Source: a virus
DNA: 23,089 nucleotides
IMG/VR virus record: IMGVR_UViG_3300044511_000393
Span: 1 to 23,089 of that record
Strand: one strand, 5' to 3'
Shown here: positions 1-23,089 of the stretch, in pieces
Position numbering within the stretch: the first letter of the stretch is position 1
Layout: every line of letters starts with the position of its first letter
Position numbers and translations under genes: made by a program
Notes under the pieces: model-generated
Database searches by the model: none
The model's input: the letters and a program-made list of their open reading frames with translations, nothing else
Told to the model about the DNA's origin: nothing

Positions 1-125
1 CCTTCAACGTCTCCATCTTGAAGCTCTGTAAGAGCGTTACGCATTCCAGTTGTTAGCTTGGTTACTTCAAACTCAAGCTTTCGAACTTGCTCTTCTAACA
101 TTGCTTCTGCTATCGTGCTAGCCAT
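1..125 (-). CDS. Hypothetical coiled-coil protein, C-terminus outside window
   Basis: The frame starts with ATG at 125 and runs off the left edge. The visible 41 residues begin MASTIAEAMLEEQVRKLEFE and are rich in Glu, Lys and Leu with heptad-like spacing, which suggests a coiled coil. The start overlaps the stop of the upstream gene (TAG at 118-120) by 8 nt, so translation is probably coupled. No family is recognised and the function is unknown. Confidence 0.7.
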   Translation of the reverse strand, partial: MASTIAEAMLEEQVRKLEFEVTKLTTGMRNALTELQDGDVE

Positions 126-378
126 TTGAATATTTCCCGTAAATTGTATTCAAAATTTCTTTTTCTTTATTTTCATAATCACGAAGAACAGGTGAAACGG
201 GTTGTTTTTCAATTATTCGCTTTAACACATCCTTATCAATTTTGCGTGATACTTTATAAGCACCAACCTGAGCATAAATAACCTCAAGCGGCAACCCCAT
301 TTTCTTTTTTACTTTGGTGAGATAAATAGCACGTTGCTCTGTCTCATCATCCCAAGCTTCTTCGTCAAATGTATTCAT
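118..378 (-). CDS. Hypothetical protein, 86 aa
   Basis: A small charged, mostly helical protein with an acidic N-terminus (MNTFDEEAWDDETEQ) and a basic middle (TKVKKKMG, KVSRKIDKDVLKR). I see no cysteines, signal peptide or membrane segment, and no known family. The ATG at 378 lacks a clear Shine-Dalgarno sequence and directly follows a GC-rich non-coding stretch, so the start is only moderately secure. It overlaps the next gene downstream by 8 nt. Confidence 0.6.
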   Translation of the reverse strand: MNTFDEEAWDDETEQRAIYLTKVKKKMGLPLEVIYAQVGAYKVSRKIDKDVLKRIIEKQPVSPVLRDYENKEKEILNTIYGKYSNG

Positions 379-655
379 AGTGTGGAGACCCAGGGTACCG
401 CCCCCTTGTAGTCAATAATCCTGCCAGGATCATCCGCAGTCTTCTGCTGTCCCCAAAAATTCTGACACCAATTATTGTTTCTGCCCGACTAAACGGTTGG
501 GAATTTATGTAGGAGCCGTAGTGCCAGCGGTCCACCCAGTTTCATACTTAACGCGTCCGTTAAGCTAAGATAAGTTGAAGAACAAAAGCTCTGTGAAGGG
601 GGAGTGGTTTGATGATGAATCAAAGTGATAACCCTTTACATTTCGGTTCTTCGTG
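379..655 (-). other. GC-rich structured stretch without a supported gene
   Basis: This 277-nt gap between tRNA-Ser and the 86-aa gene is clearly more GC-rich than neighbouring coding DNA. It contains a perfect 7-bp hairpin with a 4-nt loop at 547-564 and several shorter pairings. On the minus strand two frames look protein-like near their ends (peptides ending TTAPT and PWVSTL) but both are closed upstream by stops and have no start codon. A stable non-coding RNA, a leader, or debris of former genes are all possible. Confidence 0.35.
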
Positions 656-742
656 CGGAGAGCTGAGGACTTGCACCCCAAACCATTTCTGGTTCCCACC
701 GATTTCAAGTCGGGTCCGGCCTGCTTATCCGGTTAACTCTCC
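656..742 (-). tRNA. tRNA-Ser(TGA)
   Basis: Class II tRNA. The acceptor GGAGAGT pairs with GCTCTCC, followed by discriminator G as expected for serine. The anticodon loop CTTGAAA gives TGA (reads UCA). The long variable arm pairs AACCA with TGGTT. The T-loop reads TGCAAGT rather than the usual TTC form. CCA is not encoded. It starts 3 nt after the stop of the homing endonuclease gene, so the two are probably co-transcribed. Confidence 0.85.
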
Positions 743-745
743 AAA

Positions 746-1414
746 TTATTCATACTGTTCTATAAAATTTTTTCCATATTTTTCAATTACAAAATTCAAA
801 TACAGTTTTAAATCTTCAAATACTAAAACTTTTATATCTGGATTTGCTAAATGCTTAGCTTTCCATTGTTTAGTCACATATCCTTTTATTTCAATAATTT
901 CATCATTAACAATAAAATCAGGAAAATATTTTCTAATTTTTCCATTAAATTCATAATTCCTAAAACCATCAAATCGTTTTATTGGAATTTGATTATCCAA
1001 ATGATAAATTACAAAAGCTAACTCCCAACTTGAATGACAATAAAAACCTTTATACCATCCTTTCTTACCTCTACCGGAATTTTCACGATATCCACCATTA
1101 TATTTCTGGGCTTTTATAGATATTTTTAATTTTCTAATTAATTCAGCCTCTAGCGTTTTTCCTTTTCCTTTATTAGGATTATTTCTTAATTTTTCTTTTG
1201 TTTCTTCACTGTGTTTAACGCGTTCATCACCAGTTAAACCATAATTCCATGCTTTCATACCTTTTCTAATTCGATTTCCGGCTTCAGTAAAACATTTTTT
1301 CTGATGTTCCATTTCAGCAGGAGCTGAATGCTTTAATTTAAAATGCCCTGGGATACCTAAATTAGAAATAAGTTTCTTACAAATTATACAAGAACAAGGT
1401 TTTGATTGTGTCAT
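746..1414 (-). CDS. Free-standing homing endonuclease, PD-(D/E)xK type
   Basis: A 222-aa protein. The N-terminus has a C2H2-like zinc finger (CIIC near residues 9-12, then H-x5-H), followed by a NUMOD3-like DNA-binding repeat (HSEETKEKLRN). The C-terminal half carries the nuclease signature: SSWE near residue 129, then PDF and EIKGY near 167-180, the spacing of PD-(D/E)xK phage homing nucleases. Such enzymes cut phage DNA to spread their own gene. It is wedged between a structured non-coding stretch and tRNA-Ser inside the tRNA cluster. An exact T4-type late promoter lies 23 nt upstream of the ATG, as is usual for T4 homing nucleases. The exact subfamily is uncertain. Confidence 0.8.
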   Translation of the reverse strand: MTQSKPCSCIICKKLISNLGIPGHFKLKHSAPAEMEHQKKCFTEAGNRIRKGMKAWNYGLTGDERVKHSEETKEKLRNNPNKGKGKTLEAELIRKLKISIKAQKYNGGYRENSGRGKKGWYKGFYCHSSWELAFVIYHLDNQIPIKRFDGFRNYEFNGKIRKYFPDFIVNDEIIEIKGYVTKQWKAKHLANPDIKVLVFEDLKLYLNFVIEKYGKNFIEQYE

Positions 1415-1436
1415 AGTTATTTTTAAAGTAAATAAC

Positions 1437-1444
1437 TATTTATA
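1437..1444 (-). promoter_or_regulatory. T4-type late promoter
   Basis: The minus strand reads TATAAATA, an exact match to the T4 late-promoter octamer, 23 nt upstream of the homing endonuclease start at 1414. It implies a gp55-like late sigma factor encoded elsewhere. Confidence 0.75.
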
Positions 1445-1690
1445 GAAAAATAATTAAGACTGGTGCAATAAACCAAGCTCTAGCACCCGTCCAAAAGTTT
1501 GTTAGGAACTAAGCGGGACATTCCTAACGCTCTATATACATCCCCGCCAATTGACTTCGTCTCTGTCCAGTCCTACAGCCAGCCCATTATCGCTTCTACT
1601 CTCGTATTACTACGAGCCACAAGTCTCAATCCACTAGGGCGCCAACTTGAAATAATTAGTTATCTAAGATAGTTGGCAATCTCAAATTCT
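1445..1690 (-). other. GC-rich structured stretch, candidate non-coding RNA
   Basis: 246 nt between a membrane-protein gene and the homing endonuclease. Hairpins on the transcribed strand include a 7-bp stem (1641-1647 with 1671-1677), a 6-bp stem with a GTAA (GNRA) tetraloop at 1601-1616, and an 8-bp stem (1501-1508 with 1521-1528). No supported ORF; one frame reads like protein but has an internal TAG and no start. A group I intron remnant or a stable phage RNA are possibilities. Confidence 0.4.
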
Positions 1691-1951
1691 TTAAGAACTC
1701 AATTGAAGTTTTTCAAGCTTCATTTCTGCTTTAACCGCACGTTCATTCATCAGATTGAAGTCAAAATTCAATTGATGCAAAATCTTTTCGTGATCTTCAC
1801 GACTTCGATTTAACTGTTCGTGCAGGTCCGCGATCATTTGATCTTTACTTTTCAGGTCAATTTTTGCATTGTATAGCTTCATTCCTAACCAAGGAAGAGC
1901 AATGAAAACAATCAAACCTAAAATAAACAGCGCTCCAAGAGAAACTATCAT
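1691..1951 (-). CDS. Small membrane protein with coiled-coil tail
   Basis: 86 aa. Residues 3-24 (SLGALFILGLIVFIALPWLG) form one hydrophobic membrane helix, followed by a charged coiled coil of about 60 residues (LKSKDQMIADLHEQLNRSRE and on). This is the layout of an inner-membrane-anchored protein such as an i-spanin or membrane scaffold, but no specific family is recognised. The ATG at 1951 has a good GGAG ribosome site 8 nt upstream, and a TATAAT box lies just before it, giving a very short leader. Confidence 0.7.
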   Translation of the reverse strand: MIVSLGALFILGLIVFIALPWLGMKLYNAKIDLKSKDQMIADLHEQLNRSREDHEKILHQLNFDFNLMNERAVKAEMKLEKLQLSS

Positions 1952-1966
1952 CTTAACTCCAACGAT

Positions 1967-1998
1967 ATTATACTAACACAAATAAACAAAATGTACAA
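1967..1998 (-). promoter_or_regulatory. Candidate sigma70-type promoter
   Basis: TATAAT at 1967-1972 with TTGTAC at 1993-1998 on the minus strand. The elements match the family seen elsewhere in the window, but the 20-nt spacing is longer than the usual 16-18. Confidence 0.45.
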
Positions 1999-2007
1999 TG
2001 TTTTTTG

Positions 2008-2080
2008 TCAAGCATGCAGGATTCGAACCTGCGTCTCAGCGTCCCGAACGCCGTGCTAAATCAACCTCAGCTAATGCTTG
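2008..2080 (-). tRNA. tRNA-Pro(CGG)
   Basis: The acceptor CAAGCAT pairs with ATGCTTG. The C1-G72 pair is the hallmark of bacterial tRNA-Pro. The anticodon loop TTCGGGA gives CGG with G37. The T-arm GCAGG-TTCGAAT-CCTGC is canonical and the discriminator is A. CCA is not encoded. Confidence 0.9.
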
Positions 2081-2089
2081 ATTATTTTG

Positions 2090-2163
2090 TCAGTGACCTC
2101 GGACTCGAACCGAGAACCTCAAGCTTCCAGAGCTCGCCGTCTACCAATTGACATTAGTCACTG
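2090..2163 (-). tRNA. tRNA-Pro-like, anticodon TGG, aberrant loop
   Basis: The acceptor CAGTGAC/GTCACTG has the proline-like C1-G72 pair and the T-arm CTCGG-TTCGAGT-CCGAG is canonical. The anticodon stem CGAGC/GCTTG encloses TCTGGAA: by position the anticodon is TGG, but position 33 is C instead of the near-universal U and position 37 is A instead of G. The D-arm also has one extra base. Its 5' end overlaps the last 10 nt of the upstream CDS. Decoding identity is uncertain. Confidence 0.7.
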
Positions 2164-2417
2164 AATTTTAAAACCTTATCAACCCATTCCTTAGGAAAGT
2201 CTTCGTATAATTCAAACTTACGAAGTAAGCCCCGTTCTATATCCTCTTTCCACATGGTCACCGTTAGGTTTAGCATGCGCTTACCATGATAGTAACCATT
2301 TTGATTTGAAATCATTTCCCCAAATGACTCTGAGTAATAAAGCTCCAAGAGCATTTGCTCGCTAAAATCCAGTTCATGTTCCCAATCTTTAGAGAACAGG
2401 CGATAAATTTCAGCCAT
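2154..2417 (-). CDS. Hypothetical protein, 87 aa
   Basis: A small acidic protein beginning MAEIYRLFSKDWEHELDFSE, rich in aromatic residues (W, Y, F), with no signal peptide, cysteines or membrane segment. No family is recognised. The start at 2417 lacks an obvious ribosome site and lies 25 nt after the GIY-YIG gene stop, so it is probably translated from that transcript. The stop codon lies inside the following tRNA (10-nt overlap), so RNase P cleavage of the tRNA would remove the end of this message. Confidence 0.6.
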   Translation of the reverse strand: MAEIYRLFSKDWEHELDFSEQMLLELYYSESFGEMISNQNGYYHGKRMLNLTVTMWKEDIERGLLRKFELYEDFPKEWVDKVLKFSD

Positions 2418-2442
2418 GTTACGAAACTTTCTTGTTACGACT

Positions 2443-3336
2443 TTAGGCCTGCTTGGCGCTGTGACATAAACAACCTCCTTTATTTTTTATTGTTTGACGA
2501 CCTTTTCTTGCGGATCGTTGTCTTATCTTTAATAAACAATCATCCGATCCGCAAAATTTCACTCGACTTTTATTTTTTAGTGGAGTAAATTCAACTTCAC
2601 ATATTGGACAAAATGTTGATTCACGTTGAATAAAAACAGGTCGTTGAAATTTTCTGCCTTTAACCCATCCATCTGGAATAGATTCTGTTTTCATAATTCT
2701 AACACTTTCTAAGGTGTCACAATTATAAATCCACATTTTACCAAATTGCGAGTTCTTTTCGCCATCATGAGGCCGTCTTTCTGCTAAAGTCGCCTTCATT
2801 TTTCGTTTGTATTCATCAGAGTGCTTTCGTCCATAAAAGATACCATGAGGATATTTTTCTCTGCTTTTTTCTCTAGCTTTTACAAAAGCTTTGCGTGTCC
2901 TCTCTTTAAAAGCCTTATCATATTCTGGATCTTCTTCTCTTTTACGCTTTACGCCAGCAGCTCCAGAAGCTGCCCAAATAACAAAAGTATGACGGCGTCT
3001 TTCAACGCCTTCTGGAGAATTAACACCAGTCCAATGTTCACCGCCGGTTGCTAAATTCATACACTGCGTATCTTTTAATAAGTCTTCATTAACAAGTTCT
3101 TTTTCTCGATTTGATAATGATTTCCGATCAGGTAAATATTCTAATATTTCAACTTGATGGTTTTCCTTTCCATGTTTATTGATCGAATGCCAGAGTCGTA
3201 TTCCACTTCCTAAATATCCATCATTCAAGTCATTTGTAGAATGCATTCCTATGTAATATCTACCAGTAATCAAACAAGTTGTCTTGTAGATGTAATGGTA
3301 CTTGCGCTTATCTGCACGTTGTTTCTTGGTTTCCAT
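2443..3336 (-). CDS. GIY-YIG homing endonuclease
   Basis: 297 aa. The GIY-YIG nuclease occupies about residues 13-100: YIYKTT (GIY position), then YYIGMHST (YIG motif), and SNREKELV carrying the expected catalytic Glu region. It is followed by a NUMOD3-like DNA-binding repeat (HSDEYKRKMKATL near 190) and a C-terminal zinc-finger-like segment (CPIC and later CGSDDC). This is the architecture of T4 Seg-like free-standing homing enzymes. It sits between tRNA-Pro genes. The message has a late promoter 28 nt upstream and a GGAG ribosome site. It probably targets a related phage tRNA region, which is inference. Confidence 0.88.
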   Translation of the reverse strand: METKKQRADKRKYHYIYKTTCLITGRYYIGMHSTNDLNDGYLGSGIRLWHSINKHGKENHQVEILEYLPDRKSLSNREKELVNEDLLKDTQCMNLATGGEHWTGVNSPEGVERRRHTFVIWAASGAAGVKRKREEDPEYDKAFKERTRKAFVKAREKSREKYPHGIFYGRKHSDEYKRKMKATLAERRPHDGEKNSQFGKMWIYNCDTLESVRIMKTESIPDGWVKGRKFQRPVFIQRESTFCPICEVEFTPLKNKSRVKFCGSDDCLLKIRQRSARKGRQTIKNKGGCLCHSAKQA

Positions 3337-3363
3337 TTTGTATCTCCATGATTAACATGAAGA

Positions 3364-3371
3364 TATTTATA
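3364..3371 (-). promoter_or_regulatory. T4-type late promoter
   Basis: An exact TATAAATA on the minus strand, 28 nt before the GIY-YIG start at 3336. Confidence 0.75.
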
Positions 3372-3397
3372 GAAACCAGAAGCACTTTTATTCACCG

Positions 3398-3471
3398 TCG
3401 GGGTGACAGTATTCGAAACTGCGACATTTCGGTCCCAAACCGAACGCTCTACCAGGCTGAGCTACACCCCG
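3398..3471 (-). tRNA. tRNA-Pro(TGG)
   Basis: The acceptor CGGGGTG/CACCCCG has C1-G72. The anticodon stem TTCGG/CCGAA holds loop TTTGGGA, anticodon TGG with G37. The D-arm is canonical and the T-loop is TTCGAAT. Discriminator A; CCA not encoded. Confidence 0.92.
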
Positions 3472-3481
3472 AAAATTTTTG

Positions 3482-3555
3482 TCTCCGAGACAGGATTTGA
3501 ACCTGCATAAGCTTGCTCCCAAAGCAAGTGGTCGACCAAATTGACCCACTCGGAG
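3482..3555 (-). tRNA. tRNA-Pro(TGG), second copy
   Basis: The acceptor CTCCGAG/CTCGGAG has C1-G72. The anticodon stem CTTGC/GCAAG holds loop TTTGGGA (TGG). The T-loop TTCAAAT is canonical. It shares the anticodon with its neighbour at 3398 but the stems differ strongly, so it is not a recent duplicate. An inverted-repeat element ends 5 nt before its 5' end. CCA not encoded. Confidence 0.92.
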
Positions 3556-3560
3556 AAATA

Positions 3561-3624
3561 ATCAAACAAAAAGTAGGAAACGGACTAGTCTACCCAAAAG
3601 ATAACCGTTACCAAGCGGTTTGAT
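3561..3624 (-). repeat. tRNA-leader element A
   Basis: A 64-nt segment bounded by a perfect 7-bp inverted repeat (ATCAAAC/GTTTGAT on the minus strand). Its core is AACCG-N10-GTTATCT (3599-3620) and it has a T-run before the right arm. It ends exactly 5 nt (TATTT) before the tRNA at 3555. Elements B and C share this plan. Confidence 0.6.
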
Positions 3625-3631
3625 TTAAACC

Positions 3632-3793
3632 TTACGCGTACATCAACCATTCTTGAGAAATTTGAATGATGTACCACTCTTGAAATGTTTCATCAAAAGT
3701 CCTACACATAATCTTTCCATCATTGGAAACTCCTAAAACTTCCATTTCAGGACCACCATTTACAGAACGAACAATTGAACCTCTTACAAACAT
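3632..3793 (-). CDS. DUF2158 (YodC-like) small protein
   Basis: 53 aa, starting MFVRGSIVRSVNGGPEMEVL. This matches the DUF2158 pattern: G-x-[IV]-V-x-x-x-x-G-G-P-x-M-x-V near the N-terminus, then a conserved Cys (IMCRTF) and a final hydrophobic Leu segment. The family is a small beta-barrel-like domain of unknown function found in bacteria and phages. The open frame extends 11 codons further upstream, but the ATG at 3793 is preferred because a GAGAGG ribosome site lies just before it. Confidence 0.75.
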   Translation of the reverse strand: MFVRGSIVRSVNGGPEMEVLGVSNDGKIMCRTFDETFQEWYIIQISQEWLMYA

Positions 3794-3826
3794 TTCAACC
3801 TCTCTAAAATTAATGTAGATGTGCAA

Positions 3827-4099
3827 ACTTTACAGGAGCCGACTACTTAGAAATTAGTGGGTGATCAACTCCCACCTCATCCTTCTTAACAATTCCAGCC
3901 TTTACCAAACCACTGCCTCGAGAGCGCTCGATATTTACCAGGACCGGTTTTAGTGTTTGCTGGGTTGCTTCATAGCTTACCAGTTTGCTTACGCTGCACG
4001 ATGATCTACGTCACCGACGGTTACCTTACGATAACCTATTTTTAAGTTGAGACATCAAATAACGTATGACGCTCGCCTTAAATGTTCTTTCGTCCCATG
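3827..4099 (-). other. GC-rich structured stretch without a supported gene
   Basis: About 270 nt between tRNA-Asn and the DUF2158 gene. Hairpins on the transcribed strand include GTGGG/CCCAC (3857-3861 with 3871-3875) and GGTTA/TAACC (4019-4023 with 4032-4036). One frame, ending DHPLISK before a TAG at about 3850, is open for about 48 codons and protein-like, but lacks a start codon and is closed upstream by TGA. It may be a non-coding RNA, or a gene relic. Confidence 0.35.
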
Positions 4100-4172
4100 C
4101 TGGCCCGGAGGGGTTCGAACCCCCGACCTAGTGATTAACAATCACCCGCTCTACCGACTGAGCTACAAGCCA
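4100..4172 (-). tRNA. tRNA-Asn(GTT)
   Basis: The acceptor TGGCTTG/CGGGCCA has U1-A72 and discriminator G, as in bacterial tRNA-Asn. The anticodon loop TTGTTAA gives GTT. The D-arm and T-arm (TTCGAAC loop) are canonical. CCA not encoded. Confidence 0.92.
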
Positions 4173-4182
4173 ATAATTTTTG

Positions 4183-4265
4183 CTCCGGAGGTCCGACTCG
4201 AACGGACAGTTGCCTTTCGGCGGAGCATTAACAGTGCCCTGGGGTTACCGTTTTCCTACTCCGGA
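4183..4265 (-). tRNA. Class II tRNA with Asn anticodon (GTT)
   Basis: The acceptor TCCGGAG/CTCCGGA has U1-A72 and G73. The anticodon stem GGGCA/TGCTC holds loop CTGTTAA, anticodon GTT. Unlike any normal tRNA-Asn it has a 15-nt variable arm with a GCC-GAAA-GGC hairpin, and its D-stem is only about 2 bp. The T-arm GTCCG-TTCGAGT-CGGAC is canonical. It may be charged with Asn (anticodon, G73) or behave like a Ser-type tRNA (long arm, G73). CCA not encoded. Confidence 0.75.
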
Positions 4266-4270
4266 AAATC

Positions 4271-4336
4271 GTGAAACAAAAAAGATTTAACGAGTTTTTT
4301 CTTTCCAATAAGATAATCGTTAAAAAGCGGTTTCAC
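4271..4336 (-). repeat. tRNA-leader element B
   Basis: 66 nt bounded by GTGAAAC/GTTTCAC, with core AACCG-N10-ATTATCT (4311-4332), an internal 8-bp pairing (TTTAACGA with TCGTTAAA) and a T-run. It starts 3 nt after the tRNA at 4340 and ends 5 nt before the tRNA at 4265. Same plan as elements A and C. Confidence 0.65.
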
Positions 4337-4339
4337 TTG

Positions 4340-4414
4340 TACCGTCGAGGAGATTTGAACTCCTACATAACTACGTTCTTAGCGTAGCGCCTCTGCCAAT
4401 TGGGCTACGACGGC
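4340..4414 (-). tRNA. Class I tRNA, anticodon AAG (nominally Leu)
   Basis: The acceptor GCCGTCG/CGACGGT has a G1-U72 wobble and A73. The anticodon stem CTACG/CGTAG holds CTAAGAA, anticodon AAG. The variable loop has 5 nt, whereas bacterial tRNA-Leu is class II, and A34 is rare outside Arg. The D-arm and the TTCAAAT T-loop are good. Amino-acid identity is uncertain. Confidence 0.75.
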
Positions 4415-4420
4415 AATTTT

Positions 4421-4567
4421 TTAATCTGAACTGTTGTACCAGTTCCAAAACTCCTCCTGAGTTTCAAACTCAAAATCAGGTTCTCCACCTTCAGGTGTCA
4501 TGTCCACGTAAAATGAATCATCTTCATCATCTATCCAAGCTTCAGCCATCGAATTATAACAAATCAT
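4421..4567 (-). CDS. Small acidic protein, 48 aa
   Basis: Starts MICYNSMAEAWIDDEDDSFY and ends FWNWYNSSD. Very acidic (DDEDD, EGGEPDFEFE, QEEF) with several aromatic residues. No family is recognised. Strong acidity is common in phage proteins that mimic DNA or bind host factors, but nothing here proves that. The ATG follows the stop of the upstream 58-aa gene by 1 nt (TAAAATG), so the two form a translationally linked pair under the promoter at 4776. Confidence 0.6.
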   Translation of the reverse strand: MICYNSMAEAWIDDEDDSFYVDMTPEGGEPDFEFETQEEFWNWYNSSD

Positions 4568-4568
4568 T

Positions 4569-4745
4569 TTAGTAAATCCTCAGTTCAGAGCCGTTAACTT
4601 CAACATTACCAGGCCAGCTTTCTTCCATCCATGAATTGTAATCTTCATCAGTCCTTGATTGAAGAGTCATTACATCTAACATTTGTAAATTAGCTCCTTG
4701 AGCTTGAAGACTAAGAAGCGTGTCTAACAGTTGTTGAGCGTTCAT
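4569..4745 (-). CDS. Small hypothetical protein, 58 aa
   Basis: Starts MNAQQLLDTLLSLQAQGANL and ends VEVNGSELRIY. A Gln/Leu-rich helical N-terminus precedes an acidic C-terminal half. No known family. An in-frame stop lies shortly upstream, so ATG 4745 is the only start; its ribosome site (AAGG) is unusually close. First gene of a two-gene unit behind a consensus promoter. Confidence 0.6.
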   Translation of the reverse strand: MNAQQLLDTLLSLQAQGANLQMLDVMTLQSRTDEDYNSWMEESWPGNVEVNGSELRIY

Positions 4746-4775
4746 CCTTTTTCATCATTTTGATTTGATGGAATA

Positions 4776-4803
4776 ATTATAACACAAAAATCAAAAAGTA
4801 CAA
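4776..4803 (-). promoter_or_regulatory. Sigma70-type promoter, TTGTAC-16-TATAAT
   Basis: TATAAT at 4776-4781 and TTGTAC at 4798-4803 on the minus strand, 16-nt spacer. It lies between tRNA-Gly and the 58-aa gene, giving a leader of about 24 nt. Confidence 0.7.
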
Positions 4804-4811
4804 CTTTATTT

Positions 4812-4888
4812 TGGAGCGGGTAGACGGTCTCGAACCGACAACCTCCGACTTGGAAGGACGGCGCTCTGGCCAATTGAGCTATACCCGC
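4812..4888 (-). tRNA. tRNA-Gly(TCC), CCA encoded
   Basis: The acceptor GCGGGTA/TACCCGC is followed by discriminator U, typical of tRNA-Gly, and an encoded CCA. The anticodon loop CTTCCAA gives TCC. The anticodon stem contains a U30-U40 mismatch. The T-arm has a canonical TTCGAGA loop. Confidence 0.9.
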
Positions 4889-4893
4889 AAAGT

Positions 4894-4965
4894 GTGAAAC
4901 AAAATAAGCGAAAAACGGGGTTTTTCTCAGTAAAAGTAAGATAACCATTTTTCTTTCGGTTTCAC
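4894..4965 (-). repeat. tRNA-leader element C
   Basis: 72 nt bounded by GTGAAAC/GTTTCAC, with core AACCG-N11-GTTATCT (4939-4961) and a T-rich stretch before the right arm. It begins 2 nt after the tRNA at 4968 and ends 5 nt before tRNA-Gly at 4888, like elements A and B. Confidence 0.65.
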
Positions 4966-4967
4966 TG

Positions 4968-5043
4968 TACTCTCGGTCGGATTCGAACCCACACATAAAG
5001 AAGGGCTTAAACCTTCCGCCTCTGCCAATTGGGCTACGAGAGT
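4968..5043 (-). tRNA. Class I tRNA, anticodon TAA (nominally Leu)
   Basis: The acceptor ACTCTCG/CGAGAGT and A73 are clear. The anticodon stem GAAGG/CCTTC holds TTTAAGC, anticodon TAA. The variable loop is short, unlike class II bacterial tRNA-Leu. Its D-arm matches that of the AAG tRNA at 4340, so the two form a related pair. One T-stem pair is a G-G mismatch. CCA not encoded. Confidence 0.78.
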
Positions 5044-5050
5044 AAAAATT

Positions 5051-5135
5051 TGGTGGATAAGGTAGGATTCGAACCTACTCAGCCGAAGCGCCTGATTTAC
5101 AGTCAGGTGAGACTCTCCCACGTCCCCGCTTATCC
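5051..5135 (-). tRNA. tRNA-Tyr(GTA), CCA encoded
   Basis: Class II. The acceptor GGATAAG/CTTATCC is followed by A and an encoded CCA. The anticodon stem CCTGA/TCAGG holds CTGTAAA, anticodon GTA. A long variable arm and canonical T-loop TTCGAAT complete a normal tRNA-Tyr. Confidence 0.93.
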
Positions 5136-5139
5136 AAAT

Positions 5140-5230
5140 TGGTGGGTCTCGGCTAGAATCGAACTGCTTGCCACGAGGGAACCGGGTTACAGCCGGCTGA
5201 CGGGACCACCCATCCTTACTTTCGAAACCC
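5140..5230 (-). tRNA. tRNA-Tyr-like (GTA), irregular T-arm, CCA encoded
   Basis: The acceptor GGGTTTC/GAGACCC with A and encoded CCA. The anticodon stem GCCGG/CCGGT holds CTGTAAC, anticodon GTA. The variable arm is long, as in tRNA-Tyr. The T-stem is irregular: GCAG faces CTAGC with a bulged A, and the D-arm is hard to fold. It may be a decaying copy of a tRNA-Tyr or an unusual functional one. Confidence 0.65.
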
Positions 5231-5235
5231 AAATT

Positions 5236-5384
5236 TAGGTGGAGGTTACGGATCCTCCAGTTGTCTTGTTGTCGGATGTTAACACAACAACTCCTCAACC
5301 GCTTTCTTTCATAGATGGCGATGGAGCTTCCTCCTTATCGAAGGAGTCCTTACGGGTCGCCAGCTCCAGAAAATTCAAAAACAA
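5236..5384 (-). ncRNA. Structured RNA, possible pseudoknotted leader of the tRNA operon
   Basis: About 150 nt directly behind a consensus promoter (5385-5413) and in front of the Tyr-type tRNAs. It holds a perfect 6-bp hairpin (5331-5346), GGAGG/CCTCC (5241-5258), TTGTTG/CAACAA (5266-5290), and two long pairings in pseudoknot order: 5316-5321 with 5357-5362 and 5322-5328 with 5362-5368. One frame ends PSPSMKESG but has no ATG start. No known RNA family is recognised. Confidence 0.5.
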
Positions 5385-5413
5385 ATTCTAACACAAAAAT
5401 CCAAAATGTACAA
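5385..5413 (-). promoter_or_regulatory. Sigma70-type promoter, TTGTAC-17-TAGAAT
   Basis: Minus-strand TTGTAC (5408-5413), 17-nt spacer, TAGAAT (5385-5390). It sits in the gap after tRNA-Ser(GGA) and would transcribe the structured RNA and the tRNAs below it. Confidence 0.65.
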
Positions 5414-5419
5414 TAAATT

Positions 5420-5511
5420 TGGCGGAGAAAGTGGGATTCGAACCCACGGAACCATATTTCAGGTCCTCTACCTTTCCAGGGTAGCACGATAGTCCACTCT
5501 GTCATTTCTCC
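5420..5511 (-). tRNA. tRNA-Ser(GGA), CCA encoded
   Basis: Class II. The acceptor GGAGAAA/TTTCTCC is followed by discriminator G and an encoded CCA. The anticodon stem CTACC/GGTAG holds CTGGAAA, anticodon GGA. It has a long variable arm and canonical T-arm GTGGG-TTCGAAT-CCCAC. Confidence 0.93.
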
Positions 5512-5514
5512 AAT

Positions 5515-5643
5515 TGGTTGTGACCTCAGGATTCGAACCTGGTCTTCGCCCTTATGCGTGAGATAACCATCCACAAACGGTTTCTTTCGAAACAAGAGGC
5601 GCAGACGACTTTTTTCGCGTACTAACCAATACATCAAGTCACA
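5515..5643 (-). tRNA. tRNA-like gene with about 50-nt insertion, CCA encoded
   Basis: The ends are tRNA-like: acceptor TGTGACT/GGTCACA, A73, encoded CCA, T-loop TTCGAAT on a CCAGG/CCTGA stem (one mismatch), and a GTA/TAC D-stem. The total of 129 nt is about 50 more than a class I tRNA. The extra part contains a GTTTC-GAAA-GAAAC hairpin and a copy of the AACCG-N10-GTTATCT core of the leader elements (5561-5582). A possible anticodon loop CTCACGC (CAC) is weakly supported. It may be interrupted or inactive. Confidence 0.6.
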
Positions 5644-5650
5644 GTAACCG

Positions 5651-5722
5651 TAACCGTCCCGGGAATCGAACCCGGTTTGTACACCTTGTAAAGATGTCGC
5701 CTCTCCAACCGACCCGACGATT
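5651..5722 (-). tRNA. tRNA-Val(TAC)
   Basis: The acceptor AATCGTC/GACGGTT and A73. The anticodon stem ACATC/GGTGT holds TTTACAA, anticodon TAC. The T-arm CCGGG-TTCGATT-CCCGG is perfect. The first pair A-U and the bases at positions 8-9 are atypical for Val. CCA not encoded. Confidence 0.85.
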
Positions 5723-5725
5723 AAA

Positions 5726-5800
5726 TGGTAGGTTCGGGGAATTTCGAAATCCCGACATTTGCCTTGTAAGGGCAACGCTCTGCCTCTGAGCTACGAACCT
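5726..5800 (-). tRNA. tRNA-Val(TAC), second copy, CCA encoded
   Basis: The acceptor AGGTTCG/CGAACCT, A73 and encoded CCA. The anticodon stem TTGCC/GGCAA holds CTTACAA, anticodon TAC. The D-arm is canonical; the T-stem ends in a U-U mismatch beside the loop. First tRNA of the cluster in the direction of transcription. Confidence 0.9.
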
Positions 5801-5852
5801 AGATAAATCAAGTTGTTAAAAAACAATCAGAGCTCGCTAAAGGAGTTGATTT

Positions 5853-5878
5853 TTACATTCAATTTTTGTTGAATGTGT
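5853..5878 (-). other. Hairpin in the leader of the tRNA cluster
   Basis: An 8-bp inverted repeat, ACATTCAA/TTGAATGT, just downstream of the promoter at 5883 and before the first tRNA. No T-run follows on the minus strand, so it is not an ordinary terminator; it may protect or mark the 5' end of the tRNA precursor. Confidence 0.4.
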
Positions 5879-5882
5879 AACT

Positions 5883-5911
5883 ATTATACTATATTCTTCA
5901 GCATTGTACAT
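5883..5911 (-). promoter_or_regulatory. Sigma70-type promoter of the tRNA cluster, ATGTAC-17-TATAAT
   Basis: Minus-strand ATGTAC (5906-5911), 17 nt, TATAAT (5883-5888). It lies within the 3' end of the 44-aa gene and about 80 nt before the first tRNA, so it is the natural promoter for the cluster. Confidence 0.7.
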
Positions 5912-6018
5912 AGTTTTTTAAAAAAATTTGTACTTTTTTCACTTTCTTTAAATTTTTTTGCTGGTTTACAGCAACAACCAGCTCTCTTTAACGTTTGTTT
6001 CATTCTTAAAGTTTGCAT
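5884..6018 (-). CDS. Basic Cys-containing small protein, 44 aa
   Basis: Starts MQTLRMKQTLKRAGCCCKPA. It is strongly basic (Lys/Arg-rich) with a CCC run at 15-17 and one further Cys. A perfect GGAGG ribosome site lies 6 nt before ATG 6018, the strongest in the region, which argues for real translation. No family is recognised; nucleic-acid binding would fit the charge but is not shown. A strong terminator hairpin lies just upstream of its ribosome site, so its own transcription start is unclear; readthrough is one possibility. Confidence 0.6.
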   Translation of the reverse strand: MQTLRMKQTLKRAGCCCKPAKKFKESEKSTNFFKKLCTMLKNIV

Positions 6019-6034
6019 GCTGTACCTCCATAAC

Positions 6035-6065
6035 AAAAAAGGGTTTCTTTTTAGAGAAACCCTTT
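6035..6065 (-). terminator. Rho-independent terminator
   Basis: An 11-bp stem, AAAGGGTTTCT with AGAAACCCTTT, with a 6-nt loop. On the minus strand it is followed by a T-run. It closes the one-gene unit of the 38-aa peptide (6092-6208). Confidence 0.85.
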
Positions 6066-6091
6066 CTGCAAACTTTTTAATCCTTTAAGCT

Positions 6092-6208
6092 TTACAAGAA
6101 AGAGTTCCTCGAATTTGTTGGATTTGAGGACGCAAGCACCGGCGCATATCCTAAGCCTCCTAGTGAATAGGATGGATTGACGATAGTACTGATTGCTTGT
6201 TTGTTCAT
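6092..6208 (-). CDS. 38-aa peptide in its own transcription unit
   Basis: Starts MNKQAISTIVNPSYSLGGLG and ends NPTNSRNSFL. Small, polar, Ser/Asn-rich, no membrane segment or cysteines. ATG 6208 has a TTTTGGAG ribosome site. It has both a sigma70-like promoter (6276) and an exact late promoter (6240, 32 nt upstream) and is closed by a strong terminator, so it seems expressed throughout infection. No family is recognised. Confidence 0.6.
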   Translation of the reverse strand: MNKQAISTIVNPSYSLGGLGYAPVLASSNPTNSRNSFL

Positions 6209-6239
6209 AAACTCCAAAAGGTTTGTGTTTGTATAGCTT

Positions 6240-6247
6240 TATTTATA
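6240..6247 (-). promoter_or_regulatory. T4-type late promoter
   Basis: An exact TATAAATA on the minus strand, 32 nt upstream of the 38-aa peptide start at 6208. Confidence 0.7.
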
Positions 6248-6275
6248 CGGTTTCAACAATGTTTTGATGTGAGCT

Positions 6276-6304
6276 ATTATATCATTATGGAATAAAAAGT
6301 ACAC
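6276..6304 (-). promoter_or_regulatory. Sigma70-type promoter, GTGTAC-17-TATAAT
   Basis: Minus-strand GTGTAC (6299-6304), 17 nt, TATAAT (6276-6281), between the 194-aa gene and the 38-aa peptide gene. Confidence 0.7.
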
Positions 6305-6319
6305 TGTTATTTACATTTT

Positions 6320-6904
6320 TTAAATTGGATCTGTGTTATCTACGAAAGTTTCAATATCAACTGTCCAAGTTTCGTCATTTCCATCAATCATACAATCAAA
6401 AACAACTGTTCCATTTGTTTTACTGTGAACTTTTAACACAGTGTTTACAGGAATTTCTTCTTCATGTTCTTCGTTGAAATGAGTTGCACTAAAAGGAGTA
6501 GTTGTAATGAAATGCTCTTTATTTCTAACCTGCGCAGCAGTGTCATGAACATGCTGATTTGTGTTTGCTGGAACTGCCGTCTCAAATACTTCGTCAATTT
6601 CAGGTTCATCTTCGCTCATATCCCATACATGAGCTAAAAGCTGACGAAGATTTTCTTCAGTTCCTTCTAGAGTTGCTTCAGTGTTTCCGCCGCCAGTATG
6701 TAATTTTGTGGTTTTTATAAGTTTAACGTTAAACTGCGCTAAAACATCGGCTTCATCTTCAACACCGTTAAATGGTACTTCTATGTGGAGTAATCCAACA
6801 TTTTCTTTTACGATTTTCTTTTTCTTGCTAACTAGTTTTCCAGAAGTCTTGCAAGCTTTGCCCTCATTGAGGGCAAGTAATTCTGTTAATGTGTCAAATG
6901 CCAT
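6320..6904 (-). CDS. Hypothetical acidic protein, 194 aa, late-expressed
   Basis: Starts MAFDTLTELLALNEGKACKT. After a short basic patch (KLVSKKKKIVK, 23-33) the protein is acidic and Thr/Val-rich with a beta-type pattern, including EDEPEIDEVFE and EEHEEEIPVNTV. The last third (about 140-190) could be a small beta-barrel. No family is recognised. An exact late promoter 42 nt upstream suggests a virion or assembly role, which is inference. Its single-gene unit is separated from the 9968-6991 operon by that promoter. Confidence 0.75.
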   Translation of the reverse strand: MAFDTLTELLALNEGKACKTSGKLVSKKKKIVKENVGLLHIEVPFNGVEDEADVLAQFNVKLIKTTKLHTGGGNTEATLEGTEENLRQLLAHVWDMSEDEPEIDEVFETAVPANTNQHVHDTAAQVRNKEHFITTTPFSATHFNEEHEEEIPVNTVLKVHSKTNGTVVFDCMIDGNDETWTVDIETFVDNTDPI

Positions 6905-6945
6905 TTTGGTATCTCCTTAAGATTTATCTAGGATAGAATTTTTAT

Positions 6946-6953
6946 TATTTATA
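6946..6953 (-). promoter_or_regulatory. T4-type late promoter
   Basis: An exact TATAAATA on the minus strand, 42 nt before the start of the 194-aa gene, in the gap after the 81-aa gene. Confidence 0.7.
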
Positions 6954-6990
6954 ATTACTTTAATAAAGAAAGCAATTTTATCACAAAATC

Positions 6991-7236
6991 TTAAAATGGT
7001 GCCCAGTGGCGAATCATATCCAAAATTTGTACAGCCTTAAGAAGCTCGCGCCAGGTTTCGAGTGAAACCATTTCTTTATGAATGTTGTTTAAGCTCTTGA
7101 TATCTTCTAAAAGCTCATTAAATTCATCTTCACTAATCTGTTTTTCATCAAATTGCTTTTTTAAAGCGGCGGCGCGCTGACCCAATTCTTTAACTTCTGG
7201 AATTGGCGAAAGTAGAATGTCGTTAATTGTTAACAT
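6991..7236 (-). CDS. Hypothetical helical protein, 81 aa
   Basis: Starts MLTINDILLSPIPEVKELGQ. Almost entirely helical with a heptad-like segment (AAALKKQFDEKQISEDEFNE) and a hydrophobic end (RHWAPF). No family is recognised. Good ribosome site (AAGGAGA) between the stop of the upstream lipoprotein gene and ATG 7236, so they are co-transcribed. Last gene of the operon that begins at 9968. Confidence 0.7.
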   Translation of the reverse strand: MLTINDILLSPIPEVKELGQRAAALKKQFDEKQISEDEFNELLEDIKSLNNIHKEMVSLETWRELLKAVQILDMIRHWAPF

Positions 7237-7250
7237 TTGTTTTGTCTCCT

Positions 7251-7634
7251 TTATTGAAGTTTGCCAATAGCAAACACAATGTCAGTTGCACCATCGCGAA
7301 TATCAGCGAATTTTTGCTTACAGTAAGCTTCAGACGGCGGTGTAGGTTTATCAAAACGAACATTAAGCTCATCAACAAGCTTATCAAGTTCTGCTGTGGC
7401 AGACTTAATATTAGGTCGGCCACCACGATTTTCAGCATAAATACTTTGGTGAACCATCATTTCCTTTAATTGTTTAGCGAATAAACTTGCTTCATTTTTC
7501 CCGCAAAAAAGCTCACCTCGTTGCGCAAGTTGTTTTACTGTGATAAATCTATCATATTCAAGATTATCAAAATTTAAATTCATACAGCTTGAGAGTGTTC
7601 CTGTCAAGGCTAAAATTAACAATATTTTTTTCAT
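7251..7634 (-). CDS. Lipoprotein, 127 aa
   Basis: The N-terminus MKKILLILALTGTLSSCMNL is a classical lipoprotein signal with lipobox LSSC and Cys17 as the lipidated residue, so it is probably anchored in a membrane facing the periplasm. The mature part is charged and helical with two further cysteines (LFCGK, YCKQK), able to form a disulphide. A lysis (o-spanin-like), exclusion or other envelope role is possible, none shown. A near-match late promoter (GATAAATA, 7668-7675) lies 34 nt upstream. Confidence 0.78.
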   Translation of the reverse strand: MKKILLILALTGTLSSCMNLNFDNLEYDRFITVKQLAQRGELFCGKNEASLFAKQLKEMMVHQSIYAENRGGRPNIKSATAELDKLVDELNVRFDKPTPPSEAYCKQKFADIRDGATDIVFAIGKLQ

Positions 7635-7673
7635 AGCGAATTTGTCCTATTTTTATAAAATCTTTCCTATTTA

Positions 7674-7979
7674 TCAATGAATATAATGACGAGATAAATT
7701 TTTTGCTCGCCCATATGCCGAAACAGCCAACATCAAATGATATACAGCTAATGAATTTTCTTCTAATTCTAAATTAGCTTTAAACTCATTTAGCTCATCA
7801 AATGCTTGTCTGTAAACTTTTAGAATATTAAAATCTGTTTGTTTTCCAATTTCTATTTGTTCTAACGCATAAAATACTTTTCTAAAAATGCGTATTTTAT
7901 GCCTTTCAGAAATAGCTTCATGCAATAGTAAACTTAATTTTTGATGTTCACGTAGCTCAGAAAGTTCTTCTTCTATCAT
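7674..7979 (-). CDS. Hypothetical helical protein, 101 aa
   Basis: Starts MIEEELSELREHQKLSLLLH. All-helical, charged, no cysteines or membrane segments. It begins 2 nt after the stop of the upstream 98-aa gene (TAACATG), so it is translationally linked within the SspB operon. No family is recognised. Confidence 0.7.
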   Translation of the reverse strand: MIEEELSELREHQKLSLLLHEAISERHKIRIFRKVFYALEQIEIGKQTDFNILKVYRQAFDELNEFKANLELEENSLAVYHLMLAVSAYGRAKNLSRHYIH

Positions 7980-7980
7980 G

Positions 7981-8277
7981 TTAGGAAAGCCTCACAGTCA
8001 ATTTGCTTAAGTTTTTATTTATGACTTCAATGTCATCAGCTGTCGCTTCTCTAACAATTTCAAGACAAGTTGCTGCTGTTGATCCACTTATAACTCTAGC
8101 GCCTGTCTTACCATTAATTACAGAGACTCTACAGGCATCTTGGTTAATCACGAGCGTTGGCTTAATATAGACATAAAGCTCATTAGTTTCAGGGTCTGGG
8201 ATAGGATAAAACGCATCGTTGAAAAGCGTTAACCCAGCCGGTTTAATTTTAGCTACGTACCATTCTGTTGATTTCAT
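7981..8277 (-). CDS. Hypothetical protein, 98 aa
   Basis: Starts MKSTEWYVAKIKPAGLTLFN. A mixed alpha/beta pattern with two cysteines (DACRV and ATCLE) and a beta-rich first half. No family is recognised. Its start overlaps the end of the HAD gene by 29 nt in another frame, a larger overlap than the ATGA junctions around it. Confidence 0.65.
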   Translation of the reverse strand: MKSTEWYVAKIKPAGLTLFNDAFYPIPDPETNELYVYIKPTLVINQDACRVSVINGKTGARVISGSTAATCLEIVREATADDIEVINKNLSKLTVRLS

Positions 8278-8803
8278 GAACTTTACTTAAAAGTGTTTTT
8301 CTTTTTTCAACTAAAAGTTGATTAGTTTCTTGTTTTGAATGCCCTAAAAATTTCATAATTTCAAAGAAATTTTCTAGAGAAAGTCCGGCGTTATAATCAA
8401 CTTTGACATAACCTACGTATTCTTCTACGATATCAGGTTCAACAAACGCGTCGTCTACGTAACAAAAATATGAATATTGGCCGCAATTTAACTTAAGCCA
8501 TTTTTTAATTTCTTCGCCACGCGTTTCAGCAACTGGCGTTTTCCACTGATCACCTTCCAATATCGTTGGATTTAAACCGTTGATTTTAAAAATATCGATA
8601 AATTGATTACGTGAAAAAGTATGGCGCCATGAAGACGCAATTACAAGCTTAGCGTAAGTAAATTCAAGCGCGTGATTTAACAGAGCGACCGCAACAGGGT
8701 CAAAACACTTGAAGGTTCCTGAACCTCCAAGATTGTAGTCAAGCAGAGCAGCTCTACCTGAAATTAGAACACCGTCAATATCAAGTATAATTATTCTGTT
8801 CAT
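8249..8803 (-). CDS. HAD phosphatase of the Swiss Army Knife RNA-repair type
   Basis: 184 aa. Motif I is ILDIDGVLIS, with D8 as nucleophile and D10 as acid/base. Motif II is IASSWRHT (about 57-63), the SSWR form typical of the HAD_SAK families associated with RNA repair. A later YVDDAF (about 118) supplies the metal-binding acids. Known members are thought to remove terminal or cyclic phosphates from broken RNA ends; the substrate here is not shown. It overlaps the SspB gene by ATGA and its own 3' end overlaps the next ORF. Other RNA-repair families lie at 16493-21942. Confidence 0.82.
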   Translation of the reverse strand: MNRIIILDIDGVLISGRAALLDYNLGGSGTFKCFDPVAVALLNHALEFTYAKLVIASSWRHTFSRNQFIDIFKINGLNPTILEGDQWKTPVAETRGEEIKKWLKLNCGQYSYFCYVDDAFVEPDIVEEYVGYVKVDYNAGLSLENFFEIMKFLGHSKQETNQLLVEKRKTLLSKVHEINRMVRS

Positions 8804-9216
8804 TTGACGACTGTTAGGTGACCGCGCTTTTTGCCTTTTGGTGGTTCAGGTTCCGGTGGTTCAGGTTCCACGCTAATTTCTTCATCAGGAACTTTTTCAA
8901 CGCCAAATGTTATTCCTTCTCTTGGTCCAAGCTCGTGCGGAAAAATCGCAATTACAGACTCTAATGGAATTAGCATATCAAAGTGAACGCCTTGAAAACG
9001 TGTCGAAAAATGAACACAGTTTGACGTAATGTCAACATTTTTACAAGCCGCCAATCCTAAGTTAAAAATTGCTTCTTCAGCGTTTTTTAATTTAGGTGGA
9101 ATTAAAATTGGATTAATTTGTAAATCAACTACAATATATGGAGTTAACTCACTACCGAGACACCATTCATATATTGCCTTAATCAAATGATATTTACGGC
9201 TTTTGAATTTGTTCAT
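8800..9216 (-). CDS. sspB: SspB homologue, ClpXP adaptor for ssrA-tagged proteins
   Basis: 138 aa (E. coli SspB is 165). Residues 5-105 match the SspB substrate-binding fold: IKAIYEWCLGSELTPYIVVD corresponds to the E. coli stretch around YEWLLDNQLTPHLVVD, followed by NLG, the STRFQGV strand (E. coli NARFGGI) and IPLESVIAIF (VPLAAVLAIY). A Pro/Glu linker (about 110-127) leads to the C-terminal KKRGHLTVVK, equivalent to the ClpX-binding tail (GRPALRVVK). SspB dimers hold ssrA-tagged proteins and tether them to ClpX. The gene lies about 0.8 kb downstream of the phage tmRNA, in an operon starting at 9968, joined to the HAD gene by ATGA. Recognition of the SspB family is firm; the link to this tmRNA is inference. 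Confidence 0.93.
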   Translation of the reverse strand: MNKFKSRKYHLIKAIYEWCLGSELTPYIVVDLQINPILIPPKLKNAEEAIFNLGLAACKNVDITSNCVHFSTRFQGVHFDMLIPLESVIAIFPHELGPREGITFGVEKVPDEEISVEPEPPEPEPPKGKKRGHLTVVK

Positions 9217-9217
9217 T

Positions 9218-9388
9218 TTATTTACAAGTTGCTCGAACGACTGATGTTAAAATTGCTGTTGCGACCCACGTTTGAGGGGTAAATGGAATTGTTAAACTGA
9301 AAAGAGTGTTCAGTGACCAAATGATTAAAATTGGACCAACAACAATTGCTAAAATTACTAGTGTAAATATCAAAGCTGCACGTGACAT
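9218..9388 (-). CDS. Small membrane protein, 56 aa
   Basis: Starts MSRAALIFTLVILAIVVGPI. Residues 4-27 form a clear membrane helix; a second, weaker hydrophobic segment follows (TWVATAILTSVV). Too small to assign. It is bracketed by TAA-A-ATG junctions on both sides, starting right after the 192-aa gene and ending just before sspB, so it is clearly part of the operon. Confidence 0.72.
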   Translation of the reverse strand: MSRAALIFTLVILAIVVGPILIIWSLNTLFSLTIPFTPQTWVATAILTSVVRATCK

Positions 9389-9389
9389 T

Positions 9390-9968
9390 TTATTTTTCCA
9401 TAAGTATTCTCCAAAATTCCTTAACAGCTAGCGTAATTCGTCTTCGTAGGGGTTTTTTTGGATTGTATTTTTTAAGTTGTTCCCTATATCCTGCGTTAGC
9501 AGTCACTGTAAGTGCGTGACCTAAATGTTTGTTCCACCAAGCAGTGTAGGGCAGTTTGTACATTGTTTCAGCGTAGCAGCGAGAACACGTTGCTGGAACT
9601 GCTGTACAGTCTCCACAGTGTTCTTCTGTTAGCGCGCCTTTAATGTATTCATTGAAATGCTCAAGATTGATGAATTCATTCCACCATTCATCAGCATCTT
9701 TTTCATCCCACGCATCATCAACTTCCTTGAGAGCGTTAAGAGCATATTCAGTTATTTTTTCATCAGACTGATTAACCCAATAAGAATCTTCTTTTAATCC
9801 TTCTTTGCGACGAACGTAAAGAGTAAAATTATGAAGAATTTCCCAGATTGTTTCATAAGCGTAACGAGCTTGCGCGAGCTTATGATCTTTTTCGTCGAGC
9901 GAAGGACAGACCGGTTTTAAGAAACGCTTGGCTTCCTGCTCACTGATTTCAAGTTTAAATTTATCCAT
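9390..9968 (-). CDS. Hypothetical protein with Cys cluster, 192 aa
   Basis: Starts MDKFKLEISEQEAKRFLKPV. The first 110 residues are acidic and helical, rich in Trp. At about 118-131 is a cluster, HCGDCTAVPATCSRC, that could bind zinc (C-x2-C and C-x2-C). The C-terminus is basic (KKPLRRRITLAVKEFW). First gene of the SspB operon, behind a promoter whose TATAAT lies only a few bases before the ATG, so the message may be nearly leaderless or start from a later codon. No family is recognised; it shows no SmpB signature. Confidence 0.72.
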   Translation of the reverse strand: MDKFKLEISEQEAKRFLKPVCPSLDEKDHKLAQARYAYETIWEILHNFTLYVRRKEGLKEDSYWVNQSDEKITEYALNALKEVDDAWDEKDADEWWNEFINLEHFNEYIKGALTEEHCGDCTAVPATCSRCYAETMYKLPYTAWWNKHLGHALTVTANAGYREQLKKYNPKKPLRRRITLAVKEFWRILMEK

Positions 9969-9974
9969 ATGAGC

Positions 9975-10004
9975 ATTATACTAAGAAAAATTGGAGATGT
10001 ACAC
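9975..10004 (-). promoter_or_regulatory. Sigma70-type promoter of the SspB operon, GTGTAC-18-TATAAT
   Basis: Minus-strand GTGTAC (9999-10004), 18 nt, TATAAT (9975-9980). It lies between the tmRNA terminator and ATG 9968, leaving almost no 5' leader. Confidence 0.6.
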
Positions 10005-10007
10005 ACA

Positions 10008-10033
10008 AAAATGGGGAAGATTAAATCTTCCCC
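10008..10033 (-). terminator. Terminator of the tmRNA gene
   Basis: A near-perfect stem, GGGGAAGATT with AATCTTCCCC (10013-10033), followed on the minus strand by ATTTTTG. It ends the tmRNA transcript just before the SspB-operon promoter. Confidence 0.85.
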
Positions 10034-10036
10034 ATT

Positions 10037-10334
10037 CGGTTCATTCTGTTGCTAGGCTGAACAGCCCCGGTGGATTATGCTGCGAGAGCATAATCTCCAT
10101 AAAATGCGTCATTGCTTGCATTTATAAGTTTTTCGCTGCTTAGGGCAGTCGACTATCCCGTTGTAAACATTCCTACTAATGACCACGTCGAAACTTTGTC
10201 CAGCCCAAATTTATTTTAAGCTATGTGGACTGGGCGGGTTCTGCCCCCGCGTCCGCGACCCCTTTCAGTCAGTCTTTCAAAACTTCCTGTTTACACAACG
10301 ATAAAATCAGTAATGTCTTCTAAAGAAAACATTG
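10037..10334 (-). ncRNA. ssrA: Circularly permuted (two-piece) tmRNA
   Basis: In transcription order the acceptor half comes first: T-stem GCGGG/CCCGC with a 7-nt loop GGCAGAA, then acceptor strand CCAGTCC (10227-10233) and A73 (10226). After a 19-nt linker the coding half begins with GGGCTGGACAAAGTTTCGACG (first base 10206), matching the tmRNA 5' consensus. GGGCTGG pairs with CCAGTCC including G3-U70, the alanine identity pair. GTTTAC (10163-10168) can pair with GTAAAC (10289-10294) as a P2-like helix, and GGG/CCC with CTGC/GCAG can form a pseudoknot upstream of the tag. The tag reads from 10119 to a TAA at 10075. CCA is not encoded. The halves are presumably separated by processing, as in alphaproteobacteria and cyanobacteria. 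Outer ends are approximate. The T-loop is not the usual TTCRANY. Confidence 0.92.
10075..10119 (-). other. tmRNA tag reading frame, (A)ASNDAFYGDYALAA
   Basis: The resume codon GCA at 10117-10119 is preceded by TATAAAT, keeping the U and A at -5 and -4 that matter in E. coli. The frame encodes ASNDAFYGDYALAA and ends at TAA; with the charged alanine the tag is 15 residues. It carries A-x-N-D-x-x-Y (SspB type) and terminal ALAA (ClpX type). The stop codon sits in a perfect 8-bp hairpin (10073-10095), like helix 5 of known tmRNAs. The exact resume codon is inferred. Confidence 0.88.
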
Positions 10335-10340
10335 TCAATT

Positions 10341-10346
10341 ATTATA
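10341..10346 (-). promoter_or_regulatory. -10 box of the tmRNA gene
   Basis: TATAAT on the minus strand, about 100 nt before the end of the acceptor half. No good -35 match is visible at the expected distance, so a TTTG directly upstream may help, or an activator is needed. Confidence 0.5.
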
Positions 10347-10446
10347 CAAATTACTCGCCAGAACCATCGTTGATATTTTGGAATATGATATTGCGTGTAA
10401 TATTCGTTCCAATGTCTGACTAATATTTTCATATAATGAAATAAAA

Positions 10447-10495
10447 ATCAGGTTTCCTAACTTACAACCACGTCGTTTAATAACCGAAACCTGAA
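10447..10495 (-). terminator. Terminator-like hairpin
   Basis: A 9-bp stem TCAGGTTTC/GAAACCTGA (10448-10456 with 10486-10494) with a 29-nt loop, followed on the minus strand by TTTTTATTTC. It lies after the lipoprotein gene and before the tmRNA, and would insulate the tmRNA from upstream transcription. Confidence 0.6.
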
Positions 10496-10528
10496 ACAGT
10501 TATTAACACATCGGCGCTGTTGAAGTAA

Positions 10529-10837
10529 TTAATTCTGCTTTAGTTTTTCAACACCATCTTCAAGATTATTTATCTGTTGCTGAATACGCGATAATTCGTG
10601 CTGTAATTCCATTCTAGCAGCAGGAGTCGCTTCATTTACTTTTTCTACCTTTTTATTTACTTTAGCTGGTTTACAAGTAATGCTTGCTGTAGAGTTTTTA
10701 ATCGAACCCTCAATTGCTCGCTCAAGTAATGGCGGATCCTGTGCTAATTTTGATGTACCTGTTTGTTCACGATATAAAGCGCAACTAGTTAACGCTATCA
10801 CTAATAAAACAGTTATTATTTTCAATAACTTATTCAT
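10529..10837 (-). CDS. Lipoprotein with coiled-coil tail, 102 aa
   Basis: The N-terminus MNKLLKIITVLLVIALTSCA is a lipoprotein signal with lipobox ALTSC and Cys19 as the anchor. A polar linker is followed by a C-terminal coiled coil (about 72-102, LQHELSRIQQQINNLEDGVE). This layout resembles outer-membrane spanin subunits or envelope exclusion factors, but the family is not recognised. AATAAATA, a one-base variant of the late promoter, lies 29 nt upstream. Confidence 0.75.
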   Translation of the reverse strand: MNKLLKIITVLLVIALTSCALYREQTGTSKLAQDPPLLERAIEGSIKNSTASITCKPAKVNKKVEKVNEATPAARMELQHELSRIQQQINNLEDGVEKLKQN

Positions 10838-10865
10838 TTGACAGACCTTAAATCTATTGTTTTTT

Positions 10866-10873
10866 TATTTATT
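10866..10873 (-). promoter_or_regulatory. Possible late promoter variant
   Basis: AATAAATA on the minus strand, 29 nt before the lipoprotein start, the same spacing as the exact late promoters in this window. One mismatch makes it uncertain. Confidence 0.4.
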
Positions 10874-10917
10874 GTCTGTCGATAAAAATCTACTTTAAAA
10901 CATAATACTATAAATTC

Positions 10918-11130
10918 TTATCCAAGTAAAATATTTCTATTTCTGCGAGGAAGACTCTCAGAAGGTATAGTTTCATTAATCGACGTTGTTCGATCTGCAG
11001 GTAATTTTGCAATTATAGCACGTAAACGATGCATATAATCTAGTAATTCATTTTCATGATGTACATTTAAAAGGCGATCATGAATAAAAGTTAAAAATTC
11101 TCTATCAGTTGTCATTCTGATTATACTCAT
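10918..11130 (-). CDS. Hypothetical basic protein, 70 aa
   Basis: Starts MSIIRMTTDREFLTFIHDRL. Helical first half, basic end (SLPRRNRNILLG). No family is recognised. The start at 11130 overlaps the end of the upstream membrane protein gene by 26 nt; the second Met (11115) is an alternative start with a shorter overlap. Confidence 0.6.
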   Translation of the reverse strand: MSIIRMTTDREFLTFIHDRLLNVHHENELLDYMHRLRAIIAKLPADRTTSINETIPSESLPRRNRNILLG

Positions 11131-11233
11131 TCTTTATTAAAGCGACAATAACAATTATGACCAAAATGGAAATGACTCCATTAGCCACTAAAAAATTTTC
11201 TAAGGTGTGAACGACTGCTTTTAATCGTTCCAT
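11105..11233 (-). CDS. Small membrane protein, 42 aa
   Basis: Starts MERLKAVVHTLENFLVANGV. Residues 14-33 form one membrane helix (VANGVISILVIIVIVALIKN), with a polar Asn-rich C-terminus. It overlaps the preceding 28-aa gene by 13 nt and the following gene by 26 nt, which suggests translational coupling. Function unknown. Confidence 0.62.
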   Translation of the reverse strand: MERLKAVVHTLENFLVANGVISILVIIVIVALIKNEYNQNDN

Positions 11234-11307
11234 TCATCACATAAAAGAAGATAGATGGCGTAACCTAAAAGAATTAGACCAAGAAGCGTTGTTGCTGGGT
11301 CAAACAT
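11221..11307 (-). CDS. Single-helix microprotein, 28 aa
   Basis: Reads MFDPATTLLGLILLGYAIYL and ends CDEWND: one membrane helix with an acidic tail. GGTGG before ATG 11307 can act as a ribosome site. Overlap with the next membrane ORF supports it as a real small gene. No family is recognised. Confidence 0.5.
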   Translation of the reverse strand: MFDPATTLLGLILLGYAIYLLLCDEWND

Positions 11308-11321
11308 CGTTACCACCGTTT

Positions 11322-11642
11322 TTAATGAAGTTTAGTTTGTTTAAAATCTTTGATAATTGCAGGAATTAGCCCTTTAAAATCATCAAAGGACATGTCAAGT
11401 ACGCTACGTATCGGGCTATTATCGTGTGCAATATAAACCCACATATGATCAGTGCTACCATGTTCATCATTGTTTTCATAAAGAGACGCTAAAACTATTT
11501 GGTCATATTTTAAATTAAAATATGAATCATCTGGACTTTCAGGTTCAAACATGTTTCCAGTTTCCGCGGGTACACCATTAATATCAACTGGCCAACTCAT
11601 AAAACTTGTTTCATCAACTCTAAATATTATTGCATCAATCAT
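11322..11642 (-). CDS. Hypothetical acidic protein, 106 aa
   Basis: Starts MIDAIIFRVDETSFMSWPVD. Acidic, beta-type first half with many Asp/Asn, helical end (FDDFKGLIPAIIKDFKQTKL). No signal, cysteines or membrane segment, and no known family. It starts within the ATGA junction of the upstream DUF5661-like gene. Confidence 0.7.
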   Translation of the reverse strand: MIDAIIFRVDETSFMSWPVDINGVPAETGNMFEPESPDDSYFNLKYDQIVLASLYENNDEHGSTDHMWVYIAHDNSPIRSVLDMSFDDFKGLIPAIIKDFKQTKLH

Positions 11643-11974
11643 TTATTATGCTCCATTTTTTCTAATCTGCTATAATAATTTGGTAATTCAACGAGATGAT
11701 CTTTACACACGAGTTTTGCAACCAGTACAGAATTAGTATGTTCCATTTCAACTTTTATTCCTAGCTCAAGTTCTTTTGGATCAAAATCAGAATCTGGCTT
11801 AAAGTCATTTTTACCTAAATTTTTAAGAATAATTTCAATCTCTTTATCTGATAAATCATCGAGTTCATTAAGTCCTAGACCTAATTTTTTAGCAATTTTT
11901 CGCCTGTATGATTTTTGTTCTTCTAATATGCCTTGGCGCTCTACGTCGGTCTGCAATAAATCTTGAAGTTTCAT
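11639..11974 (-). CDS. DUF5661-like protein, 111 aa
   Basis: The C-terminal half carries the DUF5661 pattern: ELGIKVEMEHTNSVLVAKLV followed by DHLVELPNYYSRLEKME, i.e. the conserved G-x-x-V-E-x-E-H, the H-L-x-E-x-P-x-Y-Y-x-x-L and the final M-E. The family is widespread in phages and of unknown function. The first 40 residues are basic and helical. It overlaps the upstream gene by 86 nt, unusually long, and has no obvious ribosome site. Confidence 0.72.
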   Translation of the reverse strand: MKLQDLLQTDVERQGILEEQKSYRRKIAKKLGLGLNELDDLSDKEIEIILKNLGKNDFKPDSDFDPKELELGIKVEMEHTNSVLVAKLVCKDHLVELPNYYSRLEKMEHNK

Positions 11975-12152
11975 TTTTTAAATCACACTCCCTTGAAACA
12001 TAGGCAACCCAAATATCTTTTCCATTTTTCTTTGATCTTTGAAATTCATCTACTTCAGAATTATAGATTATTGGGTTCCAAAATTTTAAAAAGTCATTAA
12101 CTAACACAGCGAGGTCGGACAGTGATTCAGCTTCGATGATAGTATGGATCAC
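11889..12152 (-). CDS. Hypothetical protein, 87 aa, GTG start
   Basis: The frame is open from a GTG at 12164, but the GTG at 12152 is preferred because GGAG lies 6 nt before it; the protein then starts MIHTIIEAESLSDLAVLVND. Aromatic residues dominate the middle; the end is very basic (ADRRRAPRHIRRTK), perhaps because it lies in the long overlap with the DUF5661 gene. No family is recognised. Confidence 0.6.
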   Translation of the reverse strand: MIHTIIEAESLSDLAVLVNDFLKFWNPIIYNSEVDEFQRSKKNGKDIWVAYVSRECDLKNETSRFIADRRRAPRHIRRTKIIQAKNC

Positions 12153-12184
12153 GATTAGCTCCACTTGTTGTTATACAAATATGT

Positions 12185-12214
12185 AGAGAACCTACTTTTT
12201 AGGGTAGGCTCTCT
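12185..12214 (-). terminator. Terminator-like hairpin
   Basis: An 11-bp stem (12185-12195 with 12204-12214) with an 8-nt loop, one G-U pair on the minus strand. No clean T-run follows in either direction, so termination may be weak; it may instead be an RNA-processing site between 12219-12479 and the next gene. Confidence 0.45.
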
Positions 12215-12218
12215 AAGT

Positions 12219-12479
12219 TTATTTAGCAGCGTGGGAAGCTACTCTGCGACGCGGCCGAAAAGGTGCTGAAAGTTCAACATTATCCTTTGAAAGTTGAACT
12301 TTTAACTCAACAACTTTTTCATTCGGTCTAAGTAAAATGTCAAATTTGTTGCTGTATGGCTTTGCCACCAATGGATCATCCACGAAATTGGGTTTACCTT
12401 CAGCGGCGTTATAACCTGCAAAATATTTACCATTATCTTCGTTAAGCACAACATAAAAAGAGTGTACTACTGTTGTCAT
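12219..12479 (-). CDS. Hypothetical protein, 86 aa
   Basis: Starts MTTVVHSFYVVLNEDNGKYF. It looks like a small beta-rich domain (YFAGYNAAEGKPNFV, LLRPNEKVVELKVQ) with a basic tail (FRPRRRVASHAAK). No family is recognised. It ends just before a stable hairpin, so it is probably the last gene of a unit. Confidence 0.7.
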   Translation of the reverse strand: MTTVVHSFYVVLNEDNGKYFAGYNAAEGKPNFVDDPLVAKPYSNKFDILLRPNEKVVELKVQLSKDNVELSAPFRPRRRVASHAAK

Positions 12480-12512
12480 TAAACATACTCCATACTTATT
12501 ATTTTCAAGTCC

Positions 12513-12935
12513 TCACGCTACACTTTTTATAATTGCACTTAAATGCAAAAATAATAAAATGTTAAAAGCGCGAGCGTAATTTTCCGAGGCAAATTCAGGC
12601 GTAGCAAAAGCTCCTTCATTTATCTCAAAACCAGCTATCCAACCAGCTCTATTTGAATTGGTTGTTTCTGGCCAGAAAATTACAATCTTCATACCCAATT
12701 GAGCTTCTATGCTCGATAAAAAATTTAGGTCTTCAATTGAATTTTCCACGTTTAATTTTAACTTTGATTTTATCTCAGTTAAAAATAGCTCATTGAGCCT
12801 ATCAACGGAAATTGCGCTTTGCCAAAGACATAGCACATCATCGACTGCGTCAGCATACAGCTTCTGCATTTGAGGAGACTTAAAACTTGCCCCTCGTAAT
12901 CGTTGTTTAGCATCAGAAAAACTGATGACTGTCAT
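12513..12935 (-). CDS. Hypothetical protein, 140 aa
   Basis: Starts MTVISFSDAKQRLRGASFKS. Mixed alpha/beta with a hydrophobic C-terminus (ARAFNILLFLHLSAIIKSVA) that might associate with a membrane. No family is recognised. It overlaps the metallophosphoesterase gene by ATGA and so is translated with it. Confidence 0.7.
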   Translation of the reverse strand: MTVISFSDAKQRLRGASFKSPQMQKLYADAVDDVLCLWQSAISVDRLNELFLTEIKSKLKLNVENSIEDLNFLSSIEAQLGMKIVIFWPETTNSNRAGWIAGFEINEGAFATPEFASENYARAFNILLFLHLSAIIKSVA

Positions 12936-13702
12936 AATTCCAACAGCAAATTAGCATCAAACAGGGCATTTGAATCGTTATACCCTCGTGGATTACAAAC
13001 AACTTTTGTGTTGCTCATTTCATAATTACATGAATCATGTGTGTGGCCGTGAAGCCAGTAAGTTGGTTTATAGTGATCAATTAACTCATTAAGCTCAGAT
13101 CGATATCCTCCATTCATATGAAAATCTGCTCGAAACTCTGGTGGAGTACTAAAACTAGACGGCAAGTGATGTGTAACCACTACTACCGGCTGCTTAGAAT
13201 CTTTATTTTCAAAAAGCTGTGATTTGATGAATTCAAGCTGTTTTTTATGCAGCTCTACCATATCGTCAGGAGTGAATGTCCGTGTTATGTTTTTTATAAG
13301 GTAAAAATCATTCATTCTTTGACTTAATTGAAATTTTGTTACAGGATCATTTTTATTGGCATCGGCCCAAAGTGTCGTACCAATTACTGTAACACCATCA
13401 AATTTTACAGTTTCACCATTAGTAGTGACAAAAACATTTGGTAAATCAGCAACTTTTTCTTTTATCTTGTCCACCAGACCTACTATTTGATTACGGTAAA
13501 ATTCGTGATTTCCCAAAACATAAAAAACAGCACCAAACCGTGAGGCGTGCTCACGTACAAAGGCGACTCCTAGCGTACCGACATAAATGTCACCAGCTAA
13601 GATAAGAAGGGTTTCACTATCAGTATCTAACTGAGGAACAGTGAAATTTTTAAATTCAAGGTGTAGATCAGAAACTAATCTCAGATATTTAATTTTAATC
13701 AT
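12932..13702 (-). CDS. Calcineurin-like metallophosphoesterase
   Basis: 256 aa. All metal-binding motifs of the family are present: SDLHLE (about 11-16), LAGDIY (about 35-40), LGNHEF (about 63-68), VTHHLP (about 178-183) and LHGHTHD (about 217-223). These enzymes hydrolyse phosphomono- or phosphodiesters, including cyclic nucleotides and RNA or DNA ends. The substrate cannot be read from the sequence. An end-processing role alongside the RNA-repair genes is possible but unproven. Linked by ATGA to genes on both sides. Confidence 0.9.
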   Translation of the reverse strand: MIKIKYLRLVSDLHLEFKNFTVPQLDTDSETLLILAGDIYVGTLGVAFVREHASRFGAVFYVLGNHEFYRNQIVGLVDKIKEKVADLPNVFVTTNGETVKFDGVTVIGTTLWADANKNDPVTKFQLSQRMNDFYLIKNITRTFTPDDMVELHKKQLEFIKSQLFENKDSKQPVVVVTHHLPSSFSTPPEFRADFHMNGGYRSELNELIDHYKPTYWLHGHTHDSCNYEMSNTKVVCNPRGYNDSNALFDANLLLEL

Positions 13703-13869
13703 CTCGACATTCTTTTTTGTTGAAGTAACACTGACTGCTTAATTATCGATTTTAACTTTAAAACAGTAAAAAATGAATTTTCAATTACTGCCTGTGCTGC
13801 TTCTGCTTCTAATAATTTTAATTGCTTTTTGCTGTAGTAAATCCCAAATTGATAAATTATAGCTGACAT
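13699..13869 (-). CDS. Hypothetical basic protein, 56 aa
   Basis: Starts MSAIIYQFGIYYSKKQLKLL and ends QQKRMSR. Helical and basic. Its stop overlaps the metallophosphoesterase start by ATGA. The ATG lies inside a TATAAT sequence, with no ribosome site, so either it is read from an upstream transcript or the true start differs. Its first 15 nt are identical to the start of LigA. Confidence 0.55.
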   Translation of the reverse strand: MSAIIYQFGIYYSKKQLKLLEAEAAQAVIENSFFTVLKLKSIIKQSVLLQQKRMSR

Positions 13870-13896
13870 TATAACACATTTAGTTTTATTTTTACA

Positions 13897-14091
13897 CTAT
13901 TCTTTTAAGATTTCAACAGTTGGGCTTGAATTGAGCTGGACAAATACTGAAATCCGATGTTGTAAAATTTCATGAAGCTTTAAAAAATTTTTCTGTTTTT
14001 CTTCAAAAGATAAAGTTCCAAGCCATGTAAAATATTCTATGAGAGCAATATTTAATTTTTCAAGTTTTGTTTCTTCTATTGGGTTACACAT
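13897..14091 (-). CDS. Hypothetical helical protein, 64 aa
   Basis: Starts MCNPIEETKLEKLNIALIEY. Helical, with aromatic residues in the middle (YFTWLGTLSFEE). No family is recognised and no clear ribosome site is seen. It follows LigA by 25 nt and is probably in the same transcript. Confidence 0.6.
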   Translation of the reverse strand: MCNPIEETKLEKLNIALIEYFTWLGTLSFEEKQKNFLKLHEILQHRISVFVQLNSSPTVEILKE

Positions 14092-14116
14092 ATAATTTAT
14101 TTATTGTTCTTCGACA

Positions 14117-16021
14117 TTACACGATTAACATTTCAATCAAGGAATCACGATCAATTACGATTATTCCTTGTTCAGCAGCCTTCTTTGATTTTCCAGAAGA
14201 TTTTGTCGTGTCCTTCATTACGAGGTGTGTGGTATCCTTTTTAATACCGTCTTGAACTATTCCGCCGAGAGCTTCAATTTGAGCAGTTAATTCATCACTT
14301 CTAAAGCCGGTAAATACGAAACTTTTACCAACCAGCTTACCGGTCGTAATCACTTTTTTGACGGCGGTTTTCAGCTTTATGAAATTGACGTGATTAAGCC
14401 AATCAAAAAATTCTTTGAATTCGTCAATACCATCAAGATAAGTTTGTGCGGTTATTTCACTAAACCCCTTCAGCGTGAGGATATCAGCTTCTGTGGCTTC
14501 AAGCACTAAAGTCCCGAAAGCTTCGCAAAGAACTTTTGCTCTTCGTTCACCAAATCCTCTACCAAATGATGGGTAAGCTCCCATCAATTCCCAAAGATAA
14601 ACATCCTGAAGCTTAGCATGAAGGCTATCGTAAGCTTTTTCACCGTTGCGCCCAATCAAATCATTCCATTCTTTGCGAGATAGACTTATGATCGCTTCAA
14701 GTGAATCGACTTTATTTTCTACTAGCGCGGAAAGAGTTGCATCTTGTACTTGATCAATTTCAAGCTTGTTAAAAAACCGCTTTAACTTCAATAATTTTGA
14801 CGCATCACTTTCGATATCAGCAATTGCATCAATTCCAGTTTTTGACCAATGATATGCAACTTCAGGCATCAAAGGCTCAACACCTTCTTCAACCTTGAGA
14901 ATGTAAGGAATTACGTCTCCAGAGCGGGTAATGCGAACTTTAGCACCAACTCCAACTCCATTATTTTTGATATAAGCAGCATTGAATCCAGCAGCTCGTT
15001 TGATGGTTGCTCCGCAAAGGTCGACTGGTTCAAGCAAGACTGTTGGTATTAGGTAACTATATTGAGACGCTTTCCATTCAATACCAATGACTGTGGTGAC
15101 AGCCTCATTGCTTTCATCAGCAACCTTCCACTTAAAACCATACTGCGGTCGCTTGTTTTTCAAACCAAGCTTTTCACGACTTTTTGCATTACTGATCTGA
15201 ACAACAATACCGTCTATTTCGTAATTTGAAGAATCACGCCAATCAACAAGCACACTAGTCAACTGTGTTTCGTTAATTGAATTTACCTGCATCCAGCGTG
15301 GAGTTTGAAATCCGTAGCTGTCAAGCATATTAAGGTGCGCAAAGTAATCATATTGTGGTAATGAGAGCCCATATGCAACAAATTTCAAATATTGGAAAAT
15401 TTCATCAGGAATTTCTTTTGCATTGATTAGCCCGTTTGCAATACCGCGCAAATTTTTATACTCACGCCCATTGTGCTGCTTCAAAATTTCCTTAACTTTT
15501 TCTTCATCACATTTACGGATAATAAATTCGCCACGAACTTCGAATGAAGGTGATTCAATTCCACTACCTAGCGAAATAGGAATTGAACGCATTGAAAGTG
15601 CGTGGCGGGTGCAATCTGAACCATAAACGCCGTCACCCCGCGTTAATGCGACTTTTAGCTTGCCGTTAACGTAGGTAAGAGTTCCAGATGATCCATCAAG
15701 CTTTTCAGACAAGATGTATAAATCTGCGTCTTTTCCTGCTAGCCAGCGGTTAAGACCGTCACGATTGATTTGATTTAAACCACCAACAGGGTTCGGGTGT
15801 TTTACTTTGACACCTCTAACCATACTGCCGGTTTCCATAAAGTACCCGTCATTTGGCCACCTTGATTCAGCAAAAGCATGAAGCTCATCATATTCAGCGT
15901 CTGAGATTAATGGCTCATCACCGTTATAGTAAATTTCATCAAGCTGAATGAGTGCGCTAAGAATTTCATCCTTTTCAAAAGATTCAGGACTGTTAATAAT
16001 TTGCTGAATTATAGCTGACAT
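14117..16021 (-). CDS. ligA: NAD+-dependent DNA ligase without zinc finger
   Basis: 634 aa. The N-terminal Ia domain (DEPLISDAEYDELHAF, about 35-50) binds NAD+. The adenylation domain has SEKLDGSSG with K107 as the lysine that takes AMP, then TRGDGVYG and FEVRGEF. An OB fold (about 290-360, SGDVIPYI) follows. Where bacterial LigA has four zinc-binding cysteines there are none (YHWSKTGIDAIADIESDASK). Helix-hairpin-helix repeats and a C-terminal BRCT domain (about 553-634, SFVFTGF) complete it. It seals nicks in phage DNA. The open frame also has a GTG four codons upstream, but ATG 16021 is preferred (GTGGA upstream). Own promoter at 16051. Confidence 0.95.
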   Translation of the reverse strand: MSAIIQQIINSPESFEKDEILSALIQLDEIYYNGDEPLISDAEYDELHAFAESRWPNDGYFMETGSMVRGVKVKHPNPVGGLNQINRDGLNRWLAGKDADLYILSEKLDGSSGTLTYVNGKLKVALTRGDGVYGSDCTRHALSMRSIPISLGSGIESPSFEVRGEFIIRKCDEEKVKEILKQHNGREYKNLRGIANGLINAKEIPDEIFQYLKFVAYGLSLPQYDYFAHLNMLDSYGFQTPRWMQVNSINETQLTSVLVDWRDSSNYEIDGIVVQISNAKSREKLGLKNKRPQYGFKWKVADESNEAVTTVIGIEWKASQYSYLIPTVLLEPVDLCGATIKRAAGFNAAYIKNNGVGVGAKVRITRSGDVIPYILKVEEGVEPLMPEVAYHWSKTGIDAIADIESDASKLLKLKRFFNKLEIDQVQDATLSALVENKVDSLEAIISLSRKEWNDLIGRNGEKAYDSLHAKLQDVYLWELMGAYPSFGRGFGERRAKVLCEAFGTLVLEATEADILTLKGFSEITAQTYLDGIDEFKEFFDWLNHVNFIKLKTAVKKVITTGKLVGKSFVFTGFRSDELTAQIEALGGIVQDGIKKDTTHLVMKDTTKSSGKSKKAAEQGIIVIDRDSLIEMLIV

Positions 16022-16050
16022 AAAATGTTCCACTATTTAATTATAGTATT

Positions 16051-16079
16051 ATTATAAGCAAAAGATATCAAAAATACAC
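16051..16079 (-). promoter_or_regulatory. Sigma70-type promoter of ligA, GTGTAT-17-TATAAT
   Basis: Minus-strand GTGTAT (16074-16079), 17 nt, TATAAT (16051-16056), giving a leader of about 23 nt before ATG 16021. Confidence 0.65.
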
Positions 16080-16343
16080 TTATTTTACTATTCTATCTTT
16101 CATTACTTTTAGTCCAGTTTGCGCAATACTATGCAGCGTTTTAGCATTTTCTATAATTTCAATCGTGCGCCCAAGTGAATAAGCTACACATGCTATAATG
16201 AAACTTATTATTGGCGAAAGCCAAATAAAAAATAAAGAAAATTTACATTGGAACGCATCAAAGTTTCCGTTTCCAAACAACCAATACCCGCTAATAATTA
16301 GCCATGGAAATAAAATTAAAAATCCCAAAAAGACGCGCAGCAT
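16080..16343 (-). CDS. Two-helix membrane protein, 87 aa
   Basis: Starts MLRVFLGFLILFPWLIISGY. Two hydrophobic helices (about 5-23 and 36-57) with a short polar loop, then a basic helical tail (LKVMKDRIVK). The size and layout resemble small phage membrane proteins, but no family is recognised. It has a strong AGGAG ribosome site and follows the 44-aa gene closely. Confidence 0.72.
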   Translation of the reverse strand: MLRVFLGFLILFPWLIISGYWLFGNGNFDAFQCKFSLFFIWLSPIISFIIACVAYSLGRTIEIIENAKTLHSIAQTGLKVMKDRIVK

Positions 16344-16355
16344 TTACTACTCCTG

Positions 16356-16490
16356 TTAATCGTGTTCGATCGGTGCTATTAAATTTGATATATGAAAAAG
16401 AACAATAATCCGCACGTATTTTACCATTGCGGACCATACTGATTCGCTCAGTTCAAGCATAATCAGATTTTCTCTGTTTTCTGTGTTCAT
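16356..16490 (-). CDS. Hypothetical protein, 44 aa
   Basis: Starts MNTENRENLIMLELSESVWS and ends NLIAPIEHD. A moderately hydrophobic helix (AMVKYVRIIVLFHISNLI) may lie on or in a membrane. It begins 2 nt after the stop of the HAD-like gene, which supports it as a real small gene. No family is recognised. Confidence 0.55.
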   Translation of the reverse strand: MNTENRENLIMLELSESVWSAMVKYVRIIVLFHISNLIAPIEHD

Positions 16491-16492
16491 TT

Positions 16493-16999
16493 TTAAATTC
16501 TCAATGTGATAATTTCTACGTCTGACTCGGTATCATAAATGTAGCTCGTGCGAACTACATCATCTATTAATACACAAGTAGTCCACTTTTGAGAAAAAAT
16601 ACATGAATCAATAAATGATTTTTGCTTCCCATAGACTGAAATAAAATCACATTCATCCTGAAATCTTAGTTTTTGAAAATCTCCTATTTGTTTAATCATT
16701 TGTCTAACTGAAATAATATCCGAAACTGACACATTTAATATTGTTTCTAGTCGCGGCATTAATTCAACTTTAAATTTTTCAATATCAGCGTCATTATAAA
16801 TTGCAAATGACCAAATACCAATATCATTTACACCAAACTCGTTCAAAAATTCAGCAATTAGTTCACAACTATGAAACAATAAGGCATAATTTCCCCATTC
16901 ATCAATAACTGTTTCTTCAAGATCAAGCCATACTTTAACCGGGAAGTTTATTCTTCCACGTTCTTTAAGCGAATTAAAAGTTTGGATTAATCTATTCAT
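16493..16999 (-). CDS. HAD-like protein with variant motif I
   Basis: 168 aa from ATG 16999; a TTG two codons earlier is less likely. VKVWLDLEETVID near residue 21 looks like HAD motif I, but the second Asp is replaced by Glu (D-L-E). A later CVLIDDVVRTSY (about 140-150) resembles the metal-binding DD motif. A middle helical part follows the usual HAD order. It may be a phosphatase for RNA ends or a binding-only relative. It overlaps the Sm-like gene by 8 nt, two genes after the RNA ligase. Confidence 0.6.
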   Translation of the reverse strand: MNRLIQTFNSLKERGRINFPVKVWLDLEETVIDEWGNYALLFHSCELIAEFLNEFGVNDIGIWSFAIYNDADIEKFKVELMPRLETILNVSVSDIISVRQMIKQIGDFQKLRFQDECDFISVYGKQKSFIDSCIFSQKWTTCVLIDDVVRTSYIYDTESDVEIITLRI

Positions 17000-17234
17000 T
17001 GCCAAAAGCTGAAATTTCTTTAATTGACGCTATTGAAGTTTTGTTAAACCATCTTACATTTTGATTGACTCCACCAGACACTATAGGACCACCCGCCCAG
17101 TTATAAATTACCAAGTGGGTCAGGTGTATTTTATCATGTCTAATACCATTAAGAAACCCTTCATATTTGGCGTTGGTTTTCTTCATTATAATTTGAACTG
17201 TTTTGTTCAAAAAATCTTTGAATTGAATTTCCAT
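16992..17234 (-). CDS. Candidate Sm/LSm-like RNA-binding protein, 80 aa
   Basis: Starting at ATG 17234 (TAAAATG junction with the RNA ligase), the protein reads MEIQFKDFLNKTVQIIMKKT. The pattern FLNKTVQIIMKKTNAKYEGF then NGIRHDKIHLTHLVIY resembles an Sm1 motif (strand, variable loop, G-x-L, D-x-x-hydrophobic), and WFNKTSIASIKEI resembles the Sm2 strand pair. 80 aa is the usual Sm size. Sm proteins form rings that bind RNA. The resemblance is at pattern level only; another small beta-barrel is possible. The frame extends further upstream, inside the ligase gene, without support. Confidence 0.5.
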   Translation of the reverse strand: MEIQFKDFLNKTVQIIMKKTNAKYEGFLNGIRHDKIHLTHLVIYNWAGGPIVSGGVNQNVRWFNKTSIASIKEISAFGNE

Positions 17235-17235
17235 T

Positions 17236-17877
17236 TTAGAGCCCATTTGGCACGATTTCAGAATGCATCCAGTGCGTATCAGTTTGAACGTGACTAGCAC
17301 GAACAAACTTAGCTACTGACTGAGCAAAATCCTTATAGTGAAACCCCTTTTTCATTCTGACCACGTAACCTTCCTGTGTTGTTGTATCCAGTCGATATTG
17401 AATTTGACGAATTTGGTCTTCGTCAAATTCACCTTGCCAAAGAATATGTACAGACGGAATTTCGAGAAGTGAAAACCATTCTTGTGTTTCACCCCAGCTT
17501 AAACAAAAATTTTTTTCATTCCAAATTGAAAACCCACGAAATGGTATTACCAAGTTCTCATATCTAATCGAGTGTTGAGCAAATAAGTTTTCTCCACAAA
17601 CTCTCCAACCTTCAGGAAGGTCATAACAACGTTCTTGCCACCAACGCTTTACCCAATCACGAGAAGGGTGATTTGCACTGTCAAGTGACCTGGCATGTAG
17701 ATTGCCATTAGTATAAAGTGAAGTGTTCTCACCATCCATTTTTTCTGTTATGATGACATGTTGACCTTCAAAATGTTCAACATTCTTGAGCACTTTGTCA
17801 TCATCAGAACGACCTAGCGACCAGGGAAGATGATAGGTGCGGGGGTATTTGACTTTACTCATTGAAGTAACACTCAT
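17236..17877 (-). CDS. RNA ligase, covalent nucleotidyltransferase family
   Basis: 213 aa. Motif I is TEKMDGEN with K46 as the AMP-accepting lysine. LHARSLD (Ia), VCGENLFAQHSIRY (III), FRGFSIW (IIIa), QEGYVVR (IV) and AKFVRASHV (V) follow in order. The short size and the N-terminal YPRTYHLPWSLG fit the Rnl family (RNA_ligase) that accompanies SAK-type RNA repair genes. It joins RNA ends, most likely cut tRNAs. The ATG at 17862 is an alternative start. Own promoter at 17893; followed by the Sm-like gene. Confidence 0.9.
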   Translation of the reverse strand: MSVTSMSKVKYPRTYHLPWSLGRSDDDKVLKNVEHFEGQHVIITEKMDGENTSLYTNGNLHARSLDSANHPSRDWVKRWWQERCYDLPEGWRVCGENLFAQHSIRYENLVIPFRGFSIWNEKNFCLSWGETQEWFSLLEIPSVHILWQGEFDEDQIRQIQYRLDTTTQEGYVVRMKKGFHYKDFAQSVAKFVRASHVQTDTHWMHSEIVPNGL

Positions 17878-17892
17878 TTGGTTTATGAAATA

Positions 17893-17921
17893 ATTATAAT
17901 CAAAAAACCAAAAAATTACAT
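17893..17921 (-). promoter_or_regulatory. Sigma70-type promoter of the RNA ligase, ATGTAA-17-TATAAT
   Basis: TATAAT at 17893-17898. A 24-bp block around it (17883-17906) is repeated identically at 18212-18235, where it also carries the promoter of the next gene upstream. Confidence 0.6.
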
Positions 17922-17931
17922 TTTTAAAAAA

Positions 17932-18204
17932 TTAATTTTTTAGTGATTCTTTCCATAGCTCAAGCTTTTGCTCACTATTGCACCTGAATTCGGCCATGGT
18001 TCTTTCATACTTTATTTGATCAAGCGAGTCAGAAAGTTCAGTTGTAACTTGTTGAAGCATGCTGAGCTGCTTTATCAGTCGTTCAATTTTGATGTTCGGT
18101 AAATTGTCTTTATTTGCATGTTGAACATCTTCAATAAGACGTTCAATAAAGGCGGCAGCGTCATCGATACATGATAAAGAATATGAATTAAACATCTTAG
18201 TCAC
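17932..18204 (-). CDS. Hypothetical coiled-coil protein, 90 aa
   Basis: Starts MTKMFNSYSLSCIDDAAAFI. Almost wholly helical with heptad-like Leu spacing (IERLIKQLSMLQQVTTELSD). No family is recognised. It has a GAGGTG ribosome site and its own promoter (18222), so it is a separate short unit between the cREC and ligase genes. Confidence 0.7.
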   Translation of the reverse strand: MTKMFNSYSLSCIDDAAAFIERLIEDVQHANKDNLPNIKIERLIKQLSMLQQVTTELSDSLDQIKYERTMAEFRCNSEQKLELWKESLKN

Positions 18205-18221
18205 CTCTGCGTTATGAAATA

Positions 18222-18249
18222 ATTATAATCAAAAACCAAAAAAGTACAA
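18222..18249 (-). promoter_or_regulatory. Sigma70-type promoter, TTGTAC-16-TATAAT
   Basis: Minus-strand TTGTAC (18244-18249), 16 nt, TATAAT (18222-18227). Part of a 24-bp block repeated at 17883-17906. Confidence 0.7.
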
Positions 18250-18251
18250 TT

Positions 18252-18587
18252 TTAAGAAATTAAATAACGTTCAATAACGCCGCGCATTCTGGTTGAACCA
18301 ACAGGATTTGCTGAGTGAACTTTTATTATAGGCGGTATCCACAAACCAAATGTTTTTTGTTCTGCCAACCATAAACAAATGTCATAACCTGTCCACTCTC
18401 TACCATCAGGAGAGAATGACGCAAGGTCATGATCTAAAGAAAGAAAATCATATTTGTATTTCTGTAAAAACTCTACTGCAGTAAAGTAATCATATACAAC
18501 CGTCCAGTTCCCACAAATCTTATAGTAATCTGTAGGAACATCTCTAGTATCATCAACAAATAGCCCGTAAAGATTAACTATGGTCAC
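18252..18587 (-). CDS. cREC: cyclic-phosphate-processing receiver-like domain
   Basis: 111 aa from a GTG at 18587. FVDDTRDVP (10-18) is the N-terminal acidic motif, LSLDHDL (49-55) the central Asp-His-Asp motif, and VHSANPVGSTRM (90-101) the conserved C-terminal segment of the cREC family linked to RNA repair, thought to process cyclic phosphates at broken RNA ends. The frame is open 20 codons further to 18647, but cREC proteins start close to the FVDD motif. It overlaps the 72-aa gene, which in turn joins the 2H gene. Confidence 0.85.
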   Translation of the reverse strand: MTIVNLYGLFVDDTRDVPTDYYKICGNWTVVYDYFTAVEFLQKYKYDFLSLDHDLASFSPDGREWTGYDICLWLAEQKTFGLWIPPIIKVHSANPVGSTRMRGVIERYLIS

Positions 18588-18792
18588 TGTTTGTGATTTT
18601 CTCTTCAAGCCTATATATTTCAATGGCTGATAGAACCGCATCAACACGAGTTTTTAGTCGACGCAATTGATATTCATGACTATCAATTGATTGAAAATCA
18701 TTCCATTCTCCATTTTCTATAGCATCGATATCATAACCATGTGCAACTTTGTTCGCAAGTTCTTGAATATCTTCTAAAAGTGTGTTGATCAT
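18574..18792 (-). CDS. Hypothetical helical protein, 72 aa
   Basis: Starts MINTLLEDIQELANKVAHGY. Helical and acidic. It lies between the 2H phosphoesterase (TAATG overlap) and the cREC gene (14-nt overlap), so the three are translated together. No family is recognised; a helper for one of these enzymes is possible. Confidence 0.68.
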   Translation of the reverse strand: MINTLLEDIQELANKVAHGYDIDAIENGEWNDFQSIDSHEYQLRRLKTRVDAVLSAIEIYRLEEKITNSDHS

Positions 18793-19250
18793 TAATTTTC
18801 CTCTGTTTTAGCAATTGTAATGTGGAAAGTAAATTCTCGGCCTTTAGCATCTTCAGATTTTAAGCCAAGTTCCTTTCTGATTTCATTCAAGCGATGAGAG
18901 CGAACTCGTACCATAAAAAACTTGTCACGAAAACCAAGCTCACGAGTAGCTTCGATTTTGTGTTGATACTCTAAAATAATTCGCTCGCCATTATACTTGC
19001 CCCAAAGCTCTTTATTAAGAGGCTCCTCGCCGCGAATGACGCTGACGTGAGACCCCCAGGCTGGTTGTAAGTAACGTCTCTTGTACCCATTGGCTTCCCA
19101 ATGCCACCAGAATTTTTCAAGCCACCAACGATAGTAGTTGGCAATTTCTGGACAGGTATTAACAACAGCCCACCAAACTGTACGGTTTTTCATCTTTCCA
19201 CGATTTGGATCGTAAATTAACGTACCGGTTGTTTTGAACCAAGTAGACAT
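18792..19250 (-). CDS. 2H phosphoesterase of the SAK RNA-repair type
   Basis: 152 aa. Two H-x-[ST] motifs define the 2H superfamily: SHVSVIRG (H68, S70) and FHITIAK (H143, T145). The Trp-rich segment between 25 and 52 and the PAWGSHVSVIRGEEP context fit the 2H-SAK branch. Known 2H enzymes open 2',3'-cyclic phosphates on RNA or related nucleotides. First gene of the unit 2H, 72-aa protein, cREC, behind a GTTTAC/TATAAT promoter. Start ATG 19250 preferred over the GTG one codon before. Confidence 0.82.
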   Translation of the reverse strand: MSTWFKTTGTLIYDPNRGKMKNRTVWWAVVNTCPEIANYYRWWLEKFWWHWEANGYKRRYLQPAWGSHVSVIRGEEPLNKELWGKYNGERIILEYQHKIEATRELGFRDKFFMVRVRSHRLNEIRKELGLKSEDAKGREFTFHITIAKTEEN

Positions 19251-19280
19251 CACTATTCACCTAAAGTTAGCTGTTGTTAA

Positions 19281-19310
19281 ATTATACAACAAATAGTTAA
19301 CACTGTAAAC
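19281..19310 (-). promoter_or_regulatory. Sigma70-type promoter, GTTTAC-18-TATAAT
   Basis: Minus-strand GTTTAC (19305-19310), 18 nt, TATAAT (19281-19286). The -35 box equals that of T4 early promoters. It drives the 2H-cREC unit. Confidence 0.65.
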
Positions 19311-19724
19311 TTAGAATGTGTAATTTATACCAAAAATTCCAAAAAATTCATTTCCGCTTTGTTTTTCAGGAACACCAACTCCTCCGTAAAGTTGTACTTT
19401 TTTAAATGGCCTGTACAATAACTGTGTCATCGCACCTGAAACATTTGTGTGTCCTGAAACATATGACAAATTTAAATCTAGTTGTTTTGGAATAATTTCA
19501 ATATTTATTCCTGTTAGAATTCCTACTTGGTTATAGCTAGTTGTAAGTGCTTTATTGGCATAATATGGTCCTACAAATAATTCAATTTGGTTAATGGGTT
19601 TAAAGTTAAAGGTTAAGTAATCAAAATTATGAAACTTTTTAGTTTTAGAAAATAAAGATGTTCCATTTTGTGTTCCAATTATCAAAGAAAGAATTATAAA
19701 TGCTTTTAAAAAATCAAAAAACAC
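19311..19724 (-). CDS. Secreted beta-barrel-like outer-membrane protein, 137 aa
   Basis: Starts (GTG 19724) MFFDFLKAFIILSLIIGTQN, a signal-peptide-like N-terminus. The rest shows alternating hydrophobic strands (YLTFNFKPINQIELFVGPYY, LDLNLSYVSG, VQLYGGVGVP) and ends FFGIFGINYTF with a C-terminal Phe, the hallmark of outer-membrane beta-barrels. GGAG 7 nt upstream supports the GTG start. A role in changing the host surface is possible, e.g. superinfection exclusion, but the family is not recognised. Confidence 0.65.
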   Translation of the reverse strand: MFFDFLKAFIILSLIIGTQNGTSLFSKTKKFHNFDYLTFNFKPINQIELFVGPYYANKALTTSYNQVGILTGINIEIIPKQLDLNLSYVSGHTNVSGAMTQLLYRPFKKVQLYGGVGVPEKQSGNEFFGIFGINYTF

Positions 19725-19746
19725 TTCATTTCTCCAATAAATACGT

Positions 19747-19772
19747 CTTATTAAACAAAGTTATTTAATAAG
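19747..19772. promoter_or_regulatory. Perfect 9-bp palindrome in the divergent gap
   Basis: CTTATTAAA and TTTAATAAG separated by 8 nt, between the start of the beta-barrel gene (19724, minus) and the first plus-strand gene (19800). It could be an operator for both sides. Late-promoter-like octamers also lie near: AATAAATA at 19736 and GATAAATT at 19776 on the plus strand. Confidence 0.4.
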
Positions 19773-19799
19773 AACGATAAATTTATAAGGAGAAATTAT

Positions 19800-20003
19800 A
19801 TGGCAGGTCCACCAAAGAAAAACACATCAGCTAGTGTAAATACTCAGCGTGTTAGAATGCACGAAGGTAAGCAAGTTAAACCAAGTTTATACGTCGGGCC
19901 TCATGGAAAATACATGGCCGCTACAATAGACGGTAATATTGTTTATGATGACGCCGGCCGCCCCCGAGAATACAAAAAAACGGGCATATTGGTGAGTCAA
20001 TAA
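19800..20003 (+). CDS. Hypothetical protein, 67 aa, plus strand
   Basis: Starts MAGPPKKNTSASVNTQRVRM. A basic, unstructured N-terminus precedes a short beta-type domain (SLYVGPHGKYMAATIDGNIV). It has a strong AAGGAG ribosome site. No family is recognised. It overlaps the next gene by TAATG; these are the only two plus-strand genes in the window, probably one transcript. Confidence 0.72.
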   Translation: MAGPPKKNTSASVNTQRVRMHEGKQVKPSLYVGPHGKYMAATIDGNIVYDDAGRPREYKKTGILVSQ

Positions 20004-20473
20004 TGAAAAAGAAAATTCCACCACTTCAAATTGAATTTTTGCAGGATAGAACTAATCTTTTCGCTTTATCACTCATTGAGTACAAGCGAGAAAATTTTTT
20101 AGTTGTAATTGATAACATTACACCTTTTGAAATAGGCGCCTATGTTCTTGATTATGCTGCGCAGTCAAATGTTGACATTCAACAATTCATGCGCATTGTA
20201 AATATTTGGTTTTACAAAAGTAGTAATAATTATCCAATTAGTATTGAAGTCGCAAAGCTTGGATTAACAGGCTCGCTTTCAAATATGTATAGAAGCTTTG
20301 ATGTTAATTTTGTTGCCAGAGTTTTAGGAAATCCATTTAAGTTTGATTTTAGCCAACCTAAAAAGGTTAAGCGCAGAAGAGTAATTCCTATTCAAGAAGG
20401 AATTCCAATTCGCTTAAAAAATCAATCTGTAAATACCCAGCGCCAAATTCCTGAAATTTTCTCGACTGTGTAA
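20003..20473 (+). CDS. Hypothetical protein, 156 aa, plus strand
   Basis: Starts MKKKIPPLQIEFLQDRTNLF. Residues 1-125 look like a mixed alpha/beta domain without cysteines; the C-terminus is basic and probably disordered (PKKVKRRRVIPIQEGIPIRL and on). No family is recognised. Its last 52 nt overlap a convergent small membrane ORF on the other strand. Confidence 0.72.
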   Translation: MKKKIPPLQIEFLQDRTNLFALSLIEYKRENFLVVIDNITPFEIGAYVLDYAAQSNVDIQQFMRIVNIWFYKSSNNYPISIEVAKLGLTGSLSNMYRSFDVNFVARVLGNPFKFDFSQPKKVKRRRVIPIQEGIPIRLKNQSVNTQRQIPEIFSTV

Positions 20474-20577
20474 ACGCCAGTTGAAAATAAAAGAAAAAGA
20501 ATAAAGCAAATGGCGCTCAAAAATGCGAGCGCCATTGCAGCAAAATAGGTTAGAATTTTGTCAATAAGTGTCAACAT
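20422..20577 (-). CDS. Small membrane protein, 51 aa
   Basis: Starts MLTLIDKILTYFAAMALAFL, followed by AICFILFLLFSTGV: one long or two short membrane helices, then a charged tail. The start follows the previous ORF by a TAA-A-ATG junction. The 3' end lies inside the convergent plus-strand gene. No family is recognised. Confidence 0.55.
   Translation of the reverse strand: MLTLIDKILTYFAAMALAFLSAICFILFLLFSTGVYTVEKISGIWRWVFTD
20509..20538. terminator. Terminator-like hairpin between convergent transcripts
   Basis: A 10-bp stem AATGGCGCTC/GAGCGCCATT with an 8-nt loop, the most GC-rich stem in this part. No ideal T-run on either side. It lies about 40 nt after the plus-strand gene, in the minus-strand membrane ORF, and may stop plus-strand transcription. 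Confidence 0.5.
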
Positions 20578-20578
20578 T

Positions 20579-20734
20579 TTAATTCTCTAGAAAAAATTCT
20601 GGAAACTCAATGAAAAAATCTTGAACAGTTAAGCTATAATAATGAGCTGAAGTATTTCCAGTAAAGAAAATTGAAAATGCAATCGTCATAAAACCTAAAC
20701 AAATATAATTTATAACATCAAGTGGATTTAGCAT
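20579..20734 (-). CDS. Small membrane protein, 51 aa
   Basis: Starts MLNPLDVINYICLGFMTIAF. One membrane helix (about 8-25) followed by an aromatic, acidic tail (DFFIEFPEFFLEN). Its start overlaps the end of the FmdB-like gene by 17 nt. No family is recognised. Confidence 0.58.
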   Translation of the reverse strand: MLNPLDVINYICLGFMTIAFSIFFTGNTSAHYYSLTVQDFFIEFPEFFLEN

Positions 20735-20921
20735 TTTGAGTTTTTCCTGAAAAACCTGGTTTATAAAAGTCTGAGCCTTTAAGATTAATATTTACGGCGC
20801 TAATTACGCGCTTTAGCATCATACCACAAATATCACAATATTGTTCATTACGTGAAGAAATTGATGAATTTAATTCCGTAAACCGACCACAGCCAGTGCA
20901 TTTATAATCGTAAAGTGGCAT
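20718..20921 (-). CDS. FmdB-family zinc-ribbon protein, 67 aa
   Basis: Starts MPLYDYKCTGCGRFTELNSS. Cys-x2-Cys (KCTGC) and a second Cys-x2-Cys (YCDIC) form a zinc ribbon, followed by KRVISA and KGSDFYKPG, all typical of FmdB/CxxC_CxxC_SSSS proteins of putative regulatory function. ATG 20921 is preferred over the upstream Met because the family begins MPLYDY; the junction with the nucleotidyltransferase is TAA-A-ATG. Confidence 0.85.
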   Translation of the reverse strand: MPLYDYKCTGCGRFTELNSSISSRNEQYCDICGMMLKRVISAVNINLKGSDFYKPGFSGKTQNAKST

Positions 20922-20922
20922 T

Positions 20923-21942
20923 TTAATTGTGTTCAATATCGTAAAAGAGTCTAAGCCAGTCGACTAACCATTCGTAAAACTGACGTTTAAGATTATCGTC
21001 CTTAAATGGTAAGTTAGTAATTTGCTGCGCGTTCGTAACACGTTCATTTAGCTCCTCAAATTCTGCCTTAACCCTGTCGAATGGAATTTTTCCATTTTTG
21101 ATATCTAGAAGATGCTTGGCGCTTTCACGTGGGAAATTAATTTTACCTACCGTTAAAATTTCTAGCGCTTCTTCAGTGATGCGGATGGCGTGTGAAAGCG
21201 CCTTCCAGTCAACTTCATCACCCTGTGATTTACGAACTCGCTCTCCATATTTATCACGAAGCCCCTTCATTGCGTTTAAAAAATGCCCAACTTTTGTCGT
21301 AAGAGCATAAGTGCGATTATTAACAGACAGCGCTGGCATCTTATCGTAACCGGTTTTTGTGTCTTTTATTTCTGTCATGAAGATAAATTCTGACTGCAAC
21401 TTTGTCAGCTTTGATTCAATTGACCCAAGCGTGTTAGAAACATCCAGTAATCCCTCTGTAAGTTCATGTTCAATGAGCTCAATAATTGCTTCAACCGAGT
21501 TTAACCTGCTGGCGCGAGCACCATAAAGCTCTGCTTGGCTCATAGCGTACTGAATCATCTTTGTGATATCATCCGTTAAGAAGTCATTAATTAACTCATG
21601 ACAGAATTCAACAATTCGAGCATCATAACAATTAACAAACTGTTTGTTTTCGTTATTGCTAAACGCTATAACAAAAGCAGATTCAATTGCGTATGTTTGC
21701 CCTTCAAAGAAGTGTTCCGCAAAAGTTTTGAGCGGAACAAATTCATATTCCGACTCATCGGCGGGCATGATGTCATCGTCGCTCACACCTTCAGGCCGCT
21801 TCTTAATGATAGCTGAACGTCGTTCAAGAAGAACTTGATTGAGGTCAGGGATGTAAATTACCTTAAAGTCACGGTCTGATGTTGGCGTGGAAGTACCAAA
21901 CAGGTGGGAGCCACTAACAATTTCTGCAAGTAAATTTTTCAT
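20923..21942 (-). CDS. RlaP-type nucleotidyltransferase (RNA-repair Pol beta family)
   Basis: 339 aa from ATG 21942; a TTG five codons earlier is less likely. GSHLFGTSTPTSDRDFKVIY (11-30) is the nucleotidyltransferase motif G-S-x10-D-x-D with D23 and D25 as metal ligands. The remaining helical part fits the large single-domain COG3541/RlaP group, named for RNA-repair operons and sometimes found in phages. It may add nucleotides to, or tag, damaged RNA ends; the true substrate is unknown. Followed by the FmdB-like gene; own promoter at 21978. Confidence 0.82.
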   Translation of the reverse strand: MKNLLAEIVSGSHLFGTSTPTSDRDFKVIYIPDLNQVLLERRSAIIKKRPEGVSDDDIMPADESEYEFVPLKTFAEHFFEGQTYAIESAFVIAFSNNENKQFVNCYDARIVEFCHELINDFLTDDITKMIQYAMSQAELYGARASRLNSVEAIIELIEHELTEGLLDVSNTLGSIESKLTKLQSEFIFMTEIKDTKTGYDKMPALSVNNRTYALTTKVGHFLNAMKGLRDKYGERVRKSQGDEVDWKALSHAIRITEEALEILTVGKINFPRESAKHLLDIKNGKIPFDRVKAEFEELNERVTNAQQITNLPFKDDNLKRQFYEWLVDWLRLFYDIEHN

Positions 21943-21977
21943 TTGAATTCTATCCAAGTAATAATTCTCTTGAACAA

Positions 21978-22006
21978 ATTATAACCTAATTTTTTTAGAA
22001 GTACAA
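21978..22006 (-). promoter_or_regulatory. Sigma70-type promoter, TTGTAC-17-TATAAT
   Basis: Minus-strand TTGTAC (22001-22006), 17 nt, TATAAT (21978-21983), before the nucleotidyltransferase gene with a leader of about 29 nt. Confidence 0.7.
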
Positions 22007-22012
22007 TTTATT

Positions 22013-22279
22013 TTAAGACAGTTTACACATTTCTACAAATTCATCAACAGAAATTTCAATAAAAACCCATTTATTATACTTATGTTGACGTTTAGGAGTT
22101 ACGACAGGAATGTTTTTATAAATTCCAGATTTATCAGCTCTTTTTATCTTACCATCTTCTTCATAGGTTGCGTCTTCATTAAACCATTTAACGTCAACAC
22201 CATAAAATTTTAAAGTTTCACCGTTCAACAGTTGTCGTAAAACGTTGCACGCTTTTAATCTGCTATCGTTTAAAACCAT
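22013..22279 (-). CDS. Hypothetical protein, 88 aa
   Basis: Starts MVLNDSRLKACNVLRQLLNG. Charged alpha/beta protein, one Cys near each end. No family is recognised. The start overlaps the stop of the upstream gene by TAATG, so the two are coupled. Confidence 0.7.
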   Translation of the reverse strand: MVLNDSRLKACNVLRQLLNGETLKFYGVDVKWFNEDATYEEDGKIKRADKSGIYKNIPVVTPKRQHKYNKWVFIEISVDEFVEMCKLS

Positions 22280-22530
22280 TATTTCTTAGCACCCTTTTTG
22301 GCTTCAACTTTAGAATTTTTACGACTGCCTTGAGGTCTGGTTGCAGGAACCAATCCTGATAGCCCCCGCCAGTGGTCTTTACTGCGAGAAACATGATGAG
22401 AATCACTAGACTTATCAGAACCAAAGGCACCGCCATTTAGCTCGTCACGAGCTACTTTTGCGAGAATTTTATTCTCAAATTCACCAACTACCTTGGTACC
22501 ATGTTTTACTACAAAAAGATTCAAGCTCAT
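22279..22530 (-). CDS. Hypothetical protein with basic tail, 83 aa
   Basis: Starts MSLNLFVVKHGTKVVGEFEN. A small beta/alpha domain (about 1-33) is followed by a Ser/His-rich and then a strongly basic, disordered tail (RKNSKVEAKKGAKK), suited to nucleic-acid binding or virion packing, neither shown. It has a good GGAG ribosome site right after the upstream stop codon. Confidence 0.7.
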   Translation of the reverse strand: MSLNLFVVKHGTKVVGEFENKILAKVARDELNGGAFGSDKSSDSHHVSRSKDHWRGLSGLVPATRPQGSRKNSKVEAKKGAKK

Positions 22531-22541
22531 TTTTTTTCTCC

Positions 22542-23089
22542 TTAGATAATTCCAGCTTCTATCATGTGAAGCTGTAAAACAATAATTAGCGCGTACGCTA
22601 TACCATGAGACTTTTTAAAAGAATATCCAGTCTTAGTTTTTGAATACATGATTTTTCGACATTCTTGTTTATTTTCCAAATAAAAATCAAGAAGTTCTCT
22701 TTTACCTGGTCTAATTAATGCAAGCGCATCTGCAACATCATCAATTGATTTAGGTTTTATTTTTTCTAAAACATCATAATGCTTTGCAAGATGAAATAGT
22801 TTTTCAACTTTGCTTGGAATCAAAAGAAGATTCCAATCAGGTTCTACATTTATAAGCTCTTCAATTTCAGCTCTACTAGTAAAATGATCATAAACGCCTA
22901 AATGAAGAAAGTCAATTTTTTGATAACCAATTTCTTCAGCAATTTCATAATCAATACACGCTAAATCTGTTAATATGTCTTTTACAATGTTTTGAAAATA
23001 AAAGCCACATTGGTGAGGTGTTAAGTTTCCTTTTTTTGATTGAGAAGCTCGTATCAACTCTGGAAAAATTTTAATAGGATTGAAATCTG
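22542..23089 (-). CDS. Hypothetical protein, N-terminus outside window
   Basis: The frame stays open to the right edge (upstream residues read FNPIKIFPELI before the visible IRASQSKKGN), so at least 182 residues and no visible start. Alpha-helical with an acidic middle, moderately hydrophobic end (ALIIVLQLHMIEAGII). It has a segment DDVADALALI, and KKSHGIAYAL near the end. No confident family. Its stop overlaps the ribosome site of the next gene. Confidence 0.68.
   Translation of the reverse strand, partial: DFNPIKIFPELIRASQSKKGNLTPHQCGFYFQNIVKDILTDLACIDYEIAEEIGYQKIDFLHLGVYDHFTSRAEIEELINVEPDWNLLLIPSKVEKLFHLAKHYDVLEKIKPKSIDDVADALALIRPGKRELLDFYLENKQECRKIMYSKTKTGYSFKKSHGIAYALIIVLQLHMIEAGII

Follow-up and report, generated by a model that had tools for sequence, protein, structure and literature searches.

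Y RNAs are the partners of the RNA-quality-control protein Ro60, whose site on these RNAs is a 7-bp helix with a single bulged C and a bulge on the opposite strand (PMC4726728). In bacterial Y RNAs the basal stem holds the Ro60 ortholog Rsr, while a tRNA-like domain holds PNPase (PMC8394870), and the structure of YrlA (6CU1) showed that this tRNA-like module is a circular permutation of a tRNA in which the Ro stem is open (PMC11472068). Both Y RNAs and phage Ro60 proteins are already known: jumbo phages encode Ro60 (PMC7824862), Ro60 (TROVE) genes are annotated in actinophages, and Y RNAs have been proposed for Listeria phage CKA15 in a paper that also cites a bioinformatic identification of Y RNAs in mycobacteriophages (PMC12282133).

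The window analyzed here is a 23,089-nt stretch of viral DNA (IMG/VR record IMGVR_UViG_3300044511_000393), the tRNA region of which contains repeats that most probably encode short Y RNAs. A first-pass annotation of this DNA could name no known element of the kind; bacterial Y RNA is such a kind, and our analysis suggests that the elements are a partly new form of this known RNA family, one that is common and multi-copy. The elements resemble YrlA (RF02553) in that the 5' and 3' ends pair in both, in that the YrlA consensus, P1 (6 bp)-5 nt-P2 (7 bp)-3 nt...P2'-8 nt-P1', is also their layout, and in that both are linked to Ro60/Rsr genes; moreover, the same phages have long relatives with a tRNA-like module, in several of which the T-arm precedes the D-arm, as it does in YrlA. 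They differ from YrlA in that the window copies are 64-76 nt long without a tRNA-like module, occur in multiple copies and lie within tRNA arrays. With metazoan Y RNAs they have in common a lower, Ro60-binding type of stem with a 7-bp helix, an unpaired C on the 5' strand and excess nucleotides on the opposite strand (PMC4726728). They differ from these in lacking polymerase III features and in having an unrelated upper domain. At the level of sequence, the likeness to vertebrate Y RNAs lies in the motifs CCGAAG and CUUG. The Rfam YrlA model did not match the plain window copies (E1-E3 and E5 below) at its gathering cut-off of 69 bits, the best score in the window being 23.5 bits, on a pair of tRNAs; nor did any Rfam family match the elements at cut-off in ten loci tested. 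A self-cleaving ribozyme (hammerhead, twister or similar) was considered separately and rejected, as there was no Rfam match.

Short elements in the tRNA region and their fold

The three repeats reported earlier, here E1, E2 and E3, were all found in the sequence as described, with perfect 7-bp terminal arms, an AACCG-N10/11-[GA]TTATCT core, a T-run preceding the right arm and a 5-nt spacer (TATTT, GATTT and ACTTT, respectively) before the next tRNA. They are read on the minus strand, as are the tRNAs. The distance of 5 nt to the tRNA is exact for all three, but it describes only half of their placement, given that E2 and E3 also follow an upstream tRNA after 2 and 1 nt. With an additional short copy, E5, the window holds four plain copies and one rearranged copy (E4, at 5515-5643 on the minus strand). 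In the list, E values are those of R1, a model of six sequences picked without regard to Ro genes, and are rough; the first and last blocks of each RNA form P1, and the blocks before UUAUCU and after the dots form P2.

4967..5043 (-): tRNA-Leu(taa), upstream of E3 (ARAGORN)
4894..4965 (-): E3, candidate short Y RNA, 72 nt, 1 nt after tRNA-Leu and 5 nt before tRNA-Gly; GUGAAAC-CGAAA-GAAAAAUGG-UUAUCU...CCGUUUUUC-GCUUAUUUU-GUUUCAC
4812..4888 (-): tRNA-Gly, downstream of E3 (ARAGORN)
4339..4414 (-): tRNA-Leu(aag), upstream of E2 (ARAGORN)
4271..4336 (-): E2, candidate short Y RNA, 66 nt, 2 nt after tRNA-Leu and 5 nt before tRNA-Asn; GUGAAAC-CGCUU-UUUAACGA-UUAUCU...UCGUUAAA-UCUUUUUU-GUUUCAC
4182..4265 (-): tRNA-Asn, downstream of E2 (ARAGORN)
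3561..3624 (-): E1, candidate short Y RNA, 64 nt, 5 nt before tRNA-Pro; AUCAAAC-CGCUU-GGUAACGG-UUAUCU...CCGUUUCC-UACUUUUU-GUUUGAU, where UACUUUUU is the 3' strand; R1 E 2.3e-12 (a training member)
3481..3555 (-): tRNA-Pro, downstream of E1 (ARAGORN)
656..742 (-): tRNA-Ser(UGA), directly upstream of E5, read by eye and missed by ARAGORN; acceptor GGAGAG/CUCUCC, anticodon loop CUUGAAA
577..652 (-): E5, candidate short Y RNA, 76 nt, 3 nt after tRNA-Ser(UGA); R1 E 1.6e-4 (sequence absent from the training set)

An origin of the elements as chance repeats is ruled out by pattern counts: GAAACCG-N6-16-TTATCTT has two matches in the window and none in 100 shuffles, and AACCG-N6-16-TTATCT has five against 0.13 expected.

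Several other features of the window deserve mention in their own right. Both tRNA-Leu genes were delimited by ARAGORN at 76-77 nt without a long variable arm, which bacterial tRNA-Leu usually has, and their identity is uncertain. A promoter-like repeat, approximately TTGTACaTTTTg-TTTTTGTGTTAtAAT, was seen by eye at 5414-5383, 4804-4770 and 1999-1966 (-), preceding genes or gaps of the tRNA region, and may be a phage-specific promoter. Two long, non-coding and structured-looking stretches between tRNAs, at 5235-5375 (-) and 3830-4091 (-), contain tRNA-like pieces and have no Rfam match at cut-off. A tmRNA gene of the permuted, two-piece alphaproteobacterial type (9984-10335 (-), tag ASNDAFYGDYALAA; ARAGORN and Rfam) suggests an alphaproteobacterial host. 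Finally, the genes at 17236-17877 (-) and 20923-21957 (-) are relatives of the PHROG "RNA ligase" and "nucleotidyltransferase" families, in keeping with a theme of RNA repair or tRNA maturation.

The fold common to the elements comprises the 7-bp end helix P1, a 5' strand C-G-NNN, a second helix P2 of 7-9 bp followed by UUAUC and, on the 3' side, an 8-nt strand ...CUU(UU)G. The predicted folds of E1 and E2 (minimum-energy) and of E3 (centroid) have these same two helices around an internal loop of 5 x 8-9 nt. As modeled, the basal stem has the parts of the described Ro60 site (PMC4726728): a helix of about 7 bp, a single unpaired C, conserved directly after P1, and an opposite-strand bulge, the internal loop being about 3 nt longer on its 3' than on its 5' side.

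A scan of viral contigs led back to this cluster in IMGVR 3300023208_000003, a contig of 197 kb from the same phage, and also turned up an independent copy in another large phage (L010/G003), between tRNA-Trp and tRNA-Phe. With a looser scan, further copies came up in a locus with 21 tRNAs (L141/G007) and, beside tRNA-Ala, in L072/G006, a contig of 368 kb; the first loose patterns yielded mostly chance matches, and those contigs were reused as a background set for the TROVE domain. Past the Y element of the L141 contig (IMGVR 3300038463_000227), on its downstream side, lies a tRNA-like gene with an apparent interruption of about 145 nt in its D-loop, within a cluster that contains many tRNAs of odd length. 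DNA similarity searches with the tRNA cluster against known phages matched mainly the tRNAs, and those with the Ro region gave no matches.

Altogether 75 distinct copies were collected from related phages, 58 of them short (56-80 nt) and, like the short window copies, without the tRNA-like module, and 17 long (94-135 nt). A T-loop-like motif is present in 16 of the 17 long copies and in 2 of the 58 short ones. The two forms have a common stem and occur side by side, for example in L322, where about eleven Y RNA-like genes of both lengths, intermingled, form an array that ends directly at a Ro60 gene.

In an alignment of six sequences, 93% of the cells are paired, with 19 two-sided changes spread over 9 of the 15 pairs, a result equaled by none of 500 shuffles; the search pattern for these sequences had included the inner AAAC/GUUU pairs, while the outer P1 pairs and the whole of P2 lay outside it, except that for L010 two outer P1 pairs were also within the pattern. 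Sliding the partner by one column lowered the pairing to 40-49%. The 75-sequence alignment, which like the other larger ones was fitted to the structure, is 92.7% paired, with 435 two-sided cells and two-sided changes at all 15 pairs, which none of 500 shuffles reached; given this fitting, the sliding and shuffling controls weigh more than the pairing percentage. The earlier suggestion of a dedicated RNA is thus borne out by further copies and many compensatory changes in related phages.

Linkage to Ro60 genes

The G006 contig also holds copies with a tRNA-like module as their apical part. This led us to suspect a bacterial Y RNA and hence to predict Ro60 in such phages, and a check found the TROVE domain (PF05731) in both G003 and G006, as compared with 1 of 46 control contigs (G049) and 345 of 50,697 phage records overall (0.7%). 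In G006, R1 matches a site that precedes the TROVE gene by about 0.55 kb; in Streptomyces phage CeilingFan, it matches between a tRNA and an annotated Ro-like gene, about 400 nt upstream of the latter. Agrobacterium phage Atu_ph07, chosen since the TROVE-positive records included two Agrobacterium phages, has two R1 matches, and its own TROVE gene was confirmed afterwards.

A second model, R2, built from 11 sequences, found matches in the held-out Ro phages Phosso (described below), Phredrick, Dandelion, Farewell, Faust and BearBQ. The matches in the last five all lie upstream of Ro, at a distance of about 1 kb or less. Several of the R2 scores are weak by themselves (E 0.002-0.5, values as rough as those of R1), and it is the position that counts as the evidence. 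Among records without a Pfam TROVE match, the best E values were 0.02, in a contig preselected by pattern, and 0.095, in the T4-like phage Killian. There was no model match in XacN1, PA5oct, Listeria phage P100 or Vibrio phage pir03, all without Pfam TROVE, the last two having been chosen because papers suggested them.

All viral contigs were also scanned with the RNA consensus only, giving 138 loci, of which R2 accepts 36. An HMM of phage Ro proteins found TROVE in 15 of these 36 and in none of the other 102 (Fisher p 1.3e-10, or 7.7e-9 once four near-identical Streptomyces phages are collapsed). In all 15 loci the RNA and the Ro gene are on the same strand, mostly less than 1 kb apart. Among 17 further model-positive records, five had TROVE elsewhere in the contig, as against 1 of 20 controls. 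The correspondence is incomplete in that four TROVE phages had no or a very weak model match. Caulobacter phage CcrColossus, intended as a negative control, has a TROVE gene (107635-108432 (-)) and no R2 match, Myxococcus phage Mx1 has TROVE and no model match, and Pumpernickel has only a weak match (E 0.83), flush between two tRNAs. The RNA family is genetically associated with the Ro60/Rsr (TROVE) gene.

In the phage of the window itself, searches with Pfam and with an HMM of 13 phage Ro proteins found no TROVE gene in 200.5 kb (the 197-kb contig and 3.5 kb from the window) of a genome that is incomplete, since the window runs 3.5 kb past the long contig and there is no overlap between the ends. 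Other long contigs with Y RNAs and without TROVE are G055 (251 kb), G059 (162 kb) and G052 (127 kb). One variant of the short Y RNA reading would accommodate these cases by having the short Y RNAs of a phage without Ro60 act in trans on a putative host Rsr, as decoys or rewiring partners on its RNA-binding surface that block host RNA decay or repair. The absence of an exonuclease-tethering module from the short form is consistent with such a role, but the TROVE-less contigs may all be incomplete and many relatives with the same short form have a Ro of their own, so that we hold this variant as a tentative possibility, on the doubtful side.

tRNA-bodied elements

The rearranged copy E4 has a different architecture, as read from the sequence:

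5515..5643 (-): E4, putative tRNA body in which a circularly permuted Ro-binding stem replaces the anticodon arm; acceptor UGUGACU/GGUCACA (7 bp), discriminator A, encoded CCA, D-arm and T-arm
5561..5608 (-): proposed permuted Ro stem of E4, in order P2' (5608-5601, UCGUCUGC), 3' strand GCCUCUU, P1' GUUUC, tetraloop GAAA, P1 GAAAC, CGUUU, P2 (5574-5567, GUGGAUGG) and UUAUCU

Among the contigs examined, the window shares this design with L310 (three sites), L358 (three), L141, L352, L345, L369 and G006, and several of the sites have GNRA caps. Downstream of the site there is a T-loop in 10 of the 11 capped sites with paired P2, as against 21% of sites without a capped hairpin. Compared with YrlA in 6CU1, E4-type genes would represent the reverse permutation, with a small loop closing the Ro stem and with open tRNA ends that in several genes include CCA.

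Alternatively, E4 could be not a permuted Y RNA but an ordinary tRNA that has either a small intron or an extended anticodon stem. Its minimum-energy fold is indeed a GUCUGCGCC/GGGCGAAGAC helix, at -38.0 as compared with -28.5 kcal/mol for the permuted-Y fold, and in intron mode ARAGORN calls four of eight E4 homologues as intron-bearing tRNAs. Against this, ARAGORN leaves E4 and its two closest homologues uncalled as tRNAs, and of the 32 sites with a capped hairpin, 11 have a paired P2, as against 0-2 in displaced controls. The homologues moreover keep CCG, UUAUC, the 3' pyrimidine strand, the capped P1 and P2, with two-sided changes in P2; in the closest ones (G006 and L358) the flanking GCGAAAA and CAUAARGGCGAAGA are kept while P2 has changed on both sides. 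We therefore consider an ordinary tRNA unlikely, and regard the E4 type as probably a tRNA-bodied class with a permuted Ro stem, a grading that goes no further because the most stable fold of E4 by itself is another one, with an extended, anticodon-like stem. As a second class of Y RNA it is apparently undescribed: a literature search, with key bacterial Y RNA papers outside its reach, found no description of a tRNA-bodied permuted form, of the short form itself or of arrays of short Y RNAs in tRNA operons.

Expression and possible function

A very probable joint explanation, and the best we can offer, is that the elements are short Y RNA genes co-transcribed with the tRNAs between which they lie, released by tRNA maturation and loaded onto Ro60. 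Each RNA would be built of two helices that enclose an asymmetric, conserved internal loop for binding of the ring-shaped Ro60/Rsr, with a small variable hairpin capping the stem where YrlA has its tRNA-like module. A Y RNA of about 65-80 nt with a 3' tail of about 5 nt would be set free by two tRNA maturation cuts, one at the 3' end of the upstream tRNA and the other made by RNase P on the downstream tRNA, and could then load onto a Ro60 of the phage itself or of its host. By analogy with bacterial Y RNAs, we infer that the loaded RNA might gate or tether Ro60 and thereby affect RNA surveillance, turnover or repair during infection; given that the short form lacks an effector domain, one would expect it not to tether PNPase but to occupy or gate Ro.

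The placement of the elements might also be taken to mean that they act mainly in cis, as insulating or nuclease-recruiting spacers for the processing of the tRNA operon, their likeness to Y RNAs being incidental; the first-pass annotation had similarly spoken of a leader or processing signal. That E1-E3 all lie 5 nt before the tRNA that follows agrees with this, as does flush placement between tRNAs in several phages, such as Phosso, whose two R2 copies each lie between two tRNAs (gaps of 5/3 and 8/6 nt) with the Ro gene elsewhere in the genome. However, both copies in Atu_ph07 are stand-alone genes followed by terminator-like hairpins, at least one with a promoter-like TTGACA upstream, and in L319, L326 and L241 the copies adjoin Ro genes with no tRNA found nearby. 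Together with the statistical linkage to TROVE, this makes a primarily cis-acting role quite improbable. That the elements are decayed tRNA genes, as a tRNA-like length and the 7-bp closing stem had earlier suggested, can hardly be right, for the short copies lack D-, anticodon- and T-arms, are called by neither ARAGORN nor Rfam, covary strongly in both helices, have their conserved positions in the Ro-binding stem of Y RNAs, and possess a stem that is also found far from tRNAs and a linkage to Ro that contradicts decay.

Returning to the short Y RNA reading, a broader form of it posits an expanded Ro60 system in large phages, in which the tRNA operon is at the same time a Y RNA operon with minimal and tRNA-bodied Y RNAs as its two undescribed products; for this we see the chances as evenly balanced. 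If it were true, the tRNA-bodied Y RNAs of the E4 class would use the anticodon arm as a Ro-binding stem, and their tRNA ends with CCA might be matured, and perhaps charged, like those of tRNAs, docking Ro60 onto tRNA-handling enzymes.

In practical terms, the elements supply a signature by which the Ro-binding stem can be searched for and which Rfam missed here, and they make specific tests feasible in cultured phages, namely Atu_ph07, Phosso and phages of Streptomyces and Mycobacterium. Should the tRNA-bodied form be expressed, it would represent a novel type of tRNA mimic and the mirror permutation of YrlA. More generally, the Y RNAs of phages frequently come in several copies, most of which lack the presumed nuclease-tethering module, and the Y RNA/Ro system is physically tied to tRNA genes, which bears both on why phages carry Ro60 and on the function of bacterial Y RNAs.

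Follow-up and report, generated by a model that had tools for sequence, protein, structure and literature searches.

The 23,089-nt stretch of viral DNA analyzed here (the window) carries on its minus strand, at 10007 to 10346, a circularly permuted, two-piece tmRNA (ssrA) locus that comprises the precursor with its 5' leader and terminator, and we regard the identification of this gene type as virtually certain. The Rfam model tmRNA_permuted (RF04321) matches positions 10284 to 10075 over the full model length (97.1 bits against a cut-off of 47, E = 4.7e-18), and the alpha_tmRNA model (RF01849) matches 10335 to 10034 on the same strand (67.9 bits, cut-off 50, E = 7.2e-17), scores that are far above chance expectation. 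ARAGORN independently called a permuted tmRNA at 9984 to 10315 with the tag ASNDAFYGDYALAA. The halves follow one another in the permuted order, with the acceptor half leading through a spacer into the coding half. An earlier note, made from the letters alone, had proposed a permuted phage tmRNA without giving its strand and had named covariance models as a check; both models score above their cut-offs, and the proposal is upheld by Rfam, by ARAGORN and by the neighboring jumbo-phage genes. The phage-borne permuted tmRNA and the lack of SmpB thus stand from that reading, while its suggestions of novelty and of an anomalous T-loop do not.

All features described below lie on the minus strand. 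The acceptor half (10226 to 10300) contains the 5' strand of P2, an extra hairpin, the T-arm, the 3' strand of the acceptor stem and A73. Its 5' end is placed by the P2 pairing: the mature half probably starts near 10300, at the onset of an 11-bp bulged P2 helix, a correction to the earlier note. The acceptor stem is formed by GGGCUGG at the start of the coding half (10200 to 10206) and CCAGUCC (10227 to 10233), which pair at 7/7 positions including G3-U70, followed by A73 at 10226; CCA is not encoded, and the spacer does not begin with it. The T-arm, GCGGG-GGCAGAA-CCCGC (10234 to 10250), has a 5-bp stem and a 7-nt loop by Rfam alignment and pairing. Between the halves lies the 19-nt segment CAUAGCUUAAAAUAAAUUU (10207 to 10225), whose removal is expected by analogy with known two-piece tmRNAs. 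The conserved 5' tRNA-like motif GUUUCGACG aligns to the Rfam consensus at 10186 to 10194, where the signature GTTTCGACG is present. The P2 strands, CGUUG(UG)UAAACA (10288 to 10300) and UGUUUACAACG (10159 to 10169), contain an 8-bp Watson-Crick core, UGUAAACA/UGUUUACA, that is reached in 1.6% of shuffles, and the Rfam alignment places P2 differently. This core alone is significant; a general test for a duplex between the 5' flank and the coding half was not (27% of shuffles match), and the whole region folded as one strand showed no significant stability (z = -1.6). An additional hairpin of 24 nt, whose internal loop is a tandem G-A, lies between P2 and the T-arm (10266 to 10289, z = -3.1 against shuffles) and shares its first two bases with the end of the 5' strand of P2.

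In the coding half, Rfam and ARAGORN both place the tag reading frame ASNDAFYGDYALAA at 10075 to 10119; the frame is intact, has a resume codon and a hydrophobic C-terminus, and ends ALAA before a UAA stop, with a 9-bp hairpin predicted by folding (10073 to 10095) enclosing the frame end and stop codon. A weak PK1 candidate upstream of the tag, a GGG/CCC-type stem with CUGC/GCAG, was read by eye at 10134 to 10159; the alpha consensus has a stronger PK1 and also a stronger P2. At 10039 to 10067 we place a 3' H-type pseudoknot, GGGC..GUUCA..GCCU..AGCAACAGAA..UGAAC, on the basis of homology and compensatory changes: the GCAACAGAA motif and the pairing are present in the window copy, which taken alone is not significant (139/1000 shuffles equal it), and a homologous pseudoknot with compensatory changes occurs in 23 of the 27 unique viral copies that carry the motif, among the matches listed. 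Sequence and folding identify an intrinsic terminator at 10007 to 10033. All of the elements named in the earlier note could be located: the 7-bp acceptor pairing with G3-U70 and A73, the T-stem with its 7-nt loop, the 5' signature and the ALAA-ending frame in a stop-codon hairpin are as it described them, the terminator lies just past the end it had given, and the interval over which it predicted processing is exactly the 19-nt spacer.

Over shared stretches the window is 99.98% identical to viral records of 197,099 and 42,148 bases that carry the same tmRNA, and the three sequenced copies of this gene are nearly identical. Genes for tail sheath, portal, baseplate and head-tail adaptor proteins and for a DNA polymerase are present in the 197-kb record. 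The tail sheath and baseplate proteins of this record most resemble those of Xanthomonas phage XacN1 and of the Stenotrophomonas phages RAS14 and CM1, followed by those of PA5oct, the Rak2-like phages and Phosso, a Sinorhizobium phage. The window contig is part of the genome of a jumbo myovirus, and its ssrA is a complete gene of alphaproteobacterial type in a phage of the XacN1/Rak2-like group. DNA similarity searches of the tmRNA and of the ligase region against known phages gave no useful match.

An array of 13 tRNA genes lies at 2007 to 5800 of the window; four of them are for tRNA-Pro, and tRNA-Asn and tRNA-Val have two each. The gene ends show that 9/13 lack an encoded CCA, and a tmRNA without CCA therefore fits this phage. 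The tRNA genes and the tmRNA are accompanied by a likely RNA-repair gene set (8249 to 8803, 17236 to 17877, 18252 to 18647, 18792 to 19253 and 20923 to 21957) that comprises HAD and 2H "Swiss Army Knife" domains, an RNA ligase, a cyclic-phosphate receiver domain and an RlaP-like nucleotidyltransferase, and that may guard the tRNAs and tmRNA from host nucleases.

The earlier remark that no SmpB gene is visible holds and extends to the relatives: SmpB was not found in the 197-kb and 42-kb records or in any of 11 relatives (phages and viral records), 8 of which are deposited isolate genomes; the records searched may be incomplete. Since the phage and its 11 relatives lack SmpB, the host protein is the likely partner, and the mechanism most likely relies on it.

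Two-piece tmRNAs in phages have been described before. A two-piece tmRNA was reported for phage Melnitz in a study where this form made up 53 of 133 unique phage tmRNA structures (PMC9004378), huge phages with tmRNAs and SmpB are known (PMC7162821), and 79 sequences from phages are catalogued in a 2025 tmRNA database (PMC11915505). A scan of IMG/VR with one T-arm pattern returned at least 119 viral stretches, ∼80 of which ARAGORN confirms as permuted tmRNAs among the matches listed. The novelty implied for a phage two-piece tmRNA is thus contradicted both by publication (PMC9004378) and by abundance in IMG/VR, and the window tmRNA is a new example of a viral gene type already known. In six viral permuted tmRNAs (L091, L107, L111, L116, L120 and L027) the tags called by ARAGORN are of unusual length or otherwise odd, for example AKKSTTFASILPVKVERVSLVQEALAASA and ANDNALSNVTFVDFSAPVTAVNEDFALAA.

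The matches listed yielded 28 unique viral tRNA-like domains, in every copy of which 12/12 pairs form, a percentage biased by copies that were partly selected by pattern and ARAGORN and by a script that kept the best-pairing candidate. Within this set G3-U70 is invariant, and pairs 4-69, 5-68 and 6-67 and the first T-stem pair vary on both sides; the scan pattern does not dictate that the acceptor positions vary freely while their pairing is retained. CCA is encoded in 26/28 of these domains and is missing from the window copy. The T-loop GGCAGAA, previously called non-canonical, conforms to the GGCRGNA form found in all 28 domains, a form that the scan pattern itself demanded and that is thus shown to be common rather than universal; the alpha_tmRNA consensus is GGCgGUA. 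GGCAGAA being usual in this lineage, we dropped the T-loop as a source of novelty. T-loops of the GGCRGNA form, rather than TTCGANT, also occur in some one-piece tmRNAs and so are not exclusive to RF01849. Exact genomic matches to the 21-base T-arm GGACGCGGGGGCAGAACCCGC were limited to four one-piece tmRNAs, from two bacterial MAGs, one member of the Saccharimonadia and one Gemmatimonadales MAG, and to one tRNA-like stretch of Streptomyces. Three of the sequences sharing it (L180, L182 and L184) are one-piece tmRNAs of bacterial MAGs, one of them from the Saccharimonadia. With exact matches in such mixed bacteria, the T-arm was dropped as a pointer to the host. A longer pattern gave zero matches.

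Among 19 related jumbo-phage records, permuted tmRNAs score above cut-off in XacN1, Phosso and an IMG/VR record (G009); records that are fragments may not cover the gene, so lack of a match need not mean absence. XacN1 has two copies, in its terminal repeats, and these and the G009 gene are of beta type (107.8 and 97.7 bits, respectively, cut-off 84). The Phosso gene is of alpha type (108 bits) and has a long spacer that folds better than 100/100 shuffles (z = -2.7) and matches no other Rfam family above cut-off. RF00023 matches in the relatives fell below cut-off and were set aside as mostly tRNAs or pieces of permuted genes by appearance. The tmRNA gene is unannotated in both isolate records, and the word tmRNA is absent from the XacN1 paper (PMC5852040). 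We note that the XacN1 gene lies at ∼37,200 to 37,600 of AP018399 (L155, 1471 to 1891), with its terminal-repeat copy at 356,026 to 356,325 and the tag ANANTFDYALAA, and that a GOLLD RNA (227 bits) occurs ∼1 kb downstream of it. The Phosso tmRNA lies on the minus strand of L179 at 2554 to 3243, with a spacer of ∼400 nt or more, and that genome also has a GOLLD RNA away from the tmRNA.

In a tail-sheath tree, some joins of which may be long-branch artifacts according to a tool warning, the window phage (alpha type), G009 (beta type) and a 343-kb record (no tmRNA) form one supported clade, and XacN1 (beta type) is sister to RAS14 (none). These differing types and absences among related phages suggest repeated gain, loss or replacement of tmRNA across the jumbo group, which is the simplest reading of the sequences. 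Xanthomonas itself is expected to have a one-piece tmRNA. More speculatively, the group may repeatedly gain, lose and swap tmRNAs across bacterial classes, and a foreign two-piece type, such as the beta form in a Xanthomonas phage, may run on host SmpB while its own tag resets protein quality control during infection. Through the present work a jumbo-phage lineage gains a well-preserved example of a two-piece tmRNA; the modestly new part lies outside the window, in permuted tmRNAs that differ in bacterial type and are unannotated in several public relatives. With alpha-type, beta-type or no tmRNA and no SmpB in any member tested, the group constitutes a natural experiment on the reasons for which phages carry ssrA and on whether a two-piece tmRNA of foreign type can function with SmpB from a host whose own tmRNA is one-piece, a question that is testable because XacN1 is cultured.

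We propose that the window locus is expressed as a single transcript ending at the terminator, from which host tRNA-processing enzymes would remove both the 19-nt spacer and the surplus at the ends, so that an acceptor half (∼75 nt) and a coding half (∼165 to 175 nt) would stay joined by the acceptor stem and P2. CCA would be added after processing, as it is not encoded. On the model of the tmRNA family, alanine would be charged via G3-U70, and the charged RNA with host SmpB and EF-Tu would enter ribosomes stalled on broken mRNA, where the tag ASNDAFYGDYALAA would be appended, the ribosomes recycled and the unfinished protein marked for proteolysis. The benefit would most likely be that ribosome rescue is maintained while infection harms host mRNA and tRNA. 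We consider this overall account, an alpha-type permuted ssrA processed in the host and acting in rescue with host SmpB, highly probable given the covariance models, ARAGORN, the full anatomy, the intact ALAA tag, the phage context, the covariation of the tRNA-like domain and 3' pseudoknot, and the lack of a phage SmpB; the unencoded CCA, the weaker P2 and PK1 and the three near-identical copies count against it. By analogy, ordinary trans-translation with host SmpB is the probable activity of this RNA.

Other roles can be envisaged for the same gene. The tag might steer selective degradation of host proteins or supply amino acids for the phage, as proposed for Melnitz (PMC9004378), and it is indeed the phage's own and ends ALAA, but ordinary rescue explains the anatomy equally, leaving this role unlikely in our view. 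No mechanism is known that would confer selectivity on such tag-directed proteolysis. The RNA could instead be a decoy that, by titrating either host SmpB or the enzyme that charges alanine, inhibits trans-translation in the host. A decoy would accord with the phage lacking SmpB and has precedent in the form of mycobacteriophage DS6A that consists of the tRNA-like domain only, a similar molecule inhibiting tmRNA in E. coli (PMC11915505, PMC4131195); the window gene, however, retains the tag frame, stop-codon hairpin and 3' pseudoknot, none of which a decoy needs, and we judge a decoy function improbable.

That the gene is a functionless bacterial ssrA captured passively, for example as a relic of imprecise excision, would lead one to expect the patchy distribution and differing types seen in related jumbo phages, as occasional capture and loss would produce. 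This origin is nevertheless very unlikely for a gene that is intact, compact and equipped with its own terminator, that has covarying copies common in viral contigs, and for which a narrow search with the exact T-arm pattern found no close bacterial copy. Ordinary rescue with host SmpB thus remains our preferred reading.

The window tmRNA resembles the two-piece tmRNA of alphaproteobacteria (RF01849, within RF04321) in the order of its halves, GGCRGNA T-loop, UCGAC motif, ALAA tag end and GCAACAGAA 3' pseudoknot, and differs from it in lacking an encoded CCA, in its very short 19-nt spacer, in the extra 24-nt hairpin of the acceptor half and in having GTTTCGACG where most have GGATCGACG. The one-piece tmRNAs of the mycobacteriophage Bxz1 group and Bacillus phage G (PMC4131195) share with that of the window the property of being phage-encoded ssrA genes. 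Unlike it, they are not permuted. Like the tmRNAs of Melnitz, a Methylophilales phage, and of pelagimyophages (PMC9004378), the window tmRNA is phage-borne, permuted and of alpha type, but its phage belongs to another, jumbo lineage (XacN1/Rak2-like), and the window has no Rfam match to the glutamine riboswitch that is a point of comparison with Melnitz. XacN1 and Phosso, which belong with the window phage to one wide jumbo group, likewise have a permuted tmRNA and no SmpB, with the difference that the XacN1 gene is of beta type and that the Phosso gene, although of alpha type, has the far longer spacer.
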